In this document: piece by piece, positions 1-64,000 of the stretch
Layout of the letters: the number at the start of each line of letters is the position of its first letter
Numbering within the stretch: position 1 is the first letter of the stretch
The notes under the pieces: model-generated
The model's input: the letters and a program-made list of their open reading frames with translations, nothing else
Databases searched by the model: none
Told to the model about the DNA's origin: nothing
From: Methanosarcina vacuolata Z-761
GTDB lineage: Archaea > Halobacteriota > Methanosarcinia > Methanosarcinales > Methanosarcinaceae
Assembly (NCBI RefSeq): GCF_000969905.1
Contig: NZ_CP009520.1
Span: forward strand, 4,216,001 to 4,280,000
DNA: 64,000 nucleotides
Direction of reading: 5' to 3'
Program-made: the position numbers and the translations under genes

Positions 1-1541
1 TCAGTTACGTATATCACATCTCCTTCTTTGACAGCAAGGAGCTTTTCAGGATTTATTATCCGGCCAACAATATTGGTTGAGGAAAATCGTTCTCCTGTGG
101 GGCCGAAAAGTTCGTCGTCTCCAAGTCTTATACCTATAGTCCCCATCCTCTTTGCAGACTGGTTTGTGATCCCTATTTCCCCTCCAAGTACTTTGTCCGT
201 GGGGGTATTTTCTGGAAGGATTTCCTTGTACTTCACAACTTCCTTTTCTGTCTTAAAAAGGTAGGTGTCGTCATATATCATATAAACAGGCAGTTTCCCA
301 ACAGTTTTTGTTTTAAGTTCAAGACCATGGCGGAAGAAATCCACAGATTTCGGGGCTTTTTCAGAGTAAAGCTCAATCTCAATCAGTTTATCTATGGGTA
401 CTGCATACGCAGTCACCTTTGCTTCCCCAAGGATCTCAAGGGTTGTTGGAGGGTTCTGACTGACAATTACGGCATCCTTTCCGGTGTATCCGTCTTTTAC
501 CAGTTCAACCCCTATGGAAGAAAGTACAGGCTCGGCCTCCTCAAAGCTATGTCCCAGAAGCACTATCTGGGGAGGCAGACTCTCAACCGAAAGATTCTGT
601 CCTTCTTCTGCGAGTTTAATGAGTTCGATGCCTTTCGTTACCTGCCCTACAACAGAATGAACAAGGCTTGAAGGACGCTCGTCTCTTGAGATATATATTC
701 TGCCCAACCCATATCCGACTGTACGGACAGAAACTGCACCTTCTCGTCTTGGATCGAAATTTTCATAAGGAGCAGGTATTCCCTTCAGGTCATCATCTGA
801 GATAAACGAACTGGTAGTAACATCTACATTGAGAGTTCCTTCACGAGTAAGGGCATAGAAATGTTCTGCTCCCCCTGGAGCATTCCTGGAAAGTTCAACT
901 TCAAAATAAGTAAATATGCTGTCCCCATCTTCAAGCGGAACAGAAAGATCAGTTGTGCAGGTCTTTTCTGAGATTTGTTCCCATTCTATAATTGGCTCAA
1001 TACCAAGAATTGTATCTTCTCTGGAAAGCCTGGACAAAATTTTTCTTCCGGTCACAACTTCTGCAAAGACCCCATCTTCAGGAGTCCCATATTCCGCAGT
1101 ATGTCTTTTAAGTGAAAAAATAAGATGAGTGTTACGGGGATCAAAACCTCCTGCTCCAAACATCACCTCAAAAGCTTCAAAATTTCCTGTTTCGCGCGAA
1201 GGTTTAATTTCGGCTTCAAAAGGCCCGAAAGCTAGAGCTTCAGGACTTGCCCAGTGGATAGATTTTCCTTCGTACTCTTTAAAATGCTCAGCCCATAATT
1301 TTCCTGAAGGCGACTCAGGATTTCTTATTTCTATCCTGAATTCTCCTCTGGGAGTATTGATAGCGTATTCGGTGACTGTTTCGATCTTTTCCTCAGCGAC
1401 CTCTTTCAGAATTCCGACCGCTGTACCGGCTATATAAGGGGCTCTGGAAACTTTAAGCGCATCTTCAAGGATAGAGCCTGCAGGTAAGGTATATTGTTGC
1501 CCATTCACCTCTACGCTGACCTCATTACTCGTAATCGGCAC
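1..1541 (-). CDS. mmp3: Methanogenesis marker protein 3 (partial, runs off window edge)
   Basis: One minus-strand frame is open from a GTG at 1541 to the window edge, giving about 513 codons without a stop; the C-terminus lies outside. An in-frame TAG just upstream and no in-frame ATG make GTG 1541 the likely start. The translation begins VPITSNEVSVEVNGQ and has a cyclophilin-like stretch around FEVMFGAGGFDPRNTH. I recognise it as methanogenesis marker 3, a family confined to methanogens and their relatives and known to take part with component A2 in activating methyl-coenzyme M reductase. It follows atwA by 41 bp on the same strand, which supports this. The family assignment is from recall and context, and the exact start is uncertain because no strong ribosome-binding site is visible. 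Confidence 0.75.
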   Translation of the reverse strand, partial: MPITSNEVSVEVNGQQYTLPAGSILEDALKVSRAPYIAGTAVGILKEVAEEKIETVTEYAINTPRGEFRIEIRNPESPSGKLWAEHFKEYEGKSIHWASPEALAFGPFEAEIKPSRETGNFEAFEVMFGAGGFDPRNTHLIFSLKRHTAEYGTPEDGVFAEVVTGRKILSRLSREDTILGIEPIIEWEQISEKTCTTDLSVPLEDGDSIFTYFEVELSRNAPGGAEHFYALTREGTLNVDVTTSSFISDDDLKGIPAPYENFDPRREGAVSVRTVGYGLGRIYISRDERPSSLVHSVVGQVTKGIELIKLAEEGQNLSVESLPPQIVLLGHSFEEAEPVLSSIGVELVKDGYTGKDAVIVSQNPPTTLEILGEAKVTAYAVPIDKLIEIELYSEKAPKSVDFFRHGLELKTKTVGKLPVYMIYDDTYLFKTEKEVVKYKEILPENTPTDKVLGGEIGITNQSAKRMGTIGIRLGDDELFGPTGERFSSTNIVGRIINPEKLLAVKEGDVIYVT

Positions 1542-1582
1542 CTCATTTAGTATTTTTCTATACTACAGAGGTGGCAGCATAT

Positions 1583-3196
1583 TTATATCTCTTCTGCAGC
1601 TTGGATCCTTTCATCTTCGGTGAGTTGAGATAGTATACTCTTCGGCTCACCTATGTCTACAATCTTACCATTGCGCATAAGTGCAACACGGTCACATATC
1701 TCGTTTACGAAGTCGATATCGTGAGAAACTACAACAAATGTTTCCCCTATCTCTTCTCTAGCTTTCAGGATGGAATTCGTCACCGAGACCTTGGTAATCG
1801 GGTCCATAGTCCCTGTTGGTTCATCCATAATGACGATTCTCGGTTCCTTGATCAGAACCTGTGCAAGTGCAATCCGGTGCCGCTCCCCTTCACTCAGCTC
1901 ATCAGTCATTTTGGGCAAAATAGCTTTTGCCTTGTTTTCCTCAAAACCTGCAGCTTTGAGAGTAATTACAGCTTTTCTGACCCCGAGTTCAAAAGGCAAA
2001 TCAAGACTAATAGACTCGGTAAGATTATCTATTACTGAGCTATGAGTGTAAAGGCCGTATTCCTGGTGCAAGAACCCCATATATTTGGTTGCTCTTCCTT
2101 TATTATCCACCCCCAGCTTTGTCATGTCAACCCATTCGTCTCCCACACGAACCTCAACTTCTCCGGATGTGGGTGGTAATATTCCCATTAAAATTTTGGA
2201 GGTTGTAGTCTTGCCTGCTCCGCTCACTCCGACTAGCCCGAAGATTTCTCCTTCATTTACATCAAAAGAAATCCCGTCTACAGCTCTAACCACGCCTCGG
2301 TCGACTGAAATATAACGCTTTGATAGGTCTCTTACCCTGATTATAGGTTCCCCTACCATGACATTCTTTTCCTGCCTCACAATGGATACACTTTGCATAA
2401 AGATTGCAGAAACCTCAAGTGGATCCCCTTCCTTGACTACCTCTCCGTTTTCAAGCAGGATAGCTTTGTTCGCCATCTGTTCAATAACTTCAGGCCAGTG
2501 CGAAGTCAGGACCATGCTCATATTATAATTCTTGACTGCCCTTATCATAGCATCGTGTACCAGCTTTGCAGTCATGGGATCAAGGGTACCTGTGGGCTCG
2601 TCAGCTAACAGGAGCAAAGGATTTCTCACAAGCTGCCTTGCAAGCACAACTCTCTGTTTTTCTCCGCCTGAAAGTTCTCTTGCAACATGCATCATGCGGT
2701 GACTCAGGTTTACTTCTTCCAGCAGTTCGATTGCTTTTCTCATGGAGTCTTGCCCGGCATATCCTATTTCATTCAGGGAGTTTATGACGTTTACAAGAAC
2801 CCTTTCGTCTCCGTAAAGTGCAAAGGTGCGCTGAAGCATGATAGCTATACGCTTTGTAATATCTTTCCTTATAGGTTCATAAAGTGAAAGTTTTACAAAA
2901 TCAGCTTCGAAAGCTTCCAGTACTTCTCCACAGACCGGACACTTCTGGCCTGTCTTGCTGGGGCGTTCTATGTATCCACATTTCGAGCAACGTGATAGAT
3001 GATAAATTACTTCACCTGAAATGTTCTCAAAAGACTCTGTGCCGCGCAGTACATGCATCAGGATTGTTTTTCCGGACCCGCTTTTTCCCAGAATTCCAAC
3101 TATTTCCCCTTCATTGATACTTAAGTTTACGTTTTTCAGGGCCTTATGACCGTCGAAATCTACTGTTAGATTTTTGACTTCAATAAATACTGGCAT
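1583..3196 (-). CDS. atwA: Methyl-coenzyme M reductase system component A2 (twin ABC ATPase)
   Basis: This 537-residue soluble protein has two ABC ATPase domains and no membrane segments. Domain 1 has Walker A GKSGSGKT (37-44) and signature LSGGEKQR. Domain 2 has GVSGAGKTT and the variant signature LSEGERHR. A four-cysteine zinc-ribbon-like insert (Cys70, 73, 86, 89) sits inside domain 1, a hallmark of component A2. The known role is ATP-dependent reductive activation of the nickel cofactor F430 in methyl-coenzyme M reductase, in a complex that includes marker proteins such as Mmp3. The start is set by GGAGG about 8 nt before ATG 3196. It is probably co-transcribed with mmp3 downstream. Confidence 0.92.
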
Positions 3197-3572
3197 GGAT
3201 TTTCCTCCGCAATTATGAGCTGCAATACTTTCTGGTGGCTTTTGCCTGCCTGAGCATATCGCTCAAGAGTGAAAAGCAATTACTATAAATGAATAACACA
3301 ATAGTACAAACAACGAATTTCACACGCTTAATGAATTTCACACATTTGGGCAACAACTACATAAGAGTAAAGATTACATAAACATAACGCATTATTTTTT
3401 CACTGTTAACATTTAAAGCACATTTACAGTTAAGTCAAGTTCATCTGACGAACCTTGCTTAATCAGTACTTTTATCTTGTCCTGTATGTGACTCGATGTA
3501 TTATATTGATTTGTCTTATTATCGCCGTCGTGTTATATAGATTCGTTTATATAATAATTCTCTTTACATCCT
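3197..3572. other. Intergenic region upstream of atwA
   Basis: This is AT-rich DNA between atwA and the HAD gene, both on the minus strand. On the minus strand a TATA-like TTTATAGTAA lies near 3279-3288, a plausible atwA promoter, with a short GAGC/GCTC inverted repeat at about 3253-3265 in the leader. I see no gene here. Confidence 0.4.
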
Positions 3573-4373
3573 TTACAGCGCTTTTACCACATCTACAACT
3601 TTGATAATATCGTCAATAACCACGTCTGCTGCTTCTCTTAGTTCTTTGGGCCTTTTGTCGCCCTGCTGCGTTGTCATTACTCCTAGATCTGCTGCTCTGA
3701 ATGCCAGTATGTCGTTAATCCCATCCCCTACCATAATTACTTTGTCATATTTTTGTTTTAGCTCAAGCACTACTTTTTCCTTCATCAGAGTGTTTGAAAA
3801 AGCAAAGACTCTTTCCTGAGGAATGTTTATGAACTCAGCCAGTTGCATGAGAGCAAATAAACTATCTCCGGATGCTATGTACGTATCTACTTTCATGGAA
3901 TGGAGAGCCTGAACTGTTTGTAACGTGGTACTGAATACATGCCCTCCTGTACTCAGTACATATGGCACGCTTCTAGCTTGAGAGTCAACTATCAGGCCTG
4001 CTGCCAGATAAAAAACATTTGGACAGTGGGAGGTAACTGCTTCCAGCACATCATGTATATCACCCATTCTTGGGGACGTTCCCCTTATGATATCACATGC
4101 AATCTCCTGAGTAAAAAGTCCTTTTGAACAGCTTATACCTATTGAAACTCTGTACTCTTTTATAAACTCAAACAGAGGCATCTCTTTTCTTGAGCTCAGG
4201 AGTATATCACTTTCAGCGTTCAGAACGACAAGCCCGCATCCATTCTTTTGCGCGACAATAGCAGTGCTCTCTATGTTTTCAAGGATATCCCCGGTACTGA
4301 CTTCCTTTGCAACCCTGTACATATGTAGAAGGGTTCCGGCACTGTCAAAGACCACTGCAATTCTTTTGGACAT
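3573..4373 (-). CDS. HAD-superfamily phosphatase, P-type-ATPase-like
   Basis: This 266-residue soluble protein has the HAD motifs in order. Motif I is FDSAGT (nucleophile Asp10), motif II is YIASGD (165-170), Lys200 is a motif III candidate, and motif IV is GDGIND (216-221). The last two resemble P-type ATPase catalytic domains (DKTGT, TGD, GDGxND), but there are no membrane helices. Motif I lacks the second aspartate used as acid/base by most HAD phosphatases, as in P-type ATPases. I know similar soluble proteins from methanogens but no proven substrate. It lies 376 bp upstream of atwA on the same strand and is probably transcribed separately. The family call is firm; the function is unknown. 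Confidence 0.7.
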   Translation of the reverse strand: MSKRIAVVFDSAGTLLHMYRVAKEVSTGDILENIESTAIVAQKNGCGLVVLNAESDILLSSRKEMPLFEFIKEYRVSIGISCSKGLFTQEIACDIIRGTSPRMGDIHDVLEAVTSHCPNVFYLAAGLIVDSQARSVPYVLSTGGHVFSTTLQTVQALHSMKVDTYIASGDSLFALMQLAEFINIPQERVFAFSNTLMKEKVVLELKQKYDKVIMVGDGINDILAFRAADLGVMTTQQGDKRPKELREAADVVIDDIIKVVDVVKAL

Positions 4374-4472
4374 ATCAAGTGATTAAGCTATTAAATAAAA
4401 AAATCTTTGCGAAAATCTGGAAACAAAAATAAGAATTTGTAAATAATAGAAGTTTGTGAAGAAAAGTTAACT

Positions 4473-5360
4473 TCACAGGATTGAGGCCCCTGAAATAAGG
4501 ACACCAGCAAGGAACCCCAGGATTACTCCAGAATTCAAAAAGGGAAGGCCTGCCTGCGGGTTCCCTTTCATTACCTGGATGGAAAGTACGGCGTGACCTA
4601 TAAGCGTGCCCAGTATGGCCCCAAGGACCGGATAGAAATTATTTGTCATGAAGACGTTTGCCGAGACTACCAGCAGGGTAGGCATAACCGCATCTCCGAG
4701 CCCCATGAAAAACGCCTCATGCTTTTCTCCCTTTTTGAAGTCTTCTTTTAAGAAAGAATATTTCAGGTGTTTTGGAATTACAAACATGATTGGAAGTTTC
4801 AGATCCATTATCCCCTCGGCCATATCTACCATATGCTTTGTTTTGTACACTGAGATAGCGTCATATATTGCAAGAAGAACCAGAAGCACTATTACTGGGA
4901 CAACTGAGAGGGAAATTCCTATCAGGGCACTGACCCCGGCTGCAATACAAACTCCCACAATGTCAACAACATACCATTCTGGATATTTATAGAGCAGCAC
5001 TGTTATTACGATGGATAGCACAACTGAGGCAATGGACGCAAATCCTGAAAGAGAAGGAATGAGGACAAACAGAGCCAGGACTACGTAATATATAGTGCTT
5101 ATTATGGCCAGATAAATAGTGAAGCTGATTACCCACTTCATATTTTTCTTTATTGCCAGAAGGACAAACAGGGTAAAAGCCAGGATCATTATAATATAAT
5201 ATATAGAATTGGACACCTGGGTTGGGTCCTCAAAAGCCTGCATTCCACTAACTTCCATTGGCGTGGACAAAAAAAGTGCAAGAACCTGCACTATAAGAAT
5301 TAGTCCTCCCATGGAAATAATAGGTAAATAATCTTTAATTGATTGTTCGATGGAACTCAA
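4473..5360 (-). CDS. Presenilin-like intramembrane aspartyl protease (A22/SPP_2 family)
   Basis: This 295-residue polytopic membrane protein has about eight or nine hydrophobic segments. It shows the three signatures of GxGD proteases: YD at Tyr166-Asp167, GLGD at 220-223, and a GLPFLN sequence (271-276) in place of the PAL motif. Archaeal homologues cleave transmembrane substrates within the membrane, with Asp167 and Asp223 as the expected catalytic pair. Glutamine near residue 262 and the QAGLPF context match the archaeal subgroup. It is on the same strand as the HAD gene, 99 bp upstream of it. The physiological substrate cannot be read from the sequence. Confidence 0.85.
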   Translation of the reverse strand: MSSIEQSIKDYLPIISMGGLILIVQVLALFLSTPMEVSGMQAFEDPTQVSNSIYYIIMILAFTLFVLLAIKKNMKWVISFTIYLAIISTIYYVVLALFVLIPSLSGFASIASVVLSIVITVLLYKYPEWYVVDIVGVCIAAGVSALIGISLSVVPVIVLLVLLAIYDAISVYKTKHMVDMAEGIMDLKLPIMFVIPKHLKYSFLKEDFKKGEKHEAFFMGLGDAVMPTLLVVSANVFMTNNFYPVLGAILGTLIGHAVLSIQVMKGNPQAGLPFLNSGVILGFLAGVLISGASIL

Positions 5361-5647
5361 GTGCTAAACTCCTTAATTCTTAACAGTATGCCTTTTCTAT
5401 TCCTTTATTATACTTACTGTACTTTCATCTCCGACTTCTCCTGACTGTTTATATATAACTTTACCTGGGAAATATTATTTTTCTGATATTGTCTTTAAAA
5501 TATAGTGTTTTTTCACGAAATGTCTCCAGGATACATCTCTCCTATACTGGCTCTTTTTTCATAGGAGCGATAATTAAAAGTAAAGGAATAAATCGATAAA
5601 CATGTGTTTGTGAAAAATTAGAGATTACATCTCTTAAAAATTAAATT

Positions 5648-5696
5648 GCGGGCGTCCAACCTACCATAAAGACAAGGTATGTTTTGGGCCGCCCGC
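5648..5696. other. Strong GC-rich hairpin in intergenic DNA
   Basis: In AT-rich surroundings, GCGGGC at 5648-5653 pairs with GCCCGC at 5691-5696, and GTCCAA pairs with TTGGGC just inside. Further pairing of CTACC with GGTA leads to an apical loop. It could be a terminator, part of a small RNA or a miniature-element remnant. No T-run follows on the plus strand. It lies in a 736-bp gap (5361-6096) that otherwise holds only the candidate structured RNA at 5818-5935. Confidence 0.5.
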
Positions 5697-5817
5697 CCGG
5701 TTACTTAGAAACAGATGATTATGTATCCTTTAACAAGATTTCTTAACATAAGTGATTGAAATTTTGACCTCGGTTTCCTATCAGATTTGATGTATCTATA
5801 AAAGGAAGCTATGGTTT

Positions 5818-5935
5818 AGCATGAAAGTACGGAACAAAACTGACTCACGATGCTCCAAAACGAAGAGGTAAGGGTTCACTTCACCCCATCAAAAGAATGG
5901 GATATTCGTGACCTCTGCGCTTCCGTTGTAATAAA
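5818..5935. ncRNA. Candidate structured RNA (unassigned)
   Basis: Several short helices lie next to each other: AGCAT near 5818 with ATGCT near 5851, GGGTTCACTTCACCC, CCCAT with ATGGG, and an outer AGAGGT/ACCTCT pair. No coding frame or known RNA consensus was recognised. The helices are short, so this is only a pointer to a possible small RNA, transcribed in either direction. Confidence 0.2.
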
Positions 5936-6096
5936 CAAAATAGAAAAAAGTAAAAAATAGAAAATCGTAAAGATAGAAAAGCAGTAAATACTTTAAGGAA
6001 TAGTCCGCTTGATAATTTGAAACAAGCTAGATTACATAACGCGCGTGTATGTGCTTGTGTATGCGGAACAATTTTTACAGGTGTTAGAGGTATACG

Positions 6097-6420
6097 ATGG
6101 AGACTAGAGATACAGTATTTCTTGTTGTGATGGTTCTGTCATCCTTTCTTCTATCCTTTGAGTGGCTTAGAAGATTTGCATATAAATCCACAAATCCCCT
6201 GATTATTCTTTCAGTTATGGTTCTGGTCGGAACATTAGCTGTTATGCTCATCTCTGTTAACAATAGGCTTCAGGAACTCGAAAACAAAATGGAGGCAAAA
6301 GATCGTACCCTCAAGGTCAACATGGAGAGTACAGAAACAAATATTGAAGAACGGATGAATGAGCTATCAAGCAAAATTGATAATGCAGTTTACGAATTCA
6401 ACCGCAGAAAATACCACTAA
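6097..6420 (+). CDS. Small membrane protein with C-terminal coiled coil
   Basis: This 107-residue protein has two predicted membrane helices, at about residues 7-24 and 33-53. A charged, heptad-like region from about 55 to 100 (NNRLQELENKMEAK and onward) is consistent with a coiled coil facing the cytoplasm. A GAGGT-like ribosome-binding site precedes ATG 6097. Both flanks are non-coding, so there is no operon context. The function is unknown. Composition and start signal make it a likely real gene. Confidence 0.65.
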   Translation: METRDTVFLVVMVLSSFLLSFEWLRRFAYKSTNPLIILSVMVLVGTLAVMLISVNNRLQELENKMEAKDRTLKVNMESTETNIEERMNELSSKIDNAVYEFNRRKYH

Positions 6421-6916
6421 TCTCATCTATAACTTTTTATTTTAGGGCAAACATTTAATTTCTTATTTTTAAAAAGCATAGCTTGAATCCACGGTATTTG
6501 CTAACAATCATATTTAATTTTTTTACCTATGGGTACGTAATATTTTATAAGTATGTCCTTTATAGGGCAGGAATCTTCGATATATGCGGTGTTAATTGAA
6601 AGAAAAATGGCCCAAGTACTTTTTGAACGGATTCTCAGGCTTCACTCAGTTTTGAATTTAAGTTATTAACATTTATCCAAATTTTAATCCGAATGTATGT
6701 TAATTTTTCTAATCTAATTAATACCCGATCAGGACATTTCGGGCACAGAGTCCATGATTCAGTAAGTTATATATACTTGTTCTTCTGTAGAACAGAGAAT
6801 ATCTGAAGTTTAACAATTACAAAATAATGCATCAGATATTTTGTATCGCAAGTTATTATTACTCAGAGTTAGTATTATTTGATTACTTGTGTAAGCAGGT
6901 AAAGAAGGAAAGCTAT
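6421..6916. other. Intergenic region, probable promoter near its end
   Basis: This is AT-rich DNA without coding signal. A TATA-like TTATATATA at about 6768-6776 may drive the small gene at 6917. Confidence 0.35.
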
Positions 6917-7219
6917 ATGCACCTTAGTCTGGAACCGATTGGAATTATTACAAAGGTTGCAAATAAGTCGGAAATTTTGATTTATTCTGATTTTGAACAG
7001 GTCATACGAAATATCGTGTCCAAAATAGGAGAAGGGGCTGAGAAAGGACAGAAGCTCCTGGTCGTCCATAAAAATAACAATCAGAAACAGGCGGATGGTC
7101 ACCAGGTTCAGGTCACGAAAGCGACTTTACTGGAAAGAAAAGGTAATTTGCTGACAATATCCAAAATAGAAGCAAATGAAGATTCAGTAATCGATGTTCG
7201 ACTTGACCTTACTGCTTGA
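6917..7219 (+). CDS. Conserved hypothetical small protein
   Basis: This 100-residue soluble protein begins MHLSLEPIGIITKV. ATG 6917 is preferred over an upstream ATG at 6827 because AAGGA lies 9 nt before it, and because the extra N-terminus is cysteine-, tyrosine- and serine-rich and unlike the rest. The opening PIGII resembles the first strand of TrmO/TsaA-like beta barrels, but the protein is too short and lacks the other motifs, so I do not assign that function. It stands alone. Composition suggests a compact alpha/beta protein. Confidence 0.6.
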   Translation: MHLSLEPIGIITKVANKSEILIYSDFEQVIRNIVSKIGEGAEKGQKLLVVHKNNNQKQADGHQVQVTKATLLERKGNLLTISKIEANEDSVIDVRLDLTA

Positions 7220-7640
7220 TTTTCTTAGGTGTATGTACAGGCTATAAAACCCATTAAGTTCTCGTCTCTTTTCTATTCTCTTACTGGATAGCTTTGATTA
7301 GGCCTCAGGAAGGGCTAATGAGGTTAAATTCAATATAATAGATTAAAAGTCCTGACTGGAAGGAGATTCTATAGCTTTTCTGGACCCTATGATCCGAGGA
7401 ATTACATGGATTGTCTGGACTCTATGATCCAATGAATTCAGTGACTAAATGAACTCAGTGACCGATGATTTCCATGAATTTGAGTGAAAATCACATTATT
7501 TTTCTTTACTTTTTTCCTCCTGAGTGGTACTGTCTTTCAACAGTGTATATTCATCGATAAGTATCTCAGGATAATTCTGAACACGCGGTAAATATAAGAC
7601 TTCAGTATCTATAAAGCGTATTGAGCAATGAAACACATGA

Positions 7641-7715
7641 TTGCTGTAAAGCATCTTTAACATTGACTTGCTGTATAGCATCTTTAACATCGACTTGCTG
7701 TAAAGCATTTTTGAT
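7641..7715. repeat. Tandem repeat, 27-bp unit, about 2.8 copies
   Basis: The unit starting TTGCTGTAAAGCATCTTTAA recurs at 7641, 7668 and 7695 with few mismatches; the last copy is incomplete. It lies in the 780-bp gene-free stretch between 7220 and 7999, which otherwise shows only weak direct repeats (CTATGATCC near 7388 and 7422). Confidence 0.8.
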
Positions 7716-7999
7716 ATAAACCTGCAGTAAAATCTCCTGATATGTCTTTTGATATTTACTTTCTATATAATAGTTTGAGGTTAAAAGAATAAGAAAAGAC
7801 TAAGGAATGATTCAAATAGAATATCAAAGGTTTTTGTTGCCAAAAATGATTATTTAGGAAAATGGAACTATAGATAAATTCCCCAACTGAAAATTTGAAG
7901 TTATATTTTTATCATTCCTCAAAGGAAAGTAATAAAAAGGAAGAAAGGTAGTGAAAGCGCTGAAGCTTTCTGGTAAGTTTCAAACATTCGAGGGAAAAT

Positions 8000-9016
8000 A
8001 TGGGCACAGATATAGGCGACCTGCTCCAGAAAAGAAAAGTTGAGCTTTCGGATCTTACAAATCAGGTAGTTGCAATTGATGCGTTTAATACTCTACACCA
8101 GTTTTTGAGCATTATTCGCCAGCGGGATGGAAGTCCTCTGGTTGATTCTGCAGGGAGAGTGACCTCACATCTCTCAGGCCTGCTCTACCGGACAGCAAGC
8201 CTTGTAGAAGCCGGTGTCAAGCCTCTTTTTGTTTTTGACGGCAAACCTCCGGATCTCAAGTCCGAAACCCTGGACCGAAGAAAAGAAGTCAGGGAATCCT
8301 CCCGGGAAAAGTGGGAAAATGCAAAGGCTGTCGGGGATCTTGAATCGGCATATAAGTATGCTCAGGCTTCTTCGAAAGTAAACCAGGAAATTGTTGAAGA
8401 CTCCAAATATCTCCTTGACATTATGGGAGTTCCCTTTGTTCAGGCACCCAGTGAGGGCGAAGCCCAGGCTGCACATATGGTCCTCAAAAAAGATGCAAAC
8501 TGCGTTGCTTCTCAAGATTACGATTCATTTCTTTTCGGGGCTCCTATTGTTGTCCGGAATCTGGCCGTAACAGGAAAACGAAAGCTTCCGGGAAAAAACG
8601 TTTACGTTGACGTCGAACCCGAAAAAATCGAGCTGGATGAGACTCTCGAAGCCCTGGAAATTACAAGGGAACAGCTCATAGATATCGCTATCTGTGTGGG
8701 CACGGATTATAACAAAGGGCTGGAGAAAGTAGGCCCCAAAACAGCCCTTAAACTAATTAAAAAGCATGGGGACATTTATGCCGTACTCCGCGAAAAAAAG
8801 GCAGAAATTGATGCTGTAGACCAGATAAGAGATATCTTTCTCCACCCTGAAGTAACGGATGATTACAAGATAAGATGGGGAAAACCTGATTCTGAAAAAC
8901 TTCTTGAATTTCTCTGCGAGAGCCATGATTTCTCAATTGATAGGGTGGGAAAAGCTGCAGAACGGCTTAAAGCTGCCTCAGGAGCCAGACAAAAAACTCT
9001 TGACCAGTGGTTTTAA
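8000..9016 (+). CDS. fen: Flap endonuclease 1 (FEN1)
   Basis: This 338-residue structure-specific 5' nuclease removes flaps and RNA primers in replication and repair. The N-terminal nuclease domain has [11 protein letters not shown] and FVFDGKPP. The internal domain has [10 protein letters not shown] and [11 protein letters not shown], which carry metal-binding acidic residues, followed by a helix-hairpin-helix region with GTDYNKG and [14 protein letters not shown]. The C-terminal QKTLDQWF (331-338) is a canonical PCNA-interacting peptide. GAGGGA lies about 7 nt upstream of ATG 8000. Length matches archaeal FEN1. The gene is monocistronic as far as can be seen. Confidence 0.95.
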
Positions 9017-9109
9017 GAAATTTTTGTTCAAAATCCTTATTTTCCTAATTTTTTTATTTATGTTATATTTTATCCTTAACTATTCAGTCAAGGAAATCTG
9101 ATACTGACA

Positions 9110-9573
9110 AGAACAGGCCTGAACTCTTCCCAGAAAGAACATTCACACGCCCTACGTATGGAGTTGTGGGTCCTGAACTTCTCTCCACATCTGGGGGGTT
9201 TGTGCAATCAAATGGTATTTTGCCGGATTTGTGGCCCACCGCTTTTTCAGACCCTCATTGCCTGGGCTTCGGGAAGTGTAGTCCTTTCGCTGATACAGCC
9301 CGTAATTTTGGAGATGCCGCAACCGCTGTTCCTCTGGATATAGCTTTTTTTATTTTATGGAAAAAAACCAGATAAGCATTTCACTTATGTCTCGGGGCAC
9401 CTGGGACATGATTGGATTATCCGCTTGCAGATCTTCTAATATCTCCTAATGGAACTTTTTATGACTATTGTAATTTTCAGGATAATCCACGATACGAGAA
9501 AATCAGTACTCTTCCGTATTTGGTGGTGTAGCCCCAGGTATTGTTGACAAAATCCAACAGGTAGTCAAAAAAT
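9110..9573 (+). pseudogene. Possible decayed coding region, identity unknown
   Basis: Between fen and the beta-RFAP synthase gene the DNA is less AT-rich and protein-like stretches appear in different plus-strand frames. One is open across about 9107-9373 and contains GVVGPELLSTSGGFVQSNG; a short stretch ending IVDKIQQVVKK stops at about 9573. No single frame spans the region and no start is convincing. It could be a frameshifted gene remnant. I do not recognise a family. Confidence 0.25.
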
Positions 9574-9666
9574 AAAAAAAGTAAAAAATGTGATCAAAGT
9601 AAGGATTCGCTGGTTAGGGAACAGGCTGTACGCAGAATTCCGTCTCGCTCACTGAATATAAGGCTT

Positions 9667-10623
9667 TCAAACCCGGGATATTTCTGCTCCGTGGTTTCTT
9701 GCCCTGGTAAGCATGACAGTCCCGCCAACTGAGTCGTCAAGCATTTTCTGGACTTCCGCTTGAAGCTGCCTGCCATCTGATTTGTTGTCTACAAAAGAAT
9801 ATACTACAGGCCCAAAGGAACTTACCCCGGCTCCATAGCTCCGGCTGCGCATAAAAGAAGCAATATTTTTCACAAAGTCAGGCCAGATAAAGCTCTCCCT
9901 TTTGTTAAAGCCGACAGTCTGGACATGATTTACTGCGGCCCCGAAACTCACTATATCATTTTCTATCACGGCAGGCATCATCTGCATGAGCACGACATGG
10001 GAAATTTCTCTAACTTCTTCTACAGGGAGGGGGCAGAATTTCTTGAAGGTCTCGACTTCCTCCTGGTCATACATTCCCTTGTCATTGGGAATTGCTACCA
10101 CCATGTCCCATTGAGGAAAATCCTCTCTGAAGAGCACTGGACCAGGCGGTACTTTGCTGGCAGCTGACGGCATAAAACCACCTTTATCTTTGAATCGGTG
10201 TCCTCCGTCAACTATAAACCCGCCTTTCTCAAAAGCAGTTACTCCGATACCCGAAGTTCCTCCTCTTTTTACTGCAAGTGCAAGTTCTCTAACGCTCTTC
10301 CCAAGCCCATACAGTTCATTAACAGCTGCTGCCGCGGCCAGAGAAGACTGGGTCCCTGATCCGAAACCTACATGGGCTGGGTACACTTCCTGTACGTTGA
10401 TCCTGATCCCTTTACCCTCAGGAAGCAGTGATTCTGCAGCTCTTTTCATTCGATCGGCAAAACCCTGCAGACCTTCTATATTGACTCCATCGGCTTCTTC
10501 AGCCGTAATTCTGATATTGGGAGAGGAAAGGGTTAGTCCTGCTCCTCCATCGACTCTTCCGATCTCCGCATTCATATCAATAAGCGTCATATGAATGCGG
10601 CAAGGAGTGGTTATTTTGATCAT
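9667..10623 (-). CDS. mptG: Beta-ribofuranosylaminobenzene 5'-phosphate synthase (GHMP fold)
   Basis: This 318-residue enzyme condenses PRPP with p-hydroxybenzoate or p-aminobenzoate in the first committed step toward the arene-ribose part of tetrahydromethanopterin/sarcinapterin. It begins MIKITTPCRIHMTLIDMN. It has the GHMP-kinase-type glycine-rich motif (PAHVGFGSGTQSSLAAAAA) and a later KRGGTSGIGVTAFEKGG motif typical of the beta-RFAP synthase branch. Length and order match the family. It is a single gene on the minus strand. Confidence 0.9.
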   Translation of the reverse strand: MIKITTPCRIHMTLIDMNAEIGRVDGGAGLTLSSPNIRITAEEADGVNIEGLQGFADRMKRAAESLLPEGKGIRINVQEVYPAHVGFGSGTQSSLAAAAAVNELYGLGKSVRELALAVKRGGTSGIGVTAFEKGGFIVDGGHRFKDKGGFMPSAASKVPPGPVLFREDFPQWDMVVAIPNDKGMYDQEEVETFKKFCPLPVEEVREISHVVLMQMMPAVIENDIVSFGAAVNHVQTVGFNKRESFIWPDFVKNIASFMRSRSYGAGVSSFGPVVYSFVDNKSDGRQLQAEVQKMLDDSVGGTVMLTRARNHGAEISRV

Positions 10624-10792
10624 TCCTGTTAAACTCCAAAAATATACACTTAAAGCTTTATGACTTCCGAAGTCCGGTGCTCCTTTTATTGTAGCTGCTG
10701 GTATTTAATCTTTTAAAAATTATCTTTTATAATCTCAATTCTATGGATGTAATAAAAATAACAACAGAAGTGAAGCATAAGGAGAGCAGGAA

Positions 10793-10893
10793 CAGAATGG
10801 AAAAATTAGAAAGGAAAAATTGAAAGGAAAAATTAGAATGGAAAAATTAGAAAAGAAAAATTAGAAAAGAAAAATTAGAATGGAAAAATTAGG
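10793..10893. repeat. Degenerate purine-rich tandem repeat, 13-15 bp unit
   Basis: Seven or eight units of the form GAAAAATTAGAAAG/TGG follow one another. They lie in the 364-bp gap upstream of the beta-RFAP synthase gene and downstream of gpmI (both minus strand). Nothing else is visible in the gap apart from T-rich tracts near the gpmI end. Confidence 0.7.
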
Positions 10894-10987
10894 GTTTCTG
10901 GAATTTCCGGCTGCTTTTCCCGTTCGTTAGTAATTTTCAGATTATTTCTCCTTCTGTATAATTCCAGATTTTTTCCTTCTTAAATTA

Positions 10988-12532
10988 TTATTTTATAATA
11001 AGAGATTCTCCTGTCATCTCCTCAGGTTTTTGGATCTTGAGAAGTTCCAGAAGGGTTGGTGCAAGATCACACAGTTTTCCGTTCTTAAGTGCTTTAACTT
11101 CATCATTTCCGAAGTAAATACACTTTACCGGATTTGAAGTATGTGCGGTATGCGGTTCTCCCGTTGTCGAATTTTCCATCTGTTCGGCGTTCCCGTGGTC
11201 TGCAGTTATAATTGCTACCCCTCCTGCTTCTTTCAGAGCCACTGCAATTCTGCCCACGCAGCTATCTACGGTTTCCACTGCCTTTACTGCAGCCTCAAAA
11301 ATTCCGGTGTGCCCGACCATATCCATATTTGCGAAGTTAAGGACAATCACATCATACTTTCCTGACCGAATCCTCCCTATTACTTCCTCCGTAACCTCAT
11401 ATGCACTCATTTCGGGCTGAAGGTCGTAGGTAGCAATCTTTGGTGATGGGATGAGGCAGCGGTCCTCTCCTTCATAACATTTTTCCTGCCCTCCATTCAG
11501 GAAAAAAGTCACATGGGCATACTTTTCGGTTTCGGCAATCCGAAGCTGAGTCAGTCCCTGCTTGCTCAGTACTTCTCCAAGCACATTTTCAAGTTCTTCC
11601 GGCGGGAAAGCTATAGGCAAATCCAGAGTTTCATCGTACTGAGCCATACAAACATAGTAAACTTTCGGATGTTTTTCTCGAGGGAAGTTCTCAAAGTCTT
11701 GATTTACAAAAGCCCAGGTAAGCTGCCGTGCTCTGTCAGGTCTGAAATTGAAAAAGATTATAGAATCATTATCCTTTATGACTGCCTCGGGCTTTCCTTC
11801 TGAATCTGTGATCACAGTCGGTTTTATAAACTCGTCCGTTTCTCCTCTTTCATAAGCTTCAGAAACTGCAGTTTCTGCATCAGGAGTTTTGTAAGGCGCA
11901 ACTCCTATGGTAAGAGCATCATAGGCGAGTTTTGTTCTATCCCAACGCTTATCTCTGTCCATTGCATAATAGCGCCCTGATATAGTTGCGATTTTAGCAT
12001 TTCCATTCTCCTTACAAAAAGCATCAAGCTCCATTATGTCTTTGAGGCCGGCTTTAGGAGGCACGTCTCTGCCGTCCAGAAAAGCATGTATATATACTTT
12101 TTTCAACCCTTCCTGCTGCGCGAGTTTGATAAGGGAATGAATATGGGTCATATAGCTGTGAACACCTCCATAGGAGACAAGTCCCATGAGATGCAGGCTG
12201 GAATCGTTGGCTTTGGCATTTGAAATCGCACTCAAAAAAGCCGGATTCTTGAAGAAATCACCTTTCCTTATGGAGAGATTTATTCGGGTTAGATCCTGGT
12301 ACACAATTCGCCCTGCTCCTATATTCAAGTGCCCGACTTCGGAGTTTCCCATCTGGCCTTCTGGAAGGCCTACAGCTTCTCCTGAGGCTTCTAAGAAACA
12401 CCAGGGGTATTCTTCGATCAAGTGATCAAGTTTTGGAGTTCTGGCTGCCAGGATAGCGTTTCCTTCTTTTGCTTCCCTGTAGCCCCAGCCATCAAGAATA
12501 ATGAGCATAAGAGGTTTTTTTGCCTGAGTCAT
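10988..12532 (-). CDS. gpmI: 2,3-bisphosphoglycerate-independent phosphoglycerate mutase
   Basis: This roughly 514-residue enzyme interconverts 3- and 2-phosphoglycerate, here most likely in gluconeogenesis. The N-terminus [15 protein letters not shown] supplies the metal-binding aspartate. [14 protein letters not shown] contains the phosphoserine nucleophile of the alkaline-phosphatase superfamily. FLDGRDVPP and [10 protein letters not shown] carry other metal and substrate ligands. The size matches the bacterial-type GpmI rather than the shorter archaeal ApgM. ATG 12532 (MTQAKKP) gives the usual N-terminus; a GTG at 12550 would add six residues, and no ribosome-binding site is decisive. Confidence 0.93.
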
Positions 12533-12778
12533 ATGAAGCAAATTCCACACCCGTTAATAAATAGCTTATTATGAAAATTCCTAACAGTTCTTATGAATTT
12601 TTATATTATATATTTATATTATATTGAAAATATATTTACTGTCCTTAATTATAAGTATTAACAATTACATATCTCCGAAATGTGAAAAATGGACCGTAAA
12701 AACAATTGATAATCTTAATGTGGTTTTTATTGGAAGTTCAGGTTATATTTCCGGTAACGGGAAGGAGGATTTAATTTT

Positions 12779-13381
12779 ATGAGTCAAAATATTAAAGACA
12801 TCACGAATATTCGTGACATAAAAATAACGGATTTATCCGCAAACCCTGCGCCTCTGGGTTTGATGGGCTTCGGAATGACAACTGTGCTTTTGAATATACA
12901 CAATGCGGGTTTCTATCCGATGAATGCGATGATCCTTTCGATGGGTATCTTTTACGGCGGATTAGCTCAGGTCATTGCCGGACTCGAGGAATGGAAGAAA
13001 GGAAATACCTTTGGGGCCACGGCTTTTACCTCATTCGGGTTTTTCTGGCTCTCTCTGGTGGGGATTGTCCTTATTCCTAAGTCTCCAGACTATGCAGGGC
13101 TGGCCACAGAGTCACTCCCGTTTGCTGCCTACCTGTTCATGTGGGGAGTTTTTACCCTTTTCATGTTCATAGGTACGCTCAAAGGTTCAAGGGCTCTCTC
13201 CGTTGTTTTCCTGACCCTTACAATTCTGTTCTTCTTGCTCGCAGCAGGAAATTATCTGGGAAGCGCCGGAATCCTGAAAATAGCTGGTTATGAAGGAATC
13301 CTTACCGGACTCTCCGCAATATACACAGCTCTTGGTCAGGTATTAAATGAAGCATATGGAAAGAAAGTGGTTCCTTTATAA
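12779..13381 (+). CDS. Acetate/succinate transporter, GPR1/FUN34/YaaH family
   Basis: This 200-residue protein has six predicted membrane helices. The family signature [14 protein letters not shown] sits just before helix 1. Homologues (SatP in bacteria, AceP in Methanosarcina mazei) form hexameric channels that move acetate. Acetate is both substrate and by-product for Methanosarcina, so uptake is the likely role. GGAGG precedes ATG 12779 at ideal spacing. It is transcribed alone. Acetate specificity is inferred from family and organism. Confidence 0.88.
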
Positions 13382-13428
13382 TATTTGTAATCTTTTTTTC
13401 TTGGGCTTTATTGCCCTCTATTTTTAAT

Positions 13429-13530
13429 GGCTCTTCGTCATTTCCTGTGGATAAGATGATTTTCAATTCAAAGCTGTATTGTTTTTAATGAGTACATTAT
13501 GAAAATATCCACACAAAACAACGAAGACCT
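13429..13530 (+). repeat. 102-bp miniature inverted-repeat element, copy A
   Basis: It starts GGCTCTTCGTCATTTCCTG and ends with CACACAAAACAACGAAGACC, an imperfect inverted match of about 26 bp. Its sequence recurs at 16545, 21731 and 46547. There is no coding capacity and no clear target duplication. The rest of the 550-bp gap (13382-13931) is AT-rich without genes. Confidence 0.8.
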
Positions 13531-13931
13531 CTGGCTCTTTGCTGTTTCGAGTGAGTATTTTATATCTATTTCTTACTACGAAAACCACATGGGCAACTCT
13601 AAAAGACGGTTATTGTTGAAAACACAGTCAAGCTCAATAGTTTTCATTTTGGCCAGCCAACTTTAGAAATAAAATTATAGATATCCATGTTAAAAACAAA
13701 GAAAATCCTCAATATTATTTTTAAGAACTGTAATTATTTAGATGCTTTCCAGGATACACGCGAATCTTTTAAAGGATAGCGATAACATGATTCTCTTCTA
13801 AAATAATCGTTAGTTTACTCAACTAGTGTTCGTTTATTTCTCTAAAACATAGACGATTCCTTATATATTACAAACATTGTAAAATCTTATACAGAATAAA
13901 TAATATTTAAAAGTGCTCCAATATTATTTTT

Positions 13932-14855
13932 ATGAATTCCAATGTATTTTTCGGAAGTTTTGAACGTATTCTCAGGTACAGACGAAAGAATGCTCAAGAG
14001 TTTGGGAAAAAGAATGCCACACTAGAACTCTTAAAAAGTTCCATATTAGTTGCATTTTCAGGTGCACTAAGGATTCATATTGCTTTCCTCCTGCTTCAAA
14101 TTCATTCAAGTATATTCACCTGTATTGCGGGAGGACTCGTAATTTACAGCGTATACACACTCGACAGGGCCCTTGGATCAGAAGAAGATGTTATAAACCG
14201 AAAAGAGTTAAGTGGATCAAGAAAGGAAATAGGACTTGCAGCCTCTATGATTACCTTCGTGATAGGAAGCTATATACTGGCAAAAGAAGGAATGCTAGCA
14301 CTTGCATTCTTACCTCTCGTAACCGGCTTCCTTTATAGTAAAGGTATTAAAATCGGAAAATTTGCTCTAAAACTCAAAGGTGGGCTTGGAGTCAAAAATT
14401 TTGTTGTAGGACTCACCTGGGGGGCTTTCATTTCAGGGCTTGCAGGCAGCACCTGTAGAAGCATGCTCCCCATACTTTTAGTTTTTACTTTCTTTGGGGT
14501 TAAGCTCTTCATCAATTCTACTATATATGACTTCAAAGACATCAAAGGAGATACTCTAGCAGGTATCAAAACCCTTCCTGTAAGCCTTGGGGCACAAAAT
14601 ACCCGTAATTTCCTTCTCGGGTTGCACCTGCTCTCCCACTTAATTCTCGGAATTTCTCTAATTAATGGAATTATTGCTTTTGAACCTATTATTATCCTCT
14701 ACAGCTTTATATGTGGGCTGCTCTGCATCCATAATTATACCAAAACTTGTGACATAGAGTCTCGTTCCCGCAAGTTCGAAAGAACAATTCTTGTGGATGG
14801 TGAATCAACCTCAATTGTCGGACTGAAAACTATTGCAAGTGCCTTTCTGGCATAA
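13932..14855 (+). CDS. UbiA-family prenyltransferase
   Basis: This 307-residue polytopic membrane protein has about eight or nine helices. It has both aspartate-rich regions of the UbiA superfamily. The first is a variant, VYTLDRALGSEEDVINRKE. The second is DFKDIKGDTLAGIKTLPV. Such enzymes move polyprenyl groups to aromatic or other acceptors. In archaea they serve archaeal lipid, quinone/methanophenazine-like or heme/carotenoid pathways. The divergent first motif and solitary position prevent assigning a substrate. ATG 13932 follows an AT-rich promoter-like tract. Confidence 0.75.
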   Translation: MNSNVFFGSFERILRYRRKNAQEFGKKNATLELLKSSILVAFSGALRIHIAFLLLQIHSSIFTCIAGGLVIYSVYTLDRALGSEEDVINRKELSGSRKEIGLAASMITFVIGSYILAKEGMLALAFLPLVTGFLYSKGIKIGKFALKLKGGLGVKNFVVGLTWGAFISGLAGSTCRSMLPILLVFTFFGVKLFINSTIYDFKDIKGDTLAGIKTLPVSLGAQNTRNFLLGLHLLSHLILGISLINGIIAFEPIIILYSFICGLLCIHNYTKTCDIESRSRKFERTILVDGESTSIVGLKTIASAFLA

Positions 14856-15025
14856 AATAGATTTAACATTAAATTTACGTGAAAGTGTGAAAACAATGAC
14901 AAAACAAGAGAAATATTAGGGAATAGTTGCCCGTCTATTCGGAGATTTATCGGGAAAAACAAATTCTGTAATCCCGATTTCTCTCTCCAGTTTTAAGGTT
15001 TCTTTCAAGGAACCTTCAATAAATT

Positions 15026-15811
15026 TTAGAGATTCTTTATTTCAATAGAGTTATCTTTATAATACTTAAAAAGATCCTCACCCCATTTTATTGAAAACGA
15101 ATCAAAACCTATCAGGTCATTTCGGGGATCAAAGGTTCCATTTTTAAAAAAGAGCGACAGGGATATGAAACGGTCTGTCACCACAAAGGCTATTTTTGCA
15201 TTGTCATATACATAGAGACCCGTGTGCTTGAATTTAAGAAATTCTTCAATCTCAGCACTATGCTCACTTTTTATTTTAAAAAATACATTCGGTGTGAGAA
15301 TTATTGAAATAGGAATATTCCTGCGGGCTAAATCTAAAAACATCGTGGGATGGCTTGGAAGAAAAATAGATGAAAAGCCCACAAAATGGGTAGAAGCCCG
15401 TACATTCTCCATAAATGCCTTATGAGTATCATAAATATGTTCCTGTTCATCTCTTACGACTCTGCAATCTTTAAGTTCCTGAATCCTGTTCAACAATATC
15501 TCAGGAATCGAAGCGAGGTCATGATCTTTCCAGAAAATTTCGTTTGCTTCTATAGCTGTAAGAGTATCCAGTAAGGGCTTGTAATGCATGGCTGAAACTT
15601 TTCCTATAGGTGTCAGCCGATACATTCCCTCTTGCCTGATAATCAAATTTGAGCCTTCCATTTCTTTAAGGCGAGGCAGGATTTCAGGTGACCTTACATC
15701 AAAATAATCTTTAATTTCGGAAAGAGTTCTTGGATTCTCCTGAAGTAAAAATAGAATATCCTTCCTTTTTTCTGAAAAGGTGAGAATACTTAAGAGTCCG
15801 CTAGCTTTCAC
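15026..15811 (-). CDS. Winged-helix regulator with FilR1/DUF1724 domain
   Basis: This 261-residue protein has an N-terminal ArsR-like winged helix (about residues 1-75, with LSEIKDYFDVRSPEILPRLK as recognition region). A C-terminal domain of about 170 residues is typical of methanogen regulators of the FilR1/DUF1724 type. Members include the Msr regulators of methanol methyltransferase genes in Methanosarcina and FilR1 of Methanothrix. The start is GTG 15811. No operon partner is visible. The nearest gene, the UbiA gene, is convergent, so the target is unknown. The domain call is from recall. Confidence 0.75.
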   Translation of the reverse strand: MKASGLLSILTFSEKRKDILFLLQENPRTLSEIKDYFDVRSPEILPRLKEMEGSNLIIRQEGMYRLTPIGKVSAMHYKPLLDTLTAIEANEIFWKDHDLASIPEILLNRIQELKDCRVVRDEQEHIYDTHKAFMENVRASTHFVGFSSIFLPSHPTMFLDLARRNIPISIILTPNVFFKIKSEHSAEIEEFLKFKHTGLYVYDNAKIAFVVTDRFISLSLFFKNGTFDPRNDLIGFDSFSIKWGEDLFKYYKDNSIEIKNL

Positions 15812-16230
15812 TTTATCAACCCACTATTTTATTGCGTTTCGGGAGCTAATCGGGGATTAATATCCAAAGTAGGATTTTGCTTCTGGTTTACAATATATAA
15901 AATTTAAGTATATACCCCTCTCATTTTTTAACCAGATTAAAGATTAGCAGTTCTATTCAGATGTTATAGCATTGCTAAAATGTTATACGAATTCAATATA
16001 TATTATCTTTTTCAAAAGTGTACAAGTAATTAATAATTTTTTTCATCTATTCCGGATTTTACGCAGCAGTATTTCGAAAACATAATATAACTTCCAAAAT
16101 AACGTTTTTTAATATTGAAATAAATTTTATATGTTAATGATCTCAGATTATTTTATTAATATAAGCTCAGTATTGATTTCCCTGAAAATAGGACGAAAAT
16201 CATAATTAAAAAATTAATAATTATTGGTAA

Positions 16231-16282
16231 TAAAAGCCATAATTAATTTAAAAAAGTAAAAGCCATAATTAATTTAAAAAAG
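16231..16282. repeat. Two tandem 26-bp direct repeats
   Basis: The AT-rich unit beginning TAAAAGCCATAATTAATTTA occurs twice back to back at 16231 and 16257. It lies within a gene-free 1.3-kb stretch (15812-17106). Confidence 0.75.
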
Positions 16283-16327
16283 TACATAAGGACCTAAATA
16301 AGAAGTGCGTTCAATAGACTCAGTACC

Positions 16328-16369
16328 AAAATCTAGTGATGAATGTAAAATTCAAAATCACTAGATTTT
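16328..16369. repeat. Inverted repeat with 13-bp perfect arms
   Basis: AAAATCTAGTGAT at 16328-16340 is the reverse complement of 16357-16369, with a 16-bp spacer. A related ATCACTGGATTTT half recurs near 16490. It may be a terminator or remnant of a small element. Confidence 0.6.
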
Positions 16370-16544
16370 GTAATTGGTCACAATCCTTGTAATACAACTT
16401 AGGGATTGACGTCTTTAGATACCGAATATTGATTTTAGTGAAAACCGAATTTTTCTTGCTAATTCAGATTTTCAATCAAAAAATGCAAAAATCACTGGAT
16501 TTTGGACCAGAGTCGTTCAATACGAGGATAAATAAATATATTTG

Positions 16545-16646
16545 GGTTCTTCGTTGTTTTGTGCGGATATCCTCATAATATTCTCATAAAAATCAATGTG
16601 GTCTTGAATTGAAAATCGTCTTATCCATAGGGAATGGCGAAGAGCC
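16545..16646 (-). repeat. 102-bp miniature inverted-repeat element, copy B
   Basis: This is the reverse orientation of the copy at 13429: it starts GGTTCTTCGTTGTTTTGTGC and ends GGCGAAGAGCC. The internal TTGAATTGAAAATCGTCTTA is shared with the other copies. No clear target duplication is visible. Confidence 0.8.
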
Positions 16647-16660
16647 TTGCATTATTTGGC

Positions 16661-16857
16661 CTCGTGACTATAAGTAAGAAGAAGCCCGAGAGCAATTCAA
16701 TCCGTTTGCTGTATCCCCCAATACAGTCGCTTCAGGAGTATGTTCCCATCTAACATATTCTAAAGCAAGAACCCCCAGCTCCCGGGCAATTCTGTCACAA
16801 TCCACTACTTCGCTATTCAACCATACCTTTTCTCTTCCAGCTCCACAATATAGTAAT
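16661..16857 (-). pseudogene. Short coding remnant, identity unknown
   Basis: The minus strand is open for about 60 codons. The protein-like sequence includes VWLNSEVVDCDRIARELGVL and HTPEATVLGDTANG, then stops. There is no start codon or ribosome-binding site before an upstream in-frame stop. It looks like the 3' end of a lost gene, beside miniature-element copy B. Confidence 0.35.
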
Positions 16858-17106
16858 GAAATAAATTATTTTAAATTAATTATATGAAAAATTACCCATT
16901 AACGAAAAATAGTTTCATGGAAAATATTTCAAAGCCAAAAAAGGACTGTATCGAAAAATATAAAGATATATAAAGTCCTGACAAAAAATTATTGAAAATA
17001 GGATAGAGAAGAAAGGGATATTTCTGGAAAATTAACAAAAAATAATCTCTATCTGGCACAAAAATTAAGTACAAGAATTAATCTATTAGTAAAAGCTTTA
17101 ACATGC

Positions 17107-17179
17107 AGTCCTGTAGGGTAGTGGTCAATCCTTCGGGCCTTTGGAGCCCGGGACAGCGGTTCGAATCCGCTCAGGACTA
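17107..17179 (+). tRNA. tRNA-Gln (TTG)
   Basis: The acceptor strand AGTCCTG pairs with CAGGACT, with discriminator A at 17179. The anticodon stem CGGGC/GCCCG encloses loop CTTTGGA, giving anticodon TTG. The T loop is TTCGAAT within GCGG/CCGC. CCA is not encoded and no intron is present. Confidence 0.93.
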
Positions 17180-17312
17180 TAAAAATATTGTTAATAGTTT
17201 AGGGAAATATTATTTTTAAACTCTGTTTTTTATGCCTTTCCAGATGGGGTTTATCTTAACTCATATTAGGCTTTTTTAACCTCTGGGCGCGCCCCTTGGT
17301 CATTTATTGAGT

Positions 17313-17533
17313 TAGGACTTACGTAAAGCACTATGGGAGGAAGTAAAAAGTTATGTCAAGCTTGAAGAAGGCTTTCTAATTGTTGACGATTCAATATTAG
17401 ATTAGGATTTTAGATTAGGATTTACGCGGTTGAACTGAGAAATCAATAGCGTTAAACCTTCAATTGTCTAAAGCACTAAACAAGGTACAATGTCCAGAGT
17501 GCTTGATTTTAAACTTCAAGTTCGTAAGTCCTA
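17313..17533. repeat. 221-bp element with TAGGACTTACG ends
   Basis: Perfect 11-bp terminal inverted repeats, TAGGACTTACG at 17313-17323 and CGTAAGTCCTA at 17523-17533, enclose non-coding DNA. A related TAGGATTTACG at about 17416 suggests nesting or a shorter unit. It is probably a non-autonomous transposon remnant. The rest of 17180-17855 is gene-free and contains an AAGTACTTGAAAGTACTT palindrome near 17580. Confidence 0.55.
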
Positions 17534-17855
17534 TAAAAAACGCACATGAAATTTTCCAAATAGCAGGCACAAAAAATGAAAGTACTTGAAAGTACTTTCA
17601 TGCCAAAATAAATTACAGAATTTTTCCGGAAAGTTCAGTATCTGAACTTGTTACCTGCCGAGCCTACTCCTTTTATATGATAAAGTGATCTTTATGTCAT
17701 ACTTCTTAGAGACGCCTATCCGTGTTGTTTATTAAGAAGAGAGAGCATAAGGTAATGTTAACCTGTTCCAGACCCTGTATAGGCTTTACCTCGAAAGCGA
17801 AGGAAATTGCCGCAGGTTGAAAAGAGACCGCTTCGAGCTAAGGGAGAATTTGTCT

Positions 17856-18719
17856 GTGAAAATGAGAACGAAAATCGTGTTTATGCTCCTTGCCCTGATG
17901 GTGGTCTTGGTATCGGGCTGTATGGAGCAAAAAAAGGAAATTGTCATAGATAAACCTGGCAATATATCTAGTTATGAATTTGAAATTTTTCAGAATGAAT
18001 CGAGCAATCAAACGCTTGCAAATACCACTACCTACTACCTGCTGGAAAACGATACAAAAGTACAGGTTGTCTATATTTTAGTAAATACTAGCAAGCTTGA
18101 GATCTATCCTCCTGACATCCTGAGCGGCAGTTCCGAGGAGAATCCGATTCAAAATTTCGTACAGCTTGTGGGCCCGGCAAACGAGACTGCAGCAAACACG
18201 AAAACATTTGAAGAACTTTCCAGCAGAAATGAAACTTCGGCTATTAATTATACTCTGACTCAGGAAGTTACTCAGGGTATGAAAGTTATAAACCTGGAGT
18301 TTAAGGAACCTGTTACAGGTTTTATCGCATATACGCTTGATAATTCGGGAGAGCAGAGTTTTACATTTGTTAAACCTGATTCCGAATTCATCCGTGTAGT
18401 ACTTCCAGAAGGATATGTTACTGGCAACAGGGTATTCGGGATAGCAAGGCCTGAGCCTTTGAGTGTAACCTATGATGAAAAAGAAAGGCAAACGCTCCTG
18501 TGGATTTCCTCGAAGATGGGAGACCGAGAAGAGACCATTCAGGTGAAATACTATACCCAATCAGCACCCCTGCTATTCTCAGCCGCAATTATAGCCCTGC
18601 TCTGCGGAGTTGGCTTTGTACTTTTACATTATGTTAAAAGTAAAAGGGAACTTGAGGCTGTTAGAGGAATCCTCGATCTCGAAAAAGAATATGAGAAGAA
18701 ACAACAAAAAAAGAAATAA
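17856..18719 (+). CDS. Membrane-anchored lipoprotein (DUF5803-like)
   Basis: This protein of about 287 residues has a lipoprotein signal peptide ending at VLVSGC. An extracellular beta-rich domain follows, with many N-glycosylation-type sequons (NES, NQT, NTT, NET). One C-terminal membrane helix (LLFSAAIIALLCGVGFVLL) leads to a lysine-rich cytoplasmic tail. The layout resembles haloarchaeal DUF5803 lipoproteins. GTG 17856 is favoured because AGGGAG lies 9 nt upstream; ATG 17862 and TTG 17817 are alternatives. The pilin gene follows 71 bp later on the same strand, so the two surface proteins may be co-transcribed. Confidence 0.65.
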   Translation: MKMRTKIVFMLLALMVVLVSGCMEQKKEIVIDKPGNISSYEFEIFQNESSNQTLANTTTYYLLENDTKVQVVYILVNTSKLEIYPPDILSGSSEENPIQNFVQLVGPANETAANTKTFEELSSRNETSAINYTLTQEVTQGMKVINLEFKEPVTGFIAYTLDNSGEQSFTFVKPDSEFIRVVLPEGYVTGNRVFGIARPEPLSVTYDEKERQTLLWISSKMGDREETIQVKYYTQSAPLLFSAAIIALLCGVGFVLLHYVKSKRELEAVRGILDLEKEYEKKQQKKK

Positions 18720-18790
18720 TCATAGGAGGGTATTTTTCCTCCAGATTTTATTCCTGAATAATAACTCTTTTTGAAGTTAATAAATTATTT

Positions 18791-19504
18791 ATGACAGTTT
18801 GCCGTATTTCCTTATTGATGAAAACCTGGAGAAAAATACGAGCTAAAGAGTTCGTTTCATCAGAATCAGTATCTGATGCCGTAACTCCTATTATAGGTTC
18901 TCTTCTTATGTTGATTGTTCTGGTCGCACTTGCAGGTGTGGCTGTTATCAGTTTTTCCAATATTGCCAATGAAGGAGAAAGCACTCAACCACTGATGGCA
19001 AGGATTTCACTTGAATCATGCGAAGGAGGACTTTTTAATGATGGACCTGAAAATGAGAGGGCCACGCTTGAGAATAACACAATTGTGCTTTTGCATGAAG
19101 GAGGCAGTTCTCTTCCTGTTGACACCATTTCCATAAAGATCTCAGGATATGGGAACTCTTACCAAGGTGTTGCTGATGGAAATGGAACAAAGATTGTAGG
19201 AAACGCAGAGGTATTTTACCAGAACCTTAGCCCGACAGGAAAAAATCACAAGTATGAACCTCAGAATAAAGAAATCCTGAAAGATAATTTGTGGAGTGTT
19301 GGGGAGAAACTGGTACTCAATGGAAAGGACAGCATTGGGGGATCTACTGTTTCCACTGTAAAAGTAAGTGTCAATGAGAACAGTGACACCTCCAATAATT
19401 ACGGATTCAAAGTAGGTTCTGAAATTACCCTTAAGATTATTGACACAAAAAGCAAAAACGTCATTGCTGAACAGAGAGCTATTGTAAAACATTATGAAGG
19501 CTAA
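18791..19504 (+). CDS. Archaeal type IV pilin-like protein
   Basis: This 237-residue protein has a short basic leader and then the archaeal pilin N-terminal segment (SDAVTPIIGSLLMLIVLVAL, about residues 28-47) in one hydrophobic helix of about 25 residues. This matches the Pilin_N/DUF1628 family processed by an archaeal prepilin peptidase. The rest is a soluble extracellular beta-rich domain. ATG 18791 or ATG 18818 could be the start. A decayed copy of its 3' half lies about 2 kb downstream at 21480-21722, showing a local duplication. Confidence 0.8.
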   Translation: MTVCRISLLMKTWRKIRAKEFVSSESVSDAVTPIIGSLLMLIVLVALAGVAVISFSNIANEGESTQPLMARISLESCEGGLFNDGPENERATLENNTIVLLHEGGSSLPVDTISIKISGYGNSYQGVADGNGTKIVGNAEVFYQNLSPTGKNHKYEPQNKEILKDNLWSVGEKLVLNGKDSIGGSTVSTVKVSVNENSDTSNNYGFKVGSEITLKIIDTKSKNVIAEQRAIVKHYEG

Positions 19505-20151
19505 AATTGAAAGAGAGAGTTCTCCTCTTTTAGAAAATCCCTTTTTAATTTTAAGTCGTTTTCATTACCGAATATTGGATTTTTAGTCGATTGATTTGAC
19601 TTTTATGAGAACCATTTCTGAAATTCATTATTCCATAGGTTATAGAAATCTCCGGGTTACTGCCGATAACCTTGATATTTAGCATCAAGGAAACACTTGT
19701 TTTTAACTTAAAAAGGAGAATAAAGGATTAAAAAGACAAATTTAAAGGTAAAAATATAGATAACAGCTTATAATTTGATTTAATAGGTAAATGTAAGAGA
19801 TTTTCATTAAATAATTTATTATAAACATTTATTTTCAAGATAAACAATAAAATTATAATTAAAGAGAAAGAACAATAGTTAATAATAGAAATATTCAGGG
19901 AATATATGGGCTAAATTTTATAAATTGAAAAATGAAAGCTAAACATAATTGTTTTTAATATATAACTCCCTTATGGCTTCTAATAAGTATTAAACACATA
20001 ATTAGTATATTTTTTTGAGATTAAATATCAAATAAAGTGTGTTTAAAAATACGATTTCTATAAAGCTTTACATACACAAGTATGGTTATATTTTATTTAG
20101 CCTATTTAGAAGCTGTTGACACAGAGTCAACGGCACTATGTTGGTCAAAAT

Positions 20152-20226
20152 AGAACTTATGCAATTGAACTAAAAAGAATTATTGGTGGCTGTATTTACT
20201 CTATCGCTTCAACTGCATAGTTCCAA
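20152..20226. repeat. 75-bp inverted-repeat element in a gene-free region
   Basis: AGAACTTATGCAATTGAAC at about 20152 matches the reverse complement of GCTTCAACTGCATAGTTCC at about 20208-20226, with a few mismatches. Just upstream is a GTTGACACAGAGTCAAC hairpin. It resembles the TAGGACTTACG family. The rest of 19505-20329 is AT-rich and gene-free apart from a CCTTGAT/ATCAAGG hairpin near 19670-19692. Confidence 0.45.
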
Positions 20227-20329
20227 ACTGATCAACAAAAAATTTCGATAAAACTACAGCCGTTTATATAGAATATATAAACAACCAGCTGAAAAATGGA
20301 AATTTATCGAAATTTATAGAGGCTAAAAA

Positions 20330-20605
20330 ATGTTACAAAAAATGAAAAAGGCATTAGCAATTCTACTTGCAGTCTGTTTTCTGGCTACAGTAACAGCTGG
20401 AGCAGTAAGTGCAAGTGAAAATAACAATGGAAATTGTGTAGTGCATGAAGATCATAACAAACAAGTTATCAAGAAAGTAATCAAACCAGTCCAGAAACCA
20501 GTAACTAAGAAAGTAGTTACACCAGTCCAGAAACCAGTAACCAAGAAGGTAGTTACACCAGTCCAGAAACCAGTAACCAAGCCTGTAACAAAGACCAGGC
20601 TATAA
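20330..20605 (+). CDS. Small exported protein with KPVTKK repeats
   Basis: This 91-residue protein has a clear signal peptide (MKKALAILLAVCFLATVTAG). A short acidic-histidine stretch follows, then about four units of an 11-residue repeat of the form VVTPVQKPVTK, very basic and proline-rich. At DNA level the repeat is a nearly exact 33-bp tandem unit (about 20476-20590). No catalytic domain is present. It may bind acidic surface polymers, but that is a guess. It stands alone with a strong hairpin downstream. Confidence 0.65.
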   Translation: MLQKMKKALAILLAVCFLATVTAGAVSASENNNGNCVVHEDHNKQVIKKVIKPVQKPVTKKVVTPVQKPVTKKVVTPVQKPVTKPVTKTRL

Positions 20606-20676
20606 CTGTCTTGAGTTACAAAATCGATAAAAACTTGATACATTCTTTACCTAAAAATATATGGTAAATTTCGGAT

Positions 20677-20733
20677 ATGGCTTATAGGACTTAAGAACCA
20701 TTTTTTAGGTTCTATAAGGGTTCTATAAGCCAT
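20677..20733. terminator. Hairpin downstream of the KPVTKK gene
   Basis: ATGGCTTATAG at 20677-20687 pairs with CTATAAGCCAT at 20723-20733, and an inner AGAACC/GGTTCT helix closes over a T-rich loop. It sits 72 bp after the stop codon. It could be a terminator or another short mobile repeat, since it contains TAGGACTTA. Confidence 0.45.
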
Positions 20734-21095
20734 GTCTAATTCTTGAATAAACGGCAATATAACTAATAAACCAAAAAGCATTGAAACATCAAAGCATTGA
20801 AACATCAGTTCTCTAATTAAGTGTTATTAAACTAAAGATCGCATTTGATTTTACCCTCAAATCAAAAGCACAAAACCTTTGCCAGACAGCAATATTTTAA
20901 CTTAAAATATTGCTATTTTTCTACTTTTCGATCTTGCTTCCTTCATTCTTTGATACCTGCAAAACTAATTATGAGCTCAACCCAAAACCAATTTTACTCT
21001 CAAAAATCAGTAAAGTTTCATACTATTTTCCTGATCTGAAACATAACTGCCCTAGTGCATTGATTCCAAAGTATGTCAGGAATGAATTTTTTGAA

Positions 21096-21173
21096 AACCA
21101 CTGAAAGCACAGAAAACACAGAAATCAGTAGTAAAGGCGTGTTTCTTCCGTGCTTTCCGTGTTTTCCGTGGTT
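21096..21173. repeat. Imperfect inverted repeat of ACGGAAAACACGG type
   Basis: AACCACTGAAAGCACAGAAA at 21096 is an imperfect inverted match to the TTCCGTGCTTTCCGTG...CCGTGGTT tract ending at 21173. Another TGTGTTTTCCGTG lies near 21208. It resembles dispersed ACCACGGAAAACACGG repeats seen in many prokaryotes. There is no coding role. Confidence 0.6.
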
Positions 21174-21479
21174 GTAATATCCAGATAGAATCGCTCTGCG
21201 ACCGGCTGTGTTTTCCGTGTTAAAGAATTCCATGTGACTTGAAAATAATATTTGAGTCGTGAGCTGTAATTATTTCCTTATTATGTACTTATTTGAGAAT
21301 CGATATACTAGTTACTCAAACGCTTATTGTTGAAATTCTTCAAAGTTTTGGCCTTTTGCCTTTATTGAAAACTTCCAGCAGGCCATTTTCCTAATCTTCG
21401 GTTGAGATAATAACTGCAAATATACGAACCATTTCCCAAAAACGATAACAGGAAAAAATGTTGTTTTTTGAAGGCATAT

Positions 21480-21722
21480 ACGAAAATCAGTTGATGGCAA
21501 CGGCTCATGGAATGTAGGGGCAAGGCTTGTTCTCTAAGGGCAGGACAGCCCTGAAGGATCTATTGTTTCCAGTGTTAAAGTAAAGAGGCAACGGGAAAAG
21601 TGATACCTCAGGTAATTATGGCTTAAGGTCGGTTCCAACATTATTCTTAAGGTCATTGACACTAAAAGCAGCAAGGTTATTGCTGAACAAAGAGCTACTG
21701 TAGAACATTATGAAAGCTAAAA
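21480..21722 (+). pseudogene. Decayed duplicate of the pilin gene 3' half
   Basis: The stretch matches the 3' half of the pilin gene at 18791-19504 (its bases from about 19285 to 19505). Examples are TCTATTGTTTCCAGTGTTAA against TCTACTGTTTCCACTGTAAA, and a shared end GAACATTATGAAAGCTAA. It carries frameshifts and stops. A miniature element (21731-21832) lies 8 bp after the stop, and a second element (21852-22034) follows. Confidence 0.8.
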
Positions 21723-21730
21723 CTGGAGAT

Positions 21731-21832
21731 GGCTCTTCGTCATTCCCTGTGGATAAGACGATTTTCAATTCGAGATCGCATTGGTTTTTATGAAGACATT
21801 ACAAGGATATCCACACAAAACAACGAAGAGCC
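21731..21832 (+). repeat. 102-bp miniature inverted-repeat element, copy C
   Basis: It starts GGCTCTTCGTCATTCCCTG and ends CACACAAAACAACGAAGAGCC. It is in the same orientation as copy A and has the closest terminal repeats of the set. It is inserted directly downstream of the pilin pseudogene. The flanks share only GAGAT, a possible decayed duplication. Confidence 0.85.
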
Positions 21833-21851
21833 AAAGAGATTTCTTTTCATA

Positions 21852-22034
21852 CGTCTTCGGTTAAGGAATTTTCTTTCCAGAAAGCTATCGATTTTGCATT
21901 AGAAACCAGCTTTCAATTTTGGCCTGTTTACATGAAATCAATACCCTGTCCCATATCACAATTTATTTAAATATTTGCCAAATGTTGAGGAAATAGACTC
22001 AATTTATCACGATTTCTTACTTAACCGAAGACGC
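21852..22034. repeat. 183-bp element with perfect 14-bp terminal inverted repeats
   Basis: CGTCTTCGGTTAAG at 21852-21865 is the exact reverse complement of 22021-22034. The interior is non-coding. After it the sequence resumes similarity to the DNA following the intact pilin gene (TTTTAATTTT...CCATTACCGAA), showing insertion into the duplicated flank. The remainder of 22035-22589 is gene-free. Confidence 0.7.
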
Positions 22035-22589
22035 ATGGATTTCTTTTTAATTTTGAGTAATTTCCATTACCGAAGACTCTTTCCGCAGATCAAATAATAC
22101 TGGTAGTTGAAAGCTACCGGTTCCCGGAAAAATTCTCTGTTTTTTAAATTACACGAGTTTTAAGGATTCTAATATGAATCAATCCTGAAATTAAAGGTTA
22201 TATTTCAAATTAAATGCCTTATAAAGCTTCTTTTATAAATATAAGTATTATAATATCTTGGAATATGTAAGTATTTTTATATTTTTCCCAGCTAATTCAA
22301 GACATGTCAACCGTTGATGGTTGGCAGGAAATAAGAAGACAATAAAACGATAGGACTTATGCTATTGAACTGAGAAAACAATAGCAGGAATCTTCTGTCA
22401 TTCATAATAAAGTACATCTGACAGATTTATTCGCGCTTTATTTTGAACCTCATATGCATGAGTTCCGTAGGAAAAAACAAAATTGTATCAAAGTATATTG
22501 AAAATTATATTAAAAATCATATTAAAACGTATTAAAAATAAATCAAAATATATAAATTATTGAATTAAAACAAAAAGAGGATTCGTATT

Positions 22590-22994
22590 ATGGGAATAAA
22601 AACATTTGACGGAATAAAAAAGCTCATGTGTATGTTTACACTTGTCTTTTTTGTAATGTCATTGACAGTTGCATCAGTAAGTGCAGGGTCAAATGATACA
22701 TATAAAGTAGAGAAGGCAAAGTTAGATGCAGAGAAGACTAAATTGGAAAAAGAAAAAATAGTAATATTAAAAGAGAAGGCTACATTAGAAAAAGAAAAAA
22801 AGACATTGGAAGCACAGAAGAAGAAACTGAGCACGAAAAATAAAACTGACAAAGAATACCAGAACTGGCTCAAAAATTACAACAACTTTTTAACCAAATA
22901 TAACAAATGTCTGAGCAAATATAAAACATGGGAAACCAAATACAACACCTGTGTAAAGAACTATAAAGTTCTGGAACAAAAATACAAGAAATAA
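22590..22994 (+). CDS. Small exported lysine-rich coiled-coil protein
   Basis: This 134-residue protein has a signal peptide ending near VASVSAG. A highly charged coiled coil follows, rich in Lys and Glu (KLDAEKTKLEKEKIVILKEK and onward, about residues 38-75). The C-terminal part has repeated YNxCLSKYKTWETKYNxC-like units with two cysteines. AGAGGA lies about 10 nt before ATG 22590. No known domain is recognised. Like the KPVTKK protein 2 kb upstream it is small, secreted and strongly basic. It may be a cell-surface spacer; the function is unknown. Confidence 0.6.
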   Translation: MGIKTFDGIKKLMCMFTLVFFVMSLTVASVSAGSNDTYKVEKAKLDAEKTKLEKEKIVILKEKATLEKEKKTLEAQKKKLSTKNKTDKEYQNWLKNYNNFLTKYNKCLSKYKTWETKYNTCVKNYKVLEQKYKK

Positions 22995-23517
22995 AGGCAG
23001 TGAGAACCGGCTATAAAATAAAAATATAAAAGGTGGCTATAAAAGACAGTGCGCCAATTTTCTGTAAAATCATAAGTTTTTGGATGTTGTTGGATAGAAG
23101 ATTCGATATGTGCAGATAAATTTCATCCATAGCGTACAAAAACTTAAGTTGAATTTACAGCAAACTTGCGACACTGCCAGGTAATTTCCTACCAGGATTT
23201 ACGCACTTGAGGGACAAATAAAAGCATGTATTGATCTGTCAGGAATATTTATATTCAGGCATTTCAATGCTTCATGCTATTGATTTTTCAGTTCAGGTGC
23301 GTATTCCTGCCTAAATATAAGCTCTTTTATTATAAATATATTCACAATTTCTCATCATATTCCTGCTACGCACATCCACCATATTCCCGTTACACACATA
23401 TTATTGGAGTTGTATTTTGGGTCTATCGTTCGTTTTGGATTTGGAAGACAGGAGCTTATTTCTATAGAGTTTATTCTCATTATCGATTTTTGCCTATTTG
23501 GACCTAAAGAAGTCAGG
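22995..23517. other. Intergenic region between convergent genes
   Basis: There is no coding signal. A CCAGGATTTACGC stretch near 23190-23204 resembles one end of the TAGGACTTACG element family, without a visible partner. Confidence 0.3.
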
Positions 23518-23757
23518 TCAAAGCCCGGCTCTTTCGATCAGCAGATCTGCCACATGTTTTGCATCTTTGAACGGAAAATCCTTTTCAGTAATCAGGCCTT
23601 CCGCCTCTCTTGCAGTAACCTCAACATCACCGATTCTGCCTGTGGTGTCAAGCCCTTCAGGCAAGGCAGCAATCAACTCGTCCATTGTGTTTATGGGAAA
23701 TTTTGCATCTTTAAGAATTTCAATGATCTGTTCGTAAACCTCTTCCTTTACGCCCAT
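23518..23757 (-). CDS. MTH865-like small protein
   Basis: This 79-residue soluble acidic protein begins MGVKEEVYEQIIEILKDAKF. It closely follows the family named after Methanothermobacter MTH865 (PF07747), a helical fold related to EF-hand pairs. The PEGLDTTGRIGDVEVTAREA and EKDFPFKDAKHVADL segments are characteristic. The function is unknown. It lies 108 bp downstream of the second methyltransferase on the same strand and may be a separate unit. Confidence 0.85.
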   Translation of the reverse strand: MGVKEEVYEQIIEILKDAKFPINTMDELIAALPEGLDTTGRIGDVEVTAREAEGLITEKDFPFKDAKHVADLLIERAGL

Positions 23758-23865
23758 CTTTTCCCTCCGATACGGTTCTCTTTAGTTCTCACTTTAAAGA
23801 GCCTATAAGTATTGACTCCTGCCCATAAATCCTGTTTTCATTTTATTTCCACATTTCCTTCAGGT

Positions 23866-24627
23866 TCACTTTTCCCCATAGATTAAGTGGTACTTGTAAT
23901 TATAAGCTATCCGTTTCCTGAACGGCATGTCCTCTTTCTGAAGGTCCATAATATCTTTCAGGTCGATGTCTTTTATATTATTGAATCCCACAGCTCTGAA
24001 GTATTCAAGCATTTTTTCAGGAGAAACTCCATGCCTGTTTGGAAGTTCACTGTCTATCTCTCTGGAGTAATGCCCTTTTCTGGGATTCCTTCTTTCAACA
24101 AGCAAAGTGCAGAAATCACTTACAAGCCTCCTTGCGTTTGTTTCTATTGAACCATCATTCCAGACTCCATCAATAACAATAAGCTTTCCTCCTTCCACAA
24201 GCACCTTTTTCCAGTTCTGGACCGCAGTATCAGGGTGAGGAAGGGTCCAGAGGAGATGGCGGTTGACAACTACATCAAATGAACCTGCCTCAAAAGGAGG
24301 AGCTTCAGCATCCCCTTTTTTGAAGACACTATTAAACCCTCTTCGGGAAGCTTTTTCCCTGGCTTTTGCAAGCATTTTTTCTGAAAGGTCAAGGCCTGTA
24401 ACGTGATGCCCCATTTCAGCAAACAGCAATCCAATTTCGCAGGTCCCGCAACCTACGTCAAGCACCTTTAACCTGCCTGGAGGAAGAAGGTTTTTAAACA
24501 CGTTTTTCCAGGCTTCTCTTTCGGCTTCACTCGTGATCCCATGCCCTTCATGGCTGTCATAGGTCTCGGACGAAACGTCCCATATGCGGGCAATATTCTG
24601 TTTGATCTGGTTTTCCTGAATGGTCAT
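23866..24627 (-). CDS. SAM-dependent methyltransferase, importer-linked (paralogue B)
   Basis: This 253-residue class I methyltransferase has motif I VLDVGCGTCEIGLLF, motif II GLDLS and a later VNRHLLWTLPHPD segment. It is clearly paralogous to the protein at 31602-32369: both have an N-terminal WDVSSETYDSHEGHGI-like stretch, HLLWTLP, IDGVW and a YxYHLI ending. Its start overlaps the upstream ATPase stop by 4 nt, so it is translationally coupled to an ABC importer. The substrate is unknown. Coupling suggests it modifies the imported compound or a chelator. Confidence 0.8.
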   Translation of the reverse strand: MTIQENQIKQNIARIWDVSSETYDSHEGHGITSEAEREAWKNVFKNLLPPGRLKVLDVGCGTCEIGLLFAEMGHHVTGLDLSEKMLAKAREKASRRGFNSVFKKGDAEAPPFEAGSFDVVVNRHLLWTLPHPDTAVQNWKKVLVEGGKLIVIDGVWNDGSIETNARRLVSDFCTLLVERRNPRKGHYSREIDSELPNRHGVSPEKMLEYFRAVGFNNIKDIDLKDIMDLQKEDMPFRKRIAYNYKYHLIYGEK

Positions 24628-25331
24628 ATATTAACAACTCTCTTTATATTTTCAATTGAGGTGATGGTTCCGTTATCGAGATAGGCAATCCTGTGGCAAA
24701 CCTTCCTTAACACTTCAAGGTCATGGGAGATCAGCAAGTAGGAAACGCCTGTCTCCCTCTGAAGCTTCTGCATAAGGCGCAGGATCTGTGCCTGCACTGA
24801 AACATCAAGCATAGAAGTCGGCTCGTCAGCAACGATAAAATCAGGAGATAAAGCCATGATCCTTGCGAGCACTATCCTCTGGATCTCACCCCCGCTGAGC
24901 TGAACCGGATAACGAGCAAGATGTTCAGGGCGCAGCCCTGTAAGCTCTGCCAGTTCCTCTCCCCGCTTCAGGAGAGCATCTTGTTTTAGCCCGGAATGAA
25001 GTTTGAGGGGCTCTATAAGGTTCTCAAAAGCTTTCATACGAGGGTCAAGAGAAGTCTCAGGATGCTGGAAAATCATCTGGATTTTAGGGCGCAGTTTCCT
25101 GAACTCTTTTTTACCCATATTCAGTATATTCGCTCCCTGAACCCGGATTTCTCCGCCTGTGGGTCTTTCAAGCCCTACAATACATTTGCCGATAGTGGTC
25201 TTTCCTGAACCGCTTTTTCCGAAAAGTCCAAGGGTTTCTCCGCGAGATACTGAAAAACTGACGTTTGTGAACACATCCAGAGTCCCAAAGTTCATTGCCA
25301 GTTCGTTTACTGAAAGGACTGGAAGTGACAC
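24624..25331 (-). CDS. Opp/Nik-type ABC importer ATPase, second subunit
   Basis: This 235-residue protein has Walker [11 protein letters not shown]-loop FQHPETSLDPRM, signature LSGGEIQR, Walker B IVADEPTSMLD and an H-loop ISHDLEV. The Q-loop DP context is typical of DppF/OppF/NikE subunits. It lacks the cysteine-rich C-terminal tail of its partner. It overlaps the partner gene by 25 nt and the following methyltransferase by 4 nt. With the other subunits it should power uptake of peptides, nickel or a metal chelate. Confidence 0.85.
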   Translation of the reverse strand: MSLPVLSVNELAMNFGTLDVFTNVSFSVSRGETLGLFGKSGSGKTTIGKCIVGLERPTGGEIRVQGANILNMGKKEFRKLRPKIQMIFQHPETSLDPRMKAFENLIEPLKLHSGLKQDALLKRGEELAELTGLRPEHLARYPVQLSGGEIQRIVLARIMALSPDFIVADEPTSMLDVSVQAQILRLMQKLQRETGVSYLLISHDLEVLRKVCHRIAYLDNGTITSIENIKRVVNI

Positions 25332-26248
25332 CTGATCCAGCCTCCTTTATGGTTTTTCATCTCAGGATGTTTTCTGAAGCACTCAATACTCGAGTACCTG
25401 CACCTCTCATGGAAAAGACAGCCATCAGGAAGGCATATCCTGCTTGGGCTCTGCCCGCTCAGGGGAACAAGCCCGTTTCTGGGTTGAGCCCGGATAAGCC
25501 CTTTTGTATAAGGATGCAGGGGTGTGTTCAAAACTTTTGAAGCCTCATCCAGTTCCACAATCTCTCCTGCATACATCACGGCTATTCTGTCGCAAACCTC
25601 AAGAGCCAGATCAAGGTCATGAGTGATCAGGAGCATTGTCTTCCCATATTCTTTTTTTATTTTAGTAAAAAGCTCCACTGCCCCTTCCTTTGCTTCGGGG
25701 TCCAGCCCTTTTGTAGGTTCATCCGCAATCACAAGCTCGGGCTCAAAAGAAAGAGACATGCAAGCGATCAACCTCTGCCTCATGCCTCCAGACAACTGGT
25801 GCGGATAGAGGTCACAGAGTTTTTCGGGGTATTTCAAAAGGAGTTTTTTCATAAGCCTCAGCGATTTTTTCATCCCCTCCTTTTTGTCAACCCCTCTTTC
25901 TTCGAAAACTTCCTCTATCTGAAGCCGGTTTTTAAGAACAGGGTTCAGGGCTCCGGCAGGGTTCTGGGGCATGAGAGAAATGCGTTTTCCCCGGATTTTC
26001 CGGAGCTCTGAAAGTTTAAGGGAAAAAAGGTCCTGCCCACGAAAAAACACCGTTCCTGAAACATTCGCATTTGTCGGAAGAAGCCTCAGCAGGGAAAGGC
26101 CGATAACAGATTTTCCTGACCCGCTTTCCCCGATTATCCCGAAAGTTTCTCCTTCCCTGATCTCAAAGAAGACGTGAGAAACTGCTTTTACAGTATTCTC
26201 ACCTGCAGGAAACTCAACCGAAAGGTCTCTTATTTCAAGCAGACTCAA
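25307..26248 (-). CDS. Opp/Nik-type ABC importer ATPase, first subunit
   Basis: This 313-residue protein has Walker A GESGSGKS, Q-loop MPQNPAGALNPV, signature LSGGMRQR and Walker B VIADEPTKGLD. The C-terminal oligopeptide/dipeptide domain is cysteine-rich (CLPDGCLFHERCRYSSIEC), where DppD/OppD proteins often bind an Fe-S cluster. It overlaps the permease gene by 4 nt. Substrate class (dipeptide, nickel or metallophore) cannot be told from the ATPase alone. Confidence 0.86.
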   Translation of the reverse strand: MSLLEIRDLSVEFPAGENTVKAVSHVFFEIREGETFGIIGESGSGKSVIGLSLLRLLPTNANVSGTVFFRGQDLFSLKLSELRKIRGKRISLMPQNPAGALNPVLKNRLQIEEVFEERGVDKKEGMKKSLRLMKKLLLKYPEKLCDLYPHQLSGGMRQRLIACMSLSFEPELVIADEPTKGLDPEAKEGAVELFTKIKKEYGKTMLLITHDLDLALEVCDRIAVMYAGEIVELDEASKVLNTPLHPYTKGLIRAQPRNGLVPLSGQSPSRICLPDGCLFHERCRYSSIECFRKHPEMKNHKGGWIRCHFQSFQ

Positions 26249-27147
26249 TCGATTTCGCCTCCTTCGTGATTTGGGTCAAGGATATCCCTCATACCGTCTC
26301 CAAGGATACTGAAGATAATCACAATGGAAGTTATGGCAAGCCCTGGAAAGATCGTCTGGTAAGGAGCTGTCCTCATGAATTCCTTTCCTGCGGAAAGCAT
26401 TGCCCCCCATTCAGGCACATCGGCAGGCAGCCCTATTCCGAGAAAACTCAATGTGGCAATAGAGAGAATTACGTGTCCGAAATCTATTGTAGCCAGCACG
26501 AGGAGAGTGGCTATGGCATTGGGCACAATATGCTTGCGTATTATGTAAAAATCTCCGGCCCCACCCGTTATGGCAGAAAGGACAAATTCCTGTTTTTTGA
26601 TTGAAAGGACCTGCCCCCGCATCATCCTGGCGTACTTTGCCCAGTGGACTATCGAGAGGGCAAGCATCAGGTTGAAAACCCCGGCCCCGAGTGCCCCCAT
26701 AATAGTGAGGGCAAAGATAACCGAAGGAAAAGAAAGGAAGATATCTATAACCCTGGAGATGCTTTCATCCACAAGGCCCCCATAATAACCTGCTGCACAG
26801 CCCGCCGCAGTTCCCAGAAACAGGGAAATCAGAACTACTCCTGCTGCAATTGAAAGGGAAGTCCGGGCCCCTATAAGGATTCGGCTCAGGAGGTCCCTTC
26901 CGAGGTAATCCGTACCCAGGATATGCTCCTCTGACGGACTCAGATTCTTATTTTTCAGGTCAATTGCATTGGGGTCGTAAGGGGAAAGCAGTGGAGCAAA
27001 AATGGCAAGCACGGCAAAAAGCAAAAGGACTGCCAGTGCAAAAAGCATATCTTTCCTTTGAAAAATTCTTTTTACAAATTGACTTCCGTAAGCTTCCGGA
27101 AGTGAGAAACTCTTTTTTCTTAACTTATTAGCAAATACATTGTCCAT
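26245..27147 (-). CDS. Opp/Nik-type ABC importer permease (DppC/NikC-like)
   Basis: This 300-residue protein has an N-terminal cytoplasmic region, then a first helix (MLFALAVLLLFAVLAIFAPLL). After it come the family motif HILGTDYLGRDLLSRILIGA and a block of five helices, with an EAA-type loop (AITGGAGDFYIIRKHIVPNA). It follows the other permease by only 4 bp, indicating a tight operon. Confidence 0.88.
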   Translation of the reverse strand: MDNVFANKLRKKSFSLPEAYGSQFVKRIFQRKDMLFALAVLLLFAVLAIFAPLLSPYDPNAIDLKNKNLSPSEEHILGTDYLGRDLLSRILIGARTSLSIAAGVVLISLFLGTAAGCAAGYYGGLVDESISRVIDIFLSFPSVIFALTIMGALGAGVFNLMLALSIVHWAKYARMMRGQVLSIKKQEFVLSAITGGAGDFYIIRKHIVPNAIATLLVLATIDFGHVILSIATLSFLGIGLPADVPEWGAMLSAGKEFMRTAPYQTIFPGLAITSIVIIFSILGDGMRDILDPNHEGGEID

Positions 27148-27151
27148 AATA

Positions 27152-28093
27152 TCAGCCGTACCTTATCCGTGGGTCCAGATGCGTATAGAGCATATCCACA
27201 AGGAAATGCACAAAGAGGAACATCGTAACGATCGCAAGCACACAGCCCTGGACTACAGGCAAATCCCTGGCAGAAATTGAGTCCACGAGCAGGCTTCCTA
27301 TCCCTGGCCAGGCAAAGATCTTTTCAATCACAACAGCCCCTCCAAGCAAGCTTCCCATCTGAAAACCAATAACTGTGATAACAGGTAGCATTGCATTTTT
27401 AAGGGCATGCCTGCTTACGATTTTCCATAAAGGAAGTCCTTTGGCTTTTGCAAACCTGATGTATTCCTGTCCCAGGGTCTCAAGCATGCTTGTCCTCGTA
27501 ACTCTCATAACCGCAGCAATGGAATGAAGAGAAAGGGCTGCGGCGGGCAAAAACAGATTTTCCAGGCTCCCGTAACCCGTCACAGGCACGAGTTTCAGCT
27601 TCAGGGAAAATATCAGGATAAGAAGCAGGGCTACCCAGAAACCGGGCATTGAAACTCCAAAGAGAGTCACGATCCTGAGAATGTGATCCGAAATCTTGTT
27701 TTCCCGTAGGGCTGAGTAAATTCCCAGGCTTACTCCCGCAAGTATTGCAATTAACATACTCACCAATGCGAGCTGGATAGTTGCTGGGAGGCGTAAAGCC
27801 AGAAGATAAAGGACTGGCTTTTTGAAAACATAGGAAGTTCCGATGTCCCCTTTAAATACTGCTTCTTTAATCCACCTGAAAAATTGCAGGTAAAGAGGGT
27901 CATCCAGGTCATATCTATCTGAAATCTGGTTAAGCTGTTCTTCGGTAACGCTTTCTTCCAGGCCCACAAATGTGTGCTTGAGGACTAAATTAGCCGTGCC
28001 TCCCGGAATTACGTTCATAAGGAAAAAAGTCAAAGCACAAACTGCAAAAAGCGTAAGTGCCATGAAACCTGCCCTTTTTATGAAATATTTCAT
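27152..28093 (-). CDS. Opp/Nik-type ABC importer permease (DppB/NikB-like)
   Basis: This 313-residue protein has six predicted helices. Family features are an N-terminal MKYFIKRAGFMALTLFAVC segment, an outside loop with the YDLDDPLYLQFFRWI pattern, and an EAA loop (AKAKGLPLWKIVSRHALKNA). The start is ATG 28093. The gap to the binding-protein stop is 110 bp, larger than elsewhere in the operon. Confidence 0.88.
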   Translation of the reverse strand: MKYFIKRAGFMALTLFAVCALTFFLMNVIPGGTANLVLKHTFVGLEESVTEEQLNQISDRYDLDDPLYLQFFRWIKEAVFKGDIGTSYVFKKPVLYLLALRLPATIQLALVSMLIAILAGVSLGIYSALRENKISDHILRIVTLFGVSMPGFWVALLLILIFSLKLKLVPVTGYGSLENLFLPAAALSLHSIAAVMRVTRTSMLETLGQEYIRFAKAKGLPLWKIVSRHALKNAMLPVITVIGFQMGSLLGGAVVIEKIFAWPGIGSLLVDSISARDLPVVQGCVLAIVTMFLFVHFLVDMLYTHLDPRIRYG

Positions 28094-28203
28094 GTTTTCG
28101 CCTCAACCCGGACAGAAAGAAAGCCTATCTATCCGTACTACTTTGAGTGAATATGGACCCAGGTTAGAGTCTGAAAAATTCAGACCCTTCCCTGAAAATC
28201 CCT

Positions 28204-29252
28204 TCAGCTTTTATTTTCCAGATACATGTCCGCATTTATCCGGTAGTCATGGGCTGTCGGGTCGAAAACATATCCTTTTACATAATCTTTTTTCACGATT
28301 GCACAGCCGTAGTAAGCCACTATGATCATGGGCTGTTCATCATAAACGATAGATTCTACCTCATTGAACTTTTTATAGCGTTCATTCAGATCCGTGATTT
28401 TTCTGGCTTCCGTTATCAAAGCATCTACTTTCGAATTGGAATATCCAGGTCCATTATCAGTGCCATTTGTCATATACCAGTTCGTAAGAATATATTCCGG
28501 ATCAGGAACCATTGCGATATTGTAAGCTGCAAGGTAGATGTCCCAGTCTCCTTTTTCTCTTCTGTCATCTATTGACCCCATTTCCATAACTTCTGTCTCT
28601 ATGCCTATTCCTGCCTCCTTTAACTGGGCAGCCATAGCTTCAGCCATTGGAGGGAGACCAGGCCTTGCAGCATAAGTCATAAGGTTGAGCTTGAGGGGTT
28701 TTCCGTCCTTATCCCTTATTCCGTCCCCATCAGTGTCAACCCAGCCCGCAGCTGTCAGGAGTTCATCAGCTTTCTCAAGGTCCTGGCTGTAGGGCTTCAG
28801 GCTCTTGTTTGCCCAGACCATTGTGGGCAGGAAAGGACCTGCAGCAGCTTCTCCTACATTGTATAGCACATTTTCTGCGATATCAGACCTGTTTATGGCA
28901 TAGGACATAGCCTGCCTTACTCTGACATCTTCAAGGGGCTCATGCTTTAGATTAAGGTCAAGTTTGTAGACTCTGGGAGTTTTGTACTTCTCTACGTTAA
29001 TGCCGTCTATGGCGTTAATCCTGTCAGTTTCACTATAGGGTACATCAACGGTGAAGTCAACTTCTCCATTTTCGATTGCCATTGCCCTTGTGTTTGGATC
29101 AGGTATCCCCTTAAGGATCATTTTATCAAGCCCTACTTCTCCTCCCCACCAGTTTTCATTCTTTACGACTGTCAGAACTCTGGTCTGTTCGTCAAAGGAT
29201 TCGAATTTATACGGGCCCGTCCCAACAGGTTTTACAAATTCTCCTTTTTCAT
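28204..29252 (-). pseudogene. Substrate-binding protein of Opp/Nik importer, C-terminal part (split by IS)
   Basis: This is the downstream portion of a family 5 extracellular binding protein. It reads EKGEFVKPVGTGPYKFES into WWGGEVGLDKMILKGIPDP and ends in DYRINADMYLENKS. It contains the EF-hand-like DTDGDGIRDKDGK insert seen in archaeal members. It has no start of its own and is interrupted at 29252/29253 by the IS element. Removing the IS and one TTTCAT copy joins it in frame to 30973-31573, giving about 547 residues, a normal length. The family binds oligopeptides, nickel or metal complexes. Confidence 0.88.
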
Positions 29253-30972
29253 CCTAGATTCGGCAGGTTAACGCAACTATAGATATATATTTTCATATTT
29301 CTCTCCCATGAGACTCAATATTTTCCAGTGAATTTCTTCCATATTCAGTATTTCTGACTTTGTTTTCCCTTTTTTCTGCGTTATAAGTTCTGTAATTCCC
29401 TGAAACTTGAAAAATATCCATCTCATTGTTGGTCTTTTTGTTGGTTTCCCTTTTTGATCTGGAACCGTTTCATTTTCTTCTTCTAACTTTGTCCTTAATT
29501 TCCATTCTGCAATAGAATAAATCATTAAGCAGAGAACCATTATCATTGTCAACGCTTCAATTCTTGATTTATTCTTGAGATAAACCTTCGATATGCTAAA
29601 GGCATCACTTTTCAAAAATCTGAATCCTTTTTCTACTTTATCCTGTCCTTTGTAATACTTCAGCATCTCTTCAGGAGAAAGACTGATATCATTACTTGCA
29701 AGAATGAAAAGTCCCATTTTTTCCATTTCTTTTAAAACAAAAGCATCATTAACCTTTATAACCCCATCAATCTTATAATATGTCTTTAATTTTTCATTTT
29801 TTAAAGGTCTGCCTTTTTTACCTGCTTCGCGTTTTTTAATGGTTTTCAAATCTACTTTTTCAAAAAGAACGGAAGGGAAATCTGCAATCCATTTTTCTGC
29901 TGCTTTTAATGCATCTTCTTCACAGAAAAAGTCATCTCCTGCCAGTTTTTTAAGCGACTTTTCTGCTTTTTCAAGCTCTTTTTCAAGCTTCCTTCTGAGA
30001 GTTACCTCTTTTTTTTCTTTCATTTTATGAGAGAGTAACAAAACCCACTTTTGTTTAACTCCACCATAATCCACAAAGGTTTGATAAAATGAGTATCTTT
30101 CGTCGCTTTTCAACGTTTTCAGGTTTAGATTTGCATTTAGCAGTTCCTTTGCCTCAGTAATTGTTGCAGGAACACGACTGATCCAGAATGACTTTCCTAT
30201 GTTCTTGATATTATTATCAGTGTAAAAAGAACTATCAGCTACATAGTACACTTTGCTTTCAGGTCTTAAAGCTGATTTGAGAGACTTGATTGCTTCCAGA
30301 ATTGTGCTTTTGTCTGAAGCATTCCCTGAATGGGTGTTCATGAAAAGTGGTATTCCATGCTGATTAACAATCAAGCTCAAAACAAATTGTTTGAGGTCCC
30401 ATCTTCCGTTTTTGGGTATTCCAAAAGTAATATCAATATACTCAGTTTCTTCGTCTTCATAATCCCCATAAACGCTGACACTTGTAGTGTCAGCGTGTAA
30501 ACAATGGACAGGAATAGGTAGACGATTCATAATGTGAAGAGTGATTTCAGTAAACAGTTTTGTAGGACCATACTTTACGATTCTGTCAAGAGTTTCTCCA
30601 ATAGCATATTGATTCAGGTCTTCTCGTGTGACGCTGTCTCCAAAAAGTCTTCCTATAGAAATAGTCCTGAAATAATCAGGAAAAAGGTACAGACGTTGCC
30701 CTATGAAACCAAGACCATTGAGTACCATGGCAAGGATACAGACGGAGTGAGGAACCTTGTGATCTCGTTCTTTAGGAAGTTTCTCATCGATCAATTTGTC
30801 AACTTCAAGCTCTTGGAAAACTCCAGCAATAAGACCAAGGTGACCTAAGAAGCTTGTACGTTTTATTGAGGATTCAACTCTTCTACTGTTGTTTTTATCT
30901 GCCATGGAAGATCAAGAAAAGAAATATGAAAATTAATTATATTAACTTATATGTTTACCTGCCGAATCTAGG
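29253..30972 (-). mobile_element. IS1634-like insertion sequence, 1720 bp
   Basis: The ends are CCTAGATTCGGCAGGTTAAC at 29253 and, inverted, CCTAGATTCGGCAGGTAAAC at 30972, which match at 19 of 20 positions. A 6-bp target duplication TTTCAT lies at 29247-29252 and 30973-30978. One intact transposase gene fills the element. Intact ends, identical duplication and open transposase frame indicate a recent insertion. It interrupts an ABC binding-protein gene. Confidence 0.95.
29277..30905 (-). CDS. IS1634/IS4-like DDE transposase
   Basis: This 542-residue protein has an N-terminal DUF4277-type region and an RNase H-like DDE domain. Catalytic candidates are Asp in HADTTSVSV, Asp in YVADSSFY and Glu in the YKGQDKVEKGFRFLK (Y-E signature) region. 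A long Lys/Glu-rich insertion (about residues 300-330) separates the second and third acidic residues, as in IS1634-type enzymes. The start is ATG 30905. It fills the element at 29253-30972. Confidence 0.92.
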   Translation of the reverse strand: MADKNNSRRVESSIKRTSFLGHLGLIAGVFQELEVDKLIDEKLPKERDHKVPHSVCILAMVLNGLGFIGQRLYLFPDYFRTISIGRLFGDSVTREDLNQYAIGETLDRIVKYGPTKLFTEITLHIMNRLPIPVHCLHADTTSVSVYGDYEDEETEYIDITFGIPKNGRWDLKQFVLSLIVNQHGIPLFMNTHSGNASDKSTILEAIKSLKSALRPESKVYYVADSSFYTDNNIKNIGKSFWISRVPATITEAKELLNANLNLKTLKSDERYSFYQTFVDYGGVKQKWVLLLSHKMKEKKEVTLRRKLEKELEKAEKSLKKLAGDDFFCEEDALKAAEKWIADFPSVLFEKVDLKTIKKREAGKKGRPLKNEKLKTYYKIDGVIKVNDAFVLKEMEKMGLFILASNDISLSPEEMLKYYKGQDKVEKGFRFLKSDAFSISKVYLKNKSRIEALTMIMVLCLMIYSIAEWKLRTKLEEENETVPDQKGKPTKRPTMRWIFFKFQGITELITQKKGKTKSEILNMEEIHWKILSLMGEKYENIYL

Positions 30973-31573
30973 TTTCATTATAAGAAGAGGGACTTATTAT
31001 AGCAGTATCAGGATAATGGAGAACTCCAGGAAGGATAGGGTTGATTTCTTTGGTTTTGATTTTAAGAGTATAGTTGTCAACTATTTCTATAGAATCTATT
31101 TTTAGCATGGAAGCAACTTTCGCATTTTCTGAAATGACTTTTTCCAGAGTGAAATTTACGTCTTTTGCAGTCATTTTACTTCCGTCATGGAAGGTAACAT
31201 TATCTCTTAGCTTAAATTCCCAGGTATTTTCATCAAGTTGTTCCCAGGAAGTTGCAAGCCCGGGCTTGAGCGAGAAATTTTCATTGGCACCAACAAGAGT
31301 TTCGGTTATTGCAGCTTTCTCGCAGATAAGGGTACCATCCCCATTAATTGGATCAATCGATTCGATATTCCACATCTCACCAAGTACAAGTGTATTATTT
31401 TCAGAATCTCCTGCTGATTGGAAAGCATTATCTGATCCTGAGTTAACCTCCGTCCCGGAGACTGCGTCTTTTGCTCCACTTTCTTCTGTACTGCTGCACC
31501 CGGAAGTCGTCAGGATGGCGCAGGTTAGTAGGAAAATTAATAATATAATCAAGGGGGAGTTTTTATTTTTCAT
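30973..31573 (-). pseudogene. Substrate-binding protein of Opp/Nik importer, N-terminal part (split by IS)
   Basis: This is the upstream part of the split binding protein. It starts with a lipoprotein signal peptide (LLIFLLTCAILTTSGC), a Ser/Glu-rich linker, then LVLGEMWNIESIDPINGDGT and the family 5 pattern NVTFHDGSKMTAKDVNFTLE. It reads out of the gene into the IS after PSSYNE. Any product would be an exported fragment of about 200 residues, so the importer has probably lost its dedicated binding protein. It begins 28 bp after the paralogue A methyltransferase stop. Confidence 0.88.
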
Positions 31574-31601
31574 TTTGGAACACCATCTTTTTTAATGAAT
31601 T

Positions 31602-32369
31602 TTATTTTCGGCCGCAGATGAGATAGTACTGATAACTGCGTACAACCCGTTCACCTAACGGCATCTTCTCTTTCTGGGCCGCTTTTACTTCTTTCAGGTC
31701 AAAGACCTGGATATTTTCAAAGCCCGAATTAGACAGATACTCCTTTACTTTTTCAAGCGGAGCTCCTCCGGAATGCGGGAGCCGGGCTTTGAGTTCATCT
31801 GAATAGTCAGAGTGTCCTTTTCGGGGGTCTTTTCTTTCAAGGAGCAGTGTCAAAAGAACACCTGCGTTTCTTCGAATCCTGGACTCCAGAGTCCCGCTGT
31901 CCCATACTCCATCGATAATCACAACTTTTCCATTTTTTCGCAGGAGCTTATTCCAGTTCTCCACGGCTGTTTTTGGATTAGGGAGTGTCCAGAGAAGATG
32001 ACGGCTGAACACAATATCAAAAGAAGATGTATCAAAAGGAGGGTTTTCTGCATCTCCCTCCCTAAAAATTATTTCAGTTCCGCAGGACTCAGCCTTTGCT
32101 TTTGCGATTTTCAGCATTTGTCCGGAAATGTCAATTCCTGTAACCTCATGCCCCATTTCAGCAAACAGTAAGCTTAATTCTCCTGTCCCGCAGCCAACGT
32201 CAAGAATTTTCAAACTTTTTTCCGGAAAAACCTTCAAGAAAGCACGCTTCCAGGCGTCTCTTTCTTTTTGACTCTGTATCCCATGTCCTGCATGAGTATC
32301 AAAAGTCCCGGATGCAAGGTCCCATTTATAGGCTACCATCTCTTTTATCTGGATTTCTGAAGAAGACAT
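31602..32369 (-). CDS. SAM-dependent methyltransferase, importer-linked (paralogue A)
   Basis: This 255-residue class I methyltransferase has motif I ILDVGCGTGELSLLFAEMGH, then GIDIS and SRHLLWTLPNPKTAV. It is the first gene of the importer cluster and a close paralogue of the last (23866-24627). Shared blocks are AEMGHxVTG, GDAExPPF, HLLWTLP, IDGVW and ERKDPRKGHS/ERRNPRKGHYS. A duplication that brackets the transporter implies related roles on one compound. The substrate is unknown. Confidence 0.8.
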   Translation of the reverse strand: MSSSEIQIKEMVAYKWDLASGTFDTHAGHGIQSQKERDAWKRAFLKVFPEKSLKILDVGCGTGELSLLFAEMGHEVTGIDISGQMLKIAKAKAESCGTEIIFREGDAENPPFDTSSFDIVFSRHLLWTLPNPKTAVENWNKLLRKNGKVVIIDGVWDSGTLESRIRRNAGVLLTLLLERKDPRKGHSDYSDELKARLPHSGGAPLEKVKEYLSNSGFENIQVFDLKEVKAAQKEKMPLGERVVRSYQYYLICGRK

Positions 32370-32710
32370 TAACAGGTACTTAATTATCTTATGATTAATA
32401 ATTTTCTATTTTGTAACACTATTTGTAATAAAGAGATTTTTTAATAACATTAAGTATAGTTGGAGTTTAAAAGAATACAAAAAAGAATATATTTTTGTTT
32501 ATTTTTTACTTAACAGCAATCTTCTTAACTGAAGCCCAGGGGAAGAGATGGAGTAAATAGAAAATTATATATAGATATACTAGGAAATAGGTAACCCCTT
32601 TCCGTAGATATTTTTTAGTTCAAAATTAGAATAAGACCACAAGCGTTCTGCAATTATTAATTATACTTATCCTGCAACTGTGTATTTTTACGGGATAAAA
32701 CCTCTATATG

Positions 32711-32734
32711 CATTATGTTTGTAAGAACATAACA
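32711..32734. promoter_or_regulatory. ModE-type palindrome upstream of the orphan binding protein
   Basis: CATTATG-N10-CATAACA spans 24 bp and has the same core spacing (TTATG-N10-CATAA) as the sites upstream of fmdE and modA. A TATA-like CTATATG abuts it on the upstream side. It ends 32 bp before ATG 32767 (17 bp before GTG 32752). The outer CG pairs of the consensus are changed, so it is the weakest of the three. Confidence 0.55.
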
Positions 32735-32766
32735 ACCAAATATTAAAAAGTGTGCCAGGCGTTTCT

Positions 32767-33879
32767 ATGAATCAAAAAATATATAATATATTGCTTCTCC
32801 CCCTTCTGCTTCCAATTGTTATGCTCTCTGGATGTGTAGAAAATACGAATCAACAGGCGGTCCCAACCTCAAGCACTGAGCTTCAGAATTCAAGTACAGT
32901 GCAAATCACCGATATGATGGGAAGACAGTTAACTGTGCCTGCGGAAATATCCTCGGTTATAGGTACTTCTTCGCCTTCCGCCATCCTTGTGTATATGCTT
33001 GCGCCGGACAAACTTGCAGGCTGGAACTCCAAACAAAATTTCACCCAACCCTTCATGGATGAAAATTACTCAAATCTACCTGTAATAGGAAACTGGTTAG
33101 GAAGCAAGACCGGAAATTATGAAACTATAATTGATATGCATCCAGACATTGTTATTGAAAGCACAGCCACAAATGGAGAAACTAATGAAGCTATAGAACG
33201 CAGGCAGGAAAATCTCGGCAGCATTCCGGTGGTGGCTATTAATGATTCTATTCTTTTTGTGACACAATCCGATCCTACTATCGAATATGTGGGCAAGCTG
33301 CTTAATTGCGAAGCCCAGGCAAAAAAACTGATTGAACTCCGCAGTTCAATTCTTAATGAAATCAACAGTACTGTAAAAGACATACCCGAAAATGAAAAAG
33401 TACGGGTTTACTATGCCGAAGGCCCTGAAGGCCTGATGACCGACCCTTCGGGATCGCAACATTCCCAGGTAATTGATATCTGCGGAGGTATCAACGTTGC
33501 CGACTGTCCTCTCACGCCTGTAAGCGGCATGACCCAGGTCTCAATAGAACAGGTCATGAACTGGAACCCCCAGATAATTATCACTTCCAATCCACAGTTC
33601 TATGCAAGCGTATATTCAGACACTCTCTGGAAAAGCGTGGATGCTGTCCAGAACAAAAGGATATATCTCGCTCCTCAGAATCCTTTCTGCTGGATTGACA
33701 GACCTCAGGGCCCTCACCTTATCCTGGGAACTGCCTGGACTGCAAAAATGCTGTATCCTGATCTTTTCGCAGATATGGACCTCTCCGAACTGACCCGCAA
33801 GTTCTACTCGGAATTCTTCCACTATGACCTTAAGGATGAAGAACTTAACACGCTCCTTAACCCTGCAACTAAAACCTGA
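32767..33879 (+). CDS. Class III substrate-binding lipoprotein (BtuF/FhuD/MolA fold), orphan
   Basis: This protein of about 370 residues has a lipoprotein signal peptide (LLPIVMLSGC), then a PF01497-type binding domain: ITDMMGRQLTVP, SPSAILVYMLAPDKLAGWN, and HPDIVIES in the first lobe, the linking helix, and NPQIIITSNPQFY in the second. ATG 32767 gives the standard signal peptide; GTG 32752 adds five residues. The fold is used for iron-siderophores, cobalamin and, in MolA, molybdate/tungstate. No permease or ATPase is adjacent. The upstream ModE-type site and the neighbouring fmd operon make an oxyanion plausible; this is inference. Confidence 0.75.
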   Translation: MNQKIYNILLLPLLLPIVMLSGCVENTNQQAVPTSSTELQNSSTVQITDMMGRQLTVPAEISSVIGTSSPSAILVYMLAPDKLAGWNSKQNFTQPFMDENYSNLPVIGNWLGSKTGNYETIIDMHPDIVIESTATNGETNEAIERRQENLGSIPVVAINDSILFVTQSDPTIEYVGKLLNCEAQAKKLIELRSSILNEINSTVKDIPENEKVRVYYAEGPEGLMTDPSGSQHSQVIDICGGINVADCPLTPVSGMTQVSIEQVMNWNPQIIITSNPQFYASVYSDTLWKSVDAVQNKRIYLAPQNPFCWIDRPQGPHLILGTAWTAKMLYPDLFADMDLSELTRKFYSEFFHYDLKDEELNTLLNPATKT

Positions 33880-34393
33880 ACATGGGTGAAAATTCCTCTC
33901 CAGTAATTGCATGAAATTTACATTTTTTAGTGGGGCAACGCGGACAAATTTCGATTTTTGCCCTCGTTTTCCTCTTATTAATTATTTGCCTCTGTCCCAT
34001 ATCTGCTTTAAATATGTACTCTTTAAAACATAATGTATATCGAGCACGTATTTTCTAAACTTTAAAAAAAGAATTTATCTATATTGTCTTTTTTTTAACA
34101 GGAGATTCCTATTTTCATCGATAATTTTATAAAATATATGTTTATATATATTGAGCGCGAAAGTCCTGTCTTCCGTATTTATAGATATGTTGAGCTTTAC
34201 ATATCTGGAAGCTGCATAGCTTTGGCTGGTGTTTTTTTCTGTGGCCGGCCAATATTAGGGTTCTCTCCCTTATATTGGAATTTCGCCCCGGTATAACATA
34301 AAAAATAAGTAAGTTCCTGTAAAAAAGTTACTTATAAAAAGTTACCTATAAATACGCTGTATCCTTCTGCGTTATATTGGAATTTAAAGAATT

Positions 34394-34501
34394 AGGACTT
34401 GTGCACCTGCAAGCAGAAGTCACACACAACAAAACTCATAATTATATGAAAGTTAGACAGTTTAAAGTTAACGCTATCCACATTTAAACCGCGTAAGTCC
34501 T
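34394..34501. repeat. 108-bp element of the AGGACTTACG type
   Basis: AGGACTTGTGC at 34394 and GCGTAAGTCCT ending at 34501 form imperfect terminal inverted repeats. It lies 68 bp upstream of the fmd operator. The rest of 33880-34568 is AT-rich, with two copies of TTATATTGGAATTT (about 34270 and 34371) but no gene. Confidence 0.55.
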
Positions 34502-34568
34502 GATAAAATAATTCCGCCAGATAACCTGACTGTCTTAAATTCATCCTTTTAATACTTGACATCTTTAG

Positions 34569-34592
34569 CGTTATGTTTATTTAAACATAACG
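34569..34592. promoter_or_regulatory. Perfect ModE-type operator of the fmd operon
   Basis: CGTTATG-N10-CATAACG is a 24-bp palindrome. The arms are exact over 11 bp, separated by TT. A TATA-like TTTTAATA lies at about 34547-34554, so transcription should start inside the palindrome. The layout equals the Escherichia coli ModE site at modA as I remember it (CGTTATAT...ACATAACG). Binding of a molybdate- or tungstate-sensing repressor or activator is inferred. Confidence 0.75.
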
Positions 34593-34649
34593 GTGAAACC
34601 CACGGTGGTGTACAAATTGCACAAAAATTCAGATGAAGAAAAACACCAG

Positions 34650-35219
34650 ATGGAGACGATTCTGAAGCAAGTAAAGGATCCAGAACTACTTTCACAGATC
34701 GAAAAAGTAGTCCCCTTTCACGGCTTCCTGACCTCTGGGGCATTAATCGGCATCCAGATGCTCAATATCGCAAGACGGGAGCTCGATGTCCGGGACGGGG
34801 AACGCATATACGTGACCTGCGAAACAAAAAGCTGTATGCCTGACCCATTCCAGATCCTTGCCGGAGCTACCATCGGAAACAATGGGTTGAAGATCATGAA
34901 CTTTGGGAAGATGGCGGTCACGGTAAACAAACAGGCGCCTGAAGGAGCTAACAGCATAAAAGGGATACGAATCCTCCTCGACCCTGAGAAAACAAAGGAT
35001 TATCCCAAACTTCACGCCTGGTTCCTGAACACCGAAAAACTTCCTCATACGGAGGTTTTACCAATCCTCCTGGCTGCAGGAGAAAAAGTGTATTCCTGGA
35101 AATTTGTGGACCTTGAAGTTCCGGTTCGAATGAAAAAGAGGATACAGTGCTGTAAAAATTGCGGTGAAATGTTCATTCAACATGATAACGAGCTGCTGTG
35201 CGGCGGTTGCACAGAATAA
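34650..35219 (+). CDS. fmdE: Formylmethanofuran dehydrogenase subunit E
   Basis: This protein of about 189 residues belongs to the FmdE family. PFHGFLTSGALIGIQMLNIA is the family opening. CETKSCMPDPFQILAGATIGNNG supplies conserved cysteines, and a C-terminal CCKNCGEMF...LLCGGC four-cysteine zinc-finger-like motif follows. ATG 34650 gives a natural N-terminus. GTG codons at 34593, 34605 and 34608 are alternatives, but 34593 abuts the operator. It is the first gene of fmdEFACDB, whose order matches the molybdenum enzyme operon of Methanosarcina barkeri. Confidence 0.88.
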   Translation: METILKQVKDPELLSQIEKVVPFHGFLTSGALIGIQMLNIARRELDVRDGERIYVTCETKSCMPDPFQILAGATIGNNGLKIMNFGKMAVTVNKQAPEGANSIKGIRILLDPEKTKDYPKLHAWFLNTEKLPHTEVLPILLAAGEKVYSWKFVDLEVPVRMKKRIQCCKNCGEMFIQHDNELLCGGCTE

Positions 35220-35237
35220 CGTTGAGAGGTAAGCAAA

Positions 35238-36278
35238 ATGCAAGAAGATATGCGATTGTCTGTCTTTGCCGAAAAAAAAGACAAGCAGCTGATCTATTCC
35301 CCCGAAAAATGCATTGGCTGCGGGACCTGCGTACAGGCATGCCCCAAAGGTAACCTGGCCATAGGGGCTGTTGGAGCTATAACAAGAGGGTTGGTAGATG
35401 CGGATTTCCTGGAAATGAAAGAAAGTGAAGCCTGCCTGGTCTGTGGAATTTGTGCGAAAGTTTGCCCCACAGGTGCTCTTGAAATGAAGCAGGAAGGAAA
35501 AACCCTCACTGACATTTCTTATCTTTTCAGGGCTATGAAACCGACGTCAGTAAACGAAAGCTGCGTCCACTGTGGGCTTTGTGAGGATATCTGCCCTCAA
35601 GGCTGTATTGAGGTAACACGGGATATTTCAGCGGATGGAAAACTGAAGCTTGTCGGAAAAACCAATATTGATACCGAATGCTGTGTCCACTGCGGCTGGT
35701 GTGCAGCAGTCTGTCCGGTTAATGCTATTTCTGTAGAAAAGCCCTTTGAAGGGCGCTGGACCAGGGATGAGGATGTCTGCCAGACCTGCCACACCTGTGT
35801 GGAAGTCTGTCCTGCAAATGCTATTTTCAATAAAAAAGCTAAACCTGGAGAAAGAGTCGAAAAGATCAGTCACCGCCCCGATGCCTGTATTTACTGTGGA
35901 GCCTGTGCAGTTGCCTGCCCTGTTAACGCCATAGATGTCAGAAAAACTGCAATTCTCCCGGAAATGGAGAAAAAGGGCGTTCTTGAGAAGAAGCTGCTTG
36001 AAACCCCTGCTCCAGAGGCTATGCTCCGTACTCGCCTGGAAACCGATGAAGCTGCATGTCTGGGCTGCGGAAACTGTGTAATTGTCTGTCCGGTAAATGC
36101 CTATTCTGACCGTGAACTTGCAGCCGGGCACCTGAACAACATGGACGAAAAAGCTCTTCTTGGGGTTAAGAACGGGAGAATTTCAGTCATAGACCAGGAC
36201 CGCTGTGGAGCAGATGGAGCCTGCGCCATGATTTGTCCTGTTGACGCTATCAGGCTTGTAAAAAAAGAGGTGGAATAA
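35238..36278 (+). CDS. fmdF: Formylmethanofuran dehydrogenase polyferredoxin subunit F
   Basis: This 346-residue polyferredoxin feeds electrons to the CO2-reducing site. Seven canonical CxxCxxCxxxCP motifs are visible (CIGCGTCVQACP, CLVCGICAKVCP, CVHCGLCEDICP, CVHCGWCAAVCP, CQTCHTCVEVCP, CIYCGACAVACP, CLGCGNCVIVCP). There is one variant, CGADGACAMICP, near the C-terminus. The Methanosarcina barkeri homologue is described as having eight [4Fe-4S] clusters. GAGAGGT precedes ATG 35238. Its stop is directly followed by the fmdA start. Confidence 0.93.
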   Translation: MQEDMRLSVFAEKKDKQLIYSPEKCIGCGTCVQACPKGNLAIGAVGAITRGLVDADFLEMKESEACLVCGICAKVCPTGALEMKQEGKTLTDISYLFRAMKPTSVNESCVHCGLCEDICPQGCIEVTRDISADGKLKLVGKTNIDTECCVHCGWCAAVCPVNAISVEKPFEGRWTRDEDVCQTCHTCVEVCPANAIFNKKAKPGERVEKISHRPDACIYCGACAVACPVNAIDVRKTAILPEMEKKGVLEKKLLETPAPEAMLRTRLETDEAACLGCGNCVIVCPVNAYSDRELAAGHLNNMDEKALLGVKNGRISVIDQDRCGADGACAMICPVDAIRLVKKEVE

Positions 36279-38033
36279 ATGGCAGGAACAATTGCAATTA
36301 AGAACGGATACGTCTTTGATCCCCTCAATGAAATAAATGGGGAAATTATGGATGTCTTCATCAAGGACGGAAAAGTTGTAAGAGAGCTTTCTGCAGCCGA
36401 CCTAAAAGACGCAAAGGTTATTGATGCCTCTGGTATGACGGTTATGCCCGGAGGGGTTGACTCCCACTCTCACGTTGCAGGGGCAAAGGTTAACGCCGGC
36501 AGGTCGATGCGTCCTGAAGACCATTATAAATCAAATCTTCAGAAGACTTCACTTACCCATTCAGGCTCAGGTTACACTGTTCCCTCTGTTTACAAACAGG
36601 GATACGATTACGCAGCAATGGGTTATACAACTGTTTTTGAGGCCGCGATTCCCCCTCTTGAAGCGCGCCATACCCATGAAGAGATGCGTGCGACTCCGCT
36701 CCTTGACATGGGAGGATACCTGATACTTGGAAACAACTTCTTTTTGATGCGCTACCTCAGAGATGGAGATATCGAAAAGGCTGCGGCTTATGTGGCCTGG
36801 ATGATGAAAACTCACAAGTCCTATGGAATTAAGTGTGTCAACCCTGCAGGAGTCGAAAACTGGGGCTGGGGTAAAAACGTACACTCTCTTGATGAAGCCA
36901 ACATCCATTTCGAAATTACCCCAAGAGAAACTATAAAAGGGCTTAGCGAGGTCAATGAACTCCTCGGCATGCCTGTACCTCTTCACCTGCACGCAAATAA
37001 CCTGGGACATCCCGGCTGTTATACAATTACTAAAGATTCCCTCAAAATCCTCGACGGCATAAAACCCAGGCAGGATATGGATGTGGAATGGGCTGAAACC
37101 AAAATTGATCCTTCAAGGGACCGTTCCGTATACCTCGCCCACATGATGTTCAACAGTTTTGCAGGCACTACCTGGGGAGACTGTGAATCCGGGGTAAAAG
37201 ATATTGCAGAATATATCAACAACAAAGACCATGTAGTAATCGATAGTGGATGCACGCCCTTCGGAGAAGCCACGGTTATGACAGGAGATGGGCCTGCCAT
37301 CCAGGATATGTACAAGCTTACAGGAAACAAGTGGTCGAATACTGACGTTGAGATGGAGGGCGGGTCAGGTGTTATCCCCTTCACTTACTTAAAAGCTAAT
37401 CCGGTACACAGCCTGCAGTGGGCAATGGGACTTGAATGTCTCCTGCTTATCAATGACCCCTGGAAGACAATTATGACCACTGACAGCCCCAACGGTGGGC
37501 CGTTTACGAAATATCCGGAAGTTATGACCTGGATCATGTCCGAAGCTTTCAGGAAACAGACCTTTAGCGAATGCCATAAATGGGCAAACGATAGGAGTGA
37601 ACTCGGAAGCATAAACCGGGAACTTTCCCTCTATGACCTTGCAATCCTGACCAGGGCAAACCCTGCTAAAACAATTGGCATGGCCCACAGGAAAGGTTCT
37701 CTTGGATTGGGCGCTGATGGAGATGTCACAGTCTATAACATAAATCCACAGCAGCTTGACACAAACAACTATGAGGCTCTACTTCAGGCTTTCAGGAAGG
37801 CCGAATACACTGTAAAGGGCGGCGAAATTGTATCTGTTAAAGGAGATATTGTTTCCGTACCTGAAAAACGGACCTATTATTCCGAAGTACATGTGGAAGA
37901 CGAGCGGGAAAAGGAGATGCTGGTCGACGTGAAGGAATGGTTCAGGTACTACACCCTGGGCTTTGCTAACTATCCAACTCCAGAAAAGTATCTGAAAAAT
38001 CCGACTCCCATACAGGTTAACGTGGTGAGGTGA
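36279..38033 (+). CDS. fmdA: Formylmethanofuran dehydrogenase subunit A (amidohydrolase)
   Basis: This 584-residue amidohydrolase-fold subunit condenses formate from the FmdB site with methanofuran at a dinuclear metal centre. Visible ligands include HSHVAG in GGVDSHSHVAGAKVNAG and the lysine in YGIKCVNPAG, expected to be carboxylated. HLHANNLGHPG and a later TTDSPNGGPFTKYP also match. GAGGTGG overlaps the fmdF end and serves as ribosome-binding site. Length is normal for the family. Confidence 0.95.
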   Translation: MAGTIAIKNGYVFDPLNEINGEIMDVFIKDGKVVRELSAADLKDAKVIDASGMTVMPGGVDSHSHVAGAKVNAGRSMRPEDHYKSNLQKTSLTHSGSGYTVPSVYKQGYDYAAMGYTTVFEAAIPPLEARHTHEEMRATPLLDMGGYLILGNNFFLMRYLRDGDIEKAAAYVAWMMKTHKSYGIKCVNPAGVENWGWGKNVHSLDEANIHFEITPRETIKGLSEVNELLGMPVPLHLHANNLGHPGCYTITKDSLKILDGIKPRQDMDVEWAETKIDPSRDRSVYLAHMMFNSFAGTTWGDCESGVKDIAEYINNKDHVVIDSGCTPFGEATVMTGDGPAIQDMYKLTGNKWSNTDVEMEGGSGVIPFTYLKANPVHSLQWAMGLECLLLINDPWKTIMTTDSPNGGPFTKYPEVMTWIMSEAFRKQTFSECHKWANDRSELGSINRELSLYDLAILTRANPAKTIGMAHRKGSLGLGADGDVTVYNINPQQLDTNNYEALLQAFRKAEYTVKGGEIVSVKGDIVSVPEKRTYYSEVHVEDEREKEMLVDVKEWFRYYTLGFANYPTPEKYLKNPTPIQVNVVR

Positions 38034-38037
38034 GGTA

Positions 38038-38943
38038 ATGACAGAGGGAGTTCTTATTAATAAAAATGAAATTGAAAGTAAACTTGAGGCAGTTATAAAG
38101 CCGGGCTCATTTGCTGGCGAAAGCGCGGAAAAAATAGCAGAAGTAATGCTTATTCCTAAAAAAGAGATTGACATTAAACTGGAAGCCGACGTTATAACTC
38201 CTGACGCCTTTGCAGGCAAAAGTGCCGAAGAAATTGGAAACCTGGCAATCTGGCAGGGGCCAAAGACCTATCCTCTCTCCGAGTTTTTTGAAGTAATAGG
38301 CAACGGAGGAAGTTCTGCAGCCGAGACCCTCATCCGCATAAAAGGTGACGCAATAAGAGTAAAAAGAATTGGTGAAGGCATGAGCGCAGGAAAAATCGAA
38401 ATTGAAGGTTCTGCTGGCATGCACGTAGGCACCGGGATGAAAGGAGGAGAGATTGTCGTTTACGGAGACGCAGATTCCTGGGCAGGTATGGAAATGACAG
38501 GCGGACTCCTGAACATAAAAGGCAACGCTGGAGACCACGTGGGCTGCGCTTACAGAGGAAAATGGCACGGCATGAAAGGTGGACGGATCGTTATCGAAGG
38601 CTCTGCTCGCCATCAGCTTGGAGGCGGCATGGATGGCGGAGAAATTCTTGTAGAAGGCAATGTTGAAAGCTTCTGCGGAATCCGTCAGAACGGCGGGCTA
38701 ATCTTCGTAAAAGGAAACGCTCTTCGTGGAGTCGGTGCTGAAATGGCAGGAGGCACCATAGTAGTTGGAGGCAAAATCGAGCGCTTCTCCCCAGGTTTCG
38801 AATTTGTATCCATGGAAAACAGCGTCACATCCGGAGAGGTTGAACTAATAGGCGAATTCAAGAAATTTACAGGAGACTTTGCGATCAGCAAGCGGGCAAA
38901 AGGAGCGCTTTACGTGGTTGCAGATACAAACCCTGAACTCTGA
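38038..38943 (+). CDS. fmdC: Formylmethanofuran dehydrogenase subunit C
   Basis: This 301-residue protein has a right-handed beta-helix related to the C-terminal domain of glutamate synthase. Repeated GxxxGxxxGG turns are seen from about residue 115 to 255 (MHVGTGMKGGEIVVYGDADS, WAGMEMTGG, DHVGCAYRGKWHGMKGG and so on). It scaffolds FmdA, FmdB and FmdD. The N-terminal 60 residues contain two similar PGSFAGESAEKIAEV / PDAFAGKSAEEIGNL segments, an internal duplication. GAGGT lies before ATG 38038. Confidence 0.93.
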   Translation: MTEGVLINKNEIESKLEAVIKPGSFAGESAEKIAEVMLIPKKEIDIKLEADVITPDAFAGKSAEEIGNLAIWQGPKTYPLSEFFEVIGNGGSSAAETLIRIKGDAIRVKRIGEGMSAGKIEIEGSAGMHVGTGMKGGEIVVYGDADSWAGMEMTGGLLNIKGNAGDHVGCAYRGKWHGMKGGRIVIEGSARHQLGGGMDGGEILVEGNVESFCGIRQNGGLIFVKGNALRGVGAEMAGGTIVVGGKIERFSPGFEFVSMENSVTSGEVELIGEFKKFTGDFAISKRAKGALYVVADTNPEL

Positions 38944-38953
38944 GGTGAGAACT

Positions 38954-39343
38954 ATGGAAGTAATACTCATTAGCGGAAGTACGATTAATGAAGGCAGGCT
39001 TGCCAAAGGCGGGGACAAGTTTACAGACGAGTACACTATAGAGTGTGCATCGTGCTGGATTTCACCTGTAGATTTTGCATCACTTTGCTCTCCTTCTAAA
39101 GTAAAAGTAACAAGTCGGAACGGAAAACATTCGATTGTTGTTTACACAAAATGTACGGATGCAGTCCAGCCAGGACAGGTATTTATGCCAAGAGCCATCT
39201 GGTCGAATGTTATCATTGATCCTGATACTCTTTCCACGGGTTCTCCCCTCTATAAGGGTGCCCCGGTAACAATTGAGCCCACTGAAGAAGAGGTCCTTAG
39301 TGCCGAAGATGTAGTATTGAAAATTTATATCGGAGGGCAGTGA
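38954..39343 (+). CDS. fmdD: Formylmethanofuran dehydrogenase subunit D
   Basis: This 129-residue protein corresponds to the C-terminal molybdopterin-dinucleotide-binding domain of molybdenum/tungsten oxidoreductases, encoded separately from FmdB. MEVILISGSTINEGRLAKGG and CTDAVQPGQVFMPRAIWSN are family features. GAGGTGAG precedes ATG 38954; upstream in-frame ATG codons lie within fmdC and are ignored. The stop overlaps the fmdB start region. Confidence 0.93.
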   Translation: MEVILISGSTINEGRLAKGGDKFTDEYTIECASCWISPVDFASLCSPSKVKVTSRNGKHSIVVYTKCTDAVQPGQVFMPRAIWSNVIIDPDTLSTGSPLYKGAPVTIEPTEEEVLSAEDVVLKIYIGGQ

Positions 39344-39345
39344 GT

Positions 39346-40647
39346 ATGATTTACAAAAACATAGTCTGTCCGGTCTGCGGGGCATCCTGTGACGATATCC
39401 AGGTTGAATTCGGAGACGGAAAGATTGAAGCTAAAAACGCATGTAAGATGGGAAATGCCAAATTTCAGGAAGTTGTAAGTTCCCACAGGCTCAGGCAGCC
39501 CCTTATAAAGAGCGAAGGAAAATTAACCCCTGCCGCCTGGGATGAAGCTCTTGAAAGAGCAGCCGACATCCTTGTTTCGGCAAAGCGCCCCCTACTGTTC
39601 ATGGGCAGTGAAACCTCCTGTGAAGCACATGAAATAGGGCTCAAGATAGGGGAATACCTTGGTGCAATTGTTGATTCCAATGCCACTATCTGCCACGGGC
39701 CAACAGCTATGGGAATTCAGGAATCCGGGAAAGTCGGTGCAACTGAAGGTCAAAAGAAAAACAGGGCAGACCTCCTGGTTTACTGGGGAACCAATCCTCT
39801 TGAATCCATGCCGAGACAGATGTCAAGGTACGCAGTTTTCCCGAGAGGTTACTGGACAAAACGCGGACGTTTCGACAGGACAGTTATCACTATAGACCCG
39901 AGAAAAACTCCAACTGCTGAAGCATCCGACCTTCACGTACAGCTCAAACCCGGCTCGGATTACGAACTGATTAGCGCACTTATGACCCTTCTTCACGGAA
40001 AAACTCCCCATCCGTCGGTAGAAGAGATCACAGGAGTTCCTATTCCCGTCATGGAAGAAATGCTCGATATGATGAAGAACTGCACCTTCGGAGCAATCTC
40101 AGTGGGGCTCGGGCTTTCCTCATCCATCGGAAAACACAGGAATGCCGAAATTGCCATGAATTTTGTAAAGGAGCTGAATAATTTCTCCAAGTTTACCCTC
40201 GGAGCTCTCCGTGGCCACTGTAACGTTGCAGGTTTTAACCAGGTTGCTTCCTACATGTACGGGTACCCCTTCGGGCTTGACTTCATGCGTGGACATCCAC
40301 GTTACAACCCTGGAGAATTCACAACCGTAGATTTGCTTAGAGAAAAGGACGTGGATGCAGCTCTTGTAATGTGTGCTGACCTTGTCTGCCACATCCCTGC
40401 AGATTGCGCTTCTTTACTTGCTGAGATGCCCATGATTTGTCTGGATATCGCTCCCTGCCCGACCGTGGCTGCTTCGGATATTGTACTTCCAGGAGTCATT
40501 GACGCTATGGAATGCGATGGGACTTTCTACAGGCTGGACGACGTTGCCGTGCACTTCGAACCTTTCACAAGCTCGCCTTTCGAGTTTACGAAGAGCAATG
40601 AAGATACCCTGAAGCAGCTCTTTGAGAAAATCAAGGCACGAAAATAA
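39346..40647 (+). CDS. fmdB: Formylmethanofuran dehydrogenase catalytic subunit B
   Basis: This 433-residue molybdopterin subunit reduces CO2 to formate. CPVCGASCDDI with CKMGNAKF forms the N-terminal [4Fe-4S] site. The cysteine of ATICHGPTAMG is the expected metal ligand (cysteine, not selenocysteine). GGAGG ends 9 nt before ATG 39346; GTG 39340 is also possible. It is the last gene of fmdEFACDB. Mo- versus W-type is not decidable from the residues I can see; operon order and the operator favour the molybdenum form. Confidence 0.94.
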   Translation: MIYKNIVCPVCGASCDDIQVEFGDGKIEAKNACKMGNAKFQEVVSSHRLRQPLIKSEGKLTPAAWDEALERAADILVSAKRPLLFMGSETSCEAHEIGLKIGEYLGAIVDSNATICHGPTAMGIQESGKVGATEGQKKNRADLLVYWGTNPLESMPRQMSRYAVFPRGYWTKRGRFDRTVITIDPRKTPTAEASDLHVQLKPGSDYELISALMTLLHGKTPHPSVEEITGVPIPVMEEMLDMMKNCTFGAISVGLGLSSSIGKHRNAEIAMNFVKELNNFSKFTLGALRGHCNVAGFNQVASYMYGYPFGLDFMRGHPRYNPGEFTTVDLLREKDVDAALVMCADLVCHIPADCASLLAEMPMICLDIAPCPTVAASDIVLPGVIDAMECDGTFYRLDDVAVHFEPFTSSPFEFTKSNEDTLKQLFEKIKARK

Positions 40648-41062
40648 GTTAAACCTGTTTTCACGGATTCTTTTAAAGGATAGTGCAAAACAAATAGATG
40701 GTGTGAGAGTGATTAAAGCTCTCACTTTTTTTCTTTTCATTTTCCTGTGGGCAGAATGCCAAAATTTGGCGATAAAGGTCAAATTAAAAATCATTTTATT
40801 TTGAATATTTTGAAGAGTGTCAAAATTTTTTAATATTGCCTGCTGTTTGATGCCGTAAGGTCTCAACTTCTTATTTTTCAACCCTTTCCCTTTCTTCTTT
40901 CCATTACTTTAGTATATTTTTTTCTTCAATATCGGGAAGCTTTCATAACTGCGACCGTAGTTGAAGTTTAAGTAATTATTTAATATGTGCGGGTACATCT
41001 ATGACTTGCTAGAATTGTCTGAATAGCCAGTGAACAAAGTATTGAAAAAGGAGTAGGTGAAA
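40648..41062. other. Intergenic region after fmdB
   Basis: There is no gene here. AAAGCTCTCACTTTTTTTC near 40715-40733 is preceded by GTGAGAGTGATTAAAGC; the resulting GTGAGAG/CTCTCAC hairpin followed by a T-run is a good terminator candidate for the fmd operon. Confidence 0.5.
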
Positions 41063-41815
41063 ATGTCACAGGAAAATAAAAACGATAAGCTTTATTACGT
41101 TATCGTTGCGCTATCCGTTGTTCTGGTGTTGATGTCAGCAACGATATACGCCATTTCACAGAGTGGGTCCGAAGATAATACGGAAAATACTATTTCCATT
41201 AGTGGATATGCTGAACAGAAAGTTATCCCTGATACGGCAACAATGAACATCGGTGTTGTAATTCAATCTGAAACTGCAAAGGAAGCGACAGATAAAAACG
41301 CAGCCCTTATGAACGCTGTAATAGCAGAACTCAAAGCAATGGGATTGCAGGACAAGGAAATACAGACATCGTATGTTTCCGTATACCCAGTATACAACTA
41401 TGATGCAAATGATACGCAAACAATCAAAGGTTACTCTGCATCCAATAGTGTGCAGGTCACAACCAAAAATCTCGACAACCTGAGTGAGATCATTGATAGG
41501 TCCACAGCCGCAGGCGCTAATAATATTGGAAGCGTTTCATTCTCAGTATCAGATGACAAGCAAAAACAGCTTCGTGAAGACCTGATGAATAAGGCAGTAG
41601 CAGATGCATCCTCTAAAGCCACTACGCTTGCTAAGAGCCTGGGTGTTGAGATAAACGGCGTGCAGACGTCATCTGTAAGTGAAACCGGCGTCTCCGGAGT
41701 AGATTCCAAATACGACATGCAAACCGAAACAGCAGCAGGAGCAGTGTCCACTCCAATTCAGCCAGGCGAGTCTACCGTCTCAATGTCAGTACAGGTCACT
41801 TACTACATTGAATAA
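41063..41815 (+). CDS. SIMPL-domain (DUF541) exported protein
   Basis: This 250-residue protein has one N-terminal membrane anchor (LYYVIVALSVVLVLMSATIYA). A SIMPL domain follows, with the typical ISGYAEQKVIPDTATMNIGV opening, ELKAMGLQDKEIQTSYVSVYPVY, and KATTLAKSLGVEINGVQ. Bacterial relatives form oligomeric periplasmic channels or respond to stress; the archaeal role is unknown. AAGGAG lies 9 nt before ATG 41063, favouring it over GTG 41057. It is transcribed alone. Confidence 0.85.
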   Translation: MSQENKNDKLYYVIVALSVVLVLMSATIYAISQSGSEDNTENTISISGYAEQKVIPDTATMNIGVVIQSETAKEATDKNAALMNAVIAELKAMGLQDKEIQTSYVSVYPVYNYDANDTQTIKGYSASNSVQVTTKNLDNLSEIIDRSTAAGANNIGSVSFSVSDDKQKQLREDLMNKAVADASSKATTLAKSLGVEINGVQTSSVSETGVSGVDSKYDMQTETAAGAVSTPIQPGESTVSMSVQVTYYIE

Positions 41816-41862
41816 GGATTTAGACAAGTGGTTTGAGCACTGAAGTATATAAATGATCAGGA

Positions 41863-41890
41863 GTTGCAGATAAAGAAGGTTATTTGCAAC
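41863..41890 (+). terminator. Hairpin after the SIMPL gene
   Basis: GTTGCAGATAA at 41863-41873 pairs with TTATTTGCAAC at 41880-41890 with one mismatch, about 50 bp after the stop. No perfect T-run follows at once. The rest of 41891-42285 holds no gene. Confidence 0.4.
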
Positions 41891-42285
41891 TTCTCAGATC
41901 AATGCGTCTTCTTGTATAATCTATCGATTGACGCCTATGGGCTTCTTTTTTTACTTTTTATATGTGATTTTATGGGAGCTGGAATGTATTTTATCCTGAA
42001 ATTTATCCTGAAATAATTTCGCCTTAAAACTCTCTTTGATATACACGGATTTGTAGTAAAACCTGTATATTTTTCCTATTCAATATACGAACTTTTAGTT
42101 CAAAAGATTCGTATTTTGAAGATACGAGAATACAAGTCTTGTAAGAAAATCTAAATATTATTAGATAGTGGCGTATATCTTTAAAAAGTAAAATTATTTT
42201 GGATAAAACATTCTCTTGCTATCAGCAAAAAAGATATTAACGATCTCTCACGAACCCTTCTTTGCTGATAACAAAAAGGATTTTA

Positions 42286-43398
42286 TTATTTAACCAGATT
42301 GTAAGCCCATTCGATCCATTCACAGAGGCATTGTAAATCCTCTTTCTCGACGGTAGCACCGCACCAGATGCGCAAACCCGAAGGGGCATCACGGTAAGAA
42401 CCGATGTCATAAGCAACTTTTTCTTTCTCAAGCGTTTTAATCAGTTCTTTAAGCTTTTCATCGGATAAATCAACTTTAAAGCAGACACTGGTACTGGACC
42501 TTATCTCTTTTGTTTCCGCTAAGAAATGAATCCAGTTGTTTTTAGCAACAAATGCCTCAAAGACCGCCAGATTATCATTTGTCCGCTGAATAAGTGGCTT
42601 AAGCCCTCCGACAGACTCTGCCCATTTTAGTGTTGCCAGCCAATCTTCATTAGCCAGCATAGATGGGGTGTTAATAGTAGAGCCTTCAAAAATCTCCTTA
42701 TTCAGTTTATCGCCTTTGGTCAGTCGGAAAATCTTGGGTAATGGCCAGGCAGGAGTATAGCTTTCTAACCGCTGAACAGCCCGCGGGGATAAAATCAGCA
42801 TTCCGTGTGCACCTTCCCCACCTAAAACCTTCTGCCATGAGAAGGTAATGACATCCAGTTTATGGTAGGGTATATCCATAGCAAATATAGCAGATGTGGC
42901 ATCGCAAAGCGTGAGCCCTTCCCGGTCATCAGGAATCCAATCGCCATTGGGTACTTTGACTCCGCTAGTAGTTCCATTCCAGACAAAGACGACATCATTC
43001 TTGAAATCGACCTTCTTTAAATCTGGTAATTTCCCGTATTCTGCCTCAAAAACTCTGACATCTTTTAATTTTAACTGTTTAGTGATGTCGGTTGCCCATC
43101 CTTTACTGAAAGATTCCCAAACAAGGACATCAACCCCGCGGCACCCTAGCATGGACCACAAGCACATTTCAAAAGCGCCTGTATCGGAAGCCGGTACAAT
43201 ACCTACCAGATAATCATCAGGAAGTCCAAGCATATCTCTTGTTCTTTTAATCGCTTCAGCTAATTTTTCCTTGCCAGGTTTGCTCCGGTGTGACCGGCCA
43301 AAAGGTGTATCCTTCAGCTCTTCAACAGAATAACCTGGATGTTTGGCACAAGGCCCAGACGAAAAACAAGGATTATTAGGAACTCGTGTTGGTTTCAT
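42286..43398 (-). CDS. serC: Phosphoserine aminotransferase
   Basis: This 370-residue PLP enzyme of serine biosynthesis converts 3-phosphohydroxypyruvate and glutamate to phosphoserine. It is of the variant SerC type found in alphaproteobacteria and Methanosarcina. The opening is [49 protein letters not shown] and DATSAIFAM follow, and the PLP lysine lies in [19 protein letters not shown] lies 9 nt before ATG 43398. An inverted-repeat element sits only 18 bp upstream of the start, inside the expected leader. Confidence 0.92.
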
Positions 43399-43416
43399 TT
43401 TATCATTTCCTTTTTT

Positions 43417-43504
43417 GGTACTGTTAAGTCTTAGGGGGATAAGACATTTTCTAGCTATATGTGAACATGCAATTATAACCATCCCCCTAAGACTTAACAG
43501 TACC
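43417..43504. repeat. 88-bp element with perfect 24-bp terminal inverted repeats
   Basis: The left arm (43417-43440) begins GGTACTGTTAAGTCTTAGGG and the right arm (43481-43504) is its exact reverse complement; the spacer is 40 bp. It lies between the serC promoter region and its ribosome-binding site. It looks like a miniature transposon. Flanking duplications are not clear (T-rich on both sides). Confidence 0.85.
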
Positions 43505-43682
43505 GCTTTTCGGATAAGAACTAAGAACACATCGAGTTAGAAAACCAACCAGTCCTGTTTACATTATCCATGTTCTTAGAATTGGATTCCTTAACACCCC
43601 AGGCCCTCTACTATTTAAAGACGTTTTTATTTATCTTTTCGTGCTACTTTTGCACGGTCAAAACCGATGTTCTTAACCACCA

Positions 43683-43897
43683 AGCCTGTTGAAAACAAAG
43701 GATTCTTCGAGGGACGGAAGGATTTACCTGCTAGAGTTCACCGATAAAGGAAAAAAGGTGGTTGAGATCGGAAACTGGGTAGATATGAAGTTTTTTGAGA
43801 AGATTTAGTAAATTCTGAACGAAGAAGAACTTGAAGTTATGGAGAGAATCTGTAAAAAAAATCGCTGCTGGGCTTGAAGAGAAAAAAGATGATTGAT
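43683..43897 (+). pseudogene. MarR-family regulator, 3' remnant
   Basis: The frame reads KDSSRDGRIYLLEFTDKGKK, typical of the MarR wing and following helix. It continues KVVEIGNWVDMKFFEKI to two stops, then LNEEELEVMERI. After a frame change near the A-run at 43854-43861 it gives KIAAGLEEKKDD. The 5' half is missing. It is a clear decayed regulator just upstream of purN. Confidence 0.6.
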
Positions 43898-43989
43898 GAA
43901 CGACGAATTAGACACATATATGATACCTGCCGCAAATATGACCGTAATGTCCTGACAATAATTAAATTTCACCGCCGGAGTTACAGATT

Positions 43990-44604
43990 ATGGAAAGTGA
44001 AAATACAAAGAAATTACATATCGCAATATTTGCTTCCCACAGAGGAACTAATATGCAAGCGATTATTGATGCTTGCAAAATAGGAGATTTGAACGGGGAA
44101 ATATGTGCTGTTATAAGCAATAACTCAAATTCGCAAGCCCTGGAAAAAGCAAGAATAGCAGGGATTCCTGAATATCACCTAAGTAATAAAACACATCCAG
44201 AAGAAGAAGAATTAGATGAAGCAATATGTAAAGTCCTAACTGAAAGTGGCGCAGATATAGTCGCCCTTGCAGGATATATGAAAAAACTAGGACCTAAGGT
44301 TTTAAAACAGTACAAAGGCCGTATACTTAACATTCATCCTTCACTCTTGCCCAAATATGGTGGCAAAGGAATGTATGGAATCCACGTACACAGAGCGGTT
44401 ATTGATGCAGGAGAGAATACAACGGGGGTTACAATTCATTTGGTAGAGGAGGAATATGATGCAGGGAAGATAATTCGGCAATGTGAAATTGAAGTTCTGG
44501 AGGGCGATACAATAGATACATTGTCAAAAAAGGTACTTGAAAAAGAAAACTCCTTCTATGTGGAGACCTTGAGATTAATAAGCGAAGGTGTAATTAAATT
44601 GTAA
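43990..44604 (+). CDS. purN: Phosphoribosylglycinamide formyltransferase
   Basis: This 204-residue enzyme transfers the formyl group of a folate-type carrier to GAR in purine synthesis. FASHRGTNMQAIIDACK is the phosphate-binding opening. VALAGYMKKLG, ILNIHPSLLPKYGG (with the catalytic His) and GVTIHLVEEEYDAGKII (with the catalytic Asp) are all present. GGAG lies 9 nt before ATG 43990. It is a solitary gene; composition is somewhat more AT-rich than fmd. Confidence 0.92.
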   Translation: MESENTKKLHIAIFASHRGTNMQAIIDACKIGDLNGEICAVISNNSNSQALEKARIAGIPEYHLSNKTHPEEEELDEAICKVLTESGADIVALAGYMKKLGPKVLKQYKGRILNIHPSLLPKYGGKGMYGIHVHRAVIDAGENTTGVTIHLVEEEYDAGKIIRQCEIEVLEGDTIDTLSKKVLEKENSFYVETLRLISEGVIKL

Positions 44605-44713
44605 TGGCAGAGACGGCAACGACAATATAGAATAGAGTATATAACGGAATTTAAAGCGGTGACATGGACATATCCTGTTGCTTGAAGCAGACTGCGCCAG
44701 AGCGAGCTGATCA

Positions 44714-45544
44714 TTAAAATTCCTGAGCCTCTGAAGTTCGAAATATTATTGCATGATATTTGTATTCGTAATACATTGATTTTACAAAAGTAATTTCAAA
44801 ATTATATTTATCGGCTATTTTTTTAATTGCACTTGGATTATGAGAAAACCCGAGAATATCTCTGGGGTGACTATTCAAGCTTGCCGATAATATAACTTTA
44901 AATTCAAAAGCGATTTTGCGCAAAATACTTAAGAAGTTTGCGTCTTGTGAAAACAGTCCTATTTTCCATAATGGATATAATCGAGGGTCCAGTATGTCGA
45001 ATAACACTATTTTACCCCCTTTATTAAGATAATTTGATGCATTAAAGATAAAGTTATCAATTTCTTGCAATGTCAAATACTGAACCACTCCAGCTGCAGT
45101 TATTCGATCAAAGGAGTATTCCAGTTTGTCCCAGACAGTTTTATCATCAGCCTGAATTAACAATATATTCCCACATTTTTTTTCCCTGATTTTTTTGCTT
45201 GCTTCATCAAGCATGGATGCGGAAAAATCAACTCCTACAAGCTGTTCATATTCCGGCGCATAGTAAACCAGGAGCTCGCCTGCACCGCATCCAAAGTCAA
45301 GCAGGGTTTTGCCCCCACCAAGGTGGAATAGTTTTTCCCTGGCTTCCATGGAAATAAATTCCTCATCTGAAAATCTGTGGCCACCGTCTCTCCGATCTGC
45401 AAAAAATTCTACCCAAAAATCCTTTAGTTTGGATACGTTTTTTTCACTTTCCCCAAACATTCTTCCTCTACCCCAAATCCCACTTTTTTCTATATCTTCC
45501 CATAATATCAAAAATGAGTTATTATTTAAGAGCTTATATCGCAT
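44714..45544 (-). CDS. SAM-dependent methyltransferase (class I)
   Basis: This 276-residue protein has motif I TLLDFGCGAGELLVYYAPEY, motif II GVDFSASMLDEAS, and AAGVVQYLTLQEID and KGGKIVLFDILDP later on. The C-terminal part is longer than in the importer-linked pair and not closely related to them. The first 28 residues are unusual; an internal ATG (MFGESEKN) is preceded by GAGGAAG and could be the true start. No neighbours suggest a substrate. Confidence 0.72.
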   Translation of the reverse strand: MRYKLLNNNSFLILWEDIEKSGIWGRGRMFGESEKNVSKLKDFWVEFFADRRDGGHRFSDEEFISMEAREKLFHLGGGKTLLDFGCGAGELLVYYAPEYEQLVGVDFSASMLDEASKKIREKKCGNILLIQADDKTVWDKLEYSFDRITAAGVVQYLTLQEIDNFIFNASNYLNKGGKIVLFDILDPRLYPLWKIGLFSQDANFLSILRKIAFEFKVILSASLNSHPRDILGFSHNPSAIKKIADKYNFEITFVKSMYYEYKYHAIIFRTSEAQEF

Positions 45545-45781
45545 GGCGGCTTAAATATATCCTTATTTATTTTCTACTAAAAAGACAATATTTCAATCAG
45601 TGATATCTTATTTAAATTATTAATGACATTTAATTTTTATGTTTAGCAGTTTATATTCCTTATTTTTTCTGTGTTCGATCTAAAATCGTAAAAATATAAC
45701 CCTATTTATTTTTTCATTCGGGAAAGGCTTGTGATTCCCTCTTTAATACCGTAGTAATTTACGCTTATCTCTACAATTATT

Positions 45782-45803
45782 GGCCTAAATCGAAATTTAG
45801 GCC
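45782..45803. repeat. Perfect hairpin, 9-bp arms
   Basis: GGCCTAAAT and ATTTAGGCC are separated by CGAA. It lies in the 384-bp gap 45545-45928 between two minus-strand genes, which is otherwise empty. It could terminate the gene at 45929-46411 or act upstream of the methyltransferase. Confidence 0.5.
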
Positions 45804-45928
45804 TAAATTAAGACATAATTATTTTAGAGAATTATTATTCACCTTAATTGATGGAAAAAAGAGAAATAATGTCTAATTTGATAGTAAGTCTAATAGAACC
45901 CTGGTTACACTCAGATTCCAGGATTAGG

Positions 45929-46411
45929 TTATTTTTTCAAAGTCCCGACTACAGGATAACCCTTTAATATTTTACCCCCGTGTGGCGTCTTGTCCATTTT
46001 TCCAGTGAGGTCTGTCCCAGCATTGCATCCGTTGTGAGTGCCATTTTTCCAAATATCACTATCAGATACATTATAGACCTGGCCTTGATAGGCAACGTAT
46101 ACCGTCCCATTTTTACCGTTGTACTCTGCAAGTTCTTTAAGTGTATATTCTTTTAGTTCCGATACCCCTGTCACATTCTGCATTTCAGTTGCGTTCTGTC
46201 TTTCAGTTGGAGAAACTGCTTCAGCAAGAGTTATTTCTGTAATAGGAGTTTCATTTACAGCTTCAGTTATAGCTCCAGCTGGAGCTACAGCCTGTTCAGA
46301 GTTTCCTGTTTCATTTGGAGTTACCGGTTTATTTCCTGCACATCCTATTGCGAGGAATATGCCGAACAACACTGCCAATACAATCAGCGCTTTTCTCACT
46401 ATTTCACCCAT
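45929..46411 (-). CDS. Lipoprotein with cytochrome b5-like heme/steroid-binding domain
   Basis: This protein of about 160 residues has a lipoprotein signal peptide ending LAIGC and a Thr/Glu/Pro-rich linker of about 60 residues. A compact cytochrome b5-like domain follows: EYTLKELAEYNGKNGTVYVA, YNVSDSDIWKNGTHNGCNAG, TPHGGKILKGYPVVG. The two conserved histidines (in GTHNGC and TPHGG) could ligate heme. The start is ATG 46411 or GTG 46399. Anchored outside the membrane, it may take part in electron transfer; that is inferred. Confidence 0.75.
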   Translation of the reverse strand: MGEIVRKALIVLAVLFGIFLAIGCAGNKPVTPNETGNSEQAVAPAGAITEAVNETPITEITLAEAVSPTERQNATEMQNVTGVSELKEYTLKELAEYNGKNGTVYVAYQGQVYNVSDSDIWKNGTHNGCNAGTDLTGKMDKTPHGGKILKGYPVVGTLKK

Positions 46412-46546
46412 ACAACGTAAGTGTTGTATCCTGAAATGATTTCGCAGATTCAAAACCAGTTGAAAGTTTACATAAAATACAATAGCAGGTAAAGAAAAAG
46501 TTAAACGTTGAATAAATTCCAGTTACCTCTTGATAATGTAGATTAT

Positions 46547-46648
46547 GGCTCTTCGTTGTTTTGTGTGGATATTCTCGTAATGTACTCATTAAAAACAATA
46601 CGGTCTTGAATTGAAAATCATCTTATCCATAGAAAATGACTAAGAGCC
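46547..46648 (-). repeat. 102-bp miniature inverted-repeat element, copy D, with target duplication
   Basis: It starts GGCTCTTCGTTGTTTTGTG and ends CTAAGAGCC, in the same orientation as copy B. It is flanked by TAGATTAT on both sides (46539-46546 and 46649-46656), a clear 8-bp target-site duplication. This shows the family moves by transposition and that this copy is relatively young. Confidence 0.9.
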
Positions 46649-46683
46649 TAGATTATTTTGTAAATTCCATGTAGAGACTACAT

Positions 46684-46778
46684 ATCACCGTTATGATTAC
46701 AAATCACCGTTATGATTACAAATCACCGTTATGATTACAAATCACCGTTATGATTACAAATCACCGTTATGATTACAA
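46684..46778. repeat. Tandem repeat, 19-bp unit, 5 copies
   Basis: Five exact copies of ATCACCGTTATGATTACAA follow each other, and a degenerate sixth begins at 46779. There are no spacers, so it is not a CRISPR array. It sits downstream of two minus-strand genes. Confidence 0.9.
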
Positions 46779-46852
46779 ATCACAGTCATGTGGTGTATGT
46801 CCAGAACTGCTGATCCCCGCGTCTTTATTCCTTCGATATCGAAAGCCAGATA

Positions 46853-46882
46853 GGAGGCTTACTTAGTTGTTGCTAAGCCTCC
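46853..46882 (-). terminator. Hairpin downstream of the hypothetical gene at 46922
   Basis: GGAGGCTTA (46853-46861) and TAAGCCTCC (46874-46882) form a 9-bp stem with a 12-nt loop, 40 bp past the stop of the minus-strand gene. A terminator role is plausible, although no T-run follows directly. Confidence 0.4.
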
Positions 46883-46921
46883 AAAGAAATTTCTGTGACT
46901 TTTTGTTCCTTATCCTTAGAT

Positions 46922-47425
46922 TTAGCCCCAAAGCTCACGTTCCGTTTCATGTTCATAAACTATCTCTATCCACTTTTCACGCAGCATACTGATCCAGTTG
47001 GGATGTTCAACGCCTTCATATTCGAATCCTAAAAACTTATCTTTGCCAAAATGGCTAAACGAAAGTGAAGCGACCTGTTCGAGTGATAGGTCATCAAGAG
47101 GCATTAATCCAAAAATTCCATATGTTGGACATGTAGCTGGCACAACACCAATTACAGTTTCCTCATCTTTGATGTGGGTATCCACACCGTAGATATCACT
47201 ACCTGAGCCATCCTGATAAACTGGATTTGATTTAACAAACTTCTTCGTGATTTCCCTGTTGTCTAACCCCTTTTCTGTGACTGTATACTGGACAATTGCA
47301 TATCCAACTAAAACGCTCTTCGTAACGTACTCAGAAATTCCATCTATGTCCTCAAAGCCAATCTTCATCGGAATAGCATTAACAGCTTCCCTGATTTCAT
47401 TATACAATTGCTCATTCTCTACCAT
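46922..47425 (-). CDS. Hypothetical soluble protein
   Basis: This 167-residue acidic protein has no signal peptide or membrane helix. ATG 47425 is preferred over GTG 47434 because GGGGAG lies 8 nt before it. Features are an N-terminal helix (ENEQLYNEIREAVNAIPMKI), a central beta-rich part with CPTYGIFGLMPLDDLSLEQV, and a tryptophan-containing helical end (NWISMLREKWIEIVYEHE). I do not recognise the family. The good start signal and composition support a real gene. Confidence 0.6.
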   Translation of the reverse strand: MVENEQLYNEIREAVNAIPMKIGFEDIDGISEYVTKSVLVGYAIVQYTVTEKGLDNREITKKFVKSNPVYQDGSGSDIYGVDTHIKDEETVIGVVPATCPTYGIFGLMPLDDLSLEQVASLSFSHFGKDKFLGFEYEGVEHPNWISMLREKWIEIVYEHETERELWG

Positions 47426-47871
47426 GCTAATCACTCCCCTGAATAAGCGTTAATATTGCCTTTAGTTATTATATGGTCTTTTTTATTCATAACCGTGAGT
47501 ACATATTCTCCATTGGATTAGTCATGTGGAGATCAACAGGACAGAAAATACTAAAGAACAGGCAGAAAATAACAAAAAGCAGGACAGAAAATGCAGTCGT
47601 TTTTCCCGTAAAAAGGTTGGCAAGAACTAAAATATTTTTCCGACTGCTGAATCTACGAAATTTCTAGCCCTCGTCAACTCGATAAAAGTAAATATAAGTG
47701 ATGAGCTCATCCCAAAACCAATTCTAATTTCAAAAATTAACAAATTGTTGGAATTATTTTCCAAATTATTATCCATAATCGGAAGCTCGATTAACTGTTT
47801 AGAATATGGAATTCAGAGAAATAAATTTGAGTTTTGGTCAGCTCCATTAATATTTTATTTTATGAATCCAA
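47426..47871. other. Intergenic region
   Basis: This is AT-rich DNA between two minus-strand genes. I see no coding frame, strong hairpin or repeat apart from short ACAGAAAAT repeats around 47540-47590. Confidence 0.3.
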
Positions 47872-48177
47872 TCAAACAATTTCTACTTTTTGAATCGTCA
47901 TAAGCTCGTTTCCAACAATCTCTCGCAGTTGAGGAATTAAGGATCTTAGTTTTTCTTCATCGTCAATTACTTCCATAACTACTGGAAGGTCATGGCTTAG
48001 CTGTAAGACCTTGATGGTATGGATCTTTTTATCCGCTCCATAACCTTCAATTCCTCTGAGAAGAGTTGCGCCATTAATACCTGAATCAAGTAAAAATTCG
48101 ATAACCTTCTCATAAATGGATTTGTCATGAAAGGTTGCGTTTTGCTTTAGATATATGCGAAGAAGTGCGGAAGGCAT
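47872..48177 (-). CDS. DUF190 (PII-like fold) protein
   Basis: This 101-residue protein of the COG1993/DUF190 family has a ferredoxin-like fold related to PII signal proteins. LLRIYLKQNATFHDKSIYEK, GINGATLLRGIEGYGADKKI and DLPVVMEVIDDEEKL are diagnostic. Relatives often neighbour crcB fluoride-exporter genes, but none is visible here. It is a single gene. Confidence 0.85.
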   Translation of the reverse strand: MPSALLRIYLKQNATFHDKSIYEKVIEFLLDSGINGATLLRGIEGYGADKKIHTIKVLQLSHDLPVVMEVIDDEEKLRSLIPQLREIVGNELMTIQKVEIV

Positions 48178-48606
48178 GAAATCACCCGGTATTCTTTAAT
48201 TAAGTGTAATTTTATAGGTTATACAGCCAGCATGGAAAATCAAAGTTGCGCTAGCGTACCCCACTGCAAGAACAGGGTATTTTCGTACCAACGCTCCAAA
48301 TTTTCATTCCCGCAGCAAGCTAGCAGAGTATTTGACTTAGCAGGGTATTCGACTGAAAAAAATATTTTTAAAATTCTCGTTTTACGCTGCGTCATATAAA
48401 ATTTGAAAATTTGAAAAGTATTTTATGCTCCATCACTATCTTACTTAAAGAAATAGTGCAGTTGAACTATGAGACCAGTCGCATAAAAGCTCGGTCTACT
48501 GATTTAGATTTCACTTTGCACAAACTCGAAGCTGCTTGATTTTAAGACTAATTTAAGACAATAATAGAAGTTACAATTATTAAGTAACTGATAAGGTCTG
48601 ATTAAA
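48178..48606. other. Intergenic region, divergent promoters
   Basis: This lies between the divergent DUF190 and PGF-CTERM genes. A GTGCAGTTGAACTATGAGACC stretch near 48461 resembles the interior of the element at 20152, suggesting a degraded copy. No gene is seen. Confidence 0.3.
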
Positions 48607-49620
48607 ATGCCCAAAATAAGGAATATTTGCAAATGGCTAATGCTTATCACTTTTGTTTCTCTTTTTGTATATAGTTCTGCAAGTGCAGATGATAGCGGAT
48701 TTAACGATTCCAAATCTAATGAGATCTCTGAGCCTTCTATAAAGGAATTTGAAAATGATCCCTCGTTTATAGCATACAGAGGAACCTTACCAGAAACAAC
48801 TGATCAGAAGTGGGAAAATTCAATTGTAAATTGCTGGTTAAATCTTACACGAATGGGGCCATCATATTCCGAATTTGACAGCTCTATAAAAAGCGTTGCT
48901 TCCAATAACGAAATGCTAATAATTGAATTGGGGTCCGTCTATAAAGAAGAAGTAAATGACTCCAGAATTAACGAGATCTATCAGAAAATTGAGGATTACT
49001 GCGAACAGCAGGGAGGCGTAAGTGAGGTTCCTGTGGTCTTTATGTGGGCACAGGATGAGGAGGATCTCCCATTACCGGATTATGGCCCTCAGATTTTCGA
49101 CGAAGTTAAAAATGAACCCGGATTCATAGCTAGTCGGGGAACAATGCCTGTTATTACAGACGCTAATAAAAAAGTGGGATGGGAAGAAACAGCAGGGAAT
49201 TGTATTCATAGCTTCAGAGCTGAACTTGGTCATTATATGCTAGAAAATGGTGGACCAGTTGTTAGTTATGGTTATGACTATAGGGGATACATATTTGTGG
49301 AGTTTGATAAAAAATCTCCTGAAAACGTTAATGAGTCAATAATTGATGAAATTTACCTAATAATTGACGACCACTGTAAACAAGAAGGCGTAAGTGAAGC
49401 GCCAGTAGTTTTTGAATGGGGAGAAGTGCCAACAGTATGTGAAGAACTTTTACCAGCAGATGAGATACCAGATGTGAATGAAAGTAATGACATCAACTCC
49501 TCAGGTAATGAAGAAGAGACTGCTGGTAATAAAACAACCAATCAAATACCTGGCTTTACTTCAATAATGGTTATTTTAGGGCTTTTATCATTACTGGTTT
49601 TCAAGCGTTCATATAAATAA
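48607..49620 (+). CDS. Secreted two-repeat protein with PGF-CTERM sorting signal
   Basis: This 337-residue protein has an N-terminal signal peptide (LMLITFVSLFVYSSASA) and two tandem domains of about 110 residues. Both start with FENDPSFIAYRGTLP / VKNEPGFIASRGTMP, contain one cysteine near NCWLNL/NCIHSF and end with SEVPVVFMW / SEAPVVFEW. A linker with NES and NKT sequons leads to IPGFTSIMVILGLLSLLVFK and a basic tail. That tail is a PGF-CTERM signal, which archaeosortase A removes to attach lipid. It is likely an S-layer-associated surface protein; the ligand is unknown. Confidence 0.8.
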   Translation: MPKIRNICKWLMLITFVSLFVYSSASADDSGFNDSKSNEISEPSIKEFENDPSFIAYRGTLPETTDQKWENSIVNCWLNLTRMGPSYSEFDSSIKSVASNNEMLIIELGSVYKEEVNDSRINEIYQKIEDYCEQQGGVSEVPVVFMWAQDEEDLPLPDYGPQIFDEVKNEPGFIASRGTMPVITDANKKVGWEETAGNCIHSFRAELGHYMLENGGPVVSYGYDYRGYIFVEFDKKSPENVNESIIDEIYLIIDDHCKQEGVSEAPVVFEWGEVPTVCEELLPADEIPDVNESNDINSSGNEEETAGNKTTNQIPGFTSIMVILGLLSLLVFKRSYK

Positions 49621-49713
49621 GCAAGGTCATCATTCCCACCATACAAAGGTTTCCTCAAAATATAAGAACAGTAACCAAAGAACTGTGGAAATTGGATTAG
49701 TTCAGAAAAAAGT

Positions 49714-49746
49714 GTAGCCTTTTAAGGCTACAAGAATAATTTTTTT
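49714..49746 (+). terminator. Hairpin plus T-run terminator
   Basis: GTAGCC (49714-49719) and GGCTAC (49726-49731) form a stem, followed by a TTTTTT run at 49741-49746. It is placed between convergent genes, 94 bp after the PGF-CTERM gene stop. Confidence 0.65.
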
Positions 49747-49755
49747 ATTCAGGTA

Positions 49756-51114
49756 TTACTGCGAAACTGTCACAGGAGTTAGCTGGCCTCCGTCAGTCAG
49801 AGTGTAAGTTTTACCTTCAAGCCAGCTGTTTGTGCTGGAATTTGAGTCATAATATATGGTATTTCCATTGTCCTTGATATTAGACAATGTGGAATCTTCA
49901 TCTGTGAAACTTGTCAGGTATGAAGTTCCTGTCACATTCCAGGTACTGGTTGAATCCAGGGTCATGTTCATCGAGCTTGCCGTATTGTTTGCATTAATTG
50001 CTCCGGTCAGGGTAGTGTTATTCTGCAACATGGCTGTGACTGAACTGATATTATCGCAGGTAATATTACCATTGAGAGTCTCATTTTCTGCCTTAAAGGT
50101 TACAACACCGCCGTTTGATCCTGTATTGCCCCACCTGTCAGCGCTGGCTGTCAAAAGTGTACCAGATGCTGCACTCAAGTTAGCATCTTTTAGCTCTATT
50201 ATGGATTCTGTATTTGTAATATAGAATAGAGGACCTACTGTCGCATTGAGTGAGCCTCCGTTCATCGTAAAGCTGCTGGTACCTACTTCGGCATCACCTG
50301 AGAAACTCTGGTAGAGCATAGCTCCACATTTTTTCTCACCTGAAATGGTGACATTCGTCAAAGATATGGAGTTCTTTCCTTCTATTACGACAGCTTCCGA
50401 TCCTGTAGCTGTAATAACGGAATCAGAAACTGTAATATTGCCTGTAGAATAGATTCCTGGAGAACCGTCTCCGGCTGTGTTCATAGTCCCGCCTGTAACA
50501 TTAATATTTCCGTTTCCACGGTCTGTTGCAATGGCTGCACAGTGTTGCCCGACTGTGGTGATATTTACATCCGTACAGGTTATGTTACCGGTCTGGGTTG
50601 CATCCACACCACGGGAGCCGTCGGCAGAAGTATTGATCGTAACATTGGACAGAGTTACTGAAGAACCCGATCCCGTAGCAAAGACACCATTGGCGCCATT
50701 GGCGTTTGTAGTTACTGTACAATTGGTGAGCTCTATTGCACTTCCGGACTCTGCCAGTACACCAGCATTGAGGCCGTAAAAGTCGCTATTATCATTCGAA
50801 GAGGTGTCTCCTGTTTTTGTCACCGTCGAATTTGAAAGAGTGAAAGTACCACCATTAGTAACTTTGATTCCGTTTTCATCGGTATTAGAGGCAATAAAAG
50901 CCTGATTTGAGCTGGTTTCAGTTCCTCCGCTCTGCGTGTACGCTTCACTTGCCGTAGAAGTAGTATTGGTATTATTAGTCGTATCGGTGGTTGTACTCGT
51001 CGTAGCTTCGCTCGAAGTTTCCGATCCGGACACGCACCCACAAACTGCCAGGGTAACCAGACTGGCTAACAGTACCAGTGTGGCTATGCCTCGAAATTTA
51101 AAGTGCATATTCAT
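49756..51114 (-). CDS. Surface lipoprotein with right-handed beta-helix
   Basis: This 452-residue protein has a lipoprotein signal (LASLVTLAVCGC), a Ser/Thr-rich linker, then repeats of about 20-25 residues. These contain VTNGGTFTLSNSTVT, AIELTNCTVTTNANGANGVF and NITCTDVNITTVGQHCAAIA patterns, a beta-helix resembling pectate-lyase or autotransporter-adhesin passengers. It has many N-glycosylation sequons. AAGGAG precedes ATG 51114. It is likely an adhesin or matrix protein. The C-terminus lacks an anchor, so the N-terminal lipid would tether it. Confidence 0.75.
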   Translation of the reverse strand: MNMHFKFRGIATLVLLASLVTLAVCGCVSGSETSSEATTSTTTDTTNNTNTTSTASEAYTQSGGTETSSNQAFIASNTDENGIKVTNGGTFTLSNSTVTKTGDTSSNDNSDFYGLNAGVLAESGSAIELTNCTVTTNANGANGVFATGSGSSVTLSNVTINTSADGSRGVDATQTGNITCTDVNITTVGQHCAAIATDRGNGNINVTGGTMNTAGDGSPGIYSTGNITVSDSVITATGSEAVVIEGKNSISLTNVTISGEKKCGAMLYQSFSGDAEVGTSSFTMNGGSLNATVGPLFYITNTESIIELKDANLSAASGTLLTASADRWGNTGSNGGVVTFKAENETLNGNITCDNISSVTAMLQNNTTLTGAINANNTASSMNMTLDSTSTWNVTGTSYLTSFTDEDSTLSNIKDNGNTIYYDSNSSTNSWLEGKTYTLTDGGQLTPVTVSQ

Positions 51115-51574
51115 TTTATCTCCTTTATTCAAGCCTATAGCTGTGTGCCCGCTAAATTGCCAGAAAAAGAGATAAAAATACTTGCAGGATAAGAGGGAAA
51201 AAATGAATTTATTTTAAATTTAAAGATCAATTATACAATTTTCATAGAAATAAAGCTTAATTTTTATATATAAGCCTTAATAGCTTTGTTTTAAAGCTTT
51301 ATTTTGCAGGATATATTCGAGAACGTACCGAAAGTTCTGGAAACAATCTTACTCCCATTATATCCAGTTTTAATGGTAATGGAGATTGCTTATATTATGA
51401 ACAAGTTGCAAATGAAGGTATGGAATGATACGTAACCAGCAGAATGAGGGCAAACGATTAAAGAAAGCGATTCTATGAGACACACTTACTGATAATGTTG
51501 CATGCTTTACTGTTGTGGATAAGCTAGATAATTTGCTTGAGCTAAGAATTCAGACGACATGTAGCGTTATAAGT

Positions 51575-51617
51575 ATTGATATCTGGTATTGATATCTGGT
51601 ATTGATATCTGGTATTG
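51575..51617. repeat. Tandem repeat, 13-bp unit, 3 copies
   Basis: ATTGATATCTGGT occurs three times in direct succession, followed by ATTG. It sits 30 bp upstream of the GNAT gene, where the promoter or leader is expected. The remainder of 51115-51574 is gene-free. Confidence 0.85.
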
Positions 51618-51647
51618 TTTAAATTGAATGGTTAAGCCGGTATTTTT

Positions 51648-52166
51648 ATGATCACTGCAGAACAAAGCAATACTGATAATATATATATCCGAGAAGTCTC
51701 TTCTGAAAGTGATTTAGAAGAAAGCTTGCGGACTGTAAAGACTTCTTTCATAACGGTCGCAAAGGATTTTAACCTTACAGAAAAGGATAATCCTTCAAAC
51801 CCTGCCTTTACTAATATTACTAAGCTTAAAGAAATGAAAGTAAATGGCGTAAAGATGTACGGTTTATACGTTGGAATTAAACAGGAAGGTTTTGTGGCAA
51901 TTGAGAAAGCAAACGATGAGATTTTTTATATGGAGAGATTAGCAGTTCATCCGACTTCGCGACACAAAGGCTACGGAAGAAAACTGATAGACTTTGTAGT
52001 TGAATATGCTAAACAAAATGGGGGGAAGAAAGTCTCAATTGGAATCATAAATGAGAATGAAAGGCTAAAGAACTGGTATAAGAAATATGGGTTTGAGGAA
52101 ACAGGATTAAAAAAGTTTGAACATATGTCTTTTACTGTTTGTTTTATGGAGAAAGTTCTTCTATAA
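51648..52166 (+). CDS. GNAT-family N-acetyltransferase
   Basis: This 172-residue protein has the GNAT fold. MERLAVHPTSRHKGYGRKLI (about 101-120) is strand 4 with the acetyl-CoA pyrophosphate loop (RHKGYG). KVSIGIINENERLKNWYKKY and GFEETG form the C-terminal part. The acceptor substrate is unknown. It is convergent with the DUF364 gene. Ribosome-binding signal is weak. Confidence 0.85.
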   Translation: MITAEQSNTDNIYIREVSSESDLEESLRTVKTSFITVAKDFNLTEKDNPSNPAFTNITKLKEMKVNGVKMYGLYVGIKQEGFVAIEKANDEIFYMERLAVHPTSRHKGYGRKLIDFVVEYAKQNGGKKVSIGIINENERLKNWYKKYGFEETGLKKFEHMSFTVCFMEKVLL

Positions 52167-52229
52167 ATATACGGGATCACTGGCTATTCAATACATTGGT
52201 GTTTCCCTTCCCGCTTCGCTCAAAAGGAC

Positions 52230-52315
52230 TCATTCTTGTTCGTTTCTTCTGAACGCTACCTTTTCCCCACAATACTTGTGAAGTTTTTTCGTTCCTCCTG
52301 CTTCGCTGCCAGAGT
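52230..52315 (-). pseudogene. Duplicated 3' end of the DUF364 gene
   Basis: The minus strand encodes SEAGGTKKLHKYCGEKVAFR before a stop, nearly identical to the C-terminus of the gene ending at 52382. The DNA from about 52255 to 52315 matches 52400-52460 with few changes. The duplicated tail lies 67-150 bp beyond the functional end and is not expressed as part of any gene I can see. Confidence 0.75.
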
Positions 52316-52381
52316 TTCGCTTCGGGAGCACGGTGTCTGTTTCGCTACGCTTTGCTTCGCTCAAGCAGACTTATTTTTGAT

Positions 52382-53296
52382 TTATTTGTTTTTTTTAAAT
52401 GCCACTTTCTCTCCACAGTACTTGTGAAGTTTTTTCGTACCTCCTGCTTCGCTGACAATGGTAAGCATAGTCATAGGATCAAAGATTCGGGTTCCCATTA
52501 CTGCAGTAATTCCTCTCTCAAAAAACGGGGCAGGGTAAAGAGGAGAGCTTGGGCCTAGCAGGACAACTTCCCTTGCTGCGCCCCCCAGGGACAGTAGTTC
52601 ATCAAAAGTCCTGTTGGCGAGAGTACTTGCACTGAGAATGATTACATCCGATACAGGGAGAACTTCTCTGGCTTTTTCCGAGGGCAGAGTCAGGGTTTTC
52701 GGAGATTCGATTTCACGCTTTTCGAGGATCGTAAGTTTCTCGGTTATTTTCAGGATTTTAGGGACAAGGGGACCAAAATATCCTACCATTGCAACCCTGT
52801 CTTCGGGTTTTATGAGGTCAAGGATATCCACGTTTGATGTCAGGAATTTTTCAGGTTTTGTATCCAGCAGCATGTGAGAAAGAGCATTTGCAGTTGCAAT
52901 TCCGACCGCAGCTTCAAGAGGATTTTTGGACAGGGCAAGTTCAAGCACTTTATCTGCAGTTTTACCTTTCAGAGAGCCCGCAAACCCGAGAGCAGGACAG
53001 CCTGAAAACTCGTAAAGAGGGGTACAGGCAACGCCCCCATAGTTTTCAGAAAGCAGGACTCCGATATAAGCGAGCCCTATCCTTACATCCTTTACTTCTA
53101 CGTCCTTAAGAGCAGGGTCCAGGTCATTTTTGAGAGCATTCACCAGGGTGGGCAGAATTTCAGTTTCTTCTTTTTTTCTTTCCCCTTTATTTACTTCCCC
53201 TGTTTTTCCTTTTCCTATTCCTTTCAGTCCATTTTTTTCCTTTTTTTCTTCATTTTCCGGGAATTTTCTTTTTTCGGGATATTCTGTTTCTGGCAT
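52382..53296 (-). CDS. DUF364 protein (putative metal-chelation fold), mod operon
   Basis: This 304-residue protein has a lysine/glutamate-rich N-terminal extension (about 40 residues), a DUF4213-like region (DVRIGLAYIGVLLSENYGGV...CTPLYEFSG), and a Rossmann-like DUF364 domain (DRVAMVGYFGPLVPKI, VIILSASTLANRTFDELLSL, VVLLGPSSPLYPAPFFERG). The family is suspected to bind metals or metal complexes. It follows modD by 40 bp on the same strand, suggesting a role in molybdate or tungstate handling. Its own 3' end is duplicated downstream. Confidence 0.8.
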   Translation of the reverse strand: MPETEYPEKRKFPENEEKKEKNGLKGIGKGKTGEVNKGERKKEETEILPTLVNALKNDLDPALKDVEVKDVRIGLAYIGVLLSENYGGVACTPLYEFSGCPALGFAGSLKGKTADKVLELALSKNPLEAAVGIATANALSHMLLDTKPEKFLTSNVDILDLIKPEDRVAMVGYFGPLVPKILKITEKLTILEKREIESPKTLTLPSEKAREVLPVSDVIILSASTLANRTFDELLSLGGAAREVVLLGPSSPLYPAPFFERGITAVMGTRIFDPMTMLTIVSEAGGTKKLHKYCGEKVAFKKNK

Positions 53297-53336
53297 GCTG
53301 CCACCTTTTTACCTTTTTATCTCTATTAATCTCTGT

Positions 53337-54128
53337 TCAAATTCTTTCGATTTTTGTTGAGAAGTCAAGCGGATTTGCGTAATAGGGAGCGCTTATAACG
53401 ATAATATCTACAAAAGGAGCATATTCAGGAATCATGAGCCCTTTAATTCCTCCTACTGCAAGTTCAAGCTTTGGATTTAGTTTCTTAAGTTCGGGCCCGA
53501 GTTCCCGCAGTTCTTCCGGAGAAATATGGTCAAGGAGCATAATATCCGACATTCCGGCATATTTGAACGCTTCTTCTCTCGTTCTGGGCTCTATTTCTAT
53601 CTTTTTAATAGCCTTGGGCTTTCCCAGTTCGCCTGCAACTTCCAGATGATTCTGGCTGAACTGAATGGAATCGCTGAGGGAGTTTCTATGAATGTCTCCT
53701 CCGCCTGCCCGCACGGCTTTAATCTCAAATATCCTCGATCCGGGGTGGGTCTTACGGCTTGTTGCAATAATAAGGTCAGGGTTTGCCTTTCGGCCTGCAC
53801 TAACGAGAGATGCCGTCTTCGTGGCAATTGCACACATGATGGTGAGGAAAGTCTGGGAAACCCTCCAGTACCTGAACAGGAGTTTAAGGTCTCCTTCGGC
53901 TTCGAAAATTGCATCCCCGGGCTTGAAAGTCTCTCCGTCTCGAAGGTAATTCAGGGTCTTCAGGTTTTTTCTTTCATAATACTCTGCCAGGTCGCCAGCA
54001 CAGGCACATATCCCGTTTTCTCTTGAAACAATCCTCATTTTTCCCCTGCCTTCAAGCCTGAGCAGTTCTGCGCTTTCATCCTGATAAGGACAGTCTTCAT
54101 AAAAATACAGATCAAAAAGGTCTATCAT
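53337..54128 (-). CDS. modD: ModD, quinolinate-phosphoribosyltransferase-like protein
   Basis: This 263-residue protein has the NadC fold: an N-terminal domain with DAIFEAEGDLKLLFRYWRVS and a barrel with ATSRKTHPGSRIFEIKAV, where NadC has its substrate-binding RKTxPG. The set found in molybdate-transport operons is called ModD and has no proven reaction. GAGGT precedes ATG 54128. The 227-bp gap to modC is larger than other spacings and contains TCCTGTGAATTTTCC repeats. Confidence 0.85.
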   Translation of the reverse strand: MIDLFDLYFYEDCPYQDESAELLRLEGRGKMRIVSRENGICACAGDLAEYYERKNLKTLNYLRDGETFKPGDAIFEAEGDLKLLFRYWRVSQTFLTIMCAIATKTASLVSAGRKANPDLIIATSRKTHPGSRIFEIKAVRAGGGDIHRNSLSDSIQFSQNHLEVAGELGKPKAIKKIEIEPRTREEAFKYAGMSDIMLLDHISPEELRELGPELKKLNPKLELAVGGIKGLMIPEYAPFVDIIVISAPYYANPLDFSTKIERI

Positions 54129-54355
54129 GTTTTACCTCAGAGATTTTCGTTATAAATTCCTTGCTTTTATGTTTCAATGTTCTTAGCTGCCGGTTTTTAT
54201 ATTAATCTCGTATCAACCTCGTATCAATTTCTTTGCTACCGGCGTATTTTCATTTTACTTATGATTCTGTTAATCTTGCTCCCAATATGCGTTAGTTCAT
54301 TCCAACTTCAAATTTTCCTTGTCCTGTGAATGTTCCTGTGAATTTTCCTGTAAAT

Positions 54356-55417
54356 TCACCTTATTATCCTGGCATTTGAAGCTTTGAACACAGCATATAT
54401 TTCCCTGCCTGGTTCGAGCCCGAGCATTTCACATGAAGTCGGCGTAACCACGACTTTAATTTCTGCATGTCCCATATCCATCTCGACCACGACAAGATGT
54501 TCCTTTTTGAAAACTCCTGAAACTTTTCCTTTCAAAGTGTTTCGGGCCGAACTTTCCATGACCCCTCTGGCAAGAATAACCTCTTCCGGGCGAATAGAGA
54601 CAGCGACCTCTTCTCCGGGCTCGGCAGGGTCTGATGAATAGATTTTCAGTCCTTCGGCTTCAATCACTGTAAGTTTTCCTTCGAGAGCCTTTACCTTTCC
54701 CTCAAGCACGTTGGTGCCCAGAAACTCGGCCACGAAATCAGGAGAAGGTCGCCTGAAAACCGATTCAGGGTCACCTGACTGCATAACTTTCCCTTTCCTT
54801 AATACGACCACGCGGTTCGCCAGAGCCCAGACGTCTTCAAAATCGTGGGTCACATGCAAAACAGTAGTACTGTACTCACTGATCGCTTTTTTCAGCATCT
54901 TCCTGAGCTTTTCTTTTGTTCTTGCATCAAGGGCGCTGAAAGGTTCGTCCAGAAGGAGCAGTTTTGGTCTGACTATAAGGCTCCTTGCAATGGCTGCCCT
55001 TTGTTTTTCCCCTCCGCTCAGGGTACCTGGTTTTCTGTATAGCAACTCACCTATCTCGAGGACTCCGGCAATCTGCCTTACTTCAGCCTCGATCTGCTTT
55101 TTGTCTCTGAGCTTTTTTCGAATTGCATATGCTATATTTTCGAAAACATTCATGTGGGGAAAAAGCATGTGATCCTGATACACTATGCTTATCTGCCTCA
55201 TATTCGGAGGAAGATCGGTAATATCTTTTCCTTCGAGAATAATCCTGCCCTTTTCAGGACCGTAAAACCCTATTATGGTCTCAAGGAGAAGGGACTTCCC
55301 GCTTCCTGTAGGGCCTATCAAAGTCAGATAATCTCCTTTTTCGGCTTTGAGCTCTATCCTGTCGAGTTCAAAACCCCCTACATCAAGGCAGAGGTCCCTG
55401 ACTTCAAGAAAACTCAC
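54356..55417 (-). CDS. modC: Molybdate/tungstate ABC transporter ATPase
   Basis: This 353-residue protein has Walker A GPTGSGKS, Q-loop YQDHMLFPHMNV, signature LSGGEKQR, Walker B LLLLDEPFSALD and H-loop THDFED. The C-terminal region (about 235-353) contains a TOBE/MOP-type domain (NTLKGKVSGVFKKEHLVVVE, TPTSCEMLGLEPG) that may bind the oxyanion and regulate uptake. Its start overlaps the modB stop by 4 nt. Confidence 0.92.
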   Translation of the reverse strand: MSFLEVRDLCLDVGGFELDRIELKAEKGDYLTLIGPTGSGKSLLLETIIGFYGPEKGRIILEGKDITDLPPNMRQISIVYQDHMLFPHMNVFENIAYAIRKKLRDKKQIEAEVRQIAGVLEIGELLYRKPGTLSGGEKQRAAIARSLIVRPKLLLLDEPFSALDARTKEKLRKMLKKAISEYSTTVLHVTHDFEDVWALANRVVVLRKGKVMQSGDPESVFRRPSPDFVAEFLGTNVLEGKVKALEGKLTVIEAEGLKIYSSDPAEPGEEVAVSIRPEEVILARGVMESSARNTLKGKVSGVFKKEHLVVVEMDMGHAEIKVVVTPTSCEMLGLEPGREIYAVFKASNARIIR

Positions 55418-56220
55418 AGCCTCCCCCCTTCAAACCTTTCAAAGCTGAGGATTGCAAGAAAAGCAATTCCCATGAGCAAAATTCCACTTGTGATTGCCAT
55501 TTCCAGATTTCCATAGGAAATGTTCAGGTAGAGGGTCACAGGCAGAACTTCGGTATACATATATGATCCCCCTGCCAGCACCAGCACTGCTCCAAAAGCC
55601 CCTATACAACGAGCAAAGGTGATCACTCCTGAAGCAAAAAGCCCACTCTTTGCCATTGGAAGAGTCACGTGCCTGAAGGTTTCGAATTCCCCGTACCCAA
55701 AGCTCCTTGAGACCAGTTCGTATCTTGGGTTGATGTCTTCAAAGGTAGAGTAAATAATCCTTATAGCATAGGGAAAAGCTACAAAAAACTGGGCAATTAT
55801 TATCCCGAGATTGCTGAAGGTTACCTTTATCCCCACAGCTTCAAGCGCAGGCCCGAGAAAGCTCTGCCCGAAAAGAAGCAGGAGGGCAAGGCCCATTACC
55901 AGTTCAGGAAATGCCATAGGAAGCCCGAGTACGGTTTTTATAATGCTTTTTCCTGGAAAGGAGAAACGTGAAAGGGCATAAGCTGTCGGAATTGAACAGC
56001 ACATTACAGAAAATGTTGAGATTGAAGAGGTCAGCACGGAAAGTTTCATTGAATAAAGCATTTCTTCCGAAAGCAGGGCTGAAAAGATTTCTGATGGACT
56101 AAGGACGAAGAACAAGGTTCCTATGGATAAGAAAAGCAAAAAAGTGAAGAACAGGGCAATGCCCACTGTGAGTTTCCTGAACCAGGAGTATTTCATACCC
56201 GGGTATTTTAAGAACTGCAT
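55414..56220 (-). CDS. modB: Molybdate/tungstate ABC transporter permease
   Basis: This 268-residue protein has five or six predicted helices. Family motifs are FPGKSIIKTVLGLPMAFPELVMG and the EAA loop SRSFGYGEFETFRHVTLPMA. The listed start overlaps the modA end by 13 nt; ATG 56196 (MKYSWF) is an alternative. Overlaps indicate translational coupling within modABC. Confidence 0.92.
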   Translation of the reverse strand: MQFLKYPGMKYSWFRKLTVGIALFFTFLLFLSIGTLFFVLSPSEIFSALLSEEMLYSMKLSVLTSSISTFSVMCCSIPTAYALSRFSFPGKSIIKTVLGLPMAFPELVMGLALLLLFGQSFLGPALEAVGIKVTFSNLGIIIAQFFVAFPYAIRIIYSTFEDINPRYELVSRSFGYGEFETFRHVTLPMAKSGLFASGVITFARCIGAFGAVLVLAGGSYMYTEVLPVTLYLNISYGNLEMAITSGILLMGIAFLAILSFERFEGGRL

Positions 56221-57038
56221 GGCTCAAAGCCCCATTTTTCCCAGGTGGCCTTCGCTTCATCTCCTGCAATGTAAGTGTTAAATGCTTCTGCCAGTTCAGG
56301 GTCTTCTGTATATGTGGAAACTGCTGTGGGTATGGTCTGTATTTTATTCTGTTTTTCAGGGATAGAGATTACTTTGAGTTTTCCACTGGCTTCACTCCAG
56401 TTTGCCATATCTTCCCATATAATTGCTGCATCCGCATCTCCGGACGTGAGGTAAATAAGGAGCTGATTTACTGTTGCAGTCTTGACAATTGTGTTATTCT
56501 GTACTTCAGGAAGGATTCCTGCCTGTGTACAGATCTTTTCCGAGACCCTGCCTATTGCAGGCCCATTCGGGTCTCCAAGAGCCAGCTTTACTCCGGGTTT
56601 TGCCAGGTCCTCGAGTTTGCTTATGTTTGCAGGATTTCCCGCAGGTACTGCGATAACCGGGATATGTCGGGTCAGGTTTTCCACACTGTCATTGAAAACA
56701 TAATTCCTTTCCATAGCCTGTTCAGTGTAGTGATAGTCTCCGGGAATGAAGACATCGCACTCCTTAGAGGTCAGAAATCCGAAGATTTCAGCACTTCCTC
56801 CATAACGAACCTCGATATCTGCTCCAGTTTCGTTTTCAAAATTCCCAATCAATTCATTCATGGGCTTTATAAGTCCTGCTCCGGCACAAACAGTGAGCTT
56901 CTGTCCCTCAAATTCATTTTCCGAATAATTAGAAGCAGGACCATGAGACATTTTTTCAGTACATCCGGAGCCAGCCATAACCATAGCCATAACCATAGCC
57001 AACACCATGATAATTATGAATGCGCAGACCTTTTTCAT
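56208..57038 (-). CDS. modA: Molybdate/tungstate-binding lipoprotein
   Basis: This 276-residue class II oxyanion-binding protein has a lipoprotein signal (AMVMAGSGC), then LTVCAGAGLIKPMNELIGNF, the ModA opening with its oxyanion-binding Ala/Gly loop. YGGSAEIFGFL, CDVFIPGDYHYTEQA, GDPNGPAIGRVSEKI and SGDADAAIIWED follow. At this length it is closer to ModA than to the longer WtpA. GAGGG precedes ATG 57038. It is the first gene of the operon, downstream of a ModE-type site. Confidence 0.92.
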   Translation of the reverse strand: MKKVCAFIIIMVLAMVMAMVMAGSGCTEKMSHGPASNYSENEFEGQKLTVCAGAGLIKPMNELIGNFENETGADIEVRYGGSAEIFGFLTSKECDVFIPGDYHYTEQAMERNYVFNDSVENLTRHIPVIAVPAGNPANISKLEDLAKPGVKLALGDPNGPAIGRVSEKICTQAGILPEVQNNTIVKTATVNQLLIYLTSGDADAAIIWEDMANWSEASGKLKVISIPEKQNKIQTIPTAVSTYTEDPELAEAFNTYIAGDEAKATWEKWGFEPCSS

Positions 57039-57063
57039 GCAAAACCCTCACATGGAATTTAGA

Positions 57064-57087
57064 CGATATGTCTGAATATGCATAACG
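57064..57087. promoter_or_regulatory. ModE-type operator of the mod operon
   Basis: Read on the minus strand it is CGTTATG-N10-CATATCG, the same 24-bp length and spacing as the fmd site, with one arm mismatch. A TATA-like TTTTTATAAT lies at 57101-57110, about 14 bp upstream as in the fmd promoter, and ATG 57038 is 25 bp downstream. Repression by a metal-bound ModE-like protein is inferred. Confidence 0.72.
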
Positions 57088-57200
57088 ATTAATAGGACTT
57101 ATTATAAAAACATTTTATATAAATATAATTGGAGAGTGGTAAAAAATCTTATTGTTCTCCGGACCAAGATATAAAAAAGTAAAGAAGTGTATTTTTTCAT

Positions 57201-57842
57201 TTAAAGGTCAAGTATTCGATGCCTGTAATCTTCTAATTCTTCAGCTCCCCTTTCCCTGGACATAAGGCTCACTTCGTAAATTATATGAGATGGAAGCACG
57301 TTCATCCCCATATATTCAAAAATGCAATGAGTTATTGATTCCATATGCTTATTCAGGTCTCCGTGGGCCCCTCCCTCAGAATACATTGCTTTCGGAGCTC
57401 CGGTAGTTGCAACAATCATTGCGGATTTTCCTTTAAAGAGCCCGGTATCGTAGTCATTATTCGTAACCGGGTTGAACCCAAACCCAGGAGCCAGAACGCG
57501 GTCGATCCATCCTTTCATTATAGCTGGCATGAAAGTGAAATAAATAGGGAACTGGAAAATCAGAAGGTCTGCCCACTTTACCTTTTCCATTTCCTCTTTA
57601 ATATCAGGCGCAAAAGCCCCTGTTTTAGAGGCCTGGATCGCTTCAAAGAAAGGCTTGAAAACGTCCTGCTTTTTTCGTTCAGGAAAATCCGAAGCTTTCA
57701 AGACAGGATGAAACTTCATTGCATAAAGGTCCGAAAGCTTTACTTCATGCCCTTTCTCCTGCAGGGCAGCAAGTGCTGTTTCCTTTAAAGCGCCGTTAAA
57801 CGATTTAGGTTCCGGGTGTGCGTAAACATAAAGAACTTTCAT
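57201..57842 (-). CDS. NAD(P)H:quinone oxidoreductase-like flavoprotein
   Basis: This 213-residue protein of the flavodoxin-like NQO1/MdaB/KefF superfamily (COG2249) begins MKVLYVYAHPEPKSFNGALK. LKASDF and WADLLIFQFPIYFTFMPAIM follow, then KGWIDRVLAPGFGF and IVATTGAPKAMY, all typical FMN/FAD-contact segments. It probably makes a two-electron reduction of quinones or azo compounds as a stress function. It is monocistronic. Confidence 0.87.
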   Translation of the reverse strand: MKVLYVYAHPEPKSFNGALKETALAALQEKGHEVKLSDLYAMKFHPVLKASDFPERKKQDVFKPFFEAIQASKTGAFAPDIKEEMEKVKWADLLIFQFPIYFTFMPAIMKGWIDRVLAPGFGFNPVTNNDYDTGLFKGKSAMIVATTGAPKAMYSEGGAHGDLNKHMESITHCIFEYMGMNVLPSHIIYEVSLMSRERGAEELEDYRHRILDL

Positions 57843-58060
57843 TTCATTCCCCCAAATTATATATTAAATTCATTTTCCAGAATAAAAAAGTAAGGTCGTT
57901 TAACTTTTGAAGCGACAGGAAACGAAAAACTACGCATCTGAACCTGCGGAATCAGATAAGATTCAAACGAATCTCATCATCCTGGGTTGAGTGCAACTGT
58001 TGACCCTCAATAGTTACGCCGGTTGATCATGCTGACCACCTTGTTGCTTGAACGCCTGGG

Positions 58061-58144
58061 TTTTCGGTCAAACCTTTTTTGAAAAGGGTTTTCGGTCAAG
58101 CCTTTTTTGAAAAGGGTTGCGGACAAGCAGTTTTTTGAAAAGGG
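58061..58144. repeat. Tandem repeat, 28-bp unit, 3 copies
   Basis: Units starting TTTTCGGTCAAGCCTTTTTT lie at 58061, 58089 and (diverged) 58117, each ending GAAAAGGG. A fourth GGTTGAGGGAAAGCAATTA is remotely similar. It lies 34 bp beyond the 3' end of hisB, in the otherwise empty gap 57843-58177. Confidence 0.8.
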
Positions 58145-58177
58145 TTGAGGGAAAGCAATTATTTCAAAAGGCTTGCC

Positions 58178-58753
58178 TCACAGAGTACCTTTAGTGCTTT
58201 TTACCTCATTGCCCTCGATTTTTACAGCACGTTTCATTGCATAGGCAAAAGCCTTGAAAAGAGCTTCGATTTTGTGATGGTCATTATCGCCATAGACACT
58301 CGCATGGATGGTAATTTTTGCATTTGAGGCCAGCGTTTCAAAGAAGTGCTTGACAAGCTGGGTACTGAATTGTCCTACCTGAGGAGATGAAAACTCAGCT
58401 TTCAGGACAAGATAACTGCGTCCGCCTACATCCAGGGCGACCTCGGCAAGGGCTTCGTCCATTGGAATTCTGGCCTCCCCAAAACGGGCAATTCCTGCCA
58501 TATCTCCAAGCGCCTCTGCAAGCACTTTTCCGAGAACTATTCCTGTGTCTTCCACAAGGTGATGCTCGTCCACGTACAGGTCGCCGTCCGCACGTACTTT
58601 AAGGTCAAACTCTGCATGCCTTGCAAAAGAAGTAAGCATATGGTCAAAAAACCCGATCCCTGTGTTAATATCGGCAATCCCAGTGCCGTCAAGGTTCAGC
58701 TCAAGCTGGATATCGGTCTCTTTTGTTTTGCGGGACAATCTGCCTGTTCTCAT
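58178..58753 (-). CDS. hisB: Imidazoleglycerol-phosphate dehydratase
   Basis: This 191-residue enzyme catalyses the sixth step of histidine synthesis. It has the two metal-binding repeats: [20 protein letters not shown] with [14 protein letters not shown], and [17 protein letters not shown] with [15 protein letters not shown]. There is no phosphatase fusion. It is on the same strand as hisA and hisG but separated by about 136 bp, so the his genes here are adjacent rather than tightly packed. Confidence 0.95.
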
Positions 58754-58889
58754 ACAGCATCACATTCTCTTTAAATTTATAAATACTTTCTATCTGGCTA
58801 CCGTGAATTCCTTTCTATGTTTTTCCGGAAGATTGAAAAAGTGGAATTATGCCTAAGGTCTCTGCCAGGAAGTAAAAATAAGGTTCAGA

Positions 58890-59633
58890 TCACTCATGCC
58901 GGATTATTTCAATCGCTGCTTCAAGTGTGAACCTGCCTGTGTATAGAGCGCTGCCTACCACCACTCCTGCTGCCCCAGTTTTCTTCAGGACCTGAAGGTC
59001 TTGAAGGGAACTTACTCCTCCAGATGCGATTACCGGAATGCTGACAGATTCCACAAGTTCTTTTGTAGGGACAGGATTTACGCCCTGCATAAGGCCTTCG
59101 GTATCGATATTTGTAAAAAGCAGGCTGCCTGCACCCAGTTCTTCAAACTTCCTGCCCATTTCTACAGGAGTTTGTGAGCATTCCTCAGTCCAACCTTTGA
59201 TAGATATTTTTCCGTTTTTTGCATCCAGGGCAACGGTCACACGTTCGCTTCCAAAGGCATTTGAGAGCTGTTTTACAAGGTCCGGGTTCTGAAGCGCAGC
59301 CGTTCCGAGAATCGCCCTCGAGACTCCCAGTTCAAGCAGAGAAGCTGCGTCCTCAAAACTCCGAATGCCTCCTCCAACCTGAATCTGCACCCCTTTTTCC
59401 TGGCATGCACTCACTATTTTTTCGATTATAGGGGCGTTTTTACGCTCTCCTTCAATTGCTCCGTCCAGATCTACCAGATGCAGGGTCTTTGCCCCTTTTC
59501 GAACCCAATCAAGAGCAGCTTCAACAGGATCGTCAAGGGACACAATCTCACTGCCAGGCACTCCCTGCACAAGCTGAACGCACTTTCCGCCCCTCATATC
59601 CACTGCAGGAATTACTTCAAAAACCAAAGTCAC
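58890..59633 (-). CDS. hisA: ProFAR isomerase (HisA)
   Basis: This 247-residue TIM barrel isomerises ProFAR to PRFAR in histidine synthesis. VIPAVDMRGGKCVQLVQG holds the first catalytic Asp. GGGIRSFEDAASLLELGVSR, NIDTEGLMQGVN (second Asp region) and IASGGVSSLQDL are present. The only suitable start is GTG 59633, which overlaps the end of a repeat-encoded frame (ATGTGA) next to fourteen 21-bp repeats. The repeat tract therefore forms its leader. Confidence 0.94.
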   Translation of the reverse strand: MTLVFEVIPAVDMRGGKCVQLVQGVPGSEIVSLDDPVEAALDWVRKGAKTLHLVDLDGAIEGERKNAPIIEKIVSACQEKGVQIQVGGGIRSFEDAASLLELGVSRAILGTAALQNPDLVKQLSNAFGSERVTVALDAKNGKISIKGWTEECSQTPVEMGRKFEELGAGSLLFTNIDTEGLMQGVNPVPTKELVESVSIPVIASGGVSSLQDLQVLKKTGAAGVVVGSALYTGRFTLEAAIEIIRHE

Positions 59634-59645
59634 ATCTCCGACACG

Positions 59646-59939
59646 TCTTTGAGAAATCTCATTCTATCTTTGAGAAATCTCATTCTATCTTTGAGAAATC
59701 TCATTCTATCTTTGAGAAATCTCATTCTATCTTTGAGAAATCTCATTCTATCTTTGAGAAATCTCATTCTATCTTTGAGAAATCTCATTCTATCTTTGAG
59801 AAATCTCATTCTATCTTTGAGAAATCTCATTCTATCTTTGAGAAATCTCATTCTATCTTTGAGAAATCTCATTCTATCTTTGAGAAATCTCATTCTATCT
59901 TTGAGAAATCTCATTCTATCTTTGAGAAATCTCATTCTG
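59646..59939. repeat. Tandem repeat, 21-bp unit, 14 copies
   Basis: Fourteen nearly perfect copies of a 21-bp unit (TCTTTGAGAAATCTCATTCT plus A) fill the gap between hisG and hisA. Each contains the palindrome TGAGA-AA-TCTCA. Because 21 is divisible by three and the unit lacks stops, frames on both strands stay open. The minus-strand frame (59630-59950) would encode MRFLKDR repeats ending at the hisA start. Confidence 0.95.
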
Positions 59940-59994
59940 TTAAATCCCATTCTGTTTGTCTTGCCTGAAAACCCATTTTCCGGATTTTTTCCTT

Positions 59995-60864
59995 TCAGGG
60001 CATTATTCTTTCGATAGGTACGACAAGAACGTCACGCGCACCAACCTTCTTCAGCTTATTTACAATGGTAAAAATCAGATCTGCGTCCACAACAGCATGA
60101 ACTGCAAGGATGGATTCTCCGGGCAATTTGCTGGACTCGACCTTCATAACCGTCGGACCTGACATTCCTGGAAGGACTTCTTTTACTGCTTTGAGGGAAG
60201 ACTCGGGAACATTCATCATAAGATAACGCCGATGCTTTGCATTTAGCACGCTCTCCAGTGCAGTTTTTATGTCCAGAATTTTTTCCTTTTTCTTGAGGCT
60301 TTCCTTATTTGCAATCAGATAGACTGTGGAAGAAAAAACGGTGTCAATAGGCTTTAAATGATTAATCAACAGAGTGGTTCCGGAACTTGAGATGTCCACG
60401 ATTGCATCCGCTATTCCCACATGTGGAGTCATTTCACAGGCTCCGCTAACCTTTATAACCTCAACATTGATTCCAAGATTGTTGAAGTACTGGCGTGTGA
60501 TTTCCGGGAACTCGGTTGCAATCTTTCGGCCTTCAAGATCCTCTGCTTTCTGGAAATCAGAGTCCTCAGGGACAGCCAGAACAAGGCTAGCCTTTCCGAA
60601 TTTAAGGTCCAGAAGAGTTTCAACCTTTGCTCCTCTTTCCGTAATCAGATCTATGCCTGTAATACCTACGTCTGCAGCCCCATCCTGTACGTACTCAGGA
60701 ATGTCAGCAGCCCTGGCAAAGAGGATATGGATATCCGGATCGGTAGTTTTTGCAAAAAGTTTTCGACTTTCGGCCCCTCCACTTATTGGGAGCCCTGCAT
60801 CTTTGAAAATAGAGATTGTGGGTTCGTAAAGGCGCCCTTTATTGGGTATTGCAATGCGAATCAT
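59995..60864 (-). CDS. hisG: ATP phosphoribosyltransferase, long form
   Basis: This 289-residue enzyme makes the first committed step of histidine synthesis. RIAIPNKGRLYEPTISIFKD opens the catalytic domain. DVGITGIDLITERG and the PRPP-binding DISSSGTTLLINHLKPID follow. A C-terminal ACT-like regulatory domain of about 75 residues (GMSGPTVMKVESSKLPGESI) marks the HisZ-independent, histidine-inhibited long form. GAGGA lies about 9 nt before ATG 60864. Confidence 0.95.
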   Translation of the reverse strand: MIRIAIPNKGRLYEPTISIFKDAGLPISGGAESRKLFAKTTDPDIHILFARAADIPEYVQDGAADVGITGIDLITERGAKVETLLDLKFGKASLVLAVPEDSDFQKAEDLEGRKIATEFPEITRQYFNNLGINVEVIKVSGACEMTPHVGIADAIVDISSSGTTLLINHLKPIDTVFSSTVYLIANKESLKKKEKILDIKTALESVLNAKHRRYLMMNVPESSLKAVKEVLPGMSGPTVMKVESSKLPGESILAVHAVVDADLIFTIVNKLKKVGARDVLVVPIERIMP

Positions 60865-61336
60865 CTGTTATGTCCTCTATAAATAATCTGCCGGGAGGTG
60901 TTTTCCCGGGTAAGCTCATCAAAGTAAAAACATTTATCCAGAATACTCTAGTATAATATAGACTTCACGGTAAGATCTCATAGAAGTTTTCCTTTAAGAA
61001 AGGCAAGTCCATAGATAAAAAGCCTACTCATTACGAATTAATTTTGATGACAAATCAGTAAACTTCCAGAATTGAAGGTAAAAAATCGTTTTTAGAGTAA
61101 TTATTACCTTTAGTAATTAAGGAGGGGGAAAAATTATATAGTCATAGTAATTTAATAGGGAAATGAGTTTTGAAGTATATATTAGAAATTATTAATGTCA
61201 GAGTAACAAAAGAATTAATCACAACAGAGTGCTAAGTATAGCAGACTGATGGTACAACTGACCGAAAAATAGTAAATCAATAACATTCCCATTTAATAAT
61301 AAAAACTATTATCGATTTTGAAAAAAGAGGATCTAA
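60865..61336. other. Divergent intergenic region between hisG and mat
   Basis: A CCGGGA/TCCCGG hairpin at about 60891-60908 lies 27 bp upstream of the hisG start, with TATTTATA close by. On the mat side there are several TATA-like tracts, for example AAAATTATATAG near 61132, and AGAGGAT before the mat ATG. No gene is present. Confidence 0.4.
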
Positions 61337-62533
61337 ATGGCCCGAAATATCAAAGTGGAGGAGCTCTTCCAAACTCCTATTGAGAAACAGAGGATAGAGC
61401 TTGTAGAACGCAAAGGGATAGGGCATCCTGATAGTATATCAGACGGACTGGCCGAAGCCGTAAGTCGCGCACTATGCAGGGAATACATAAGCAAATGTGG
61501 AGCCGTACTCCACCATAATACTGACGAAACCCAGATTGTAGCCGGGAGGTCCAGCCCAAAGTTCGGGGGCGGAGAAATACTGCAGCCTATATATATTCTA
61601 CTGGTAGGCAGGGCAACAAAGGAGTTTGAGGGGGTAGATCTTGCTACCGAGTCTGTAGCTCTACAAGCTGCCAGACGCTATCTTAAGAATACCCTTGTAA
61701 ACATGGATCTCGAAAGAGATGTCATAATGGACTGCAAACTCGGGACAGGGTCTTCAGACCTGAGAGATGTCTTCAAAAGAGACAGGATTCCGGTTGCAAA
61801 TGATACCTCATTCGGGGTTGGGCATGCTCCATTTTCCGAGCTTGAAAACCTCGTATATAACACCGAAAGGCAACTGCTCACAGACCTTAAGTCGCGCATG
61901 CCTGGAATCGGAGAAGATATGAAGGTCATGGGACTCAGGGATGGAGAGGACATAACTCTTACAATATGCAGCGGCATGATCGGGAGATATATTGACGACC
62001 TTGACAGCTACATAAATATGACCCAGGAAATGCAGACTTATGTTGAGGAGATGGCAACCATGTATACTGAGCGCAATGTAAAGGTCTGCATCAACACAGG
62101 AGATGACCTGAAAACCAGCTCTGTTTTCCTCACAGTTACAGGCACTTCAGCTGAAATGGGGGATGACGGCTCGGTAGGGCGCGGAAACCGCTGCAATGGG
62201 CTGATCACGCCAAACAGGCCTATGAGTATGGAGGCAACCAGCGGAAAGAACCCGATTAACCACATCGGTAAAATCTACAACCTCCTCTCGACCCAGATGG
62301 CCCGTGATATTGTAAAGCAGGTTCCGGAAGTCCAGGACGTTTACATAAGGCTGCTTTCCCAGATCGGAAAACCAATTGACCAGCCACTCGTAGCAAGTGC
62401 GCAGATTATCCCCAGAGAAGGCACTTCTTTTGCAAAGGTCAAAGCCGAAGCCGAAGTTGTCATGGATGACTGGCTTTCCAATGTGACAAAGATTACCGAA
62501 ATGGTAATTAAAGGAGAATTGAACACTTTCTAA
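61337..62533 (+). CDS. mat: S-adenosylmethionine synthetase, archaeal type
   Basis: This 398-residue archaeal MAT makes SAM from methionine and [23 protein letters not shown] (metal and substrate-binding Asp/His), [25 protein letters not shown] and [20 protein letters not shown] are family features. The archaeal form differs strongly from bacterial MetK. AGAGGAT sits before ATG 61337, and a hairpin terminator follows the stop. It supplies SAM for the methyltransferases in the window. Confidence 0.95.
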
Positions 62534-62553
62534 ACAAGGAAAACATTATCGAG

Positions 62554-62573
62554 AAGAACCTTTGGGTTCTTTT
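62554..62573 (+). terminator. Hairpin terminator after mat
   Basis: AAGAACC (62554-62560) pairs with GGTTCTT (62565-62571) over a TTTG loop, running into TTTT, 20 bp after the mat stop. The following 62574-62973 is AT-rich with GAGAACT repeats near 62790-62815 and no gene. Confidence 0.7.
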
Positions 62574-62973
62574 CATAATACTTTTATTTGGACTAGTTTT
62601 AATTTTAGTGTATAAATTAATAAGAAGTTACTCATTTTTGATGTGAAATCCGGGGATTTAAGATTAAAGCTGGTTATTTTTAGGCATAATAAGTTTATTT
62701 TCAGGTCAAATGTGGGCATTTACTGGAAAACAAATTTATTTTTAAGAACTGGAGAGTAACATCGAGTTATGAAAACACTCCAGAGAACTCGTAAGAGAAC
62801 TCATGAGAGAACATTTGAGAGTCTAGAGTAAAGTAGGCTATAGAATGAGTTTACATGCTCAAAATATTCATAAAAATGCCCCTATAGCCCATATCTAGCG
62901 TAAAACATATATATCATCACCATATATGAGATGGTGCACTCAAGCAGTGCAACAGTGGAACAATAAACATTGT

Positions 62974-63089
62974 CCCGCCTTAACTCAGTGGTAGAGTGCG
63001 CGGCTGTAGTTCGGCTCGTGCGGGTAAAATTACCCGTACATTTCCGCGCAGGCACCGCGATGTCCCCGGTTCGAGTCTGGGAGGCGGGA
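62974..63089 (+). tRNA. tRNA-Tyr (GTA) with 44-nt intron
   Basis: The acceptor CCCGCCT/AGGCGGG with C1-G72 and discriminator A is the archaeal tyrosine identity. The anticodon stem is CGCGG (62999-63003) with CCGCG (63055-63059). The spliced loop is CTGTAGA, anticodon GTA. The intron 63010-63053 follows position 37 and holds a CGGGTAAAATTACCCG hairpin. The T arm is CCCGG-TTCGAGT-CTGGG. CCA is not encoded. Confidence 0.92.
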
Positions 63090-63201
63090 CCTAAACAATT
63101 TCCAGAATCGAAAAGCTTCAACGGGAACATTTATATATTAAAAAAGCGTTTATGTTTTGCTCGCAACGCGGGTGAAAAACAATAGCAAAAGACACCGAAG
63201 T

Positions 63202-63274
63202 GTCCGGATAGTGTAGAGGCCTATCATGGAGCCCTGTCGAGGCTCCGACTCGGGTTCGAATCCCGGTCCGGGCG
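63202..63274 (+). tRNA. tRNA-Asp (GTC)
   Basis: The acceptor GTCCGGA pairs with TCCGGGC (one G-T pair), with discriminator G at 63274. The anticodon stem GGAGCC/GGCTCC encloses CTGTCGA, giving GTC. The T arm is CGGG-TTCGAAT-CCCG. There is no intron. It lies 112 bp after tRNA-Tyr. Confidence 0.93.
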
Positions 63275-63563
63275 TTATTGACTAAATTAAAGCTCGATTG
63301 TCACTAATCGAGCGAAAACTTTTTTTTATAGTATTTTATGAGAATTTATTATTAGGCAGTGCTTCCAACACAAATAGAGAAGTTTTTTAAAAAGATTTCA
63401 TATCCACATTAGGAATCTATTAATTCCTGAAAATTTTATTAAACTGTTTATTCTTACTACAATTCTAACAAATTTCTTCTTGCGGCAGTGTAGCGAAAGT
63501 TCTGTAAATTATGATTGACTCTGTATCCTTTTTCTTCATCACAAAAAATAGGAAGCAGAGTCA

Positions 63564-64000
63564 ATGGTTAATCTATTCTCATTCATAAAAGATTATCTTG
63601 TCGATCAGGAAGATGGAATTCGCCAGCTAATTACCTGGTTTTAAAACCTTGTCATGGAGGAGGAAGCCCTTCTCCAAGCCGGTGCACAACGTTATGAACG
63701 AACTACTTCACGAAAAACTAGTAGAAACGGCTACAAACCCCGAACTCTCCTTACCAAATATGGAGAACTCGAATTGTTAAAGCCCCAATTCCGTGAATTT
63801 CCCTTTGAAACTCAAGTATTTGAAAAGTACTCCAGGGTTGAAAAGTCCATTTTAGCCGCTGTAGCGGAATCTTACCTTCAAGGTGTTTCCACCCGACGGG
63901 TGGAAAAGGTCATGACTGCTTTAGGAGTAGAGGGAATCTCAGCTTCTTCTGTTTCCAGAATTACTAAAGAACTGGATGAGAAGGTTGAAGAATTTCTTTC
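63564..64000 (+). pseudogene. IS256/mutator-type transposase, in-frame stop, truncated by window edge
   Basis: From ATG 63564 the frame reads MVNLFSFIKDYLVDQEDGIR to LITWF, then TAA at 63642-63644. It continues open as LVMEEEALLQAGAQRYERTT, NGYKPRTLLTKYGELELLKP and QGVSTRRVEKVMTALGVEGI to the window end. The family is the IS256 mutator type. The TAA is an ochre codon, so pyrrolysine readthrough does not apply. ATG 63654 could restart translation. The element's left end is probably near 63486 (GTGTAGCGAAAGTTCTG); the right end is outside. Confidence 0.75.

Follow-up and report, generated by a model that had tools for sequence, protein, structure and literature searches.

The window, the whole stretch of 64,000 nucleotides from Methanosarcina vacuolata Z-761 that was analysed, carries hisG, hisA and hisB one after the other on the minus strand; an archaeal-type S-adenosylmethionine synthetase gene lies nearby on the opposite strand. 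The hisG–hisA gap is occupied by fourteen 21-bp repeats arranged head to tail (Table 1), as the initial annotation had described. Thirteen of the 14 copies share one sequence; the copy nearest hisA, the last of the array, differs from them by a terminal C instead of T. Tandem Repeats Finder (TRF) reported a period of 21, 14.0 copies, a match of 100% and a score of 586, the highest of the 26 rows obtained for the window. Each copy was confirmed to contain the dyad TGAGA-AA-TCTCA (14 matches versus 0.78 expected in shuffled sequence). The extent originally assigned to the repeats, 59630–59950, is correct for an open frame that runs through them; the array proper has narrower limits. The partial unit that adjoins it on the hisG side is also found, as AGAAGGAGATTTAAC, in the two-copy sister genome G029.

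A whole-genome search for the unit, one of the checks proposed in the initial annotation, returned these 14 copies alone at up to three mismatches. The array is a satellite as defined in PMC6749651, which asks for four or more tandem repeats of 10–200 nt with internal regularity, and confinement of the unit to one genomic locus, at which sisters hold one or two copies, identifies its origin as local. CRISPR and other spaced direct repeats were ruled out, the copies being joined without spacers. Searches of the literature returned no paper describing the hisG–hisA array.

Table 1. Features of the his region and additional tandem repeats in the window.
Feature	Position	Strand	Basis
hisA	58890–59627	−	PF00977, E 1.1e-80; start most likely TTG 59627–59625 (ORF list: GTG 59633)
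hisG	59995–60864	−	PF01634, E 3.1e-55; also PF08029
hisB (imidazoleglycerol-phosphate dehydratase), the following co-oriented gene	58178–58753	−	PF00475, E 5.3e-65
GGAG, putative hisA Shine–Dalgarno sequence	59636–59639	−	surrounding GGAGATG invariant in 19 aligned Methanosarcina
21-bp tandem array, 14 copies	59645–59938	−	unit AGAATGAGATTTCTCAAAGAT, last copy ending in C; TRF, motif and genome search
15-nt partial unit AGAATGGGATTTAAC, hisG side of the array	59939–59953	−	TRF row 59927–59956, 15-bp period
open frame of 106 codons spanning the repeats, unlikely to be a gene	59630–59950	−	ORF list, conservation, Shine–Dalgarno, Pfam
27–28-bp word containing CCCTTTTCAAAAAAGGCTTGACCG, 3–4 tandem copies downstream of hisB	58058–58176	−	
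19-bp unit TACAAATCACCGTTATGAT, 5.5 copies	46679–46783		TRF, 98% match

Start codon of hisA

Two elements are invariant among the 19 Methanosarcina, namely GGAGATG and, at least eight bases downstream of it, the TG of a start codon. The GTG at 59633 varies among the same genomes, being replaced by GAG in G010 and by different triplets elsewhere, and follows GGAG at a distance of only two bases. The most likely start codon of hisA is therefore TTG 59627–59625 and not GTG 59633. Shine–Dalgarno energies computed with the standard anti-Shine–Dalgarno sequence amount to −9.1 kcal/mol for TTG 59627, −5.8 for hisG, −6.2 for hisB and −2.5 for ATG 59950, the first codon of the frame through the repeats. 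With hisA starting at TTG 59627, the overlap that had been claimed between its GTG start and the TGA of this frame drops out; the frame ends 2 nt before the TTG.

The hisG–hisA gap in related species

We measured gap lengths from the hisG stop codon to the Phe5 codon of hisA and aligned the gaps of the relatives; each species is represented by one genome, so that differences in copy number are differences between species. Most Methanosarcina gaps are 71–141 nt long, the exceptions being those of the source genome (373 nt) and of strain DH2 (311 nt). Outside Methanosarcina and its nearest kin (Methanolobus, Methanococcoides, Methanohalophilus and others; L063–L099) the gap is mostly 12–30 nt and the ribosome site directly follows the hisG stop; the Methanosarcina spacer is long and variable.

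In the barkeri-type clade, a word ending in ...AGATTTCTCAAAGAC stands immediately before the ribosome site of hisA in one or two copies. The repeat word is present once in G023/UBA5 (gap of 82 nt) and twice in G029, G028, G016 (M. spelaei) and G002 (gaps of 120–139 nt), with some copies diverged. This comparison of orthologous gaps had been suggested at the outset, together with the idea that copy number may vary by slippage; copy numbers in the clade, which range from 1 to 14, bear out the variation, for which slippage is a presumed mechanism. On a hisG plus hisA tree the nearest row is G029 (94% identity), which joins the source species with moderate support (89/85). All 14 copies of the array and the second copy in G028 have the variant AATGAG; most other copies in the clade have AAGGAG. 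Since the second copy of G028 is already AATGAG, expansion of the array probably began with a copy of this type, and the G028 copy likely represents the precursor state. The presence of one or two copies in the gaps of the sisters marks the array as a lineage-specific expansion.

Unrelated units occupy the same gap in other species: 16 bp × 3.6 in G014, 15 bp × 3.3 in G004, 13 bp × 3.5 in KYL-1 and 12 bp × 3.1 in G040. In Methanosarcina sp. DH2 (L029/L047) the gap holds an independent 22-bp unit, AAGGAATTAGTAATGAAGTATC, in 8.9 copies, the length of which is not a multiple of three. Together with the array of the source genome, the gap arrays require six changes on the hisG plus hisA tree, at least five of which are forced by well-supported branches. 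Judged from this tree, the gap repeats of at least five other Methanosarcina-type species (12, 13, 15, 16 and 22 bp) are of separate origin.

Tandem repeats elsewhere in the genome

Methanosarcina has been singled out for its satellites, with 35–406 per genome and the most in M. vacuolata (PMC6749651). As a background we sampled 40 stretches of 20 kb at even steps, i.e. 0.8 Mb or about a fifth of the genome (0.86 Mb with the window). TRF found 111 arrays of at least four copies in the 0.8-Mb sample, corresponding to 139 per Mb; 44 of the sampled arrays with periods of 10–60 lie between co-directional genes according to a crude ORF call. Periods divisible by three show no excess among intergenic arrays (19 of 85), as opposed to 15 of 18 genic ones. 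Within the 0.86 Mb examined, the 14-copy array has the top score among periods below 60 and is the only one that combines at least ten copies with a TRF match of 100%. Its purity and length are thus unusual even in the source genome. They fit recent growth, the high purity being our reason for considering the array young, and could also reflect selection or homogenisation.

Two further tandem repeats were seen in the window (Table 1). The word containing CCCTTTTCAAAAAAGGCTTGACCG has 61 occurrences in the genome at up to two mismatches, versus none for a reversed control, often in tandem pairs or clusters (for example at C2:3536540–3536806); it is a dispersed, locally tandem element. By HisA, the relatives of the source genome are Methanosarcina. 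The first 20 kb (L125) of the second contig, G000:C1 (58,133 bp), were matched to plasmids: one of Methanosarcina sp. Kolksee at 98.3% over 62% of this length, and, less closely, those of M. barkeri MS, 227 and Wiesmoor at ∼85%; these matches span polysaccharide-biosynthesis and glycosyltransferase genes.

Alternative explanations

The number of copies could in part be an assembly product, the true array being longer, shorter or mixed. A near-perfect repeat of 294 bp exceeds common short reads, so that 14 copies are easily miscounted; tandem repeats are described as a recognised source of assembly error (PMC6868369), and Borg assemblies needed correction of wrong unit numbers (PMC9879509). Against this, the contig is chromosome-sized (4.5 Mb), the genome is 99.99% complete and no sign of an error is visible in the assembly, and we regard a miscount as unlikely.

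The array might instead tune hisA as a 5′ element of variable length, with slippage-driven copy number altering mRNA stability, spacing or hisG–hisA processing. It is embedded among his genes and immediately precedes the ribosome site of hisA, and its copy number varies from species to species. Bacterial VNTR loci upstream of genes are phase-variable or tuning arrays, and the array resembles them as a copy-number-variable repeat in a 5′ region whose variation is seen between species. Tuning by copy number is a property of those loci; for hisA, the predicted accessibility is unchanged from 1 to 14 copies (0.75–0.78 for the Shine–Dalgarno sequence and 0.94–0.97 for the start). A single unit folds with −2.8 kcal/mol, and adjacent copies are predicted to pair TGAGA with TCTCA; summed over the whole gap this pairing is strong, with a minimum free energy of −107.9 versus −90.5 ± 4.8 kcal/mol in whole-sequence shuffles (z −3.59). 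Such shuffling destroys the repeats and is therefore an unfair control: against tiled shuffled units, the 14-fold array yielded −89.0 versus −88.2 ± 24.3 kcal/mol (z −0.03). RNAalifold detected no conserved hairpin at the site of the unit in the relatives, the only conserved pairs lying in the Shine–Dalgarno/start region and being weak (−0.5 kcal/mol). An Rfam search returned no credible match; the single sub-threshold hit, inside hisA, scored 14.3 bits (cut-off 50) with a human lncRNA family and is due to chance. We accordingly rejected a structured RNA leader: of the chain of small hairpins first envisaged, the pairing is possible, but it is no stronger than in arrays of shuffled units. The array is missing from close relatives, and elsewhere the gap holds unrelated repeats or none. 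Regulation of hisA by the array is in our judgement distinctly unlikely, and it is still less probable that the Methanosarcina hisG–hisA spacer is a recurrent repeat hotspot, in which a length set by slippage would tune hisA relative to hisG and the 14 copies would be an extreme.

The 106-codon frame is present as annotated, running on the minus strand from ATG 59950 through MRFLKDR heptads (MGFNR-MRFLKDR...) to ATGTGA. It could be a translated small gene, coupled to hisA by terminating at its start, and its length and the position of its stop, 2 nt from the inferred TTG, speak for this. However, ATG 59950 has no Shine–Dalgarno sequence, unlike hisA, hisG and hisB, and the frame is not conserved in the sisters, where it opens 4 or 17 codons before the stop, has no matching stop or, in G028, is shifted by a 1-nt deletion. 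A long open frame arises automatically because the 21-bp unit is free of stops in one frame; at least one sense frame is open in 5000 of 5000 dinucleotide-shuffled units and in 92% of freely shuffled ones. The 106-residue product has no Pfam match at the curated cut-off, and its three sub-threshold matches have no significant stretch and look like repeat artefacts. The main text of the M. mazei Ribo-seq paper mentions neither hisA nor hisG. Lacking a conserved frame or start and a ribosome-binding site, and with its openness expected by chance, the frame was rejected as a protein-coding gene; that it is one is highly improbable, and the proposed coupling of its translation to hisA, which had relied on the unconserved GTG, is not supported either.

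It is least probable, to a degree that leaves the idea scarcely tenable, that the palindromes offer a DNA-binding protein multiple binding sites or act as a decoy for it, as 14 dyads phased at a constant 21 bp (about two helical turns, hence facing one side of the DNA) might suggest, since 55% of dinucleotide-shuffled units contain arms of at least five bases, the word is absent from the rest of the genome, and the dyad, at which no hairpin is conserved, is lost in relatives (G018 and G001 read GAAATTTCTC; mazei-type species differ more).

Discussion

Taken together, the array is very probably a lineage-specific minisatellite, likely young and near-neutral, that grew from a state of one or two copies upstream of the hisA ribosome site, which is intact. 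Growth would have started from a two-copy ancestor of the word just upstream of this site, and replication slippage or unequal recombination may have added the extra copies, a process in which the adjoining partial unit would have assisted. Such copies would be tolerated because they lie 5′ of the intact hisA Shine–Dalgarno sequence in a spacer whose length appears free to change; near-neutrality is accordingly probable. The open frame and the palindrome would then be by-products of the repeated word with no role of their own.

The array looks like a kind already known, ordinary for Methanosarcina, and not like a new gene or control device. Satellites of at least four units of 10–200 nt are very frequent in the genus, with units mostly below 30 nt and many of them unique in sequence (Subirana and Messeguer 2019, PMC6749651). 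The hisG–hisA array is of the same kind, but is purer and longer than the short-period arrays sampled and lies between his genes. It also resembles the tandem repeats of Borgs, which consist of perfect units of ∼20 nt, are recent and independently formed, are missing from close relatives, have flanking partial repeats and are intergenic or in frame (Schoelmerich et al. 2023, PMC9879509). The two differ in location, Borgs being linear and extrachromosomal in Methanoperedens and the hisG–hisA array sitting on a Methanosarcina chromosome; and strong selection is said to act on in-frame Borg repeats, whereas the frame through the hisG–hisA array is unconserved.

The array therefore stands as a clean example of the repeat growth typical of Methanosarcina genomes, of little importance beyond cataloguing. 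It may serve as a marker for strain typing if its copy number proves variable, and the hisG–hisA gap, in which states of 1, 2 and 14 copies exist alongside parallel, unrelated arrays, is for this reason a handy place to determine the rate at which archaeal minisatellites grow.
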